Of a stretch of 49,265 nucleotides of DNA, positions 1-49,265 are shown in pieces. The stretch is from Burkholderiales bacterium. Lineage in GTDB: Bacteria > Pseudomonadota > Gammaproteobacteria > Burkholderiales > Burkholderiaceae_D. Below the pieces are notes generated by a model that saw nothing but the letters and a program-made list of their open reading frames with translations, did not search any database and had not been told where the DNA came from. Position 1 is the first letter of the stretch. The number at the start of each line of letters is the position of its first letter. The DNA is taken from positions 8,447 through 57,711 of the forward strand of contig PLEY01000135.1 of the NCBI GenBank assembly GCA_003136595.1. The letters are read 5' to 3'. A program made the translations under genes and the position numbers.

Positions 1-79
1 CGATCCGCCCCGGTCCGATAGTGCCGGTGGAATGGACGCCGGGGGGTCCGCTGGGATCGGCGTCAGGGGGGTCCGTCAC
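1..79 (-). CDS. Possible 5' end of the next ABC permease gene (partial)
   Basis: An open frame begins with GTG at 79 and runs off the window edge. It lies 17 bases downstream of the permease stop at 97. The visible peptide is proline- and glycine-rich (starts VTDPPDADPS). In YejABEF-type operons the second permease (YejE) follows YejB, so this is the expected place for it. No clear Shine-Dalgarno sequence is visible and no diagnostic motif is reached, so the identification rests only on position. Confidence 0.35.
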   Translation of the reverse strand, partial: MTDPPDADPSGPPGVHSTGTIGPGRI

Positions 80-96
80 GCTACCGGGAGCAGGCT

Positions 97-1122
97 TCAC
101 TGGACCCTTCGGCCGAGCTGGATACGCGCATCCACGCTGATATAGGCCAGGTCGGCCAGGAGCTTCGCGACCAGCCCGAAGAGGGTCGATAGGTAGACGC
201 CCGCGAGCACGACGGGGTAGTCACGCCGCACCAGCGCTTCGTAGGACAAGAGTCCGACACCATCCAAGGAGAACAGGGTCTCGATGAGCAGCGAGCCCCC
301 GAAGAACACGGCCACCACAGCGGCGGGCAGGCCGGTCACGAGCGGCACCAGGGCATTGCGCAGGATGTGCCGATACAGGACGGCACGGTCGGGCAGGCCC
401 TTTGCGCGCGCGACCAGGACGTACTGTTTGCCGATCTCCTCGAGCACGGCGTTGCGCGTGAGCACCGTCAGCGAGGCGATGCTGCCGAGCGCAAGGCACG
501 TGACGGGGAGCACCAGATGCCAGAGGTAATCGAGGATGCGCGCGGTCCAGTTGAGTTCCGACCAGTTGTCGGAGAGGAGGCCCCGTAGCGGAAACCAGTT
601 GAGAAAACTGCCCCCCGCAAAAATCACGATCAGCAGAACGCCCAACACAAACCCTGGAATCGAAAATCCCAGGATGATGAGGACGGTGGTCGAGGCATCG
701 AAGCGCGAGCCCGCCCGCACCGCCTTGGCCACACCGAGCGGGATCGACACCAGGTAGGCCGCCAGAGACGACCAGAGTCCGAGGCTCACCGTCACGGGGA
801 GTTTTTCCATGATGAGCGCAAACACCCCCTGGTTGGTCTTCAGGCTGCGACCGAAGTCAAACCGTGCAAAATGGGCGACAGTCTTGAGGTAGCGCTTGCC
901 CGCCGGCTCATCGAAGCCATAAATCGCCTTGATCTGGGCGATGCGGGCGGGATCGAGCTCGGCTAAGCGTTGCGCCCCGGTCGCACTTTGCCCCCGCGTG
1001 CTGGCGAGGAGGGCCTCGACGGGTCCGCCTGGCATGCATTGGGCCAGCAAAAAGGTGACGCTCAAGACGCCGAGCAGGGTCGGGATCATGATCAGTATCC
1101 GGCTCGTGATGTAGGTCAGCAT
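97..1122 (-). CDS. yejB: ABC transporter permease, YejB-like (oligopeptide/microcin type)
   Basis: This 341-residue inner-membrane permease belongs to the DppB/OppB family (binding-protein-dependent transport, BPD_transp_1). It opens with the typical hydrophobic N-terminus (MLTYITSRILIMIPTLLGV) and has further membrane segments around residues 115-165, 200-220 and 255-300. The EAA-type loop that contacts the ATPase is visible as YVLVARAKGLPDRAVLYRHI. The MPGGPVE motif after the first membrane segment and the long insert before the EAA region are typical of YejB. ATG at 1122 has a GAGG about 10 bases upstream. It follows the substrate-binding protein gene by 16 bases, so the two are surely one operon. 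The natural substrate is a peptide by family knowledge; the exact ligand cannot be read from sequence. Confidence 0.88.
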   Translation of the reverse strand: MLTYITSRILIMIPTLLGVLSVTFLLAQCMPGGPVEALLASTRGQSATGAQRLAELDPARIAQIKAIYGFDEPAGKRYLKTVAHFARFDFGRSLKTNQGVFALIMEKLPVTVSLGLWSSLAAYLVSIPLGVAKAVRAGSRFDASTTVLIILGFSIPGFVLGVLLIVIFAGGSFLNWFPLRGLLSDNWSELNWTARILDYLWHLVLPVTCLALGSIASLTVLTRNAVLEEIGKQYVLVARAKGLPDRAVLYRHILRNALVPLVTGLPAAVVAVFFGGSLLIETLFSLDGVGLLSYEALVRRDYPVVLAGVYLSTLFGLVAKLLADLAYISVDARIQLGRRVQ

Positions 1123-1138
1123 GGACCCGGTCCTCATT

Positions 1139-3139
1139 TCACTGCACTGATTTGTCCCACCAGGTCTCGAGCGGCCAGGGCAGCGTCCCGTAGCCCTCAT
1201 CGATCGAGAAGAAGCGCGGTGCGCGCTCTGGTATTCCGAACCGGTCCCAGTAGGCGACATCGCTGAAAGGCCGGTACAGGAGGGGTATCGCGAAGTGCTC
1301 GCACACGAACACGCGGTCGAGCGCGCGCGTGGCTGTGACGAGCTCGCCCATCGTCTGTGCCTGGGACATGGCCGCCAGGGCCTGGTCGATGGCCGCATTG
1401 TGCGCACCCATGTAGTTGTTCGAGGCGGGCAGCAGCGCGTTCTGGCTGGAGAGAAACGAGTCCATGAGCGCGGCCGAGGGCACGAGGAAGTTGCCAAGGC
1501 TCATCCGGATCGCGTCGAAATCAAAGTTCTGGATACGGCTCAAGTAGACCGCGGGATCGACCACCCGGTAAGTGACATGGATCCCGAGTCGTTCGAGATT
1601 GCGTTGCCATGCAGTGATCACCTTCTCAGAGCCCAGATCGTCACCGAGAAATTCGAAGTCCAGCGTCTGCCCCTGGCGATTGCGCAGCCGTCCATCCGGA
1701 CCCAGCGTCCAGCCTGCCTGGTTGAGCAGGTCGCGCGCGTGCAGGAGGTTCGCGCGCCGCGCGTAGGCGCCGGTGTCGGTGCGGGGATTCTCCGGCAACG
1801 GTCCGAAGACTGCGGCAGGGAGCTGTCCTCGATACGGCAGGAGCAGTTGCAGTTCAGCACTGCTCGGCCTGCCGGTGGCCGCAAAAGGGGAGTTCTCGAA
1901 GAGCCCCAGGACGCGGCTTGCAAGCCCGAAGCGCTGCCGGGCAAGCCACTGGCCATCGAAAGAATCGTTCAAAGCCTCCCTGACGCGGGCATCCTGGAAC
2001 ACGGTGCGGCGCTGGTTCAGGAGGAAACCCTCGAAGTAGACCCCGGATTGATCGGCGAGCGAGGCCTTTCTGATCCGACCCATGGCGAAGCGCTCGCCCT
2101 CGTACTGAGTGGCCCAGCGCTTCGGATCGTATTCCTTGATCAGGTCAAAATCGCCCGCCTTGAAGGCCTCAAAGCGCGTCGCGCCGTCGGCGAAATAGTG
2201 ATAGATGATCCGATCGAAATTGAAAAACCCCCGGCGCACGCCCAGGTCCTGCGCCCAATATTTCGGATCGCGACGGAGCTCCAGGTATCGTCCTGCCCGG
2301 GCCTCTCCGACCGTGTAGGGACCCGTGGCAATCGGCGGCTCGGTCACGATCTGCTCGAACGGCTTGGGCCCATGGTCCGCATCTTGGCCCCACTTCCTCG
2401 AGAACACGGCGAGCGCGGTGCCGAGCAGGAAGATCTGGTCGCGACTGGGCTTCTTGAGGTCGAAACGCACGGTGCGCGGATCGAGGATGACCGCGCCGCG
2501 CACGCCGTCGAACTGGCTGGCCCAGCCCGGAGCCGCCGCGGGTCCCGTCTGGGCATCGAAGCTGTATTTGACGTCCTCGGCCGTGACGGGATCACCATTC
2601 GTGAAGTGCGCCCGTGAATCGATCTGAAATGTGATCGAGGAGAAGTCCGGCGCGATCAGCATGGCCCGGGCGAGAAGACCATACATGGTGGCCGGCTCGT
2701 CCGGACTCGGATCGGCGAGCGTCTCGAAGGTCAGGAGTTCGACGCCGCGTGGTGCCTCGCCGCTCAACGTGAACGGGTTGAACTTGTCGAAACTCGAGCG
2801 CAGATCCGGATTGCTCAGCGTCAGCGTGCCGCCCTTGGGGGCATCGGGATTGACGAAGTCGTAGTGCGGAAAGCCTTCCGGATACCGCGCCTGTCCATAC
2901 AGCGCGAACGCGTAGGTCCATCGGCCTAATGTGGTCCCGGCGGTGGTCCCGGCGTTGGTCCCAGCTGTGGTCCCGGCGGTGCCCCTGGCGTGGCTCGCGG
3001 CAGGGATCGCCGGCGCGCTGACCAGCCCGAGCAAGAGCACGAGGGGTGCCGCGCCTGTGCAGCCCGAGCGTGGACTGCGCGGCTGCTGGGCTCGACCCTC
3101 CGGTGACGCGCGCCCATCCCGGAAATTGCGTAATCCCAT
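1139..3139 (-). CDS. yejA: Extracellular solute-binding protein, family 5, YejA-like
   Basis: This is a periplasmic peptide-binding protein of the SBP_bac_5 family, about 666 residues from the chosen start. Recognisable pieces are the entry segment (YGQARYPEGFPHYDFVNPDAPKG), the FNPFTLSGEAPRG stretch characteristic of YejA-type proteins, and the conserved core FTNGDPVTAEDVKYSFD. The C-terminus carries the family's NNYMGAHNAAIDQAL and LYRPFSDVAYWDRFG segments. A hydrophobic signal region (PLVLLLGLVSAPAIPAASHA) begins about 33 residues in, behind an unusually long, arginine-rich n-region, so the true start is uncertain; in-frame ATGs lie at 3193, 3154 and 3139, and none has a strong Shine-Dalgarno sequence. 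Just after the signal peptide sits a Gly-Thr-Ala repeat encoded by a 12-bp tandem repeat. It is the first gene of the visible transporter operon. Confidence 0.85.
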   Translation of the reverse strand: MGLRNFRDGRASPEGRAQQPRSPRSGCTGAAPLVLLLGLVSAPAIPAASHARGTAGTTAGTNAGTTAGTTLGRWTYAFALYGQARYPEGFPHYDFVNPDAPKGGTLTLSNPDLRSSFDKFNPFTLSGEAPRGVELLTFETLADPSPDEPATMYGLLARAMLIAPDFSSITFQIDSRAHFTNGDPVTAEDVKYSFDAQTGPAAAPGWASQFDGVRGAVILDPRTVRFDLKKPSRDQIFLLGTALAVFSRKWGQDADHGPKPFEQIVTEPPIATGPYTVGEARAGRYLELRRDPKYWAQDLGVRRGFFNFDRIIYHYFADGATRFEAFKAGDFDLIKEYDPKRWATQYEGERFAMGRIRKASLADQSGVYFEGFLLNQRRTVFQDARVREALNDSFDGQWLARQRFGLASRVLGLFENSPFAATGRPSSAELQLLLPYRGQLPAAVFGPLPENPRTDTGAYARRANLLHARDLLNQAGWTLGPDGRLRNRQGQTLDFEFLGDDLGSEKVITAWQRNLERLGIHVTYRVVDPAVYLSRIQNFDFDAIRMSLGNFLVPSAALMDSFLSSQNALLPASNNYMGAHNAAIDQALAAMSQAQTMGELVTATRALDRVFVCEHFAIPLLYRPFSDVAYWDRFGIPERAPRFFSIDEGYGTLPWPLETWWDKSVQ
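2931..2990. repeat. 12-bp tandem repeat inside the yejA-like gene
   Basis: Five adjacent copies of a 12-bp unit (GTGGTCCCGGCG on the plus strand) occur here; three copies are exact and two (2955-2966 and 2979-2990) are degenerate. In the protein this gives a Gly-Thr-Ala-rich linker between the signal peptide and the mature binding domain. The unit is a multiple of three, so copy-number change would not break the frame. Confidence 0.85.
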
Positions 3140-3335
3140 CGGGTGCCTGCACATGACCTGCAAGAGATAGTAGGGTATTGCGCGCGAAAGCAAGATGCCG
3201 AGGTGACCAGAAAGCGCAATTGAGTTTATGCGCGATCGTGTGGCGGTTCAAGGCAGGGAGCGTCCGTCTTAAGGACGATACCCGTCTCGTCCCGGCGGAG
3301 ACCTCCGCGCGGGCGGCAACCGGAACTGGACTGCT

Positions 3336-4862
3336 CTAGTGAGCCTGGGTTCTGGCTGGCGCCGGCGCGGACGTGGCGGCAAGCGTGGCGCCAAGCGTTG
3401 CCGGCACGCTAAGCTTCTGTCCTAGCGACAAGGACGTGGTGTCGAGACCATTTTGCGCGCGCAAGGCATCGACGCTGGTGCCAAAGTGCTTGGCGATCGA
3501 GAACAGGGAGTCGCCGCGCCGCACGCTGTAGATCGCGACGGGAGCGCGCGTCTGCGCAGGCGGTGTGAAGCTTGCCCGAACGATTTTATCCTGGAGCCTT
3601 GGGGTGGGTGCCGGGGCCATTGCCGCGACGAGAGCGGGCGCAGAGCGCCTTTGCACGAGCAGCGCCTGGCCCGGACGCAGACGGGCGCGTGCCGACAGGC
3701 TGTTCGCGTCGCACAGGCTCGCGACCGTCATGCCAAACTTGGCCGCAACGTGATCGAGGCGCTCACCGCGCTGTGCTGTATAGGTCATCCACGTCGACAG
3801 CGGTTCCGCATGTCCTTGAAGGTTGGACTCGAAGAGCTCGACGCGATCGGCCGGCAAGAGCAACGTGCTTGCGCCCGAAGCCGAGATGAGCGGTCGGTTG
3901 AAGGACGCGTTGAGCGCCTTGAAGTCCTCGATGGGCATGTTGGCAAGCTGGGCCGCGGTACGAACGTCGATGTCGCGCGTGCTGGGAACCGAGACGAAGT
4001 AAGGCTGGTTGTCGATACGCGGCAGGATGACGCCGAAGGCAGCGGGGTCGGCGATGATGTTCTTGAGAGCCTGCAGCTTCGGGTAGTAGTTGCGCGTCTC
4101 CTCAGGCATGTTCAGGCTGAGATAGTCGGTTGGCCGATTCGCTGCGGCATTGCGATCGATGGCGCGCTTGACGGCCCCCTCTCCCCAGTTGTATGAGGCC
4201 AGCGCGAGCGTCCAGTCGCCATGCATTTCGTAGAGCATCTCCAGATAGTTGAGCGCGGCGTCGGTGGAGGCGATCACGTCGCGCCGTTCGTCGTGCCACC
4301 AGTCCTGGCGCAGGTTGTAGGTCTTGCCCGTGGTGGGGATGAACTGCCACATGCCCGAGGCATGAGCCCGCGAGTAAGCCATCGGGTTGTAGTCACTCTC
4401 AACGAACGGCAGCAGCGCAAGCTCGGTGGGCAGGCCGCGCTTCTCGAGCTCCTCGACGACGTGATAAAGATAGTGGCTGGAGCGTTCCACGGCCCGTCGC
4501 AAGGATTCCTGATGACCTTGATACCAGATCTCGTGCTCGACCACGAGCGGCGAGGTCATGTTCGGAATGGCAAAGCCGGTGCGGATGCGATCCCACACAT
4601 CGTCGGCGTGCGCGGTCAGATCAACCGTCTGCAGCTTCTGGGTTTTGAGTTGCACGACCTGAAGTGCTGCCGCAGGCGGCGCTGCGTTGGAGCCTTCGGA
4701 TTCGGGGCCGGTGCTGACCGTGCTATTGGAGGTGGAAATGCCGGAGGCGTGGGTGCCAACGAAAGGGCCGCTGTTCGGGGAAGTCATGGCGCAGCCCCCG
4801 AGGAGCACGAGGGCGAAGCACATGAGGAGCTTTGAGTGTCGGACCATCGGACGCCTTGCCAA
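3336..4862 (-). CDS. mltD: Membrane-bound lytic murein transglycosylase D
   Basis: This 508-residue outer-membrane lipoprotein cleaves peptidoglycan glycan strands non-hydrolytically, giving 1,6-anhydromuropeptides. A lipobox (LLGGC, Cys24) ends the signal peptide. The SLT domain covers roughly residues 125-255. It contains the catalytic glutamate E155 in FVESDYNPMAYSRA, followed by GMWQFIPTTGKTY and LASYNWGEGAVKRAI, all typical of the MltD branch. Two LysM peptidoglycan-binding domains follow, at about 355-405 (YTAQRGERLDHVAAKFGM) and 445-490 (YSVRRGDSLFSIAKHFGT). The gene stands beside gloB, as in E. coli. A second in-frame ATG five codons in (MVRHSK) is an alternative start. Length and architecture are complete. 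Confidence 0.95.
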   Translation of the reverse strand: MARRPMVRHSKLLMCFALVLLGGCAMTSPNSGPFVGTHASGISTSNSTVSTGPESEGSNAAPPAAALQVVQLKTQKLQTVDLTAHADDVWDRIRTGFAIPNMTSPLVVEHEIWYQGHQESLRRAVERSSHYLYHVVEELEKRGLPTELALLPFVESDYNPMAYSRAHASGMWQFIPTTGKTYNLRQDWWHDERRDVIASTDAALNYLEMLYEMHGDWTLALASYNWGEGAVKRAIDRNAAANRPTDYLSLNMPEETRNYYPKLQALKNIIADPAAFGVILPRIDNQPYFVSVPSTRDIDVRTAAQLANMPIEDFKALNASFNRPLISASGASTLLLPADRVELFESNLQGHAEPLSTWMTYTAQRGERLDHVAAKFGMTVASLCDANSLSARARLRPGQALLVQRRSAPALVAAMAPAPTPRLQDKIVRASFTPPAQTRAPVAIYSVRRGDSLFSIAKHFGTSVDALRAQNGLDTTSLSLGQKLSVPATLGATLAATSAPAPARTQAH

Positions 4863-5035
4863 GACAAACCGCGATGTTACGAATGTGTGACGGGAAACGT
4901 CAAGTCGCGCAGTTTAGCAGTGGCGCCCCTGCGGCTCGTTCCGTAGGGCGGACGGGCTCCTCGTGTGGGGCGGGTTCGCGTTTGATTCGGGGCCCGGCTG
5001 GGGCATGATCTAGGCGTTGGGCGACCGTCGTCCCC

Positions 5036-5860
5036 CTAGAAGCGGTCCTTCCAGGCGCGGATCGCTGCGAAGGTGGCCGCAGCCGACAGTGAAGCACCCT
5101 TCACCCGCGCTTCGGCGGCGGCCTTGACGGCGGGGGCGTCCCATCTCAGGAAGGGATTGGTGGCCCGCTCCCCGACGAGCGCGAACGGAACCGTGGGCTC
5201 GGAGCGGGCGCGTCTTGCCTGGTCCTCGAGCTCTCGGCGCAGGAGGGCTGCATTGTCCGGTTCAACCGCGCGTGCAAAGCGCAGGTTGGCAAGGGTATAT
5301 TCATGCGCGCAGTAGACGAGTGTGGCATCGGGCAGGGCAGCGAGCCGTGCGAGCGAGGCTTGCATCTGGACGGGGGTGCCCTCGAAGAGTCGACCGCAGC
5401 CGCCACCGAAGAGCGTATCGCCGCAAAACAGGAGCGGTCGCGGCAGGACATCAGCGTAGTAGGCGATGTGTCCGCGCGTATGACCGGGAACCGCGATCAC
5501 CTGCAGCTCCAGGGCCAGCGACTCCAGTCGCACCACGGCGCCATCCTCGAGCGGAACCGTCACCCCGGCAATGGACTCGGCCGCGGGACCATAGACCGGC
5601 AACGATCCGGCGCCGTACGCTGCGCAAAGCGCCGACACCCCCCCAATATGATCGCGATGATGATGGGTGAGTACAATAGCGCAAAGGTCAAGATCCAGGC
5701 GCTCCAGGGTTGCCCTTACCGGGGCCGCATCACCGGGGTCGACGACCGCGGCGCTTTTGCCGCGCACCAGGAGCCAGAGATAGTTGTCCTGGAAAGCGGG
5801 AATCGCCACGACTGCGAGCGGCGGCAGCTTATCGTTTGGCATGGGAAAGTTGGAGTGCAT
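5036..5860 (-). CDS. gloB: Hydroxyacylglutathione hydrolase (glyoxalase II)
   Basis: The product hydrolyses S-lactoylglutathione to lactate and glutathione, the second step of methylglyoxal detoxification. The metallo-beta-lactamase metal motif THHHRDH is at residues 65-71. Further ligands are visible in VPGHTRGHIAYY, FCGDTLFGGGCGRLFEGTP and YCAHEYTLANLRFA. The C-terminal HAGH domain ends with the usual NPFLRWD and AIRAWKDRF. The N-terminal AIPAFQDNYLWLL matches glyoxalase II starts. The first ATG (5860) overlaps the divergent methyltransferase start in one CATG; an ATG six codons later (5842) is an alternative start. Neither has a good Shine-Dalgarno sequence. Neighbours match the E. coli gloB locus. 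Confidence 0.95.
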   Translation of the reverse strand: MHSNFPMPNDKLPPLAVVAIPAFQDNYLWLLVRGKSAAVVDPGDAAPVRATLERLDLDLCAIVLTHHHRDHIGGVSALCAAYGAGSLPVYGPAAESIAGVTVPLEDGAVVRLESLALELQVIAVPGHTRGHIAYYADVLPRPLLFCGDTLFGGGCGRLFEGTPVQMQASLARLAALPDATLVYCAHEYTLANLRFARAVEPDNAALLRRELEDQARRARSEPTVPFALVGERATNPFLRWDAPAVKAAAEARVKGASLSAAATFAAIRAWKDRF

Positions 5861-6704
5861 GACAGCGCAACATAGCGATTCGATTATAGCCCTGTCGCGG
5901 TGGTTAAAGACCCCTGCGGGCCGCTATGCGCTCGAATGGGAGATGAGCCAGTTCGACCAGGTCGTGGCCGATATCTTCGGTTTCAATGCCGTCCAGATCG
6001 GCTTGCTCGAGATCCCGGCATTGCGCAACAATCGCATGCCATTCATCTTCGCGGCCGACGAACCGGTGCTCTCCGAGGAGCGACTGGGTGAAAAGCCGCA
6101 CGCGCTGGCCGGGGTCAGGGCGGGTGCGGCTCCGGTGACAGCATCGCTCTTGACGCGCTTTGAGGAATTGCCGTTCGCCGCGCAGAGTGTCGACCTGTTG
6201 GTGTTGCCCCATGCCCTCGAGTTCGCCGACGATCCCCACCAGGTGCTGCGCGAGGTCGAGCGGGTTCTGATCCCGGAAGGGCAGGTGGTGATAACGGGAT
6301 TCAATCCCGCCAGTCTCTGGGGGATCCGGCAGGTGGTCGGGCGCTCGGTCGATTCGCCTTTCCTGCCGCGCGTGGGCCAGTTTCTCGGATTGCCGCGTCT
6401 GAAGGATTGGCTAAAGCTCCTCGGGTTTGAGGTCAACAGGGGCCGTTTCGGCTGCTATCGTCCACCGTTTCGCTCCGAGAAGTGGCTCGGGCGGATGGGA
6501 TTCCTCGATTACGCGGGGGACCGCTGGTGGCCGATCTGCGGGGCCATCTACATGGTCAGCGCGGTCAAGCGGGTGCCCGGCATGCGTCTCGTCGGGCCCG
6601 TCTGGAAGGATCGCAAGGCGGCCTCGACGGCACTCGCGCCCACCGCCCAACGCGGGCCCATCCATCGTGAGCGCCCACGGATTGCCGTACTTGAGGAGCA
6701 ATAG
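5859..6704 (+). CDS. SAM-dependent methyltransferase, YafS type
   Basis: This 281-residue protein is a class I methyltransferase (Methyltransf_11 type). The central motif [20 protein letters not shown] is followed by [16 protein letters not shown] and [13 protein letters not shown], which together mark the YafS group found next to gloB. The N-terminal SAM-binding loop is weak compared with canonical GxGxG methyltransferases, as is usual for this group. ATG at 5859 is preceded by TGGAG only three bases away, so a slightly different start is possible. It is divergent from gloB and two bases upstream of rnhA, with which it is probably cotranscribed. The substrate is unknown. Confidence 0.85.
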
Positions 6705-6706
6705 GC

Positions 6707-7168
6707 TTGGATCAGGTCGAGATTTACACCGATGGCGCCTGCAAGGGCAATCCGGGACGGGGCGGTTGGGGCGCTCTGTTGCGCTTTTCGAGCGCCCAGG
6801 GCGTTCGAGAAAAGGAACTTTTTGGCGGCGCGCCCGAGACCACCAACAACCGCATGGAGCTGGTCGCCGTGATCGAGGCGCTGCACGCATTGAAGAGGCC
6901 GTGCGAGGTCAAGGTCTACACCGACTCGGTCTACGTGCAAAAGGGCATCACGGAGTGGATCCACACCTGGAAGAAGCGCGGCTGGACGAATGCCGCCAAG
7001 GAGCCCGTGAAGAACGCCGATCTGTGGCGCGAGCTCGAAGCGGCAACGCTTACGCACCGGATCGAATGGCGCTGGGTCAAGGGACACGCGGGTCATCCTG
7101 AAAATGAGCGGGCCGACGCGCTCGCCAATCGCGGTGTCGAGGTGGCCGCCACCGGTCCTGCAACGTGA
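6707..7168 (+). CDS. rnhA: Ribonuclease HI
   Basis: The enzyme cleaves the RNA strand of RNA-DNA hybrids, removing R-loops and primers. The 153-residue length is standard. The catalytic carboxylates are visible as D9 ([12 protein letters not shown]), E51 ([15 protein letters not shown]), D73 ([12 protein letters not shown]) and D137 (NERADALA), with the supporting histidine in VKGHAGH. The start is TTG at 6707, supported by GAGGAG about nine bases upstream inside the end of the preceding gene. It lies two bases after the methyltransferase stop and 64 bases before dnaQ, all on one strand; in E. coli rnhA and dnaQ are divergent instead. Confidence 0.96.
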
Positions 7169-7232
7169 GCGCGGCCCACGCTGTGCGCAAGGCTTTGCCG
7201 ATGCCGGGCGCGATGCCCCCACGGAGGGTGCC

Positions 7233-7958
7233 ATGAGCCTGCGACAGGTCCTGCTCGACACCGAGACCACGGGCTTGAATGCGCGGGGCGGTGATCGCAT
7301 CATTGAGATCGGCTGCCTGGAACTCGTGAACCGGCGTCTGACGGGCAACTGCCTGCACCGTTACGTCAATCCCGAGCGCGAGAGTGAACCGGGCGCGCTC
7401 GCCGTGCATGGCCTGACCAGCGAGTTCCTGGCCGACAAGCCGAAGTTCGCTGAAATCGCGGCCGAGGTGCGTGAATTCGTGGCGGGGGCAGAGGTCCTGA
7501 TCCACAACGCAGCGTTCGATGTCGGGTTCCTGGACGCAGAATTCGCGCGGCTGGACTTGCCAGGGCTCGCTGACTGCTGCGCGCACATCGTCGATACGCT
7601 CATGCTCGCCAAGGAGTTGCACCCCGGCAAGCGCAACTCGCTTGACGCGCTGTGCGAACGTTATGGCATCTCGAATGCGCACCGGACCCTGCACGGCGCG
7701 CTCCTCGACGCAAGCCTCTTGGCCGAGGTATACCTGGCGATGACCCGTGGCCAGGAGAGTCTCGTCATCGACATGGCTCCCGAGCGCGGCGCGCACGGGC
7801 CGCGGCTCGCTGCGCCCACGGGCGCGCATCTTCCGGTGCTTGCTGCAAGTCAGGAGGACCTGGCTTTGCACGGAGCCATTCTGGAGGCCCTGCACAGGGA
7901 GAACAAACGCGAACCGGTCTGGACCGAGTCGCCCAAGGCTTGCCCGGGGCCGGGATGA
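7233..7958 (+). CDS. dnaQ: DNA polymerase III epsilon subunit, 3'-5' proofreading exonuclease
   Basis: This 241-residue protein is the proofreading subunit of DNA polymerase III core. The DEDDh motifs are complete: Exo I with D9 and E11 (VLLDTETTGLN), Exo II with D96 (LIHNAAFDVGFLDAEF), and Exo III with H154 and D159 (HRTLHGALLDASLLAEVYL). GKRNSLDALCERYGI before Exo III is a family hallmark. The C-terminal tail (from about residue 175) is the less conserved alpha-binding part. ATG at 7233 has GGAGG seven bases upstream. An upstream in-frame extension from 7104 overlaps rnhA and is not needed. Confidence 0.96.
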   Translation: MSLRQVLLDTETTGLNARGGDRIIEIGCLELVNRRLTGNCLHRYVNPERESEPGALAVHGLTSEFLADKPKFAEIAAEVREFVAGAEVLIHNAAFDVGFLDAEFARLDLPGLADCCAHIVDTLMLAKELHPGKRNSLDALCERYGISNAHRTLHGALLDASLLAEVYLAMTRGQESLVIDMAPERGAHGPRLAAPTGAHLPVLAASQEDLALHGAILEALHRENKREPVWTESPKACPGPG

Positions 7959-8010
7959 TCCTTCGCGCTGCTCGGGCCGCGCCCGTGCGGACCCAGCGGA
8001 TGGGGCGGGC

Positions 8011-9048
8011 GTGACGCCCGTACCGGTCTATTTCGTCACGCGCCAGATCCGCGAGCGCTGGGCCGATCTGGCCGGCGTGCCGCCCGAGTCGATCGATGCC
8101 GAGCGTTTTCGCTCCGGGATCGACGTCTGGATCGTGCAGACCTACCTCGAGTTGCGCGGCCACGCGGCGGAGGCAGGACTTGATCTGCGCATCACCCCGC
8201 GCTTTCCACGCGATCTGCCGGCGATCGCGCATCGCGATGACCTGCGCGTGAGTGCCCGGTACGACCGCAGTTACCTTGCCGACACCCGCGCCGACCGGGC
8301 CGCCTCGCCCGTGGCCACCTGGCATGTCGTGCAAAGCCCGGTCCAGATCGCAGAACGCTCGGTGCTGATCCCGCTGTGGCCTCAGCCGGGTCTGGTGGCG
8401 CGCGATGCGGCACGTACGGGCATGTCGACGCTCGGGTTTTTCGGGCGCAGTGGCTCAGTGCCCGGTTTCTTTCGCGACCCAGCCTTTCTCGCCGCGCTCG
8501 CTCAAAGGGGCATCACTTATCGCCTCTCGGAGCGCGACTGGCGCGACTACAGCGCCACGGACGTGTGTGTCGCGCTACGCTACGACCCGGCGATTGGCGC
8601 CTCCGCCAAGCCGTTCTCGAAACTCGTCAATGCGTGGTTTGCCGAGGTGCCCGCCCTGTTGGGTCCAGAGCCCGCCTTTCGCTGGCTGCGCCGCTCGGAA
8701 CTCGACTATCTCGAGGTCAATTCGGCGCGCGACATCCTCGCCGCACTCGATCGGCTGCGCGCGACGCCAGGTCTGTACGAGGCGATGGTGGCCAACGGTA
8801 TCGCGCGGCGCACGGCGTTCACCCGGGCTGCGATCGGCGCGCAGTGGATCGCATTTCTCGCAGGCCAATTCGTGCCCTCCTGGCGGGTCTGGCTGCAGGA
8901 TCGTCCCGGCGAGGTGCGCCGGACCATCGATTTCGCGCGTCACCTCTGGAGCCAGCGCGCCGAGCGCAATGCCTACAAGCGCGTCGAGGCCGAGCAGCGG
9001 CGACGCATCAAGGCCGAGGGACTGGGCGAGCGCCTCGATCTGACCTGA
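8011..9048 (+). CDS. Glycosyltransferase-like protein, surface polysaccharide context
   Basis: The 345-residue protein starts with GTG at 8011. Its beginning (VYFVTRQIRERWADLAG ... VWIVQTYLELR) and the later stretch around GFFGRSGSVPGFF resemble glycosyltransferase-fold proteins seen in exopolysaccharide gene clusters; I recognise the style of the family but no named member. No signal peptide or membrane span is visible, so it should be cytoplasmic. It ends with a basic, charged helix (SQRAERNAYKRVEAEQRRRIKAEG). It converges on an O-antigen ligase/polymerase gene 15 bases away, which supports a role in polysaccharide assembly. The start codon has only a weak purine-rich upstream region. The donor and acceptor sugars are unknown. 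Confidence 0.6.
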   Translation: MTPVPVYFVTRQIRERWADLAGVPPESIDAERFRSGIDVWIVQTYLELRGHAAEAGLDLRITPRFPRDLPAIAHRDDLRVSARYDRSYLADTRADRAASPVATWHVVQSPVQIAERSVLIPLWPQPGLVARDAARTGMSTLGFFGRSGSVPGFFRDPAFLAALAQRGITYRLSERDWRDYSATDVCVALRYDPAIGASAKPFSKLVNAWFAEVPALLGPEPAFRWLRRSELDYLEVNSARDILAALDRLRATPGLYEAMVANGIARRTAFTRAAIGAQWIAFLAGQFVPSWRVWLQDRPGEVRRTIDFARHLWSQRAERNAYKRVEAEQRRRIKAEGLGERLDLT

Positions 9049-9063
9049 GGGTGCCAGCCGGGT

Positions 9064-10386
9064 TCAGCGCAGCAGGCTGCGCTGGGGTCCGTCGCGCAGG
9101 GTCTGCATGCCAAACAGTGCGCCCAGCGCGGCCCACAAGGTCGTGGCCATCGCATAGATCAGAAAATCGTCCGAGAGGTTGCGCACCACGGCCGCAACCA
9201 GCGTCGCGACGATGCCGGCGTAGGCGATCGCGGCCACCTCGCTCTCGCTCGCGCGCCGTCGCGCGCAGCGGATCAGTTCCGCGAAGACGCCCAGGTAGAG
9301 GGCGACGCCGACCAGGCCCAGCTGCAGCCAGCTGTTCAGAAAGACGTTGTGGGCATGCGAGATCGCCGCGCGTTCCTCGCCGGCCAGGATGGGGTTGTCG
9401 CGGCTCGCGTAGGCCAGACCGGGCACCGTGCGTCCATAGCCCACGCCGACATAGGGGTGCTGCATGCCCAGGCGCAGGTACTCGCGCCACATCGCGGGCC
9501 TCGCGTCGGTCTGGGCGAGCGTCAGGGCCGCCGATCCCCAGGGCGGTGTCCTATGGGTGAGCTGGATCAGGCGCTCGCGCGATGCGGTCTCGATGGCCAG
9601 GGGAACAAAGAGGACGGTGAGGATGGCGATCGCCCAGACCGCCCGCTCGAGCCGGCTACGGATCAGGACCGCGCTCGGATCGACGGCGCTGCGCGCCCGG
9701 TCGCGCCAGGGCAGGCACAGGAAAAACGCGATCGAGGCCAGGGGCAGTACGGCGAACGAATTGCGGTTCTTGGAGATCGCGACCACGAACATCAGGGCCG
9801 CTACAAGCAGGACGCTGCGCACCCGGCGGTTGCGCCCCTTCCAGAACATCCAGCTAAGGAGAGGTCCAAGGCACAGGATCGCAAACATGCTGGCATCGCC
9901 GACCCCCGGGTACCAGTGGGGCAGGGGCCGCTCGATCGTCAGGAAACTGTCCTCGGGGATCCATGCGTCGGCAGCTCCCACGGGCAGCAGATCGAAGGCT
10001 GAGATCGCAGCCAGGACGAGCAGCCCGAGTGCCAGACCACTTAGCACCCACTTGGGCGTGCGTTCGGCCCGCGTCATGGAGTAGGCGGCGATGTACGCGC
10101 CCAAGGGGATCCACAGGTCGCTCTTGAGCTTGCCAAAGGAGATGGAGGGCTCGGCCGACCACGCGAGGGAGAGTGTCGCCCAGAGGACGTAGGCGAGGAG
10201 CACGTGACGTCCGGGAAGCTCCCGCCAGCCCGACGCGCCCGAGACCACGAGCGTAGCAAGGAGCGTCAGCACCGCCAGGCTATTGCGCAGGCCCGTCACG
10301 TGTCCGAGCGGCAGCACGATCATCCAGGCCAGCCAGAAAAGTCGCAGCAGGAGGACCGATGGAGGCGTGCGTTCGGAGGGATTCAT
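9064..10386 (-). CDS. O-antigen ligase/polymerase family membrane protein (Wzy_C)
   Basis: The 440-residue protein is built of many hydrophobic segments (about ten to twelve) with the large periplasmic loop of the WaaL/Wzy superfamily. The periplasmic loop contains HPYVGVGYGRTVPGL followed by SHAHNVFLNSWLQLGLVG. The SHAHN...FL...LGLVG pattern, with its histidine, is the hallmark of the Wzy_C domain. Members either ligate O-antigen to lipid A-core or polymerise repeat units; the sequence alone does not say which. ATG at 10386 was chosen because upstream codons lack membrane character. It converges with the glycosyltransferase-like gene. A tRNA cluster lies upstream. Confidence 0.85.
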   Translation of the reverse strand: MNPSERTPPSVLLLRLFWLAWMIVLPLGHVTGLRNSLAVLTLLATLVVSGASGWRELPGRHVLLAYVLWATLSLAWSAEPSISFGKLKSDLWIPLGAYIAAYSMTRAERTPKWVLSGLALGLLVLAAISAFDLLPVGAADAWIPEDSFLTIERPLPHWYPGVGDASMFAILCLGPLLSWMFWKGRNRRVRSVLLVAALMFVVAISKNRNSFAVLPLASIAFFLCLPWRDRARSAVDPSAVLIRSRLERAVWAIAILTVLFVPLAIETASRERLIQLTHRTPPWGSAALTLAQTDARPAMWREYLRLGMQHPYVGVGYGRTVPGLAYASRDNPILAGEERAAISHAHNVFLNSWLQLGLVGVALYLGVFAELIRCARRRASESEVAAIAYAGIVATLVAAVVRNLSDDFLIYAMATTLWAALGALFGMQTLRDGPQRSLLR

Positions 10387-10561
10387 CGGGAGGCGCACCG
10401 GTGACCGATCCCGCATCCGGGACCGGGGGAAAGATGAGACGCCCGATTTTGCCAGCTTTCCAGAATGGCCCGAGGAAAAGCCCTCACCGACCGCCGGCTG
10501 GGCGGTTTTGGAGTGCCCGACCTGCACCGCTCGGGATATGCGATAATTTTACCGGGCTCAT

Positions 10562-10611
10562 GGGCGGTTATCTCAGCGGTAGAGCACTGCCCCCACACGG
10601 AAAAGGGCTCG
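10562..10611 (+). pseudogene. Degenerate tRNA-Val-like sequence (5' half)
   Basis: The first about 40 bases match the 5' half of the intact tRNA-Val 174 bases downstream: acceptor strand GGGCGGT, a D-arm with CTCAG.GGTAGAGCAC, and the anticodon-loop bases CACACGG. After position 10601 the match collapses: the 3' side of the anticodon stem, the T-arm and the 3' acceptor strand with CCA cannot be found. A cloverleaf is therefore impossible as it stands. A GATAAT at 10542-10547, 15 bases upstream, could be a -10 box shared with the intact gene. I read this as a decayed duplicate. Confidence 0.65.
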
Positions 10612-10735
10612 CTAGGTTTCCTGCGAGTTTCCAGCCATTTTTTTGTAAATCGGTGAAGTTGCGCGGATTTTTAGTCAGATTGAGAGGGGCAGGTCGGGGT
10701 GAGTTAGCCGGCACGTCTCGCGGTTTCTGCGTTCC

Positions 10736-10810
10736 GGGCGGTTAGCTCAGGGGTAGAGCACGTCCTTCACACGGACGGGGTCGGGGGTTCGAAACCCTCA
10801 CCGCCCACCA
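10736..10810 (+). tRNA. tRNA-Val (anticodon CAC)
   Basis: The 75-base gene folds into a full cloverleaf. The acceptor stem GGGCGGT pairs with ACCGCCC, followed by encoded ACCA. The anticodon stem CGTCC/GGACG encloses loop TTCACAC, giving anticodon CAC, which reads the valine codon GUG. The T-arm contains the GGTTCGAAACC core. It stands alone apart from the degenerate copy upstream. Confidence 0.95.
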
Positions 10811-10839
10811 AACAGTCGTTCGGCCGGAGCGTGTTGACC

Positions 10840-10860
10840 GCTAACCGCGGCATGGTTAGC
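10840..10860 (+). terminator. Inverted repeat downstream of tRNA-Val, possible terminator
   Basis: A perfect 7-bp stem (GCTAACC / GGTTAGC) with a 7-base loop starts 30 bases after the tRNA. There is no run of T behind it, so it would be a weak intrinsic terminator or only a processing signal. Confidence 0.35.
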
Positions 10861-11286
10861 CAAGTCATCTTCGCCTAGACGCGCCAGAGGATCTTTGGGG
10901 CAGTGTAGGGATCCACGCCATCTTGCCGGGTGTTGAGACGGGTTCTGACCAGTCTGACTCCGGTCCCTAATCCATCACAACCAGGGAGGCAGATTCCCCA
11001 TGGTCTTGCTGGAGAAAGTCACGAACCACTTACCGGCTTCGATGGCGATAGGGAGCCGAAAGCCGGTGGTAAGGCCGGTGGAAAGACCCGCTGGGAGGGT
11101 TCTCGAAGGCGCAGGGGGCATCTGCCAAGGGTCGCTGAATTGAGCGCAACGCAGTGCATGAACAGCTTATGGTCACCTCCTCGGTCAGCGCGTGCGCCAC
11201 ACGGACCTTAAGGGGCGCAAGCCTTCCTGGGAGATGTCCGACCAATGGGGCCCTCACGGCGGCGGCGCTCGATTCGATCCAGTCTT
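10861..11286. other. Intergenic region, no gene recognised
   Basis: Short open frames exist on both strands but none has a family resemblance, a good Shine-Dalgarno sequence or coding-like composition. The right part is the 3' flank of the Crp/Fnr-type gene. Confidence 0.5.
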
Positions 11287-12063
11287 CTATGCCGTGGGCA
11301 GGATCACAGTCGGGATCGATTCGTTATCCATGACCACGCGACGCTGCGGCAGGTAATTCAGCAGCATTTCTGTTTCCTTCTTGACGACGCTGTAACACTC
11401 GCAGCTCAGTGATTCGAGCTTCGGCCGGTCGAGCACCCTGATCGAGCCGCGAGAGTAGGAAATCGCGCCCAGCTGCTGCAGTTTCAACGCGGCCACAGTG
11501 ACCCCTTCACGACGAACACCGAGCATATTGGCAATGAATTCCTGCGTCATGGTCAGGTGGTTGTGTGACAGGCGGTCGATCGACAGCAGGAGCCACCGGC
11601 AAAGCTGCTGATCGATTGAATGATGGCGGTTGCAGACCGCGGTCTGAGCGACCTGGGTGATGAGGGCCTGCGTGTAACGCAGCATCAAGACCAGCAATTG
11701 CCCGTGGCGGCTGAACTCGTCCCTCACGCGCGATCGCGGAAGGCGATAAGCGTAACCGGCGCTTTGAACCAGAGACCGGCTCGGTGTGCTCTCGCCGCCC
11801 ATCAGCAAGGAGATGCCGAGCAGTCCTTCGTTGCCCACCACCAGAATCGCGGTCGATGCACCGTTCTCCATCACGTACTGAAGCGAAATGATGGAGTCCG
11901 TCGGAAAATAAACGTGGCGCATGGAGCGCCCGGACTCATACATGATCGCGCGCAGAGGCAGCGGCACGAGCTCCAGATAGGGGAACAGGCGGCCCTGAAC
12001 TTCAGGCGACAGGGCCGCCAGCAGATGGTTCTGCTGAGGGAAGGGATCTGGTTTGACGGGCAT
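11287..12063 (-). CDS. Crp/Fnr-family transcriptional regulator (copy 1)
   Basis: The 258-residue protein has an N-terminal cyclic-nucleotide-binding-like beta-barrel (about 15-130; YFPTDSIISLQYVMENG, VVGNEGLLGISLLMGG) and a C-terminal winged helix (about 150-230). The recognition region is GVRREGVTVAALKLQ. It lacks the Crp cAMP-binding RTAS-type motif and Fnr N-terminal cysteines, so its ligand is unknown. A conserved C-E-C pair (LSCECYSVV) lies near the end and is shared with the second copy. ATG at 12063 has GAGGTGA six bases upstream. Downstream of its start, on the same strand but further up, are three small stress-type genes, which it may control; this is inferred only from position. 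It is very similar to the protein at 31383-32144. Confidence 0.85.
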   Translation of the reverse strand: MPVKPDPFPQQNHLLAALSPEVQGRLFPYLELVPLPLRAIMYESGRSMRHVYFPTDSIISLQYVMENGASTAILVVGNEGLLGISLLMGGESTPSRSLVQSAGYAYRLPRSRVRDEFSRHGQLLVLMLRYTQALITQVAQTAVCNRHHSIDQQLCRWLLLSIDRLSHNHLTMTQEFIANMLGVRREGVTVAALKLQQLGAISYSRGSIRVLDRPKLESLSCECYSVVKKETEMLLNYLPQRRVVMDNESIPTVILPTA

Positions 12064-12224
12064 GGCGGCTCACCTCGGTTCGGAGTGTGGGGCAGACGAG
12101 ATCGCCCCAACCGAACCGCGTGAGCACGGCTACCGTGCCTTGCGCGCTCCATGCGCCCGTCTGCAGACCGCTTCACCGACGATCCGCATGCCCCGACCTC
12201 AAGTATAGAGCGCGCAAACTCCCG

Positions 12225-12542
12225 CTACTTGGCGCTGACCGTGAGATTGTTGTGCACCGCTCGGACCCCGGTCACCTTGGTCGCCAGATCGGTGGCCCGC
12301 TTGGACTCATCCTTGCTTTCCACATTTCCAGTCAGATCCACAACCCCATGATCAGAACGAACACTGATGTCGCGTCCCTTGACCCATTTGTCTTCCGCAA
12401 AACTTGCCTTCACCTTGGTGGTGATGGTGGCGTCATCTATATACTGCCCACTCGTATCGGTGCTCGTATCCACCGCATAGCTGCAAAGGGGTGCAAGCAA
12501 CGCCCCCGCCAGGGCCAGACTCCCGACAAATTTGAATTTCAT
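12225..12542 (-). CDS. BON-domain periplasmic protein
   Basis: This 105-residue protein has a signal peptide (MKFKFVGSLALAGALLAP...SYA) and one BON domain. The BON pattern is clear: DDATITTKVKASFAED, then DISVRSDHGVVDLTGNVES and ATKVTGVRAVHNNLTV. BON domains (as in OsmY) occur in periplasmic proteins induced by osmotic or envelope stress and are thought to bind membranes. The start is ATG at 12542, because the signal peptide begins there; an upstream in-frame extension is spurious. It sits downstream of DUF3309 and CsbD genes on the same strand, with small gaps, probably forming one stress-induced unit. Confidence 0.88.
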   Translation of the reverse strand: MKFKFVGSLALAGALLAPLCSYAVDTSTDTSGQYIDDATITTKVKASFAEDKWVKGRDISVRSDHGVVDLTGNVESKDESKRATDLATKVTGVRAVHNNLTVSAK

Positions 12543-12577
12543 CTCTTCAACTCCCAGATCTTTTATTCGAAGACGAC

Positions 12578-12733
12578 TTAGAGTCGTCCAGCCAGTAGCA
12601 GAACGAGCACGATGACTACGACCAGGCCCAAGCCCCCGCTGGGGTAGTAGCCCCAATTTCTGCTGTGTGGCCAGGTCGGAATTACGCCGATCAACAACAG
12701 AACCAATACGACGAGTAAGACTGTTCCGAGCAT
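12578..12733 (-). CDS. DUF3309 small membrane protein
   Basis: A 51-residue protein with two hydrophobic helices (LLVVLVLLLIGVIP and GLVVVIVLVLLLAGRL) joined by WPHSRNWGYYPSGGLG. This layout, with WPHS and WGYYPSG, is the hallmark of the DUF3309 family. Function is unknown; family members usually lie near stress genes such as CsbD. ATG at 12733 is preceded by AGAGG (AGAGGAAAAGC) at suitable distance. It lies 35 bases upstream of the BON gene start and 47 bases downstream of the CsbD stop. Confidence 0.85.
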   Translation of the reverse strand: MLGTVLLVVLVLLLIGVIPTWPHSRNWGYYPSGGLGLVVVIVLVLLLAGRL

Positions 12734-12780
12734 GCTTTTCCTCTAGATCCGTGTGGGTGGGTTGACCTGCCGCGCGAAGG

Positions 12781-12972
12781 CTAGGAGCCCTTGATTGCCT
12801 TCTTGATGTCTTCCTTGACATCGCCAAACGTCGATTGAATCACGCCAACATTCTTTTGCACGGAGCCTTCTGCCTCGAGGTCTTCGTTGCCGACGATCTT
12901 GCCAGCCGTCTCCTTGACCTTGCCTGCGACTTCGTTCACGCGTCCCTTGACTTGATCCTTGTTCACGCCCAT
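12781..12972 (-). CDS. CsbD-family stress protein
   Basis: The 63-residue, charged, soluble protein matches the CsbD family (E. coli YjbJ): NKDQVKGRVNEVAGKVKETAGK followed by NEDLEAEGSVQKN and DVKEDIKKAIKGS. These abundant small proteins belong to the general stress response; the molecular role is not established. The start at 12972 has a near-perfect Shine-Dalgarno sequence (AAGGAGGT, seven bases upstream), suggesting high expression. It is the first gene of the CsbD-DUF3309-BON group. A longer in-frame reading upstream is non-coding. Confidence 0.9.
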   Translation of the reverse strand: MGVNKDQVKGRVNEVAGKVKETAGKIVGNEDLEAEGSVQKNVGVIQSTFGDVKEDIKKAIKGS

Positions 12973-13983
12973 GACCAGTACCTCCTTGAAGTTGGGTAGA
13001 CAAACTGCGACGGGTCCTGCGAAAAACGAGACGTACTGTACGGTACCGCTGCGGCCGCGTCGGTGTGCTGTCGCACCGAAGCCAGACCCGAGGTTCAGCC
13101 GTGGCGGCCTTTTCCATTTTCGACGCACCTGTCCATGATCTGCGCCACTTGTGCGCGAGTCGGGCCATCAAGCTCAGCGCCCGGCTCGACCTCGGCCCCG
13201 ATGTTCTCAGTTACACAATGCTCAAGACAGCGAAGCGCCTTGTTCGCCCGCGGCTAGATGCTGCCAGAGCGGGGGTAGGGTCTGCAGTGCGAACGGGGTG
13301 CAATCCACTAGCGGTCTCTGCCGATCCCTGCACATCGGGGTCTTTAAAAATCAGATGCTTACGGTGGATAGGGGAGATTGGGCGCGCCGAACTCGTTGCG
13401 GACCGCGCAGATCACAGGGTCCATACCCGGTATCCCCCACCCAGCCGACTCCATTTCCGTCCATGACATCCCGCCACGGCCGCGCATCACTAGAGGTTGG
13501 GGGGCATCCGCGCCTTATCGGGCGCGCTGATCGGGGCGCGGCCCAGGGGGCGGATCAGAACGCCTCAGAGCGGCGGCAGGCCAAGCCCGAGCCGGCACGC
13601 CGAGTCAAATTGTTATCCCTTTCGAGCCGAATCGGCTGTAACCTCGGGGCTCCTAGAGGCGCCTCAGGTTTTCTCCGCTTGTGCCGATCTGACGGGAGGC
13701 ACCTGGCGCCACGGTCCGGTTTCGAGGGGCAGCCGGGGGCCGCAGACCCCATTCGTCCACTGGCGAAGAGGCGCGCACTCGGCGGCACGGTTTGTCAAGG
13801 AAAGCCCGTGGTCTCGTCGCTTGTGACGTGAACCCAACGGGAATGGTGGATTCGGCCGGATTTGGGATCAGTTGCATCATGGATGTGAACGGGTCGCTGT
13901 CCAAGACCGGGAGATTTAGGCACAATCTCAGCGAATCTAGGGCTAAACCTTAGGACTCCGTCCATTTTCAGGGGGGCGAGCGG
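12973..13983. other. 1-kb intergenic region between divergent genes
   Basis: It holds the promoters of csbD (left) and fimV (right). I found no open frame with family resemblance on either strand, no tRNA and no clear repeat. The size is large for a promoter region and may hide a small RNA or a decayed gene. Confidence 0.5.
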
Positions 13984-16437
13984 GTGCAAAGAGAAGTCGA
14001 GAACAGAGCCAGGGGGCGATGCGTCGCGTGGTCGTCGCGCGCCTGTGCCTTCATATTCGCAGGCCACGCGCGAGCCACCCCGCGGATCGGGAGGAGTTGC
14101 GCGGCCACTGCCGGTCTGGGTGGATTATTACTGTTGTGGGGCGCGAGCGTTCAGGCCTTGGGTCTTGGTCCCCTGCAGCTCCGCTCGGCCCTGGGGGAGC
14201 CCCTTCGCATGCGCGTGGCGGTATCCGCGGCGAGCATGGAGGAGGTCGGCTGCGTGCAGGTCAAGGCCCATGGCGACGATCTGCCGGTGCCTTCGGCCAT
14301 CCGCTCCCAGGTCATCACTACGGATCGGGGCCTGTTCATCGAGATCACGACACTTGCGCCGATCAGCGACCCGGCGCTTGAACTGGTCGTGACCGCAGGC
14401 TGTTCGGGACCCGTGAGCCGCGAATATGTCCTGCTGCTGGATCCGCCACCCCTCATTCCGGTTGCCCGCGAGACACCGAGCGAAGCCATCGCCCCGCCGC
14501 AGGCGGCGAGCGAGGCGCCCCGGCCCGTGACCTCGGAGCCCCCGCGGGCCCGCCGGCCGGTCACGACCCCGTTGGCCCCGCCGCGTTCTGGCGCGGGTGC
14601 GGGTCTGCACGGCACACCTGGCGCTCCCCCGGTCAGCGCCCAGGCGGCACCGCCCCCGAAGGTACAGAACCGGACACCTCCCCCTGCAACGCCTGCAGTA
14701 GCGACCAAGTCGGGCACGAGCACGGCGAGCTCAGAACCCGGCCGGGGCGACGCACTACGCGTCACGCCGGCCCAGCCGCTTGCAGCGGAGCGCCCTGCCG
14801 CCAAACCGGCCGAAACTCCGCCAGCCGCTGTCACCTCCAACCTTGCGAGCACCGAGTCGGCCGGTGCCAATGGTTCTCCCGGCGCAGCGGCAAGCGCCGC
14901 TGCCGCTGGATCCGCAGCCGGTCCCAACCCCGCGGCCGTGCGCGAGCAGGAACTCGAGAAGCAACTGCAACTGCTCTCGACGCAGGTGGAGGCCCTGCAG
15001 CTGCAGATGCAGGCGGTCAGTGAGCGTAACCGTGAGCTGGAAAGCCGCTCGCCGAAGTCGCTCTACACCTGGCTGCTCGGGGCACTTGCGCTGGTGGCTC
15101 TGGCGCTCGCCGCCTGGTTCGGCTGGAGCTATCGCAATCTGCAGCGGCGCAGTGCCGCGCGGCCGTGGTTCGAGCAGACTCAGATGGGGCCGGTCGTAAC
15201 ACCACCCAGACCCGCGTCGCGCCGCGAGAGCGAGGCGCGCGACGAGAGCATCGACGAGCCCGAGTTCACCGGGACCGACGGCATCGAGGCGACTGAGATG
15301 CTGGCGTCAGATCCGTTCGGTGGCGCCGCCGCACTGGTGCGCCCACCGGTCGCACCGGTTCCTGGCCCAAGCGCACCGGTTCCAACCAGCCGTCCGTTCG
15401 TCAGTGCGGAAGCCGAGGCGACCGAACGCGCCAAGGCCCAAGCCCTCGTCCAGGCGCGGATCGCAGCGCAGGTACCCCCGCTCGCTCCAAAGGCACCGCC
15501 TCTCGCGCCGCCGCCTGCACCGACACCGGTCTCCCCGCCTGTGGCCCCGCCCGAGCTCGCGCCGCTCGCCGTGCCCCCCGAGGCACCGCTTGTCGCCGAC
15601 AGTAATTTTTCTGATGAGGCCATTGAGAGCCTGCTTGGCATCTCTACGGTGGCGCTGCAAAGGACCAATCCCGGCGGGACGATCGAACCCCCGCCCTCGT
15701 TGGTCACTCCGGCTCCCGCCGCCGATGCAGGCAAGAAGGATCAGCGCCCGCTCGAGGCAATCCTTGATATCGATCTTAGCAAGACTGAGGCCGCCGCCGA
15801 CTTGCGCGAATCTGTGGTCGATGCGATGAACCCGCTCGACTTCGAACTTCCGGCACTGAACCTGACCAAGACGGAGGACAAAGGCCCCGCAGAAGCGCCA
15901 GGCGCCCAGCGGATCATGAGGACCACGACTGGGTTCGAGTCCAGTTCGGTCGAGCCGGTGCAGGGCGAGCATGCCTCGGTGCAGTTCCGGCTGACCCAGT
16001 TTGCGTCAGTCGTCGATCGTGCGAAGGAGATGCAGCGCTCAGGGGATCCGACCAAGGCGATCGCTCTGTTGCGCGAGTACGTCCTGCGCGACGATCTCGC
16101 GGCAACCATGGTGTGGCTGATGCTCTTCGATCTGTATCGCCAGGTCGACAAGAAGCCGGTCTACGATGCCCTCGCGGAGAACTTCGAGCGTCGCTACAAG
16201 AGACCGATGGTCCCCTGGAAGGAACCGCTCACTGTCAAGACCCCCCAGTCGCCGCTGGCTCTGAACCAGGAACTGGATCTGCGTATCAATGCCCTGTGGG
16301 GGACGCACGAGGGCATCGAGCTGCTGCGCGATCTCACCTGCGGTGTCGATCAGCCCGATCGGATCGTGTTCAACGCGGAGTTGCAGCGCGATCTGCTACA
16401 GCTTGCCAAGGTGTTTCCGATCGACGATACCGAGTAG
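13984..16437 (+). CDS. fimV: FimV-family peptidoglycan-binding/polar hub protein
   Basis: The 817-residue protein has the FimV layout. After a signal peptide ending at about residue 58 (GASVQA) comes the FimV N-terminal domain, starting LGLGPLQLRSALGEPLRMRV. A Pro/Ala-rich stretch follows, then a predicted coiled coil (about 315-350, EKQLQLLSTQVEALQLQMQ), one membrane span (about 360-382, LLGALALVALALAAWFGW), a long acidic/Pro-rich cytoplasmic region, and a C-terminal helical repeat domain (about 655-775, VVDRAKEMQRSGDPTKAIALLREYV). FimV organises the cell pole and type IV pili in gammaproteobacteria. No LysM motif is obvious in the periplasmic part. GTG at 13984 gives a long arginine-rich n-region, so the exact start is uncertain. 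The usual neighbours (asd, truA) are absent. Confidence 0.85.
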   Translation: MQREVENRARGRCVAWSSRACAFIFAGHARATPRIGRSCAATAGLGGLLLLWGASVQALGLGPLQLRSALGEPLRMRVAVSAASMEEVGCVQVKAHGDDLPVPSAIRSQVITTDRGLFIEITTLAPISDPALELVVTAGCSGPVSREYVLLLDPPPLIPVARETPSEAIAPPQAASEAPRPVTSEPPRARRPVTTPLAPPRSGAGAGLHGTPGAPPVSAQAAPPPKVQNRTPPPATPAVATKSGTSTASSEPGRGDALRVTPAQPLAAERPAAKPAETPPAAVTSNLASTESAGANGSPGAAASAAAAGSAAGPNPAAVREQELEKQLQLLSTQVEALQLQMQAVSERNRELESRSPKSLYTWLLGALALVALALAAWFGWSYRNLQRRSAARPWFEQTQMGPVVTPPRPASRRESEARDESIDEPEFTGTDGIEATEMLASDPFGGAAALVRPPVAPVPGPSAPVPTSRPFVSAEAEATERAKAQALVQARIAAQVPPLAPKAPPLAPPPAPTPVSPPVAPPELAPLAVPPEAPLVADSNFSDEAIESLLGISTVALQRTNPGGTIEPPPSLVTPAPAADAGKKDQRPLEAILDIDLSKTEAAADLRESVVDAMNPLDFELPALNLTKTEDKGPAEAPGAQRIMRTTTGFESSSVEPVQGEHASVQFRLTQFASVVDRAKEMQRSGDPTKAIALLREYVLRDDLAATMVWLMLFDLYRQVDKKPVYDALAENFERRYKRPMVPWKEPLTVKTPQSPLALNQELDLRINALWGTHEGIELLRDLTCGVDQPDRIVFNAELQRDLLQLAKVFPIDDTE

Positions 16438-16458
16438 CGCAGCAAAGGCTCGCTGCGC
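16437..16458 (+). terminator. Hairpin directly after fimV
   Basis: A perfect 7-bp stem (GCGCAGC / GCTGCGC) with an 8-base loop begins at the last base of the fimV stop codon. No T-run follows, so if it terminates it is not a classical strong intrinsic terminator. Confidence 0.45.
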
Positions 16459-16983
16459 AGGCGACCGACGTGAGGCTCCGACTGCGCAGGCCTCAATACG
16501 CTGCAAAGCCTCGCGGCCGTGCAGCGCGTCACGAGGTCGCCCGCCACCAAACCGCTTGCGCCATTGTAGTGGGGGTTTCCTGCTTCTGTGAGCTGAGCGT
16601 GGGACGCTTGCGGGCACCACGACTTGACATGGTCTCGAAGGCTTGGGGGACCCGCGTGTTGCAACGCAGGGCACCGGTTCGGGGTCTTCCGCCTCGACCT
16701 GAAACCAATCCCGAAAGGCCAATCCCGAGAGAATTCCACTACAGCGTCGCGGAACGTTGGTTCAGTCATGCCCTATGGCTGCTCTCGAGAGTGCGCGCAC
16801 GAGGCACTTGCGCGGTGGTAAAAAGCGTATGACGCCAGGTGTGGCTCGACCACAAGCTTGCCGGGGCGGCGCGCATTCATTGGCCTGGGCACGGCGTGCC
16901 GGCCGGTGTTCAGCGCCGCTCCTCCACGTCTCCGCCCGCTGCGGGCAGCCTCACGTCGGGTGCCATTTCCAGAGAGGGATGGG
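16459..16983. other. Intergenic region between fimV and panE
   Basis: About 525 bases without a recognisable gene. The right end supplies the AGAGAGGGA ribosome-binding site of the next gene. Open frames that extend through it show no coding character. Confidence 0.5.
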
Positions 16984-17991
16984 TTGGAAAATGATTTGAT
17001 CGTCATCGCCGGCGCCGGCACCATCGGCTGTTATCTGGGCGGGCTCTTGCAGGCTGCCGGGGCCGAGGTCGTGTTCCTCGGGCGGGCGCGGATTGCCGCT
17101 GAACTGGCCGAGTTCGGCCTGACACTTACGGACCGCGACGGGGCTCGCGCCCACCTTCCTGGAAGCGCGATCCGAGCCACAACCGAGGTGGACGTCCTCG
17201 CCCGGGCGGCCCTGGTCCTCGTCACGGTCAAAAGCGGCGGCACCGAGGAAATCGGTCGCGCCCTCGGAAGTCACGCCCAGCCGGGCACGCTCGTGGTGTC
17301 CCTGCAAAATGGCGTGGGCAATGTCGCCCTGTTGCGCTCCTTGGCCGTGAACCAAGAGGTTGTAGCCGGCATGGTCCCCTTTAACGTCGTCCACCTGGGC
17401 AAGGGGTGCTTTCATCGGGCGACGGCCGGTGCACTCGTGATCGAGTCCGGAGTGCCGGCAATAGCCGAGCGGCTTCGCACGACGGGTCTTGCGGTCATCG
17501 AGCATCCTGACATGCAGGCCGTCGCGTGGGGCAAGCTCCTCATCAACCTGAACAATGCTCTGAATGCCCTCTCTGGACTGCCGCTCGCCCAGCAACTGGC
17601 CGTGCGGGCGTGGCGTCGCGTGCTCGCCGATTGCATCGACGAGGGCCTAAGTGCCCTGAGCCGGGCCGGTATCACGCCCGCCCAGGCCGGGCCGCTTGCG
17701 CCTCGCCTCTTACCCTTCGTCATGCGCCTGCCTGACTGGCTCTTCCGCCAAGTGGCCCGTGCGCAGCTGCGGATCGATCCCCTGGCGCGTTCATCCATGT
17801 GGGAGGATCTGGAGCGGGGCAGGCCGACGGAAATCGACTATCTCCAGGGAGCGATCGTGTCCCTCGCACGCGAAGTGGGGACGGCAGCCCCCACCAACGC
17901 CCGCATCCAGGCCCTGGTGCATCGGGCCGAAAGCGCCCAGCGCGGCTCGCCCCGGCTCGATCCGGCCGCGCTCGGGTCAGAGTCAGGGTAG
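16984..17991 (+). CDS. panE: 2-dehydropantoate 2-reductase (ketopantoate reductase)
   Basis: The family reduces ketopantoate to pantoate with NADPH for coenzyme A synthesis. The 335-residue protein starts with the Rossmann motif GAGTIGCYLGGLL (GxGxxG at residues 10-15). The ketopantoate reductase C-terminal domain carries the catalytic lysine region (AWGKLLINLNNALNAL) and the substrate-binding SSMWEDLERGRPTEIDYLQGAIV. The start is TTG at 16984, because AGAGAGGGA lies just upstream and the Rossmann fold begins right there; a longer in-frame extension from 16858 is unlikely. The insert after GLPLAQQLAVRAWRRV suggests a divergent paralogue, so another 2-oxoacid substrate is possible. No pan genes are adjacent. 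Confidence 0.85.
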   Translation: MENDLIVIAGAGTIGCYLGGLLQAAGAEVVFLGRARIAAELAEFGLTLTDRDGARAHLPGSAIRATTEVDVLARAALVLVTVKSGGTEEIGRALGSHAQPGTLVVSLQNGVGNVALLRSLAVNQEVVAGMVPFNVVHLGKGCFHRATAGALVIESGVPAIAERLRTTGLAVIEHPDMQAVAWGKLLINLNNALNALSGLPLAQQLAVRAWRRVLADCIDEGLSALSRAGITPAQAGPLAPRLLPFVMRLPDWLFRQVARAQLRIDPLARSSMWEDLERGRPTEIDYLQGAIVSLAREVGTAAPTNARIQALVHRAESAQRGSPRLDPAALGSESG

Positions 17992-18470
17992 CCAGCCTGG
18001 GGAGGCACCGCGCCGGACCTCGCCGCGGCACGGGCGGCGGATCCAATCTCGCAGGGCGCCCAAAGCCGGAGCAAAGCGGTGGGCATCTACGTCGATTGCT
18101 GGCGGGACTTGCAGCAATGAATGGCGAGGGGGCCACTCGTCGCGGCGATGTGGGGATGGGCAGTGACCTTGGGACGCACCAACACACTGCTGCGCATCCC
18201 CCACCGAATCCCCAACGGAATTTCCAGCGGCATTTGCAACGGAGTCCCGGCTTGATAGGGTCGCCTGGCGTACACAGCATAATCATGGTCGCGCGGTTCA
18301 TTGTGGATACAATGCGCGGGCGACGATCTCTGGCCCGCTTTTCGAAGCGTGTCGCGGCTTGGTGAGGCTGACTGGTGAGGCTGACTTGACAAGAATGCGG
18401 CCCTGAAGCCTACTTAGCACCGTCCAGGTCCACCAGAAGAATCAACCTGAAAAACTCTAGGAGAAAAAAG
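17992..18470. other. Intergenic region between panE and the DUF3761 gene
   Basis: About 480 bases with no recognisable gene. The right part becomes less GC-rich and should carry the promoter of the secreted-protein gene; no convincing -35/-10 pair could be fixed by eye. Confidence 0.5.
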
Positions 18471-18980
18471 ATGAAGTTGAATCAGTCGTACTGGGCCCCC
18501 CTGGCTTTGACCGCCGCGATGCTGGTTCCTTTGACGGGAGCTGCACAAAGTGCCGCCCCGGCCGGTTCCACGGGTGAATGCAAGGACGGTACCTACTCGC
18601 AAAGTCCGACGAAGAAGGGCGCTTGCAACAAGCACGGTGGAGTGAAGGAGTGGTATGCAACGCCGGCTGCCGCGGCTCCCGCTGCCGCACCTGCCGCGGC
18701 TCCTGCTGCCGCAGCTCCCGCTGCAGCGCCTGCCGCGGCCGCACCAGTGGCTGCGACACCGGCCGCAGCGCCTGCGCCCAAGGCCGCTGCAGCGACCAAG
18801 GTCGCCGCGACTCCCGCTGCCGGCGGTGGGCCGGGCCAGGTCTGGGTCAACACCAAGTCGAACGTCTATCATTGCCCGGGCACCAAGTACTACGGAACGA
18901 CCAAGGAGGGCGCCTACATGTCCGAGGCTGATGCCAAAGCCAAGGGCGCTCACGCTGATCACGGCAAGGCCTGTTCCTAG
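18471..18980 (+). CDS. Secreted DUF3761 protein with Ala/Pro linker
   Basis: This 169-residue exported protein has a signal peptide ending near residue 25 (VPLTGAAQSA). The DUF3761 module follows (ECKDGTYSQSPTKKGACNKHGGVKEWYA, with its paired cysteines). Residues about 65-120 are an alanine/proline repeat linker. The C-terminal part (VWVNTKSNVYHCPGTKYYG, TKEGAYMSEADAKAKG) is a short motif found in other secreted bacterial proteins. Function is unknown; the histidines and cysteines would allow metal binding, which is only inference. ATG at 18471 has AGGAGA seven bases upstream. It precedes a PsiF-repeat gene by 45 bases on the same strand. Confidence 0.8.
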   Translation: MKLNQSYWAPLALTAAMLVPLTGAAQSAAPAGSTGECKDGTYSQSPTKKGACNKHGGVKEWYATPAAAAPAAAPAAAPAAAAPAAAPAAAAPVAATPAAAPAPKAAAATKVAATPAAGGGPGQVWVNTKSNVYHCPGTKYYGTTKEGAYMSEADAKAKGAHADHGKACS

Positions 18981-19025
18981 CCGCGCCGCCACTTGTCCGT
19001 TCGGTCCCCTCGTAAGGAGAAATCC

Positions 19026-19319
19026 ATGAAGCTCGTGATTGGACTTGGCGCGCTTGTACTGTTCTGCGCGTTCGGCCCGGCCGCTGCTGCGGAGAATTCG
19101 CAGCAGACCAAGATGGCCGATTGCAACCAGCAAGCGGCTGACAAGAAGGGCGACGATCGCAAGGCCTTCATGAAGCAATGCCTGAGCGCCAAGCCGGTCC
19201 CGCCGCCAAAGCCCCTGACGCCTCAGGAGCGCATGAAGCAATGCAACAAGGACGCGACGGGCAAGACGGGCGATGACCGCAAGGCGTTCATGAGTGACTG
19301 CCTGAAGGCCGACAAGTAG
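19026..19319 (+). CDS. PsiF-repeat periplasmic protein
   Basis: The 97-residue protein has a signal peptide (MKLVIGLGALVLFCAFGPAAAA) and two PsiF repeats. Each repeat follows the pattern C-N-x(3-5)-A-x-x-K-x-G-D-D-R-K-A-F-M-x-x-C-L, seen as DCNQQAADKKGDDRKAFMKQ and QCNKDATGKTGDDRKAFMSD. PsiF was first described as phosphate-starvation inducible in E. coli; its molecular role is not known. ATG at 19026 has AAGGAGA six bases upstream. It ends at a strong hairpin shared with the convergent persulfide dioxygenase gene. Confidence 0.88.
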   Translation: MKLVIGLGALVLFCAFGPAAAAENSQQTKMADCNQQAADKKGDDRKAFMKQCLSAKPVPPPKPLTPQERMKQCNKDATGKTGDDRKAFMSDCLKADK

Positions 19320-19331
19320 TCCTGGCTCCGG

Positions 19332-19362
19332 CTGCGGGGGCCGCCGCGCGCGGCTCCCGCAG
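19332..19362. terminator. Strong GC hairpin between convergent genes
   Basis: Arms CTGCGGG-G-GCCGC and GCGGC-T-CCCGCAG pair over 12 of 13 positions (the odd pair is G with T) around a 5-base loop. It sits between two convergent stops and could terminate transcription from both sides, although there is no T-run on either side. Confidence 0.55.
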
Positions 19363-19380
19363 GGTCGGCCGCCTCCGTGG

Positions 19381-20502
19381 CTATTGTTCCGCGCGTGCCT
19401 TCTGGGTTTCGAGACCTTCGGCGCGCCAGCGCAGCATGCCTCCGGCGAGACTCGCGCAGTCGAGGCGTCCGAGCCGGTTCAAGATGATGGTGGCCTGCGC
19501 CGAGCGGCCGCCTGCCCGGCATACCGTGACGATCGGGCAATGCGGATCCAGGAGGGCGTGGCGCTCGGCAAGCTCGCCAAGAGGTATGTGGATGGCACGG
19601 GCGATATGTCCGAGTGGCCCATTCCATTCCGAGACCTCGCGCACGTCGACGATCTGTACCCGGCCCGGGTTTTCTTCGAGCCAGCGAGGCGCCACCTCCC
19701 AGATTCCCGCCGACGAGTAGGACAGCGGTGCCCAGTTCGGCTCCTGCCCTGTGCCCGATGCGATGGTTCCGCACTGGAGGTTGGCCGGCACCGCCTCCTC
19801 GATGCGTTTCGGATGGGCCAGGCCGAGGTTGTCCATATAGCCCGTGAAGTCCTGGACGCTGATTTCACCCCCAAGACGTGGATTGAAGCGGCGTTCCTCG
19901 GCGATGCTGGTGACGCTGAACCCGCGGTAGTCGTGGCCGGGATAAACCAGGCAGGGCTCAGGAAGTGCAAACAGGATCTCGTGCACGGACTGGTATAGCC
20001 GTGCGGCGCTACCCTGCTGGAAATCAGTGCGTCCGCAGCTGCGAACCAGGAGACTGTCCCCGGTGAACACCATGCTGCCGTCATCGAGCAGATAACTCAT
20101 GCAGCCGTAGGTGTGGCCAGGTGTCGCCAGCGCGCGCAGACTGCGTGCGCCAAAGGCGATCTGATCACCGTTTTCCAGATAGCGGTCGGCCCCCTTGGCG
20201 CCGCTCGCCGTGGCTATGAGGAGTGCACAGTCGGTGCGCTGGCGGATCAGACCTGCTCCGGTTATATGGTCCGCATGGACATGAGTCTCCAGGGTGGCGG
20301 TCACGATGAGGCCAAGTTCCGATGCGAGCGCGAGGTCGCGCCTGACGTGCTCGAGGACCGGGTCGATCAGCAGTGCCGCCCCGCTCACGGGATCGCCGAG
20401 GAGATAGGTGTAGGTCGAGGACTGAGGATCAAACAGCTGTCGGAATATCACCCTGGCTCCTGGTGGGTCTGGCGGGCAGAGCGCTGATCGTTCGGTGGTC
20501 AC
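19381..20502 (-). CDS. Persulfide dioxygenase-rhodanese fusion (ETHE1-like)
   Basis: The 373-residue protein joins two domains. Residues about 15-245 are a metallo-beta-lactamase-fold persulfide dioxygenase of the ETHE1 type: iron ligands in THVHADHITG, PGHTYGCMSY, FTGDSLLVRSCGRTDF and YPGHDYRG. Residues about 265-365 are a rhodanese domain with active-site cysteine in the loop CRAGGRS. The dioxygenase oxidises glutathione persulfide to sulfite; the rhodanese moves sulfane sulfur, for example to or from thiosulfate. Known PDO-rhodanese fusions do both in one chain. The start is GTG at 20502 with no good Shine-Dalgarno sequence. It lies six bases after the stop of the membrane-protein gene, so the two are one operon, probably translationally coupled. 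Confidence 0.88.
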   Translation of the reverse strand: MTTERSALCPPDPPGARVIFRQLFDPQSSTYTYLLGDPVSGAALLIDPVLEHVRRDLALASELGLIVTATLETHVHADHITGAGLIRQRTDCALLIATASGAKGADRYLENGDQIAFGARSLRALATPGHTYGCMSYLLDDGSMVFTGDSLLVRSCGRTDFQQGSAARLYQSVHEILFALPEPCLVYPGHDYRGFSVTSIAEERRFNPRLGGEISVQDFTGYMDNLGLAHPKRIEEAVPANLQCGTIASGTGQEPNWAPLSYSSAGIWEVAPRWLEENPGRVQIVDVREVSEWNGPLGHIARAIHIPLGELAERHALLDPHCPIVTVCRAGGRSAQATIILNRLGRLDCASLAGGMLRWRAEGLETQKARAEQ

Positions 20503-20508
20503 GCCAAA

Positions 20509-20898
20509 TCAAAGGAAATAGTACGCGGCCGCCGCACAAGCCAAAAGGCGCGCGAGCCAGCCCAGCAGCTGCGCTACGATCAATGCCCAACCGAGCTTCA
20601 GGTAGAGACCGGCCTGAGCGACCAGGGGGACGACGATCGCAATCCAGCTCCCGATGGCGAACATGACTGCGGGCTGCAATGAGGACAGACCGAAGAAGCC
20701 GCACATGAACAGGAAGACCAGCGCGGTCAGGACGGCTCCGATCCGTGCGAGCACGAAGGCTGCAAGCCGGTGGCCATCGATCCACGGTCGGCGCAGCCCG
20801 CCGCTGCCGCGCATGAGCAGTCCAAAGAAGAGGCCGTCGGTGACGCTGATCGCGAGAAATGCGGCAAGAGCTGCGGGGCCATATTGGGACCAGTTCAT
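20509..20898 (-). CDS. Four-helix integral membrane protein, unknown function
   Basis: The 129-residue protein has four likely membrane helices (about 8-27, 47-70, 76-98 and 103-127) and a short loop GSGGLRRPWIDGHRLA between the first two. I do not recognise a characterised family. It is the upstream partner of the persulfide dioxygenase-rhodanese gene, so a link with sulfur handling is possible but unproved. The start ATG at 20898 was chosen because the hydrophobic protein begins there, with GGAG nearby upstream. Its layout resembles the 140-residue membrane protein at 32367-32789. Confidence 0.65.
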   Translation of the reverse strand: MNWSQYGPAALAAFLAISVTDGLFFGLLMRGSGGLRRPWIDGHRLAAFVLARIGAVLTALVFLFMCGFFGLSSLQPAVMFAIGSWIAIVVPLVAQAGLYLKLGWALIVAQLLGWLARLLACAAAAYYFL

Positions 20899-21094
20899 CG
20901 ATTTTTCGCCCGGATGTGATTTATCCTCGGATACTGCCCGGGTTCGGGGGCAGGGCACAAGTGGCTGCCCGCCAACCGCTGCCGACCGCTGCCAACGGCT
21001 GCCCACCGCTCCATCTGCGAAGCCGGGGAGCCCGATTGCTGAGCTTACCGGCCTGTCGAACCACTCTGTAACCGAATCGAAAGGGAAGCGAGAT

Positions 21095-21526
21095 ATGAAA
21101 AGTATCACGAAGGGTATCGTCTGCTGCGGTTTGCTGGGTCTTCTGGCCGTCGGATCCGCCGAGGCTCAGTCCGATTCCGCTTCGAAACCGCAGGCAGCCG
21201 CGAACGCGGCGGGCGGTGCGGTGCTGCTTACTGTCTTTCTGCGTCACGACCAGTCCAAGACCCTTGGGGAAATCAACCAGGAGCTGCAGCGCAATGGCTA
21301 CTTCGACAAGTTTCCTCCGCAGGGCGTGGAGGTCGTATCGTGGTACGTGATGATGGGAATCGGTCAGGTCGTGACGCTGCGGGTGCCTGTGGACAAGCTG
21401 CGGGAGGTCAATGTCGCCCTTGAGAACACAGCCTGGGGTGCCTTTCGGACTGAGTTCTATCCGACTTACGACTACAGGCAGCTGGCCCAGCAGCAGCGCG
21501 AGGCGATGGCGGGCCCAAAGCCGTGA
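21095..21526 (+). CDS. Exported protein of unknown function
   Basis: The 143-residue protein has a clear signal peptide (MKSITKGIVCCGLLGLLAVGSAEAQ). The mature part has one compact domain: VLLTVFLRHDQSKTLGEINQ, WYVMMGIGQVVTLRVP and the tail EFYPTYDYRQLAQQQREAM. The alternation of strands and helices suggests a small alpha/beta (ferredoxin-like) fold, which is inference. ATG at 21095 has AAGGGAAGCGAG upstream. The gene stands alone, divergent from the membrane-protein/persulfide-dioxygenase pair. Confidence 0.75.
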   Translation: MKSITKGIVCCGLLGLLAVGSAEAQSDSASKPQAAANAAGGAVLLTVFLRHDQSKTLGEINQELQRNGYFDKFPPQGVEVVSWYVMMGIGQVVTLRVPVDKLREVNVALENTAWGAFRTEFYPTYDYRQLAQQQREAMAGPKP

Positions 21527-21825
21527 AATGAGCGCCTGTCGCAGCCGGACCTCGCAGTGCGCAACCCACGGGTGCTGCGAGCCCGCTTCGATGCGCAGGC
21601 CTCGTCCCCAATCCGGATCGCAAGACGCCCCAGGATCGGTCCCGGGCCGCACCAAAGCGGACCAAACGGTAGCGAAAACACGCCTTTGGCACCGGCACAC
21701 TCGGGCGCTTGACATCGAGGTCTTCGCCACGGTCTGGGGGCGGGCGCCGATGGCGCTCCCGTCCCCTCTTAAGAGTGCGGTTCTTTGTTGAATCCGTCAC
21801 AGAAGTATCGTAAGGTGAACAATCG

Positions 21826-22287
21826 ATGGGCCGGATCGACCGGCCCAATTTTCTGCTTCCTGATCCGGCCATGAATGGAAACCTGACGCGCAGCACCATC
21901 TTTGCGCCCGTTGAAAGGGAATCCTCCGAGGCGCCCCGCAGATCGCTTTCCCGCTTTGTTTTTGATCGTCTGGCGAGCTACGGCATCACGGCGATGGTCG
22001 AGTCCTTGCGCTCGACCTCGAAGAATTTCCTTTTGATCTCGCTCGATTCTGAGGTCGCCTCGGCGACCAATGTGATGTTCGATCATGGCAACGCGGTGAG
22101 CGAACTCCTCATGCGCGAGATCCGTAGCGAGTTTGGTGAGGGGGTGAAGATGGATGGCATCTTCTGGCGAGTCGAGCCCTCCCCCGCTGACAGTGCGTCC
22201 AGCGAAGCCATGTTCCAGAAAGCCCGTCTGGAACTGGAGTTGAAGATCCGGGAGCGCCGCGCCGCGCGCGTGGCCCGAACCTCATAG
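21826..22287 (+). CDS. Hypothetical cytoplasmic protein
   Basis: I do not recognise this 153-residue protein. It has no signal peptide or membrane span. The central part (FDRLASYGITAMVESLRSTS) is mixed hydrophobic and polar, and the C-terminus is a strongly charged helix (ARLELELKIRERRAARVAR). ATG at 21826 has TAAGGTGA eight bases upstream, a good ribosome-binding site, which supports a real gene. An internal ATG (21871, MNGNLT) has none. No neighbour hints at a function. Confidence 0.65.
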   Translation: MGRIDRPNFLLPDPAMNGNLTRSTIFAPVERESSEAPRRSLSRFVFDRLASYGITAMVESLRSTSKNFLLISLDSEVASATNVMFDHGNAVSELLMREIRSEFGEGVKMDGIFWRVEPSPADSASSEAMFQKARLELELKIRERRAARVARTS

Positions 22288-22318
22288 ACTTGCCGCGGGG
22301 TCGAACTGGCGCTCGCGG

Positions 22319-22678
22319 CTAGACTTTGCCGGTCCGTTCCCGATTCAGGATCAGGTCCTCAGCGTAAGCGAAGGCCGCGTCGATCGCCAATTCCCGGGTG
22401 CCATACGTCAAATCGAGCTGCTCTTCCTCCTGAAAGGGCAGGGTCACCGTCCAATCCTGGTTGGGGCGTGTAATCCGGAAGATGCCGGCCCAGCGCGTGC
22501 CCTGCGGGATGGCGCGGGCGCTGATCATGTATTCGCCAAAGCGGCCTACTTTCACAGGTTCTCCGGAAGCTGCGCTCAGATATGCATTTTGCACTGGGCT
22601 CGCGCGGTTGCGCAACCTGGCCCTTTGCGAGAAGCGCCCTCCATGAGATGCCTTATAATTGTCGATTGAGTTTCCCAC
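22319..22678 (-). CDS. Hypothetical small protein
   Basis: The open frame reaches back to GTG at 22678 and gives 119 residues. The conserved-looking part is the second half: [20 protein letters not shown], then [20 protein letters not shown] and [17 protein letters not shown]. This looks like a small soluble alpha/beta protein; I know no function. The first 40 residues are basic and less convincing, and an ATG at 22531 could be the true start. The gene is divergent from gltX and its 5' end overlaps the gltX promoter area. Confidence 0.55.
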
Positions 22679-22749
22679 CGCCCTTCACGGGCGACGCCGC
22701 GTGGCGCGAACTGCCGCCGCCGCTCTACAGAGCCCTGCGCCAAGCCCTC

Positions 22750-24147
22750 ATGGAAAAAGCCGTCCGGACCCGCTTTGCACCCTCGCCCACCGGATTTCTG
22801 CATCTCGGGGGGGCGCGTACCGCGCTCTTCTCCTGGGCCTACGCGCGCCGCTTCGGCGGCACGTTCATTCTGCGCGTCGAGGACACTGACGTCGAACGTT
22901 CGACTCCCGCGGCTGTAGAAGCCATCCTGGACGGCATGCGCTGGCTCGATCTTGAGTACGATGAAGGGCCGTTCTATCAGATGCAGCGCATGGACCGCTA
23001 CCGGCAGGTGGTGGCCGAAATGCTGGCTGACGGCCGCGCCTATCTCTGCTACACCACTCCCGCGGAACTCGAAGCCAAGCGGGCGGAACAGCGGGAACGA
23101 GGTGAGAAGCCGCGCTATGACGGTCGCTGGCGACCGGAACCGGGCAAGGTGCTACCGGTACGCCCCGAGGGCATTCGACCGGTCATCCGGTTCAGGAACC
23201 CTCTGGATGGCGACGTCGCTTGGGACGACATCATCAAGGGACCGATCGCGATTTCCAATCGGGAACTCGATGATCTCATCATCGCCCGTCCCGATGGGAC
23301 CCCGACCTACAATTTCTGCGTGTGTGTGGATGATTGGGACATGGGCATCACGCATGTGATCCGTGGCGACGACCATGTCAACAACACACCGCGCCAGATC
23401 AACATCCTGCGTGCCTTGGGCGCCGCGCTGCCGCTCTATGGTCACGTACCGATGATCCTTGGGCCGGACGGTGTGAAGCTCTCCAAGCGCCATGGCGCGG
23501 TGAGCGTCATGCAGTACGAGGAGGATGGATATCTGCCCGAGGCGATGATCAACTATCTTGCCCGCCTGGGCTGGAGCCACGGCGACGATGAGGTGTTCTC
23601 GCGGCAGGAACTGGTCAGCTGGTTCGACGCCCGGCACATCTCGCATTCGCCCGCGCAGTGGGATCCGAAGAAACTCGCATGGCTGAACAACCATTACATC
23701 AAGGCGGCCTCAGACGAGCGGCTCGCAACACTGGTCGCACCGCGTATCGAGAAGCGGGGCGGGCGGATCGAAGGCGCACCGCTTGGGGGTGTGGTGGGCT
23801 TGCTGAAGGATCGTGCCGACACGCTCGAGCAACTGGCTGAGGCGAGCATGCTGTTCTACCGGCCGTACGAGCTCGATCTGGCGCTCAAGGAACTCCATGT
23901 GACCGACGCCATCAGGCCGGCACTGAAGGTCTTTGCCGAGCGCTGCATGGATCTTTCCTGGGAGCGCAGTGCCATCGGCGCCCTCATCAAGGAGATCCTT
24001 GCCCAGTTTGGCCTGAAAATGCCGCAACTCGCGGTACCGCTGCGGGTGGCTCTCGTAAGCCAGATCCAGACACCCTCCGTTGACGCCGTCGTGGAACTCC
24101 TCGGGCGGCAAACTGTGGTGGCGCGCGTCCTTGGCGCGCTCGAATGA
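22750..24147 (+). CDS. gltX: Glutamyl-tRNA synthetase
   Basis: The 465-residue enzyme charges tRNA-Glu with glutamate. The class I signature is visible: [19 protein letters not shown], where HLGG at residues 18-21 is the HIGH motif, and KLSKR at residues 243-247 (KMSKS motif). [12 protein letters not shown] and [27 protein letters not shown] (split by the catalytic fold) are also typical. The C-terminal helical anticodon-binding domain is complete. ATG at 22750 was chosen because the catalytic domain starts right after it; an upstream extension overlaps the divergent gene. A TATAAT at 22654-22659 may be its -10 box, but no good -35 is spaced correctly. Its substrate tRNA-Glu is encoded 508 bases downstream. 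Confidence 0.96.
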
Positions 24148-24235
24148 GTGTTGCGAGATGGGTTGGGCCCGGGTATGGAACGCTAGTGGCGCAGTTTGGA
24201 ATTCCCGCCTGGTAGACGCAGGGCACCTCGGGCCC

Positions 24236-24367
24236 TCAGGAATCAGGCTCCTCTGGCTTTCGGAGCGCAACTGACAAAGACACCGCTAGCGAGAGGGCGA
24301 CCGCAACTCCACCGCCGACACAAACACTGATCCAGATCGCCAACTGATGCGCAGAGATCCCGTGCAT
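24236..24367 (-). CDS. Small single-pass membrane protein (43 residues)
   Basis: A short frame encodes one hydrophobic helix (IWISVCVGGGVAVALSLAVS) with a short N-terminus (MHGISAHQLA) and a charged tail (LRKPEEPDS). The ATG at 24367 has GGAGGG five bases upstream, an excellent ribosome-binding site. No family is recognised. The signal for a real gene is the ribosome site plus the membrane helix; nothing else. Confidence 0.5.
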   Translation of the reverse strand: MHGISAHQLAIWISVCVGGGVAVALSLAVSLSVALRKPEEPDS

Positions 24368-24480
24368 CCAACCCTCCGATTTCCCCAGTATGGCTAGCTT
24401 ACACCCGGGCGGTCCGTCGAGCCAGGGTGTCTCAGAAATAGAAATTTTCAAGCTGCGACACCCGCTATGGAACGACTGGA

Positions 24481-24510
24481 TTTACAAGGGCCGGTAAATT
24501 TCGCTATAAT
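24481..24510 (+). promoter_or_regulatory. Sigma-70 promoter of the tRNA-Ala/tRNA-Glu unit
   Basis: TTTACA (24481-24486) and a perfect TATAAT (24505-24510) are separated by 18 bases. The -10 box lies 14 bases before the tRNA-Ala 5' end, so transcription would start about 7-8 bases upstream of the mature tRNA. Confidence 0.8.
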
Positions 24511-24524
24511 CCCGCTTCTTTGTT

Positions 24525-24600
<76 letters not shown>

Positions 24601-24655
24601 ACAAAATATAGGCTGTGCGAGGAGCGCTTCAGACGTTCCCGCATGACAGATCTCT

Positions 24656-24731
24656 GTCCCCATCGTCTAGAGGCCTAGGACATCACCCTTTCACGGTGAG
24701 TACGCGGGTTCGAATCCCGCTGGGGACGCCA
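24656..24731 (+). tRNA. tRNA-Glu (anticodon TTC)
   Basis: The 76-base gene begins GTCCCCATCGTCTAGAGGCC, as expected for tRNA-Glu, and ends with encoded GCCA. The anticodon loop CTTTCAC gives anticodon TTC. It lies 55 bases after tRNA-Ala and is probably cotranscribed. The DNA just downstream is rich in decayed sequence, as often seen next to tRNA genes used as integration sites, but I find no second copy of its 3' end that would mark an attachment site. Confidence 0.96.
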
Positions 24732-25031
24732 TTAAAATCAATTAGTTACAATTGGAATGGGCGAGGGCTGCGGAGGTGTGTCTCGGCCACGTCGGGAAGT
24801 GGTCACGGGTCGGCCGATTCTTTACATTCGCCGTGCAGGCAAAGGAAAGTCCGTTCAGCGTTTCTGGGGCTCAAATCCAGACAGCGCGCTCTGAGAGCTC
24901 CTTAGCCTTTCAGGCTGTCCGTATAGAGCGCGAGACACGGATAAGTCTGGAAGATCGCGAAATCTCTCTTCTTCTGTGCGCATTGCTTCGACAGTGGACA
25001 TGACGGCGCGCCCGCGGGTTGAGAGTAGACC

Positions 25032-25447
25032 CTACGAGAGCCCGATCTGACTCGCCTGGAGAGCGGGGTCCAAAACGACGTGCTCTTGACGTCGCAGGTC
25101 GCCGTCCCACCTCGCAATCGTGCGGAGCGTGACGTTGTACGTTTTGCCGGTCGGCGCGACCCCTGTCCCGTCGGGCATGGTCATCTCGCCCATGAAGGTG
25201 CCGGCGGCTCTGCAGATCACGGGCGACCAGTCGTCGCTGCCAATTTGGGCGGTATGCGGGTCATTGTGGACCCGCGTGTCCGGAAGGATGCGGAGCACTC
25301 CTGCATGGCTGCGGCATGCGCGGGCTCCCCGTTTATCGGCTCCGCGCTTCCAGTCAGGTGCGCCGTCATATCCGGATGATGCGCGCGCGTCATCCCTGCG
25401 GCATCCCGCGCATTGAAGGCATCGTCGCATTTCTTCATAAGCCGCAC
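25032..25447 (-). pseudogene. Frameshifted SnoaL-like (ester cyclase family) gene
   Basis: The N-terminal half reads MRLMKKCDDAFNARDAAGM then HHPDMTAHLTGSAEPINGEP in one frame, a SnoaL/NTF2-fold pattern. The C-terminal half (LRILPDTRVHNDP, GTFMGEMTMPDGTGVAPTGK, TIARWDGDLRRQEHVVLD, QASQIGLS) continues in another frame. The switch falls near 25285-25305, so one or two bases have been lost or gained. Together the halves would make a full-length protein of about 138 residues. Without an error in the assembly it cannot be functional. The C-terminal frame fuses by chance with the decayed gene upstream, so an automated annotation would call a chimeric 188-residue protein here. Confidence 0.75.
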
Positions 25448-25866
25448 CGTCTGCGTCGTACGCCCGTTTCGGCGTGTCTGCGCGTCCAGCGCGAGATAGG
25501 GCGCGCGCGGCAGCCTTCAGACTGCCATCAGGCAGTGCGACGAAGCCGATGGGGGTGCCGGGCGCATGCGTCTGAATCGAATCGACGATGCGCTCCAACA
25601 GTTCGATATTGGCATCCGCCTGACGCAGGCCCCGCCGATAAGCACGGCGTCATAGGTCGCGCTGACGAGTTGGGCTGTGACCGGGGCTTCGGCCGACCCG
25701 TCAAGCTTGATGATGCGGTACTCGAGCCGGTCCCCTTGGGCGGAAAACTGCCTCTGCGCGTCCTCCACAGCGGCTCAAAGCGTCTCCGCTGTCATGCCTT
25801 TGGAACGTTCGGCGCGGTGAAGTCGATTCCAGCGGGATTCAGGCCAATCAAGAAATTGCGTTTCAT
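25448..25866 (-). pseudogene. Decayed conserved hypothetical gene with several lesions
   Basis: Pieces in different frames line up in order as one protein: MKRNFLIGLNPAGIDFTAPN (from ATG at 25866), then MTAETL and AAVEDAQRQFSAQGDRLEY, then VSATYDAVLIGGA, then DANIELLERIVDSIQTHAPG and FVALPDGSLKAAARAL. Between them lie a frameshift near 25796, an in-frame TGA at 25775-25777 and a second frameshift at about 25611-25634. Small proteins with YD-V-VIGG in the middle are a conserved unnamed group that I recall only loosely. The true 3' end is unknown; I close the feature where the SnoaL remnant begins. Confidence 0.7.
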
Positions 25867-26614
25867 GGAAGTCGTCCCTGGTCCGAGACACGTGGGCGTA
25901 CAACGCGCTCGCCGTGCCGAGCTTCACGGTGATTCGTCCTCAGGGATAGCTCTGTGCGCCCGTACGCATAAGGGCGCTTTCTGCGGGAATGGACACGCCG
26001 CGTCAGCAGGACCGATCGGCTCCTTCCAGCGGATACATCTTGTTCTGCGCACCGCAAACCTCGACGAAAATCTGGTAGCTCTGGAGTGGCGGCGATCTGC
26101 GTGAACTCGCCGCGCGGCAAAGGCGCCGCAGCAGTGCACGCCGTGCTATCGAGGGGTCATTCACCCGGCGAGCGGCGGATCGGAAGTCCGGTGAGCACCG
26201 TGGTTCGTCGGGAACGTGTTGTGATATCAGGGCCTTGCAGCAGGGTACCCCTTTGGTCACATCGAATTCAGGCGCAAGAAACGGCCCGGCTCGATTCTGC
26301 GGCGGGCGCGCACCGGCGAAGTCGCGACCGCAAAGCCCTGGAGATTGGAGAAAGCGGTCCCCAGCTGGGGACTCAGGGGATCCTAAGAACGCTTCAAGCT
26401 CGCGGCGAGTGACTGCTTGCCTGGACCCATACCGACCCCAGACCACCAGCGCCGCGCGCGACTCGCATCCGGCATCCGAGGACTGGTGGACCGTAACGTA
26501 CCGCGCCTGGGACGGCGGCGAGCTTCAAATTGACGCGACTTTCCCCGTCTAATCCAGGTTTGTGAGGAGGATCCGTGCGGTGATACTCAGGAGTTACCTT
26601 CTTAAGGGTTAGCC
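25867..26614. other. Gene-poor region upstream of the GGDEF-EAL gene
   Basis: About 750 bases with open frames on both strands but no recognisable protein. Composition is locally mixed and it adjoins the two decayed genes, so it may be further degenerated sequence. The right end carries AAGGG of the next gene's ribosome-binding site. Confidence 0.5.
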
Positions 26615-29600
26615 ATGCCCGCTGATTTGAAAACCCATGAAGAAGAATCTCGAGTCCGCTCGCTAGCAAGCCTGGACGTTCTCGACTCGGACCCCGAAGC
26701 CGAGTTTGATGCGTTGGCCAAGGCTGCCGCGATCATCTGCCGTACCCCTGTCGCCCTGGTGAGCTTGGTCGACGAGCACAGGCAATGGTTCAAAGCGAAT
26801 GTTGGACTTCCTGGGCTAACCGAAACGCCCCGCGACATCGCATTCTGCGCCCACGCCATTGGTGGAGATAGCCTATTCGTGGTGCCCGATGCGACCAAGG
26901 ACGGCAGGTTCGCCAACAACCCGCTGGTCATAGACGAGCCCCAGGTCCGCTTCTATGCAGGAGCTCCCCTCCGGTTGCGTGACGGCATGCGAGTGGGAAC
27001 TCTGTGCGTCCTTGACCACCAGCCACGAGACCTGTCCGACCAACAGCGAGAGGGCCTCTTACAGTTATCGATCGCCGTGGCGCGGGCGCTTGAGGCGCGC
27101 GTGGCACTGCGGAAATTGGAGCAAGCGGTCCTTCAGAAGTCAGAGAGCGAACGCACCCTGCGCCTTGTTGTGGATACGGTCCCGGCCATGGTGGCCTACT
27201 GGGATCGGGACCTGCGCTGCAAGTTCGCGAATCGCGCACACGAGTCCTGGTACGGCATGAAGCCTGAGGCGCTCGTTGGAAGGCGCATCGAGGAGGTCAT
27301 CGGTCCGGTACGATATGCCGTGAACAGGGAGTACATTGACGCAGCCCTGAATGGGCAAGCTCAGACATTCGAGGGCGTTGTGCCCGGTCCTGAGGATACC
27401 GAGCGAAACACCCTCGCGCACTTCGTGCCGGACATTGTCGATGGCCAGGTCGCTGGATTTCTCGCCCACCTCAGCGATGTATCCCGACTCAAAAGGTCGG
27501 AAGAGGCGCTGCGATGGGAGATGGACCAGCGGGAGCAAGCGTACGAGCTCTTGCGCGCGAGCAATGCCTCTCTGAGCGAAGCGCAGCGGCTAGGAAGAAT
27601 TGGAAGCTGGGTTTGGAGTGTGGCCGATGATCTAACAAAATGGTCCGATGAGTTGCACCGGATATTTGGCCTCGATCCGAGCGCCTCGACGCCAAGCTAC
27701 TCCGAGCAGGCTCGCCTCTACACCACCGAGAGCTTTGCGCGTTTAAGCGCGGCAGTTCAAGCCGCACTAACAACGGGAGATCCCTACGAAATTGAGCTAC
27801 AGTTCTCGCGCGCGGATGGTTCGACAGGATGGTTGGAAGCGCATGGCGCGGCAGAGCGTAACGAAGCCGGTGTGGTCACGCACTTGCATGGCACCGTTCA
27901 GGACATCACTGAACGCCGCGCGTTGACCGAGAAATTGGACGAGCAACACGAACTCATCCGAGTCACTCTTGAGTCCATCGGGGACGCGGTCATCACCACG
28001 AATGGTTCCGGGCACGTGACCTGGCTGAATCCCGCAGCGGAACGTATAACGGGTTGGCTCAACCATGAGGCACAGGGTAAACCGATCTCGACGGTCTTTC
28101 ATATCGTCCACGAGGAGACAAGAAAACCGAGTTGCAGTCCCGTTGACCTCTGTATGAGCCAGCGCGTGCCGACCAAGTTGGCTGACTGCAACATCCTCAT
28201 CTCGCGAGGAGCCAACGAGTTCGGCATCCAGGGTTCCGTAGCGCCCCTCTGGGACGGACATGGCGTGCTGCTCGGAGCCGTCCTGGTCTTCCGGGATGTC
28301 ACGGAACAGCGCCGCCTGAACGGTGAGATGAGCTACCGAGCGACACACGATCCCTTGACAGGCCTGACCAATCGCGCGGAGTTCGAGGCGAGGTTGCGTC
28401 ACACGCTTGGACGAGCGCATCAAGAGAAAAGCGAGCACGCGCTGCTATACATCGACCTTGACCAATTCAAGCTGGTCAATGATGCCTGCGGACACAGTGC
28501 GGGTGACCAGCTTCTACAGCAACTGGCCAAGCTGCTCCGGGATACGGTACGTGCCCGGGATACACTCTCGCGAATTGGCGGCGACGAATTTGCCGTCATT
28601 CTTGAGTACTGCACGAGCGAACAGGCCGCGCATGTGGCGCAGAAAATCTGCAACCGGATGGACGAGTTCCGCTTCGTTCATGACGGGCGTCGATTTAGGG
28701 TTGGCGGAAGTATCGGCCTTGTGCCGCTGGACAATCGCTGGGCATCACCCGTCGCGGTTCTGCAAGCGGCAGACACTTCGTGCTATGCAGCGAAGGACGC
28801 AGGCAGAAATTGCGTGCACATTTGGCTTGACAGCGATGTGGCGATGCACGCTCGTCAAAGGGAGACGGCATGGGCTGCGCGTCTCGATTACGCCATCGAC
28901 GAAGGCCAATTCGTGCTCCATGCCCAGAAGATCATTTCACTTCGGGCGGAGGCGGGCGCCGCACTCCATGCCGAGGTACTCCTGCGGATGGTCGATACCG
29001 ATGGCAGCCTGATTGCACCAAGCGCGTTTCTTCCGGCGGCTGAACGTTTCCATCTTTCTTCCCGAATCGACAGTTGGGTCTTGCGCAGGGTTGTTGCCAC
29101 TTTGCTGGCCCGGGCGGACCTGTCGGCCATCGACACGCTGTGCGTCAACTTGTCCGGCCAGTCGATCGGAGACTGCGAGTTCCTCCGTCAAACGGTTGAA
29201 ACCCTCAGAGCCTCGGGAGTAGAGGTCTGCAAGCGGCTCTGCCTCGAGATCACTGAGACCGCTGCAGTCACCAATCTGGTTGACGCCGCACAGTTCGTCG
29301 AAGAGGTCCGGGCGCTCGGTGTTCGCGTCGCTCTGGATGATTTTGGGGCTGGAGCGTCTTCCTTCAGATATCTGAAGTCGCTCGCAGTAGACCTCGTGAA
29401 GATTGACGGCCAGTTCGTCCGCAATATCATGGACGACCCACTAGACGATGCAACCGTGCGCTGCTTCGTCGAAGTCGCGCGCGTGGTCGGTGTGAAGACC
29501 GTCGCAGAGTTCGTTGACAAGCCTGCTGTCTTGGCACGCATGAAGGAAATTGGAGTCGACTATGGGCAGGGTTTTCTCCTGCATCGCCCCGAACCGATCG

Positions 29601-29674
29601 AGAATTTGCTGGAAAAATTCGCCGCGGCGCAGCGAGCCGCGTCGGACACCGTTGCCGCTGCCAGCCAAGCGTGA
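26615..29674 (+). CDS. GAF-PAS-GGDEF-EAL cyclic-di-GMP signalling protein
   Basis: The 1019-residue cytoplasmic protein has no membrane span. An N-terminal GAF domain (about 20-165; FAKAAAIICRTPVALVSLVDE-type start, ICRTPVALVSLVDEHRQWFK) is followed by PAS domains at about 178-300 (TVPAMVAYWDRDLRCKFANR), 320-440 (GSWVWSVADDLTKWSDELHR) and 447-570 (ESIGDAVITTNGSGHVTWLN). The GGDEF domain (about 572-735) has an intact active site in SRIGGDEFAVIL and can in principle make cyclic-di-GMP. The EAL domain (about 755-1005) reads EVLLR instead of EALLR, a tolerated variant, and keeps NLSGQS, CLEITET and LDDFGAGASSF, so phosphodiesterase activity is likely. ATG at 26615 has AAGGG seven bases upstream. 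It stands alone. Confidence 0.93.
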   Translation: MPADLKTHEEESRVRSLASLDVLDSDPEAEFDALAKAAAIICRTPVALVSLVDEHRQWFKANVGLPGLTETPRDIAFCAHAIGGDSLFVVPDATKDGRFANNPLVIDEPQVRFYAGAPLRLRDGMRVGTLCVLDHQPRDLSDQQREGLLQLSIAVARALEARVALRKLEQAVLQKSESERTLRLVVDTVPAMVAYWDRDLRCKFANRAHESWYGMKPEALVGRRIEEVIGPVRYAVNREYIDAALNGQAQTFEGVVPGPEDTERNTLAHFVPDIVDGQVAGFLAHLSDVSRLKRSEEALRWEMDQREQAYELLRASNASLSEAQRLGRIGSWVWSVADDLTKWSDELHRIFGLDPSASTPSYSEQARLYTTESFARLSAAVQAALTTGDPYEIELQFSRADGSTGWLEAHGAAERNEAGVVTHLHGTVQDITERRALTEKLDEQHELIRVTLESIGDAVITTNGSGHVTWLNPAAERITGWLNHEAQGKPISTVFHIVHEETRKPSCSPVDLCMSQRVPTKLADCNILISRGANEFGIQGSVAPLWDGHGVLLGAVLVFRDVTEQRRLNGEMSYRATHDPLTGLTNRAEFEARLRHTLGRAHQEKSEHALLYIDLDQFKLVNDACGHSAGDQLLQQLAKLLRDTVRARDTLSRIGGDEFAVILEYCTSEQAAHVAQKICNRMDEFRFVHDGRRFRVGGSIGLVPLDNRWASPVAVLQAADTSCYAAKDAGRNCVHIWLDSDVAMHARQRETAWAARLDYAIDEGQFVLHAQKIISLRAEAGAALHAEVLLRMVDTDGSLIAPSAFLPAAERFHLSSRIDSWVLRRVVATLLARADLSAIDTLCVNLSGQSIGDCEFLRQTVETLRASGVEVCKRLCLEITETAAVTNLVDAAQFVEEVRALGVRVALDDFGAGASSFRYLKSLAVDLVKIDGQFVRNIMDDPLDDATVRCFVEVARVVGVKTVAEFVDKPAVLARMKEIGVDYGQGFLLHRPEPIENLLEKFAAAQRAASDTVAAASQA

Positions 29675-30148
29675 CGTTTCTCGGTGGGGTCGGGAGCGTG
29701 ACGGACTACAGCTCCTGCCCAGTCTGGCGCCCAAGTGCCGCTGGATCGCGGGATCGTTGCATTCAATGGACCAGGCCCGGATCCGCATCCGTGCGATGGG
29801 TACGACCGCGAAGGCCCTGGATCCGTCGGTCGGCAGCACGACTCGTCCTGGCGCATCTCGCAGAGCCAGACCCGTCAGGTCGTTGCGAGCCGCCCCGGAT
29901 CGCCCATGACCTCCTCGCTAAAGGGCCGTGCCATCCGCCTTACATGCGGGGTGGCCGGAGTAAGACTATCTCCTACCTGAGCCGAGTGCCGTGGATTGGG
30001 GTTTTCGCGGCACGATACTTCACTCTTCGAGGAGTGAATCGCAGGCTAAAACAGGCTTGCTTGATAGGCCAGAAATCTGTTGAAGTAACTCCCGTAGCCA
30101 TCGTGCAATCTGCCCATCATCTCTCGCCTTCCCGATACTGGAAAATTC
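29675..30148. other. Intergenic region, no gene recognised
   Basis: About 470 bases follow the GGDEF-EAL gene. No open frame shows family resemblance and no hairpin with a T-run was found. The right end should hold the promoter of the small membrane-protein gene. Confidence 0.5.
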
Positions 30149-30445
30149 ATGACAGATCATTCCTTGACGTTCAACGCAGGCCTCGTGGCCGGTGTGCAGC
30201 AGTTGGGCCGTTCGAACTCGTATAAGCTCACCTTGAGTCTGGCTGCGATGGTCGTGTTGCTGCCACTCGTGATTTATTCGAGCTGGCTCCAGCGCGACGC
30301 GATGCCGGGCCCTGATCTGCTCGGAGCCACGGTGCTGATTACGCTGGCGAACGCCATTGCAGCCACCTCGATCGCAGCGCTCTTGACCAGCGCCGCTCGG
30401 GCGCCCCGAGCAAAGCCCGGCGCCACCGGGTCCGCTGAAAGCTGA
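30149..30445 (+). CDS. Small membrane protein, two helices
   Basis: The 98-residue protein has two hydrophobic helices (about 28-46, TLSLAAMVVLLPLVIYS, and 58-82, LGATVLITLANAIAATSIAALL) joined by a short polar loop, and a basic, flexible C-terminus (RAPRAKPGATG). No family is recognised. ATG at 30149 has GGAA five bases upstream. It stands alone between two gene-poor stretches. Confidence 0.6.
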   Translation: MTDHSLTFNAGLVAGVQQLGRSNSYKLTLSLAAMVVLLPLVIYSSWLQRDAMPGPDLLGATVLITLANAIAATSIAALLTSAARAPRAKPGATGSAES

Positions 30446-31382
30446 CTTTATGCCCTCGGGGGGATTTGATTCAGATCGCGCATTCGCCGTTAGGTCACGC
30501 CTCGTTTAGCGCGCAGCAACCTCTCACCCCGAAGAAATCAAAGCGGAATGCAGAGCACGGATCGCCCTGAGTGGCCTTGGCGCCCGGGCGGGCTGGCTGA
30601 AGCGAGCACGATCAAGCCGCACGGTTCGGGATCTGAGGGCATCCGGAGCCTGAGCCGTCGCAAGCCCTAAACTCGTCCCCTGGCGCGACCCCTAGCGCGA
30701 CCCGTGGCGCGTCGCTAAGCATGAGCCTTGGCGGGACCCCAAGCGGGGAGTGGTACAAACCTCTTGATGGTCGTGGAGCCTTGGGGGCGGGTCTCTGTCG
30801 GCGAGCCCGACGGGCGCGGCAGATCCGTCTCGCGCGCTAGGTGCACGCCGAGAGGCCGGCCTGAGGCCATCGCCTTCCCGGATTCTGGAACGGTCCGGCA
30901 ATGCCCGGCCGGCCGCCGGGCCGCATGACAGGCCGGCTGGCCGACCCAGATTGACTTCACCCGCGACACCCGGATCACAGTCCGCGTGGGGCGATCAGGA
31001 CGGCACCGGCGTTGTCGAGCCGGGACACTCGCGTCCGGCATCGGCCACTACAGTCCTCGCACGCCTATTCCAACATTGGAATCTGGTGCGGGGTAGATGG
31101 ACATCCAGCAGATTGCTCCACCGTACCGCTGGCCCGGGACGATTTACGGAGGCCGGACCGCGCGCCGGAAGTCCCCGAAATTGGCGGCGGTCCCGTTTAT
31201 CGTCAGGAATTTCAAGGGGTGCAGCTCGAGACATCAGGTCCTTCCCCTTCTGCCCGACCACTGCGAGGCGATGGGCAGTGCGTCGCAGGGCAGCATATGT
31301 TTGCCTATATGTGCGCCACAGTACCGAGTACGGGGAAGGGTCAATTCAGAATTCAAAAACTCAAACCCATGCCCAAACAATC
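30446..31382. other. Gene-poor region upstream of the second Crp-type regulator
   Basis: About 940 bases without a recognisable gene. It includes a short 12-bp tandem repeat at 30678-30713. Long open frames crossing it, including an in-frame extension of the regulator back to 30951, lack coding character. The right end is less GC-rich, as expected for a promoter. Confidence 0.5.
30678..30713. repeat. 12-bp imperfect tandem repeat, three copies
   Basis: Three adjacent units read CCCTGGCGCGAC, CCCTAGCGCGAC and CCGTGGCGCGTC. The second differs from the first by one base, the third by two. It lies in non-coding DNA. Confidence 0.75.
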
Positions 31383-32144
31383 ATGCCGCAACTTGCTTAT
31401 CGCTCGGAGCGAGCCCCACCCGGTTCCCTGGGCTCGCCTCGGGACCCAAGGTCGAACCACATCCTTGCCGCATTGCCCACTACGGAGTGGAAGCTATGGG
31501 AGGCGTATCTTGAGCCGATCGAGATGCCGTTGGCTAAGGTACTGCACGAATCGGGCGAGGTGTTTCACTACGTCTATTTTCCGACGACCGCCATAATCTC
31601 GTTGCTCTATCTGCTCGAAAACGGCGCTTCCGCAGAGATCGCGATCGTCGGAAACGAAGGGATGGCCGGGATTGCGTTGTTCATGGGCGGGAAGTCCACT
31701 CCCAGTCAGGCCGTGGTGCAAAGTGCCGGGCATGGCTTTCGACTGCCGGCAGCGCGCCTCATGGAGGACTTCGAACGCGCACCCATCCTGCATCTGTTTC
31801 TGCGCTATACCCAGGCGCTCATCACGCAGATGGCCCAGACGGCCGTTTGCAACAGGCACCACTCTCTCGACCAGCAACTGTGCCGCTGGCTGCTTATCAG
31901 CATGGACCGCTTGCAAGGTAACGAACTCAAGATGACTCAAGAGTTGATTGCCAACATGCTGGGCGTGCGTCGCGAGGGGGTCACCGAGGCTGCACTGAAA
32001 TTGCAAAGGGCGGGACTCATCAGCTATGCGCGGGGCCTGATCAAGGTGCTCGATCGCAAGGGAATAGAGGCGCGCTGCTGCGAATGCTATGCAGTTGTGC
32101 GCAAGGAATATGACCGGCTCCTGCCGGACAGGGTTGCAACATAG
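31383..32144 (+). CDS. Crp/Fnr-family transcriptional regulator (copy 2)
   Basis: The 253-residue protein is a paralogue of the regulator at 11287-12063. Shared blocks include YFPTTAIISLLYLLENGAS, IVGNEGMAGIALFMGG, LRYTQALITQMAQTAVCNRH, HSLDQQLCRWLL and the winged helix MTQELIANMLGVRREGVT followed by AALKLQ. The recognition-helix segment GVRREGVT-x-AALKLQ is the same in both, so they may bind the same DNA site. As in copy 1, there is a C-x-C motif near the end (CCECYAVV) and no Fnr-type N-terminal cysteine cluster. ATG at 31383 was chosen because homology starts just after it. Upstream extension is non-coding. Confidence 0.85.
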   Translation: MPQLAYRSERAPPGSLGSPRDPRSNHILAALPTTEWKLWEAYLEPIEMPLAKVLHESGEVFHYVYFPTTAIISLLYLLENGASAEIAIVGNEGMAGIALFMGGKSTPSQAVVQSAGHGFRLPAARLMEDFERAPILHLFLRYTQALITQMAQTAVCNRHHSLDQQLCRWLLISMDRLQGNELKMTQELIANMLGVRREGVTEAALKLQRAGLISYARGLIKVLDRKGIEARCCECYAVVRKEYDRLLPDRVAT

Positions 32145-32366
32145 TTTGATGTGGGGGGCCACCGGCCTGCGCGGATTCGGCCTTGGGCGTCGCGTAGCCG
32201 GAACGCTGAATCCGTCGCGGTCGCCGCTCCCCCTAAACTCCGCTCGGCATCCACGCGCATGCGATCACTGCGATCACCTCCTCCCCGCCCGCCCGAAGTA
32301 GGGCTGCGCTGCGTTGGGTTAATATTGGGGATCCGTCACCACCGGACCAATCGGCACGGGCCCCGC

Positions 32367-32789
32367 ATGGATACCGCGCGACTTCTCGAGGCAGGCGTAG
32401 CGACTGGTTTGCTGGCCAACGGCACCGGCTACCTGATTACGGGCAGGGTCTTTCACCGATTCCAGGCGGGCACGCCGGACACCTGGCGCAAAACAGAGTC
32501 GTGGGCTCACTACACATCGGCGGCAGTTCTTCGAATCCTCGCTTGCGTCGGCGTGTCGCTGCTATACGGAACTCTCAGCGCTCTGGGGCCCCAATTCTCC
32601 CATGCTGGGCTCCTGAACGGGCTCGAATTCGGCGCAGTGCTGTGGTCTGTGACGGTCTTGCCGACCATCCTGGAAACGGCCTTGTTCGTGAACTGGGATC
32701 CGCGATTTGTGCTTGGCCTGCTGCTCGACTGGTTGATCGTCATCACCCTGGCGAGTGTGGGTGCCGCAACCATGAACCAGGTGGTATGA
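32367..32789 (+). CDS. Integral membrane protein, unknown function
   Basis: The 140-residue protein has four likely membrane helices (about 7-27, 50-70, 82-102 and 113-135) with the loop FQAGTPDTWRKTESWAHY after the first. No characterised family is recognised. Its size and helix spacing resemble the protein at 20509-20898, and the two could be distant relatives. ATG at 32367 follows a GGG-rich stretch but no clear Shine-Dalgarno sequence. It is downstream of the second Crp-type regulator on the same strand, 222 bases away. Confidence 0.6.
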   Translation: MDTARLLEAGVATGLLANGTGYLITGRVFHRFQAGTPDTWRKTESWAHYTSAAVLRILACVGVSLLYGTLSALGPQFSHAGLLNGLEFGAVLWSVTVLPTILETALFVNWDPRFVLGLLLDWLIVITLASVGAATMNQVV

Positions 32790-33148
32790 CGATCTCCACC
32801 CGACTTCTGACGCCACGATGACGAGGCAAGGAGCCACGGCACGCAGGCCCGCGCTGCCGTCGGCAAAGTCGAGTTCGCCCCGACGGCGCGCATCAAGCCA
32901 AGAGCGAGCGTTTGCCGGGCTTGAGCGGTGAGTGCGGCCAGATCGGACCCGAGCTGCCTGCGACGGACATCGGCCGATGCAGAGTAAGCAATACCGGCGC
33001 GTTGGGTGTCCCGGGCTGCGTCACTGCCGCGCGGCAAACGTGTCCCCGTGTAGTGCTCAGGTTCCGGGCCTCGGTTCTCCGAGCCAGTTCCTGTTGCGAA
33101 AGGTGTGGGTTGTGCAGCGATTGATGCCGACCTGCGAGATCCCAAGCT
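32790..33148. other. Intergenic region between convergent genes
   Basis: About 360 bases between the membrane-protein stop and the glycosyltransferase-like stop. No gene and no strong terminator hairpin were found. Confidence 0.5.
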
Positions 33149-34861
33149 TTAATCAGGCGCGCCCTGCGCTGCGGCCGACTGAGATGCCCGCAAGCGCTCG
33201 GCAAGCTGGGCAATCGCTGTGCGCCAGTCGCCAGGCGCCGCGGCGCGCAGCAAAGAGACCGTAGGCCACCAGGGATTCGTGTCGTCGGCGATCTGCCACC
33301 GCCAATCAAGCATCGTCGAGCCGAGCAGGATAACGGGCTTGCCGAGCGCTGCGGCAAGGTGAGCGACGGAGCAGTCGATCGCCACGACGACATCGAGCTG
33401 GGAGATGATCGCTGCCGTATCGGCGAAGGTCCGGATCCCCGGGGTGGGATCGTAGACTGGGAGGAGTTTGACTAACTCGTCGAGTTCCGGCCGGCGATCG
33501 ATTGAGAGATTGACCCAGCGCACGTCTGAGACCTGAGTCAAGGGGGTGAGCTGATCGATGGGTATCGAGCGCACCCAGTCGTCGCCCCGATTGGGGTTGC
33601 CCAGTATCGCCAAGCCGATGCGCCGACCCGGCAATCCACCTAGAGGCGGTTCCCGTTCGTCGATATGTGCCCGAGCGGTAGACAAAACCAGGGGGGTGCG
33701 TGCGGCGTCTCGAGAAAGTTGAAGGACGCTCATGAGGCCAAGGAGCGGGACCACGAAGCTGCAGTTTCTGGCCAGTCGATCCGCCTCGGGGCCGGGCACC
33801 AGGACCTCCTCGGCGCCTGTGCCTGTTCCGACCAGTTCCACCAACTCGGGCTTTACGCAAAGAACAAAGCGGATTCCGCGTGCCGAGAGTGCGCGCAAGA
33901 AGCGCAGTGCGATGAGCGCGTCGCCCGTGCCCTGGTCCTGGTAGACGAACAGCCTCCCGTCTCCCGGGTTCTCTCCAAGCCACTCGGGCCGGTCAAGGCG
34001 CACCGCTCTGGGCAGGATGGCCCGCCACGCTTGTTTGAGCAAGAGCCAACCCTCATGCGAACGGTCCGTACCCTCGATGATGAGTGCTTCGCCCAAGGCT
34101 TGCCGCGCGGAGGGGCGGCTCGGATCCAGTTGGTGGTAGCGCTCTGCAAAGCGCTTGAAGCTTGCGGCATCTCCCCTGCGGTGGTGGGCGAGCGCGAAGG
34201 CACTGACGATGTTGGGCCCGAGTTGCTCGGGGTTGCGTATCGCCGCGACCAGTTCCATGGCGATCGGAAACGTCTCCCGCCGGTTGGTCGTCAGGGCGAG
34301 CAGGTGCTCAACCCCGACAGGGTCAAGCGTCTGATTGCGAAATGCAAGAAGCAGCTTACCCAGGTGGCGCTCGCGCGCAGCCGTGACGAGATCTCGATCA
34401 TCGCCAGACTTGCGGGCGGCCCCATATTGGTTGTTCAGGCTCTCCAGGTTGATGAGCGGAGTGATGAAGTCAGGGTCAGCTTCAATCGACCGATGATAGT
34501 GAGCCGCAGCCTCATCGAATTGATCCCGGCCGGCCTGGATGGCGCCCAGAAGATTCTCGAGAAAGGCATCCCCTGGCTTAAGCGCGGAGGTGTCGAAGGC
34601 CACCTCGTAGGCGCGCGGGAACTCTTTCATCAGGAACAGCACGCTCGCGAGCATTGCGCCGACTTCGAAGTCACGCGGAAAACGCATCCGGCACGCTTCG
34701 AGCGCGAGGCGTGCCTCCTCATATCGGTTCTCGCCAATCGCAACCCGGATCGGGCCCAGATCCGGTGCCTCGCTGGAGGTCCCTGGCGGTGAGTCGCAAG
34801 CGACGTGGGGGGCCTGCGCGGGCTTGACTCCGAGCGCGCGTCGAATCAGTGTTCTGATCAT
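33149..34861 (-). CDS. TPR protein with glycosyltransferase family 9-like C-terminal domain
   Basis: About 570 residues. The N-terminal half is helical with TPR-like repeats (for example YEVAFDTSALKPGDAFLENL, DQFDEAAAHYHRSIEADPDF). The C-terminal half has the GT-B look of proteins that follow TPR arrays: FVYQDQGTGDALIALRFLRA, FVVPLLGLMSVLQLS, then DTAAIISQLDVVVAIDCSVA and HLAAALGKPVILLGS, which are typical of ADP-heptose-transferase-like folds. Such TPR-GT proteins often modify protein or surface glycans; the target here is unknown. ATG at 34861 (MIRTLIRRALG) is chosen as a sensible start; an upstream ATG at 34972 is also open. No clear Shine-Dalgarno sequence supports either. Confidence 0.75.
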   Translation of the reverse strand: MIRTLIRRALGVKPAQAPHVACDSPPGTSSEAPDLGPIRVAIGENRYEEARLALEACRMRFPRDFEVGAMLASVLFLMKEFPRAYEVAFDTSALKPGDAFLENLLGAIQAGRDQFDEAAAHYHRSIEADPDFITPLINLESLNNQYGAARKSGDDRDLVTAARERHLGKLLLAFRNQTLDPVGVEHLLALTTNRRETFPIAMELVAAIRNPEQLGPNIVSAFALAHHRRGDAASFKRFAERYHQLDPSRPSARQALGEALIIEGTDRSHEGWLLLKQAWRAILPRAVRLDRPEWLGENPGDGRLFVYQDQGTGDALIALRFLRALSARGIRFVLCVKPELVELVGTGTGAEEVLVPGPEADRLARNCSFVVPLLGLMSVLQLSRDAARTPLVLSTARAHIDEREPPLGGLPGRRIGLAILGNPNRGDDWVRSIPIDQLTPLTQVSDVRWVNLSIDRRPELDELVKLLPVYDPTPGIRTFADTAAIISQLDVVVAIDCSVAHLAAALGKPVILLGSTMLDWRWQIADDTNPWWPTVSLLRAAAPGDWRTAIAQLAERLRASQSAAAQGAPD

Positions 34862-35132
34862 TTCTTCGGGGTGTTTGACGGCAACCCAGGTCGGAGGTCG
34901 GCAACCGCGCGGAGCAAACGCGGCTGGGTGAGGATGCCCGACCGGCCCTGCGCTCAGCCGGACATCTGTCATCCAGGAGAAGAATGTCGTAGTTCCTCTC
35001 CAAAAGCAAAGTGCAGATCAACGCACAGTGAGCGCGCGGCGCGGGCCTTGCTCCTGGAAAACGGCCGCCTTGCCATGACACCCTGCCTGGGCAGACTTCC
35101 GATACGGGGCAGGGCGGCCCGCAGTGCCGGTC

Positions 35133-35423
35133 TTACTGTGCAAACAGCAGGGACCAGTTGGTGAAGGGACGCAGTTCGATCAGTTCCAGCCGGAACATAC
35201 CGCGCGCGACGAGCGGAAGCTTCATGAGTTCTTCGCGTCCATCTTCCACGTTGCGCGCCTCGAGCAGGAAGATGACCCGGCTTCTCTGCGCCGTCGCGTA
35301 AACCTGTCTTAGCACGCCTGCAGCCAGAAGCTTCCAGGATTCCTGGAGTTCACTTGCCAATTCGTCTGCACTCGGCCCCGCTCCCGCCTCCACCGCAAAA
35401 TCGATGATCGCCAGGATTTGCAT
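35133..35423 (-). CDS. Small ferredoxin-fold protein, muconolactone isomerase-like
   Basis: The 96-residue protein reads MQILAIIDFAVEAGAG at the start, has a middle strand RSRVIFLLEARNVEDGREEL, and ends LPLVARGMFRLELIELRPF. The pattern of a strand, helix and strand ending in L-PLV-G-F-E-I-L-PF matches the YCII/muconolactone-isomerase-like group of dimeric alpha-beta barrel proteins, many of unknown function. No catalytic role is claimed. It is the last gene of the minus-strand group after the isochorismatase-fold gene, separated by a 132-base gap that holds a tandem repeat. Confidence 0.65.
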   Translation of the reverse strand: MQILAIIDFAVEAGAGPSADELASELQESWKLLAAGVLRQVYATAQRSRVIFLLEARNVEDGREELMKLPLVARGMFRLELIELRPFTNWSLLFAQ

Positions 35424-35483
35424 GGCTTCCCTCGCCTTGGGGTTTTGCTGGTGGCGTCCGCTGCGCCTCCAGTGTGTCCCTGG

Positions 35484-35536
35484 TTGCGTCCCGATTGCGC
35501 CCTTTGCGCCCCGATTGCGCCCCGATTGCGTCTCTA
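35484..35536. repeat. 11-bp tandem repeat in an intergenic gap
   Basis: Adjacent units TTGCGTCCCGA, TTGCGCCCT, TTGCGCCCCGA, TTGCGCCCCGA and TTGCGTCTCTA form an imperfect array. Two units are identical and one is shortened by two bases. It lies between the isochorismatase-fold gene and the small ferredoxin-fold gene. Confidence 0.8.
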
Positions 35537-35554
35537 CATCCCCCTACTGCGCCC

Positions 35555-36139
35555 CTAAGGGGCCGAACTGGCCGCCATTTCATAGAGGATACCGATCGCC
35601 TGCCCTCCTTGGGGCTGGGTGAAATCCCCGGCAAGCTGACCGGCTAAGGACGCGATCGACGTCGCCACCACGCCCGCAGCCGCGAGCCGCGCAAGCGCAG
35701 CCTGCTCAGTACGGACCGAAAGACCCCCACAGGCATCGATGACCACCTGGGTGGCAAGTCCGTGCGCGGCTGCTGACAATCCGGAATGTTGGACAATGAT
35801 CTCGGTGGCGACACCGGCAATGAGCAGCGTGTTGCGCCCAGTGGCCACGATGGCTTCCCGGGTCGGTGCATGCGTGAATGCATCGGTCGTTGTCCGCATC
35901 GATTGCGGTAGCTCGCCCAGTATGGCGGCGATCTCCGGGGTCACCCTCGGATGCCCGGTCTCGCCGGGAGCCGTGGTGACCACCACCGGAATGGCGAAGA
36001 GCTTCGCGAGCTTCGCGAGCGCTGCCACCGCACCGCGGATACGCGCGGGCTCCTGGGTATTGGCGAGGTCCAGGATGCCGTCCTGGAGATCAGCGAACAG
36101 GATCACGGCATCGCGTGGATCCAGTGGCGCGTAACTCAT
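35555..36139 (-). CDS. Isochorismatase-fold protein lacking the catalytic cysteine
   Basis: The 194-residue protein has the cysteine-hydrolase fold of the isochorismatase family and resembles the YcaC branch. The first catalytic position, the aspartate in LFADLQDGI (D17), is present. The nucleophile motif, normally GVxTExCV, reads GVATEIIV (residues 109-116), with isoleucine at the cysteine position (115). The usual lysine before the SAF-type loop is also not evident (MRTTTDAF). The expected cis-peptide VATE is kept. Hydrolase activity is therefore doubtful. Its start overlaps the DUF2721 stop as ATGA, so the two are translationally coupled. Confidence 0.82.
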   Translation of the reverse strand: MSYAPLDPRDAVILFADLQDGILDLANTQEPARIRGAVAALAKLAKLFAIPVVVTTAPGETGHPRVTPEIAAILGELPQSMRTTTDAFTHAPTREAIVATGRNTLLIAGVATEIIVQHSGLSAAAHGLATQVVIDACGGLSVRTEQAALARLAAAGVVATSIASLAGQLAGDFTQPQGGQAIGILYEMAASSAP

Positions 36140-36639
36140 TGCTCTTCTCCTTTCAGATGCCCCAGGGCCAGTGCTATTTCCTCACTGATCTGCAAGCCGC
36201 TCATGCGGGATTCGGCGACCATCCAGCCGGCGCCGGCGAGCAGCAACAAAGTACCTGCAAAGGCCAGTCCGAAGGGCAAGCCTGGCAGCAGGGCGACGGA
36301 CCATTGTTCGAGCGCGATCGACAGGCAGCTCGCAACGAATATGACGACAGCCGCGTACAGGGATGCGACCGACCATTCGATGTAGCGGGCTCGTGCCGAG
36401 TGACGCAGGAGCCACGAGCGCAGCTCGACGCGTGAAGCCCCCAGCGGCTTGGGTGCTCCCTCATGAGCGGCCGCGCACAGTATCCGGGCGCGGTCGACAA
36501 CCCGGGCCATGCGCAACAGCGCCGAGGCCACGAGCGAGGCCGATCCCAGGATCAGTAGTGCTGGCGTGACCATGGCCGAGATCATTGCGACCGTTGTCGC
36601 GGGGGCTGCGGATGCTCCCATTACTCCCATTACTCCCAT
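36136..36639 (-). CDS. DUF2721 membrane protein
   Basis: The 167-residue protein has one N-terminal and two central hydrophobic helices (VAMISAMVTPALLILGSASL; VASLYAAVVIFVASCLSIAL; LPFGLAFAGTLLLLAGAGWM). The segment PALLILGSASLVASALLRMA followed by RVVDRARIL is the DUF2721 signature. Function is unknown. The start region encodes MGVMGVMG from a 9-bp repeat, giving three consecutive possible ATG starts (36639, 36630, 36621); the first has GGAGG eight bases upstream. The stop overlaps the next gene by ATGA. Confidence 0.8.
   Translation of the reverse strand: MGVMGVMGASAAPATTVAMISAMVTPALLILGSASLVASALLRMARVVDRARILCAAAHEGAPKPLGASRVELRSWLLRHSARARYIEWSVASLYAAVVIFVASCLSIALEQWSVALLPGLPFGLAFAGTLLLLAGAGWMVAESRMSGLQISEEIALALGHLKGEEQ
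36613..36639 (-). repeat. 9-bp tandem repeat at the DUF2721 start codon
   Basis: Three units (ATGGGAGTA, ATGGGAGTA, ATGGGAGCA) each carry an ATG and a GGGAG. Each copy thus supplies a start codon and a Shine-Dalgarno-like core for the next. Slippage by one unit would keep the frame. Confidence 0.85.
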
Positions 36640-36836
36640 TACTGCCTCCCGATGATGCGGGTTCAGTGATTCTCGATTCCTGCTCTGAAGCATGCAGGAT
36701 CCTCGTGGGCATGACACGCAATCTGCCTGCCCAGACGGTCCGGGAAATCTAGCCAGTGTCGGTGGACCCGTCAACGCACCACTTGGTAAGTCCGACGCCG
36801 CGGCTTCTTCCGACTCAGGATCCGATGTCGCCAGGA

Positions 36837-37217
36837 TCACGCCGCACAGGGAGAGCCGTCGAGCTTGTGCAGGGGGTTGCCGACCTCCACCCGGAACGCC
36901 GCGGCGTGCTCTTCGCCCCAGGCGTAGAGATTCCGCAGAACCGGTTCAAGAGAACGGCCCCGCGGGGTGAGTTGATAGGTGCGGCGCCGCGAGGTGCCGC
37001 GTTGCGTGTGCCGGACGATGAGTCCGCTACGCTCGAGGTCTCGGAGCCTCTCTGAGAGCACCTTGTCACTGAGCTTGGGCACGAGCCGGCGCAGTTCGGC
37101 ATAACTGCAGGGACGCTCGCTGAGATAAGCAAGCAGGATGGTCTTCCATTTACCACCCAGGACGGAGAGCGCAAACTCCGTCGGACAGTTGAAGGCCTTG
37201 GCCAGAGGCTTGGACAT
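36837..37217 (-). CDS. HxlR-family transcriptional regulator
   Basis: The 126-residue protein is a winged-helix regulator. The HxlR signature is complete: the N-terminal cysteine in FNCPTEFALSVLGGKWKTIL, followed by YAELRRLVPKLSDKVLSERL, RDLERSGLIVRHTQRGTSRR and YQLTPRGRSLEPVLRNLYAW. Such proteins often sense reactive electrophiles or oxidants through that cysteine. ATG at 37217 has AGGAG eight bases upstream. It lies upstream of the DUF2721-isochorismatase pair (197-base gap) and is divergent from the lipase-like gene, so either could be its target. Confidence 0.92.
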   Translation of the reverse strand: MSKPLAKAFNCPTEFALSVLGGKWKTILLAYLSERPCSYAELRRLVPKLSDKVLSERLRDLERSGLIVRHTQRGTSRRRTYQLTPRGRSLEPVLRNLYAWGEEHAAAFRVEVGNPLHKLDGSPCAA

Positions 37218-37586
37218 CGAGAATCTCCTGATGGGAATCGAGTGGGGTGCTTCCCAGAGAGGTGCGTCCGATTGGGGTGCGGCCCCGCTGGCGCGATTGT
37301 GAGGGGTCCGATCCGAGCGCTGCAAGTCCTGCATCGAGCCGCGCAGCGTTTGACGCGTCGAGGGCCGGCCCCGGCTGCCAGGGGATCGCTTCTGCTCAGG
37401 TGTTTGCTCGTGCGGGATCAGGACCCGCGATTCTGTCGGGGAGACTACAATTGCGAACGCTCGGACTCGACCAGGGTGCGATGAGGGTTCCTCCGCCGCG
37501 CGGCGTTGCGCACACCGACGCCCACAAGGACGCGCCACGGACAGCGCAAAGAGACGCCACATCAGGGAAGCGGGGAAACGGATCGA
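37218..37586. other. Divergent promoter region, HxlR gene and lipase-like gene
   Basis: The 369 bases hold both promoters. No gene is recognised; the long in-frame extension of the HxlR gene into this region is not coding. I could not fix a convincing -35/-10 pair or palindrome by eye. Confidence 0.45.
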
Positions 37587-38960
37587 ATGAAGCATTGGCT
37601 CATCCGGCGGCTTGCCGTCGCACTCTTTACGCTGGCCCTTGCGGCATGTGTCCACAGACCCGACCTCGAGCAGCGACCACCGATCGTGTTTGTGCACGGC
37701 AATGGCGATAGCGCGGACGTTTGGCTTCCCACCATCTGGCGTTTCGAGTCCAACGGCTGGCCGCGCGATCGCCTGTTCGCGTTCGACATCGCCTATCCAC
37801 AGGCGCGCGATCTGGACGACAAACCCCAGGAGGGACGAACCTCTGCCGCCGAAAACACGGCGGCATTGGCGCGAGAGGTCGATCTGGTGCTGCATCAGAC
37901 CGGCGCCGGGCGCGTCGTACTCTACGGCAACTCGCGCGGCGGCATTGCCATACGGGACTATGTTCTGAGCCCCGGCGGGCGGGACCGGGTCAGCGCCGCG
38001 ATTCTTGGCGGAACGCCCAACCACGGCGTTTTTGTGGATCGCGAACATCGGCTCACGAGCGAATTCAACGGGGCAGGTCCGGCGCTCACCCGGCTCAACG
38101 AGCAGAACGGACACGGCGGCGATGAGGTGACCCCGGGCGTGCGCTGGATGACGATCCGCTCAGACAACAACGACAAATATGCGCAGCCGGATGGTCAGTG
38201 GATCGGCGCTAAAGGCACGCCCACCGGCGTTGACTCGGACGGACCTGCCCTGCGCGGCGCCCAGAACGTGCTGCTCCCCGGGGTCGACCATCGTGAGACC
38301 GCCTTCAGTCCCGCGGCGTTCGCAGCAGCGTTCAGCTTCATCACCGGCAGGCCGCCTGCGACGCTTGCGACCACCGCCGAATCGGAGGTTGTCATCGACG
38401 GGGTCGCAAGCGGTTCGGGACTGAACAACGGCGGGGGCGATGCACCGAGCAACCTGCCACTTTCAGGGGCCCATGTCGAGGTCTACGAGACCGATCCGGA
38501 ATCGGGCTTGCGGCGCGGAGCGGCCCTGCGCGAGGTCACCGTCGGTACGGATGGCCACTGGGGTCCCCTCAAGGTTTCGCCCCGGGGACGCTACGAATTT
38601 GTCGTCACGATGCCGGGTTATGCCGTCACGCACATCTACCGTGGTGGATTCCTGCGGTCGGCAAGCCATGTGAACCTGCGCGCCGAGCGCCTCGCCGATG
38701 CCGATCGCGCAGCGCTCGCCGTGGTCAGTCTCACGCGGCCCCGCGGCTACTTCGGTCTGCCGCGCAACTCGATCAGCTTCGATGGCAAGAGCCCTCCCGA
38801 TGGACTCGTGCCTGGCGTGGCGGGAGTCTCGAGGCTGAAAGTCAGGATTGACGATACGGTGGGACGCGCGGTGGTCGCTGAATTCGATGGCGAACGCGTG
38901 GTCGGGCGCGCCTGGCCCGCCCGCGAGAATCACGTGGTGCTTCTGGAATTGTTAAACTGA
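37587..38960 (+). CDS. Lipase-like alpha/beta hydrolase lipoprotein
   Basis: The 457-residue protein has a lipoprotein signal (LFTLALAAC, lipobox Cys near residue 20). The hydrolase domain (about 30-270) shows the oxyanion segment PPIVFVHGNGDSADVW, the nucleophile elbow GNSRGG and the histidine in LLPGVDHRETAF; GTPNHGVF is also lipase-like. A second, beta-rich domain (about 285-450) includes a region resembling carboxypeptidase regulatory repeats (GAHVEVYETDPESG, PRGRYEFVVTMPGYA). Similar proteins are secreted lipases or polyhydroxyalkanoate-type depolymerases; the substrate is unknown. ATG at 37587 fits the signal peptide; the upstream AGCGGGGAA is only a weak ribosome site. Confidence 0.8.
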   Translation: MKHWLIRRLAVALFTLALAACVHRPDLEQRPPIVFVHGNGDSADVWLPTIWRFESNGWPRDRLFAFDIAYPQARDLDDKPQEGRTSAAENTAALAREVDLVLHQTGAGRVVLYGNSRGGIAIRDYVLSPGGRDRVSAAILGGTPNHGVFVDREHRLTSEFNGAGPALTRLNEQNGHGGDEVTPGVRWMTIRSDNNDKYAQPDGQWIGAKGTPTGVDSDGPALRGAQNVLLPGVDHRETAFSPAAFAAAFSFITGRPPATLATTAESEVVIDGVASGSGLNNGGGDAPSNLPLSGAHVEVYETDPESGLRRGAALREVTVGTDGHWGPLKVSPRGRYEFVVTMPGYAVTHIYRGGFLRSASHVNLRAERLADADRAALAVVSLTRPRGYFGLPRNSISFDGKSPPDGLVPGVAGVSRLKVRIDDTVGRAVVAEFDGERVVGRAWPARENHVVLLELLN

Positions 38961-39200
38961 GTATCGGCGTCGCGCGGCGTAGCGCGCGTGGCGGTGGCGC
39001 ATGGCGGGTGGCGAATCGCGGGTGCGTGTTCGAGCGCGGGTCGCCCTGGGGTCGCCCGTATCCGCCCGCCCCATGCCTCTGCCGGAACGATCTGACCGGT
39101 TGGGCCTCGCCCTGCTCCCCGCATCTCCCGAACTCGTTGCGCGGTGAGGGCGATCCCCGCGCAGTAAGAAGGGCTCCCGACTTCGATCTGATGTGGCCCC

Positions 39201-40529
39201 ATGCTGAAATTCCCACCGCTTCCCAAGACGGCGACTGCGCCCTTCTGTCCATCCGAGGTCAGGGGTACGGTCGCCCTGGTCCAGGATGTCCCGTTCTGGA
39301 AGAAGCTGCGCCGCTTTGCCGGCCCTGGTCTCATGATCGCCGTAGGCTATATGGATCCGGGCAATTGGGCCACTGATATCCAGGCGGGCTCGCAGTACGG
39401 GTTTCAACTGCTGTTTGTCGTGCTGTTCTCGGGTCTCGCTGCGATCGTCCTGCAGGAACTGGCGCTGCGGCTTGGAATCGTCACCGGACGCGATCTGGCT
39501 CAATTGACGCACGACCATACTACCGGAGTGCTACGCGCGGCCCTGTGGGTCGCTGCCGAAATTTCGATCGTGGCCACTGATCTTGCGGAGGTTCTGGGCT
39601 GCGCGCTGGCCCTGAAGCTTCTTTTTGGCCTGCCGCTAGGCTGGGGGGTTGGATTGACGGCCTGTGACACCCTGCTCGTGCTCGGGCTGCAGGGCAGGGG
39701 CATCCGCCGGGTCGAGGCGATCATTCTCGCGCTCGTGCTCAGCATAGCGCTGTGTTTCGTCGTGCAACTCAGTCTCGTGACGCTCGACTGGCACGCCATC
39801 GCCCTTGGCTTCGTGCCCCGCCCCAGCGCACTGGGCTCACACGATGCGCTGTATGCCGCGCTCGGCATCCTTGGCGCGACCGTGATGCCGCACAATCTCT
39901 ATCTTCACTCGTCGCTCATCCAGACCCGATCCGTCGGCCGCGAAGTGGCCGCGCTGCGCGACGGCCTGCGCCTCGCGCGGGCCGACACCGTGATTGCCCT
40001 CTTGCTCGCCATCGTGGTCAACGCCGCGATCCTGATTCTCGCAGGGGCCGGGTTCCATGAATCAGGTCATCGCAACGTGTCAGGGATCGAGGATGCCTAC
40101 GAACTGCTGGCCCCGGTGACCGGCGTGGCGCTGGCGCCGATCCTCTTCGGTCTTGGCTTGTTTGCATCCGGACAGAGTTCCACCTTCACTGGAACGATTG
40201 CAGGCCAGGTTCTCTTCGAGGGCTTTCTCGAACGCAAGATCCCCTGTTTCCAGCTGCGGCTGATCACCCGGGGGCTTGCCCTCGTGCCGGCGTGGGCGGG
40301 CCTTGCCTACTGGGGCGAGCATGCGGTCGGGAACATGCTCGTGTGGAGTCAGGTTGTGCTGAGCCTGCAGCTCCCGTTCGCGATGTATCCCCTGATCCGC
40401 TTCACCAGCAATTCCCGGATCATGGGTGTATTCGCCACCCGGCGACCAGCGCGGCTTGTCTCCTGGGGCCTGTTCATCGCGATCACCGCTGCCAACCTCT
40501 GGCTCATCGTCGAGCTCTGCATCAGTTGA
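39201..40529 (+). CDS. mntH: NRAMP-family divalent metal transporter
   Basis: The 442-residue inner-membrane protein takes up Mn(II) (or Fe(II)) with protons. Metal-binding motif DPGN is at residues 52-55 (MDPGNWATDIQAGSQYGFQL) and MPHNLYLHS begins at residue 229, both essential in NRAMP proteins. Eleven helices are expected and consistent with the hydrophobic pattern. ATG at 39201 gives a 38-residue polar N-terminus before the first helix; a start slightly downstream is possible. It converges on the dps gene, 39 bases apart. Together with Dps it suggests oxidative-stress and metal control, although no MntR or Mn riboswitch was seen upstream. Confidence 0.93.
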   Translation: MLKFPPLPKTATAPFCPSEVRGTVALVQDVPFWKKLRRFAGPGLMIAVGYMDPGNWATDIQAGSQYGFQLLFVVLFSGLAAIVLQELALRLGIVTGRDLAQLTHDHTTGVLRAALWVAAEISIVATDLAEVLGCALALKLLFGLPLGWGVGLTACDTLLVLGLQGRGIRRVEAIILALVLSIALCFVVQLSLVTLDWHAIALGFVPRPSALGSHDALYAALGILGATVMPHNLYLHSSLIQTRSVGREVAALRDGLRLARADTVIALLLAIVVNAAILILAGAGFHESGHRNVSGIEDAYELLAPVTGVALAPILFGLGLFASGQSSTFTGTIAGQVLFEGFLERKIPCFQLRLITRGLALVPAWAGLAYWGEHAVGNMLVWSQVVLSLQLPFAMYPLIRFTSNSRIMGVFATRRPARLVSWGLFIAITAANLWLIVELCIS

Positions 40530-40568
40530 GCACCCGAGGGGGCGCGACGGGTCCGGACCGCGCGCCGA

Positions 40569-41117
40569 TCAGTGTCCGGTCGGATCGCCGGAGCGGCTGG
40601 CTTCGAAGAGGAACCAGGTGCGCCGCTCGGTCTCGTCGATCCAGACCTCGATGAGGCTCGCCGTCGCGATATCGCCGTGCTCATCGCACACGCCGTGTGC
40701 TTCCCGCAGACTCGAGACGAGGCCCTTGTTGTCGTCGCGCAGCTCCGCGAGCATGTCGAGGGGTTGCACGTAGTTGGCGTCGTTGTCGAGGACGCGTTGG
40801 GTTCTGCTGATGTTGCCGATCGAGCGCAGGGTGGTGCCCCCGAGCTTGCGGACGCGCTCGGCAATCGGATCTGTCATCTCGAAGAGCTGCGTCGCCTGAT
40901 CATCGAGCATCAGATGGTAGTCGCGAAAGTGCGGTCCGCTCATGTGCCAGTGGAAGTTCTTGGTCTTCAGGTAGAGCGCGAAGACATCGGCGAGGATGCC
41001 ATTCATCGCCGCACTGATGTCGCGCGTTGCGTCCGCCTTCAGGTCAGTCGGGGTATCCAGCGGTGCGGCCTGCCTGCGCTGCAGCTTGAGGGCATTCTTT
41101 GTCGTGGTCTTGGCCAT
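40569..41117 (-). CDS. dps: Dps-family ferritin-like DNA-binding protein
   Basis: The 182-residue protein forms the 12-mer that stores iron and protects DNA. The ferroxidase-site region is clear: KTKNFHWHMSGPHFRDYHLM, LDDQATQLFEMTDPIAERVR. The basic N-terminus (AKTTTKNALKLQRRQ) suits DNA binding. C-terminal DIATASLIEVWIDETERRTW is also typical. ATG at 41117 has AAAGGA seven bases upstream. Convergent with the NRAMP gene; a GC-rich palindrome (GGTCCGGACC) lies in the gap. Confidence 0.93.
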   Translation of the reverse strand: MAKTTTKNALKLQRRQAAPLDTPTDLKADATRDISAAMNGILADVFALYLKTKNFHWHMSGPHFRDYHLMLDDQATQLFEMTDPIAERVRKLGGTTLRSIGNISRTQRVLDNDANYVQPLDMLAELRDDNKGLVSSLREAHGVCDEHGDIATASLIEVWIDETERRTWFLFEASRSGDPTGH

Positions 41118-41512
41118 ATCGAGTCCTTTCGTGTCACAAATTCGGAGATGTCGCAGGGTCTATGCTGTGCGCGTGCTAAAGCCCGAGGCAAAACTATAGA
41201 GGCGAAGGCAGTTCAAGGGTCCAAACTCGCAACTCTTGACAAGTTTTTCTGGGTGGGCCAGTCGCGCTAAGCGTCCCCCGCGCCCGAGTTTGACACGAAG
41301 CGTCGATGGGCGTTCGCGGTTCGCGCGAATGACAAGGGCCTGCATCGGCGACCCCGGCGTATGCGGCTGGCGTGTGGCTTGGTCGGGATGGGCTGCAGTT
41401 CGTCCCGCACTTTGCCGCAACCGTCGCTTCTCGCTCGATCGGCTTGGCGTTCCAGCCTAGATTGGAGTCAGGCCAACGGGGCCTTCACTGCAACCCTTCG
41501 AGAGGAGTCACC
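41118..41512. other. Divergent promoter region of dps and the 36-residue gene
   Basis: About 395 bases without a recognised gene. The left end is the dps leader. The right end carries AGGAG for the small gene. Confidence 0.45.
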
Positions 41513-41623
41513 ATGTATGCCACGCAATCCGAAAAGCTTAGTACCCAGGTCGCAAGTGGTCTGTTTCTCATCGCCCTTCTGGTCTGGTCGGTGGTCCCCT
41601 TTCTGTCCGCCCTCGGCTTCTAG
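41513..41623 (+). CDS. Very small membrane protein (36 residues)
   Basis: The peptide MYATQSEKLSTQVASG is followed by a hydrophobic helix (LFLIALLVWSVVPFLSALGF) to the C-terminus. ATG at 41513 has AGGAG seven bases upstream (GAGAGGAGTCACC). Family unknown. It converges on the DUF3185 gene with only 23 bases between stops. The ribosome site and helix support a real gene. Confidence 0.6.
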   Translation: MYATQSEKLSTQVASGLFLIALLVWSVVPFLSALGF

Positions 41624-41646
41624 GCGCGGGGCCAGCCCCGGGGCCA

Positions 41647-41868
41647 CTAGCCTTTGCGGCCGCTCGCGAAGAGCAGGCCGGCCCCGGCGACGACAGCAGC
41701 AATGCCCGCCCATACCGGAATCGTCACGGTCTTCTTGTCGTGCAGGGACAGTTCGAGCGGGCCGACTTTTGCATCGTAGGTCTGCTGTGAGTACGAAAAT
41801 CCGCCATAGACCAAGGCGAGCAGGCCCGCCACGACGAGTGCCACCGCGACGATCCGCGCAACGACCAT
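41647..41868 (-). CDS. DUF3185 small membrane protein
   Basis: The 73-residue protein has two membrane helices (VARIVAVALVVAGLLALVYG and IPVWAGIAAVVAGAGLLFAS) joined by SYSQQTYDAKVGPLELSLHD and KKTVT. This is the DUF3185 layout; function unknown. Two ATGs lie in frame: 41874 and 41868. AGGAG is only one base from the first but seven from the second, so the second is preferred. Confidence 0.82.
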   Translation of the reverse strand: MVVARIVAVALVVAGLLALVYGGFSYSQQTYDAKVGPLELSLHDKKTVTIPVWAGIAAVVAGAGLLFASGRKG

Positions 41869-42045
41869 ATTCATTCTCCTGGTGAGTCCGTTTGGGGAGC
41901 GCGCAACGGCGGCGCGACAGGGATACGGGAAGGACGTGCCGCGCCTCTTGTCTTGAGCGCGACAGCTTCGAATAGTTCCAAGGTCACTGTCCGTCGGTGC
42001 ACCGGTGCGGCAGTATGCCAGTTCGTGGCGCTCCACTCCATCCGA

Positions 42046-43056
42046 TCATGCCGACCCGTCGAGGACGGTCGACGGGTGCTGCAAGCCCCGCCCCTCGTGC
42101 GGCCCCCGAAATGCCTCGCGGGCCGCATCGAGCACAGCCTCGCGCAGCCAGGCGTAGCCGGCCCGGTCATCCCGCAGGCGGTGCCAGACCATCTCAACAT
42201 GGACCTGGTCGATGGTGAGGGGGAGCGGCACGGTCGCGAGCCGTTCAGCGATCCCGGTGGATCCCAGGAAATGGCGCGGCAGGACGGTCAAGAGTTCCGA
42301 TCCTGAGACGACCAGCGCGGCGGTGAAGAACTGGTTGACCGTGAGCACGATACGACGCTGGCGCTTCAGTCCGGCCAGGGCCTCGTCGACAAAGCCGAAG
42401 GGCTTACCCGATAGGCTCACGAGCACATGGTGAGCCGCGCAGTATTCGTCGAGCGTGATGCTGCGGCCAGCGAGAACATGCTCGCGGCGCATGGCACAGA
42501 CGTACTCGCCGTCATAAAGACGCTGGTGGGCGAGAACGTCTGGTTCCGCATCCTGCATGCCGCGTTGCGCGATGGCGGCGAGAACCGAGGGAAAGTAGCC
42601 CACCGCGAGGTCGGCCTCACCGGTCTCGAGCAACTCGCGAGGGTCGCGGGTGGTGAGCGGCATGACGCGCAAGGAAACTCCCGGGGCCTCGGCATCGACG
42701 CGTCGAATCAAGGGTGGAACGAGTGCAGCCGAGGTCGCGTCCGCCATGGCGAGCACGAAGGTACTATTGGCCTGAGCTGCGTCAAATGGCTCAGGAATGA
42801 GCGCCTGTTGCAACTGGGCCAGGGCGCTGCGCACGGCCGGCCAGAGCGCCTGGGCTTGCGCAGTCGGTTCGACCCCGTAGCCGGCGCGGACCACAAGGTC
42901 GTCGCCAAGCGCCTCACGCAGCCTGCGCAGGGCGTTGCTGACAGCAGGCTGGGTCATCGCTAGGCTGCTCGCAGCGCGGGTCAGGTTGCGCTCGGCCATG
43001 ACGGCGTCGAATACGCGCAGCAGGTTCAGATCGAGGTTCTTGAACTTGGCAATCAA
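42046..43056 (-). CDS. LysR-family transcriptional regulator
   Basis: The 336-residue protein has the N-terminal LysR winged helix (LNLLRVFDAVMAERNLTRAA, LAMTQPAVSNALRRLREALG) and the effector-binding domain (about 95-300). Effector-domain segments such as ADLAVGYFPSV and ADATSAALVPPL are typical of the NodD/LinR-like branch. The C-terminal about 35 residues are extra. It is divergent from the membrane-protein gene at 43170, with a 113-base AT-rich spacer holding a near-perfect palindrome (43128-43148). It may regulate that gene and its own. Confidence 0.92.
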   Translation of the reverse strand: MIAKFKNLDLNLLRVFDAVMAERNLTRAASSLAMTQPAVSNALRRLREALGDDLVVRAGYGVEPTAQAQALWPAVRSALAQLQQALIPEPFDAAQANSTFVLAMADATSAALVPPLIRRVDAEAPGVSLRVMPLTTRDPRELLETGEADLAVGYFPSVLAAIAQRGMQDAEPDVLAHQRLYDGEYVCAMRREHVLAGRSITLDEYCAAHHVLVSLSGKPFGFVDEALAGLKRQRRIVLTVNQFFTAALVVSGSELLTVLPRHFLGSTGIAERLATVPLPLTIDQVHVEMVWHRLRDDRAGYAWLREAVLDAAREAFRGPHEGRGLQHPSTVLDGSA

Positions 43057-43127
43057 ATCATTCGCGATCGAAATAGTACATATACGTAATTATAATTGGA
43101 ATTCGAGATAGATCGGCTCCATACTGC

Positions 43128-43148
43128 AATTGGTGCATTGCATCAATT
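43128..43148. promoter_or_regulatory. Palindrome in the LysR divergent spacer, candidate operator
   Basis: AATTGGTGCATTGCATCAAT plus T is symmetric at 9 of 10 base pairs around one central base. It includes the T-N11-A pattern of LysR sites. It lies 22 bases before the start codon at 43170 and 72 bases from the lysR start, inside an unusually AT-rich block that also holds the perfect palindrome AATTATAATT at 43088-43097. Confidence 0.5.
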
Positions 43149-43169
43149 AATGAATGAGGAGCCCTGATC

Positions 43170-43574
43170 ATGGCGACGACGTCAGTACTTGGAGAAGCGC
43201 GTGACCCCCGGAATTCCGGCGAGGCGGCTGCCGCTGCCGGCTGGCGGGACGGCTTCGAGCACGTGCTCGGTCTTGCGCTTTCGAGCGCCGTGGTGGCGGC
43301 TGTTGTTGCCGCGGCCGCCCTCGGGTTCTCGAGAGGGGGAAGCGAGCAGTTTGGCCTGGAGTGGGCAGCGCTATGGGCGCTGGCCTTCGTGACGCTCCTG
43401 TTCACCGCCCGGGTAGCACTGGCGCTTGCAAAGGCTGTGGCACCGAGCGTGGGCCGTGCGCTCGAAAGGCGCCGTCTGCAGATCGACGATCAGCGCTTTC
43501 TGGACTGTGCCCGGCGCGATCCACGGCTCATGGCCGATATCGACGGCGCGATGCGCCGCTGCGAGTGGCATTGA
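43170..43574 (+). CDS. Two-helix membrane protein, unknown function
   Basis: The 134-residue protein has two membrane helices (about 33-53, LGLALSSAVVAAVVAAAALG, and 63-90, EWAALWALAFVTLLFTARVA) and a cytoplasmic-looking charged C-terminus (RALERRRLQIDDQRFLDCAR). No family is recognised. ATG at 43170 has GAGGAG nine bases upstream. It is divergent from the LysR gene and followed 73 bases later by the Hfq-like gene on the same strand, so the two may be cotranscribed. Confidence 0.65.
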   Translation: MATTSVLGEARDPRNSGEAAAAAGWRDGFEHVLGLALSSAVVAAVVAAAALGFSRGGSEQFGLEWAALWALAFVTLLFTARVALALAKAVAPSVGRALERRRLQIDDQRFLDCARRDPRLMADIDGAMRRCEWH

Positions 43575-43647
43575 GGCAGTGCGACTTCTGAGTAAGTACT
43601 TGCAATCGTGCGGGTATCTGTCCATCCAATCGTGAAGGCACGATCCG

Positions 43648-44094
43648 ATGTCAGCCCAGTTTGATTTTCTGAATACCCTGCGCCGTGAGCGGCGCCTCGT
43701 GGTGGTGTACCTGATTGGCGGGACCCGCCTGCAGGGCAGAATTGCCTCGTTCGATCAGCAGGGGCTGCTGCTTGAGACCAAGAGCGGGATGGTGCTGTGC
43801 GCGCAGGACCAGGTCAGCACGGTCGGGCGCGATGTCCCCCGGGCACTCCTGCGCGGCCTGGGTCGCAGCCCAGGCGAGACGCGCCAGCCCGACAGGCCGA
43901 GCGAGGCGCGGCCGCAGCGACCGATGGCGCAGCTTGAACCCGCTGTCGACGGCTATGAACGTGCGATTGCCAGCAACGAGCCCGACCATCACGACGCGCG
44001 GGCGGGGCGGAGCAGCGGCGTTGCACCGGTGGTCACGCAGAAACTGCGTCGCAAGATCACGGTTCCAGAGTTGCAGGCCAAGACCGTTCCCTAG
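43648..44094 (+). CDS. Diverged Hfq-like Sm protein with C-terminal extension
   Basis: The 148-residue protein begins with an Hfq Sm domain (residues about 4-62): QFDFLNTLRRERRLVVVYLI, GGTRLQGRIASFDQQGLLLE and MVLCAQDQVSTV. Kept are the rim arginines (LRRER), the Y-L-x-x-G-x-R/K-L-Q-G segment of the A-rich-RNA-binding distal face and the FDQ turn. Changed is the second Sm motif: E. coli MVYKHAISTV becomes MVLCAQDQVSTV, losing K56/H57 of the U-rich-RNA proximal face, and phenylalanine 42 is replaced by Gln. A long, charged, probably disordered tail follows. ATG at 43648 has GAAGG about nine bases upstream. A canonical hfq is expected elsewhere in the genome (usually beside hflX), so this looks like a specialised paralogue. 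Confidence 0.82.
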   Translation: MSAQFDFLNTLRRERRLVVVYLIGGTRLQGRIASFDQQGLLLETKSGMVLCAQDQVSTVGRDVPRALLRGLGRSPGETRQPDRPSEARPQRPMAQLEPAVDGYERAIASNEPDHHDARAGRSSGVAPVVTQKLRRKITVPELQAKTVP

Positions 44095-44126
44095 CCCGCT
44101 CGTGCGCCGCGCCGTCGCGCAGACGC

Positions 44127-45542
44127 TCAGTTTCCCGTGACGATGCCGGTCATCAAGACCACTTCGAAATCCGACCCGGTTACCTGGCTTAGGGCACTCA
44201 AAGCGTTGTCATCCCAGCGCGAGTCGGGTGCGCCGCTGACATACCAGCTGCTGCCATTGTCTGCGACGATCATTCCATAGGTCTTCATGGCCTGCAGGAT
44301 CGCCTTGACCTCGGGGCTGAAGCTTGACGGAATCACATAGCTTGCCTTCAGGCGCACCCGCATGCCCATCGGCGGCACGTTCGTCGACGTGTCGCTCGAT
44401 GCATAGTGGTCAGCCGGTGGCAGATACGCGGCGCGAGTTTTGTTGACTGTAAAGCGCAGCGCATGCGGGATGACTCCATTGTGTGCCTCCTCGTAACGCA
44501 CGAGTCCCGGGAAGATCGGCAGGCCTGCCGCGTCCGCACTGGTCCAGTCGGCTCCGGCCGTGGGCCGCACATTGTCCGAGTCGAGGTGGAAGAGCGCCGC
44601 CGAGCTCGCACTCCACGCCGTTCCAGAGGTCAAGTAGCTGGCCGGGCTCGACTGCCACATCTCGTAGAGACGGTTGGTATCGCGGTCGATGACGAGCACG
44701 TGCATGTCTCCACCCGGGCCGCCCGAGGCCGCGCCGACGGGTTCACCCTCGACCGGCGCATTGTCGGGCACGGGAAATGGGCCCGGATCGCTTTGGGAAG
44801 CGTAGGCCGTGATCGTGACTGGAACCGGGGTCTGGGAGCTGCTCACCACGACGTAGGGAATGCCGATCACGCCACCGCTGTAGGTTCCAGATCCGAAGTC
44901 AGGATGCAGACCCGTGTTCAACCCGATGCTACTGATGAGGTTACTCGAATTGGGATCGACCGCCGCCTGGGAGATGTCGGTGTTCCAGGCGTTGTCTGCC
45001 GGAAAGGGGATCGCACCATTCAGATTCGCACCGATGCCAAGGTCGGCCCCCGCCATGGCGGCGTAGTGCGTCGCGACAGCGCCGATCGTGACGGTCGCAG
45101 TCGCCTTGGTCTGACCCCCGGTTCCGGCAGCCGTCAGGGTGTAGGTGGTGGTTGCGGTGGGCGTCACGGTGACCGAAGTACCGGTGACGCTGCCGATTGC
45201 AGGGCTGATCGTGAGACTGCTCGAATTGCTCACCGCCCAGGTCAGCATCGTGGATTGACCGGCGCCGATCACTGTAGGCGTTGCCGCGAAGCTTGTGATC
45301 GAGGGCGCACCCGAACCGGTGGGGCTGGTCGGGGCCGGTGTGCCGGACCCGCTGCCAGACGTCCCGGCGCCCGAAGTTCCCGAGCCCGACGTGCTTGACC
45401 CCGACCCGGCGGTGCTCCCGGTGCTGCCCGAGCCGCCCCCGCCGCCGCACGCGGCGAGAAGTACAGACATCGTGCTGATCAGGAGGGCACGCTCGAGATA
45501 AATGAGCGCGCGACGCGGGGTTTTCACGGTGCAGGCGGGCAT
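44127..45542 (-). CDS. Secreted lipoprotein with Ig-like domain and unknown C-terminal domain
   Basis: The 471-residue protein has a lipoprotein signal (LLISTMSVLLAAC) followed directly by a Gly/Ser/Thr linker. An Ig-like domain (about 75-150: SITSFAATPTVIGAGQSTML, TPTATTTYTLTAAGTGGQTK) precedes a large domain (about 165-470) rich in aromatic and Asp/Asn residues (FPADNAWNTDISQAAVDPNS, DMHVLVIDRDTNRLYEMWQS, RYEEAHNGVIPHALRFTVNK). The domain recurs in secreted proteins of soil bacteria as far as I recall, without known function; it could be carbohydrate-related. ATG at 45542 is preceded by AAGGAACG. It is on the same strand as the upstream DsrE-like gene, 37 bases away, so they may be an operon. 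Confidence 0.75.
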   Translation of the reverse strand: MPACTVKTPRRALIYLERALLISTMSVLLAACGGGGGSGSTGSTAGSGSSTSGSGTSGAGTSGSGSGTPAPTSPTGSGAPSITSFAATPTVIGAGQSTMLTWAVSNSSSLTISPAIGSVTGTSVTVTPTATTTYTLTAAGTGGQTKATATVTIGAVATHYAAMAGADLGIGANLNGAIPFPADNAWNTDISQAAVDPNSSNLISSIGLNTGLHPDFGSGTYSGGVIGIPYVVVSSSQTPVPVTITAYASQSDPGPFPVPDNAPVEGEPVGAASGGPGGDMHVLVIDRDTNRLYEMWQSSPASYLTSGTAWSASSAALFHLDSDNVRPTAGADWTSADAAGLPIFPGLVRYEEAHNGVIPHALRFTVNKTRAAYLPPADHYASSDTSTNVPPMGMRVRLKASYVIPSSFSPEVKAILQAMKTYGMIVADNGSSWYVSGAPDSRWDDNALSALSQVTGSDFEVVLMTGIVTGN

Positions 45543-45579
45543 GACGTTCCTTCTCCAAAATGACTGCCGAGCGCGGTGG

Positions 45580-46056
45580 TCAATTCACCGGGTCGACCGA
45601 ATAGCCCTGGCTCGCAAGCCAGGCGACTTCAAGAAACCCGCTGGGCACGACGTCCGCATCGCTCACATGGAAGAGGCCATGAAAGTCGATGTTCGCCTCG
45701 CGCAGCGTGTTGTTGCAAACCAGCAGACTCACACCGCGCGCGCGCAGTTCGGTGAGCGCTTGGGCAACCTCTGGTGCAGGATCCATCAGCAGGCGCACCC
45801 CCCGCCCATACAGGACCACCCTGATCGTGACCTGTCCATCCCACTTACCGGCGGCTTCAAGCGCATTGCCCATGTTGCGCAACTTCTGCTGCCAGATCTT
45901 CGGATCATCGCTCGTGATCGGCACGACGATCCTCACCTCACCGTAGTGAGCATGAGTGATGCGTGGCTCCACGTAGCTCGCCACGTCGGCCGCGCACGCC
46001 ACCCGAGGTGCCAGGAGCGCGAGCAGCAACACCGCAATTGAGAGGTTCTTGTACAT
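45580..46056 (-). CDS. Periplasmic DsrE-like protein
   Basis: The 158-residue protein has a signal peptide (YKNLSIAVLLLALLAPRVACA) and a DsrE/F-like fold: RIVVPITSDDPKIWQQKLRN, RVVLYGRGVRLLMDPAPEVA, LRARGVSLLVCNNTLREANI and the terminal GFLEVAWLASQGYS. The cysteine in LLVCNNTL is the conserved DsrE position. Periplasmic members of this group often sit near sulfur or redox genes; here the neighbours are Ig-like lipoproteins. ATG at 46056 fits the signal peptide. The upstream region is 896 bases of non-coding DNA. Confidence 0.82.
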   Translation of the reverse strand: MYKNLSIAVLLLALLAPRVACAADVASYVEPRITHAHYGEVRIVVPITSDDPKIWQQKLRNMGNALEAAGKWDGQVTIRVVLYGRGVRLLMDPAPEVAQALTELRARGVSLLVCNNTLREANIDFHGLFHVSDADVVPSGFLEVAWLASQGYSVDPVN

Positions 46057-46952
46057 GGTAAGTTCCCGTCGTCTGTGCGCGTTCCGGAATGGCCCGCACG
46101 AGACGCAGGAGCTTGCCATACAAATTCTTTTAAAACGTCAATCAGCGCATCCTGCCGCTTCGCACGCCGAGGAATTCTTGCCATCACCGCGCTTGGACTG
46201 GTCCCCTGCAGCGGCGCTTTGCGATGCTTTCGCGCTGCTTCCTTCTCGATTGACAGTCTAGTCGAATGCGGGTCCCACATCTCTCCGACGATCACCTAGG
46301 AAGGGCTAAGGCTTTCCCCGAAAATCACAGATCGACTTGCCCGCGCGCGACACACAGGCTATACAGAGGGTGTTTGGCCCCCGGGGACAGCGGGCTGCCC
46401 GTATCGCTGAGTGTGAATGTCAGGGATGGCGCCGCGCTGCTCACTGATGCGAGCGCCGAGATCGGCGCGATGCTGGCCATCGAATCAGAGGCGCGCACCG
46501 GGTTCCTTTGGCGGGTGTCAGATTGCGGCTCGACCATGTGGGTGTCGCCCTCATCGGCCAGCTCGGAGAGATCAATAGGCATGAATTCGAAGGAGTCAGC
46601 AACCTTGGTCTGTGGGGTGTCCCACATATGAGGAAGACATTTCTGTCCGTGCTGCAGCGGACCTTCGTTGGGACGACTGTCAATCTTCCAGGATTTCTCG
46701 GTCGGTTACGCCGGGTTGATCGCGCCGCGCGCAGCGCCGGGGGTCGCGGGCGGCGTTGCGCGGCTTGCGGCAGGCCCGCAGCGACTCTCGCCGGTTGCTC
46801 ATTGCTGTGAATCCCGACCGCCTCACCGAAGGACTGGCGGTTGGCCTCGGACTTGCGGTGGCGAAACGAGCAAGCGGGTCGCCCTCGCTGACAATTTTAA
46901 CGGCCACACCCACCGGGGTGCTGCAGGAAGGCTCTGGAAAGGAGAGTTGACG
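46057..46952. other. Large divergent intergenic region
   Basis: Nearly 900 bases separate the DsrE-like gene from the lipoprotein gene. A 122-residue plus-strand frame (46266-46631) contains AMLAIESEARTGFLWRVSDC, which faintly recalls chagasin-type (I42) inhibitors, but the key loop motifs are not met and it is not called as a gene. No other feature is convincing. Confidence 0.45.
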
Positions 46953-48890
46953 ATGGCTCGCAATATCGTGCGTTTGGCAGGATCGCTGGCCTTGGCCGCG
47001 GTTCTCGCCGTGGCCGTGGGGTCGTGCGGCGGCGGAGGCTCATCGGGTGGCTCAGGTACCGGTACCGCGGGCTCGGGGACAGCTGGCGCCGGGACAGCGG
47101 GCTCGAGCGGCACGTCGTCCAGCGCTCCGGTGATCTCGACCCAGCCGCATAGCCAGAACGTGCCCATCGGATTTGCCGCGAATTTTTCAGTGGCGGCGAG
47201 CGGCGCGGCCACCTTGACCTACCAGTGGGCAAAGAACGGCGTTGCGATCAGCGGCGCCACCGCGAGCACCTACTCGACCCCACCCGTGGCAGCGGCCGAT
47301 TCCGGCAGCCAGTTCAATGTGGTCATCACGAATTCCAAGGGCACCACGGCAAGCTCGGCAGCGAGCTTGACGGTGGTTGGACCCGACGTGACCACCTATC
47401 ACAACGACACGTTCCGCACCGGCACCAACCCGTATGAAACAAGCCTCACGCCGGCCACGGTCACGGCCGCGAAGTTTGGACTCCTGCGCAACCTTCCCGT
47501 CGATGGCTTGGTCGATGCGCAGCCCCTCTACCTGCATCAGTTTACGATCGCCGGGACCGCGCACAATGTCGCCTATGCGGTCACCGAGAACGACAGCATC
47601 TACGCCTTTGATGCCGACACCGGCGTGCAGCTCTGGAAGAAGACAGCCCTGCTCGCCAATGAGACCGCCAGTGATGATCGCGGCTGCTCGCAGGTGACCC
47701 CGAAGATCGGGATCACCTCGACGCCCGTGATCGACCGCTCGGCCGGCCCGAACGGCGCGATCTACCTGGTCGCGATGTCGAAGGATGCGAGCAACCAGTA
47801 CCACCATCGCCTGCATGCGCTCGATCTCGCGAGCGGCGCCGAGCTGTTCGGCGGTCCGACCGAGATCAAGGCGACCTACCCGGCCAGCAACGGGACCAAC
47901 ACCTTCGCCCCCGCCCAGTACAAGGAGCGCGCGGCGCTGCTGCTCCAGAACGGCACGATCTACACCGCCTTCACTTCGCATTGCGACGACGGTCCCTATC
48001 AGGGCTGGCTCATGGCCTACTCGGAGTCGACCCTGCTGCAGACCGCGGTACTCGACGTGACGCCAAACGGCAGCGAAGGGTCGATCTGGCAGTCGGGCGG
48101 CGGGCTCACGGCGGACAATCAGGGCAATATCTACTTTCTCGATGCCAACGGGACGTTCGACACAACGTTCACCGCGGCCGGGATGCCGGCCAACGGCGAT
48201 TTTGGGAATGCCTTCATCAAGGTCTCCACCGCCAATGGCCTGAAGGTCGCCGATTACTTCGCCGACTACAACACGGGATCTGAATCGGCCAAGGACGAGG
48301 ATCTGGGATCGGGAGGCGCCCTGCTCCTGCCCGATCTCGTCGATTCCACGGGGACCACCCGGCAGCTCGCCGTCGGGGCGGGCAAGGATGGCCACATCTA
48401 TGTCGTCGATCGCAACGCGATGGGCAAATTCAATGCGGCCGCGGGAGCCACCTCGAACCCCAACGTCTACCAGGATCTGGCCGGAACCCTCGGCGGCAAT
48501 TCCGTCTACTCGGTCCCTGCCTACTTCAACGGAACGCTCTACTACGGCGCCGTCGGCGACCTGCTGAAGGCGCTGCCGGTCAGCCAGGCCAAAGTGGCCG
48601 CGACACCGAGCTCCAAGACGGCCATAAGCTTTACCTACCCGGGGACCTTCCCCAGCATTTCGGCCAATGGTACCCAGGGTGCGATCGTCTGGGCCGTGCA
48701 GAACACCACGCCTGCCGTGCTCCATGCCTACGATGCAACCAATCTGGCGACTGAGTTCTACAACAGCAGCCAGCAGGGTACCCGTGACCAGTTCGGTGCG
48801 GGTAACAAGTTCATCGCGCCCTCGATCGTCGACGGCAAGGTCTTGGTCGGCACGCCCAATTCGCTTGCTATCTTCGGGCTCTTGCCCTAG
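46953..48890 (+). CDS. Secreted Ig-like lipoprotein with PQQ-type beta-propeller
   Basis: The 645-residue protein has a lipoprotein signal (LALAAVLAVAVGSC) and a Gly/Ser/Thr/Ala linker. An Ig-like domain (about 55-135: PVISTQPHSQNVPIGFAANF, YQWAKNGVAISGATASTYST) is followed by a large beta-propeller of PQQ/quinoprotein type (about 155-640), with repeats such as AYAVTENDSIYAFDADTGVQ-like blades and VGAGKDGHIYVVDRNAMGKF. No PQQ-dependent dehydrogenase catalytic motif was seen, so a binding or scaffolding role is more likely. ATG at 46953 has AGGAGA eight bases upstream. The stop overlaps the convergent MFS stop in one CTAG. Confidence 0.82.
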   Translation: MARNIVRLAGSLALAAVLAVAVGSCGGGGSSGGSGTGTAGSGTAGAGTAGSSGTSSSAPVISTQPHSQNVPIGFAANFSVAASGAATLTYQWAKNGVAISGATASTYSTPPVAAADSGSQFNVVITNSKGTTASSAASLTVVGPDVTTYHNDTFRTGTNPYETSLTPATVTAAKFGLLRNLPVDGLVDAQPLYLHQFTIAGTAHNVAYAVTENDSIYAFDADTGVQLWKKTALLANETASDDRGCSQVTPKIGITSTPVIDRSAGPNGAIYLVAMSKDASNQYHHRLHALDLASGAELFGGPTEIKATYPASNGTNTFAPAQYKERAALLLQNGTIYTAFTSHCDDGPYQGWLMAYSESTLLQTAVLDVTPNGSEGSIWQSGGGLTADNQGNIYFLDANGTFDTTFTAAGMPANGDFGNAFIKVSTANGLKVADYFADYNTGSESAKDEDLGSGGALLLPDLVDSTGTTRQLAVGAGKDGHIYVVDRNAMGKFNAAAGATSNPNVYQDLAGTLGGNSVYSVPAYFNGTLYYGAVGDLLKALPVSQAKVAATPSSKTAISFTYPGTFPSISANGTQGAIVWAVQNTTPAVLHAYDATNLATEFYNSSQQGTRDQFGAGNKFIAPSIVDGKVLVGTPNSLAIFGLLP

Positions 48891-49265
48891 GACGCGTCCT
48901 CCAGGAGGCAGGCGAGGGGGATCCCTGCCCGGCGCTCGCGTACGGCCAGCATCATGAACGCACCGAACAGCGGGCCTGCAGCAAGCGTCACGAACGCGGC
49001 ATAGAACGAGTGGGTGGCCTGGAAGACCGTGCCGACGACCACGGGAACGGTGACGTTGCCAAGCTGCCAGAGCGCATTGGTGAGCCCCGTGGCCGAGCCC
49101 GCCGCGCGCGGGCCGGCCAGTTCAACCACGAGGGCCGCGGTCAGAGGGCTATAGACGAATGCGGCGATCCCGAGAAATGGGGCCGCGATCCGAAAGCTCC
49201 TTTCATTGTCGAGCGTGCCGAAGACGAGCAGCATCGCGACGATCGCCGCCGCGGCGAGCACGGCG
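48887..49265 (-). CDS. MFS transporter, C-terminal part (cut by the window edge)
   Basis: The visible 125 residues are the last membrane helices of a major facilitator transporter: AIVAMLLVFGTLDNERSFRI, APFLGIAAFVYSPLTAALVV, GSATGLTNALWQLGNVTVPV and LAAGPLFGAFMMLAVRERRA. The segment AAGSATGLTNALWQLGNV resembles the helix-11 region of ACS-type (organic anion) transporters, which suggests a hexuronate- or tartrate-type substrate; this is inference. The stop codon shares CTAG with the stop of the convergent lipoprotein gene. The 5' end lies outside the window. Confidence 0.82.
   Translation of the reverse strand, partial: AVLAAAAIVAMLLVFGTLDNERSFRIAAPFLGIAAFVYSPLTAALVVELAGPRAAGSATGLTNALWQLGNVTVPVVVGTVFQATHSFYAAFVTLAAGPLFGAFMMLAVRERRAGIPLACLLEDAS

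Follow-up and report, generated by a model that had tools for sequence, protein, structure and literature searches.

The hfq-like gene and its neighbors

The window analyzed here was the whole 49,265-nucleotide stretch of Burkholderiales bacterium contig PLEY01000135.1. An ATG-initiated ORF was confirmed on its forward strand at 43648–44094, with the stop codon ending at 44094, and the product consisted of 148 aa (hereafter, the window protein). The product matched Pfam Hfq (PF17209, Sm superfamily) with 40 bits, above the curated cut-off of 27, and stayed below the NCBIfam Hfq equivalog cut-offs (TIGR02383/NF001602: 44.7 vs 61.7 and 45.7 vs 95). The Pfam search of its own genome revealed two Hfq matches, the window protein (41.6 bits) and a canonical 77-aa Hfq with the sequence YKHAIST, encoded on a separate contig between genes identified by sequence as der and hflX. 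With a canonical hfq elsewhere in the genome, the window gene is a second copy, the paralogue that the initial annotation had proposed, rather than the main Hfq.

A LysR-type regulator (Pfam HTH_1 and LysR_substrate; conserved in the congener) is encoded divergently on the reverse strand at 42046–43056. Between it and the hfq-like gene, a forward ORF at 43170–43574 encodes a protein of 134 aa that has two hydrophobic stretches; it was 52% identical to its counterpart in the congener and had no Pfam match above cut-off. The intergenic region between lysR and this membrane ORF contained a 21-bp element (43077–43097), 20 bases of which were identical in the congener locus L003; it is a candidate regulator site. 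The public record of L003 is titled Rhodospirillales, while its contig belongs to the second genome of the window's genus (G010), and the title may be a mislabel. Downstream, at 44127–45542 on the reverse strand, lies a gene for a putative lipoprotein of 471 aa without a Pfam match, a homologue of which was present at the same place in L063/L003.

The three genes (lysR, membrane ORF and hfq-like gene) had the same order in the two genomes examined from the genus. In tblastn (E ≤ 1), the membrane ORF matched one of 18 loci, the congener, and gave no match in the other 17, of which 16 were other paralogue loci; among 145 genomes of the family it matched three, one of them only at E 4e-4. The membrane protein is thus essentially genus-specific, and an operon with it outside the genus was sought in these 18 loci and 145 genomes and not found. 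The initial annotation had taken the arrangement as a hint of a conditionally expressed unit. Within the genus this stands, with three genes together and the 21-bp element, and a conditional unit is plausible there; beyond the genus, and for the protein family, it does not.

Comparison of the window gene with that of the congener gave dN 0.073 and dS 1.56 for the Sm domain (dN/dS about 0.05), and dN 0.66 and dS 0.98 for the tail. The ring (Sm) part is strongly constrained and the linker far less. A mobile origin was rejected, as plasmids and phages had no tblastn match to the window protein; in viral contigs, no relative was found with the window protein or with profile A3. A hairpin with an AAGG loop before the ATG was not unusual (z −1.19; 28 of 200 shuffles folded equally well), and the leader of the congener was no more unusual (z −0.84).

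Sm domain

The Sm domain comprised residues 1–60 (43648–43827, forward strand). When the window protein was modeled alone with AlphaFold, the first six 10-residue blocks had block-mean pLDDT values of 77–92, and the modeled fold consisted of an N-terminal helix and five strands. Structural comparison placed E. coli Hfq (PDB 3rer) at the top, with Z 11.7, rmsd 1.0 and 44% identity over 61 residues, and among the 50 entries listed, all those with a legible title were Hfqs.

The initial annotation described the YKH motif as replaced by a two-residue-longer LCAQDQV. The absence of YKH was verified; the excess length relative to canonical Hfq was one residue, and alignment located it in the beta3-beta4 loop. 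Relatives carrying Tyr-His-His aligned without gaps to the window protein across the LCAQDQV stretch, and the AlphaFold model had a helical turn of three residues at 53–55. From the gapless alignment, the single loop residue and the helical turn, Ala52-Gln53-Asp54 (43801–43809, forward strand) was set equivalent to Tyr55-Lys56-His57.

RNA-binding faces

In published descriptions of Hfq, the U pocket is formed by Gln8, Phe42, Lys56 and His57, and the lateral site by Asn13, Arg16, Arg17, Ser38 and Phe39 (PMC5379935); further residue roles were drawn from PMC5348863. These residues were counted in the 28 Sm domains that remained, after identical ones were collapsed, in the clade of the window protein (see below), and in 68 canonical rows. 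Selection of the canonical rows used a pattern containing Gln52, Tyr55, Lys56 and His57, so that Gln52 and YKH occur in 68/68 of them by construction; the fair comparison is with 19 other paralogues, which had Lys56 in 19/19 and Gln52 in 18/19.

Lys56 and Gln52 were each present in 0/28 clade members. Position 9 was Phe in all 28, vs Asp or Glu in 68/68 canonical rows. Phe or Tyr at position 42 and Asn28 were each kept in 2/28 (vs 68/68), and Lys or Arg at position 47 in 0/28 (vs 68/68), the clade having Glu, Gln, Asp or Ala there. Every clade member kept Gln8, Asn13, Arg16, Leu26, Gly29, Ser38 and Phe39; Arg17 and Arg19 were each found in 27/28 and Tyr25 in 25/28. Tyr55 and His57 were each present in 23 of the 28, and in the window protein, L003 and G034, Tyr55, Lys56 and His57 were all absent together.

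In the proximal pocket of the window protein, Gln8 was kept, and positions 42, 56 and 57 were Gln, Gln and Asp; the replacement of Phe42 by Gln had been noted in the initial annotation. The distal-face residues, described initially as kept, were kept only in part: Tyr25, Gly29, Leu32, Gln33 and Thr61 were retained, and four positions had changed (Asn28 to Gly, Ile30 to Thr, Lys31 to Arg, Gln52 to Val). LQGRI and FDQ were both present. The rim patch RRERR occupied residues 12–16 (43681–43695, forward strand); its RRER at 12–15 agreed with the rim arginines described earlier, and rim Lys47 was Glu.

Taken with the published residue roles, these losses and retentions show at the sequence level that the U-rich 3'-end pocket was lost, the distal face altered and the rim kept. 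Loss of the proximal U-pocket (the sRNA 3'-end pocket) across the clade, which the initial annotation had proposed for the window protein, is well supported by the alignments. The distal A-site is altered, and the arginine rim is the best preserved RNA surface of the clade Sm domain. The loss of Gln52 in 28/28 and of Asn28 in 26/28 weakens the earlier idea of A-rich mRNA being bound by an intact distal face.

Tail and basic tip

The tail covered residues 61–148 (43828–44091, forward strand), 88 residues rather than the 85 first given; AlphaFold gave no structure past residue 67, and the tail evolved fast. A conserved basic motif near its end, PVVTQKLRRKITV (44026–44064, forward strand), had been overlooked and is newly described here. 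The paralogues resembled one another at their ends, and the linker was otherwise hardly alignable.

A Gibbs search found a 13-residue motif in 19/19 training tails, a set that excluded f1 clade members and was chosen after inspecting sequences. The motif ended 0–11 residues from the C terminus in 18 of the 19, and 28 residues from it in L069. The best score was 482, vs 263–285 for eight shuffled tail sets; the real set was searched in six runs of 60 rounds (436–482) and each shuffled set in one run of 40 rounds, so the real set was somewhat favored. Among held-out tails, that of the window protein was equaled or exceeded by 2 of 20000 shuffles, L003 by 13, L160 by 5 and L168 by 3 of 20000. The tip of G034 was weak alone (99/20000 shuffles and 7/1555 control ORF ends as high), and L071 (5075/20000), L068 (462/20000) and L174 (797/20000) had no convincing tip. 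In a control with 1555 other ORF ends from mechanical frames, one scored at least 14.5 and seven scored at least 8.6; the one reaching 14.5 was a transporter helix in the window.

For the Hfq2-like proteins of family f31, 23 of 28 loci scored at least 8.6, two of these being training sequences, and five scored lower. Other second Hfqs, the f31 proteins included, share the basic tip. Tips such as PVVVTRRRR, VTIVRRRSR and VVIRK..RR were seen across families f31, f9 and f1 (L175–L197, L094–L121 and L160–L164). A PDB sequence search with one f9 tip peptide revealed no related tip.

The net charge of the last 20 residues was positive in 28/28 clade members, and the calculated pI of the window protein was 10.5. 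In canonical Hfqs, the last eight residues were negative in 86/89 and positive in 0/89. The acidic tail tip of E. coli Hfq is described as binding the basic rim and limiting RNA binding (PMC5606850). A basic tip is not expected to bind an arginine rim, and it is therefore proposed as a putative gripping or docking arm.

Relatives and phylogeny

Close orthologues were few: among the matches listed from 392 genomes of the family, three genomes (G000, G010 and G034) carried the window paralogue, at E 2e-19 or better, the other listed matches being at 3.5e-9 or worse. G010 corresponded to public contig CAJCID010000049.1, as checked by sequence. Profile searching in 399 genomes from the order added members of family f9, taken from among the matches listed. 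By our own tally, which includes L172, a tail-bearing paralogue was present in 29 of 74 f9 genomes, and 24 of these 29 also gave a second Hfq match (E ≤ 1e-13); the f9 sequences read exclude the contig-end fragment G839. A canonical hfq match was absent in G792, G830, G818, G825 and G788. YKH was kept at all of the best 19 loci outside the order (L125–L143) in a search of 369 genomes from the class.

In a tree of 77 Sm domains, 28 paralogues including that of the window formed one clade with support of 100/98; the tree was built on 72 columns, was unrooted with long branches, and contained 30 of the 68 canonical rows, drawn randomly. The clade was read in families f1 and f9, both of one order (Burkholderiales). 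A branch with support of 98/77 had the f31 Hfq2-like proteins and the window clade together on one side in this unrooted, long-branched tree. Forcing all tip-bearing paralogues into one clade cost 0.85 log-likelihood units and was not rejected (p-AU 0.43). On 72 columns with long branches, a common origin of the window clade and the f31 Hfq2-like proteins is no more than likely.

Comparison with known Hfq proteins

Like canonical E. coli Hfq (PDB 3rer), the window protein has the Sm fold, the arginine rim, Gln8 and Tyr25; unlike it, the protein has no YKH, an extra loop residue, no Gln52 and an 88-residue tail with a basic end. The Borrelia gene bb0268 was formerly called an Hfq. It has been renamed flgV (PMC10802407), which is a caution against naming a function from divergent Hfq-like sequence.

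Burkholderia Hfq2 is described in PMC7074383 as a protein of 175–216 aa with a variable glycine-rich tail. The window protein resembles it in being a second Hfq beside a canonical one and in having a long low-complexity tail that evolves faster than the Sm part. The f31 proteins are probably Burkholderia-type Hfq2, judging from length, tail and family, and their basic tip is related (sequences such as PVVVTRRRR). They keep Lys56, whereas the window clade lacks Lys56 and Gln52 and has Phe9. The triads of the 28 f31 loci were YKR in 21, YKK in one, YKH in four and FKH in one, and one was unread by the pattern. Neither a Lys56-less Hfq clade of Burkholderiales nor a basic Hfq2 tip was found in the literature searched or in the portions read of PMC7074383 and PMC3474761.

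Hfq3 of Bacillus anthracis (pXO1; PMC5348863) is likewise an additional, divergent Hfq with RNA faces unlike those of the main copy. Its proximal Lys is retained, its arginine rim is missing (IEEQ where RRER would stand) and its tail is very short; the window protein shows the opposite pattern.

Proposed role of the window protein

The identification of the window protein as a divergent second Hfq of the Hfq2 type that is under selection is well supported. Its role was read from the surfaces that survive, and the best reading is a putative RNA factor that works by rim and tail. We give about an even chance to the proposal that this divergent Hfq2-type protein binds RNA by rim and tail and is not an sRNA 3'-end chaperone. 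It would be an Sm-fold subunit, most likely forming a ring beside the normal Hfq. At the sequence level, its proximal U-rich 3'-end pocket is dismantled and its distal A-site changed, and RNA would most likely be contacted by the conserved arginine rim and the long disordered tail with its basic tip. Such a protein may bind or anneal a subset of RNAs with no need to grip an sRNA 3' end, and would be free of the autoinhibition by an acidic tip that is known from E. coli Hfq. In work reported in PMC12262471, the rim mutant R16A lost nearly all RIL-seq RNA pairs and retained partial regulatory activity. E. coli Hfq with K56A gave no apparent hexamers on semi-native gels (PMC5348863), which makes the ring stability of the window protein uncertain.

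The opposite tail charges of the canonical protein and the paralogue would also suit mixed rings with canonical Hfq, which the initial annotation had raised, or tip-to-tip docking of basic on acidic ends, by which sRNA work would be tuned or poisoned. The same fold, the canonical Hfq in the same genome and the further Hfq match that 24 of the 29 paralogue-bearing f9 genomes gave speak for this reading, and one Bacillus Hfq is described as monomeric and dominant-negative (PMC5348863). We nevertheless hold it unlikely, as the other five of these f9 genomes gave no canonical hfq match, though all five are drafts of 68–97% completeness. Rather improbable is that the tip docks on a protein partner or DNA with the Sm ring mainly a scaffold: the motif combines beta-branched with basic residues, stands at or near the C terminus, outlasts a hardly alignable linker and belongs to a protein of pI 10.5, but no RNA surface of the Sm domain is kept as strictly as the rim site, no partner was found, and the PDB sequence search matched no related tip.

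An ordinary sRNA-mRNA chaperone with an altered sequence preference would account for the retention of Gln8, the arginine rim and part of the distal face, and for His57 and Tyr55 in 23 of 28 clade members each. The joint absence of Tyr55, Lys56 and His57 from the window protein, L003 and G034, and Phe9 throughout the clade, make it quite improbable. Long branches and the fast-evolving tail are what a degraded, functionless copy would have, and the initial annotation had named homologues that all keep YKH as a sign of one; Lys56 was absent from all 28 distinct clade domains. A decaying copy was rejected, with dN 0.07 vs dS 1.56 in the Sm domain against the congener, and the clade-wide fixed positions and the intact ORFs in other genomes leave it very improbable. 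Overall, the observations of the initial annotation were partly confirmed and its interpretation partly supported.

A wider proposal, which is tentative and doubtful at present, is that the second Hfqs of the order are one old family with the basic tip as its hallmark, that the tip grips RNA or docks on canonical Hfq, and that the window clade has departed furthest, having given up sRNA 3'-end recognition so that it relies on rim and tail only. In textbooks, Hfq is the RNA chaperone with three faces. A selected natural ring with the rim, without the proximal pocket and with a basic tail end would separate the roles of rim and tail from sRNA 3'-end binding. If true, the basic tip reverses the known tail logic of Hfq, in which an acidic tip shuts the rim. 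Why Burkholderia and relatives retain two Hfqs is called unclear in a comparative paper (PMC7074383), and the tip offers a concrete conserved handle on that question.

Within this genus, the window protein may be co-expressed with the small membrane protein under the divergent LysR regulator. As a separate observation, genes for a lipase-like protein, an Nramp transporter, a ferritin-like (Dps-type) protein and a DsrE-like protein surround the hfq-like gene between 37506 and 48890, and L003 holds ORFs that by eye resemble the Nramp transporter, the ferritin-like and the DsrE-like proteins.
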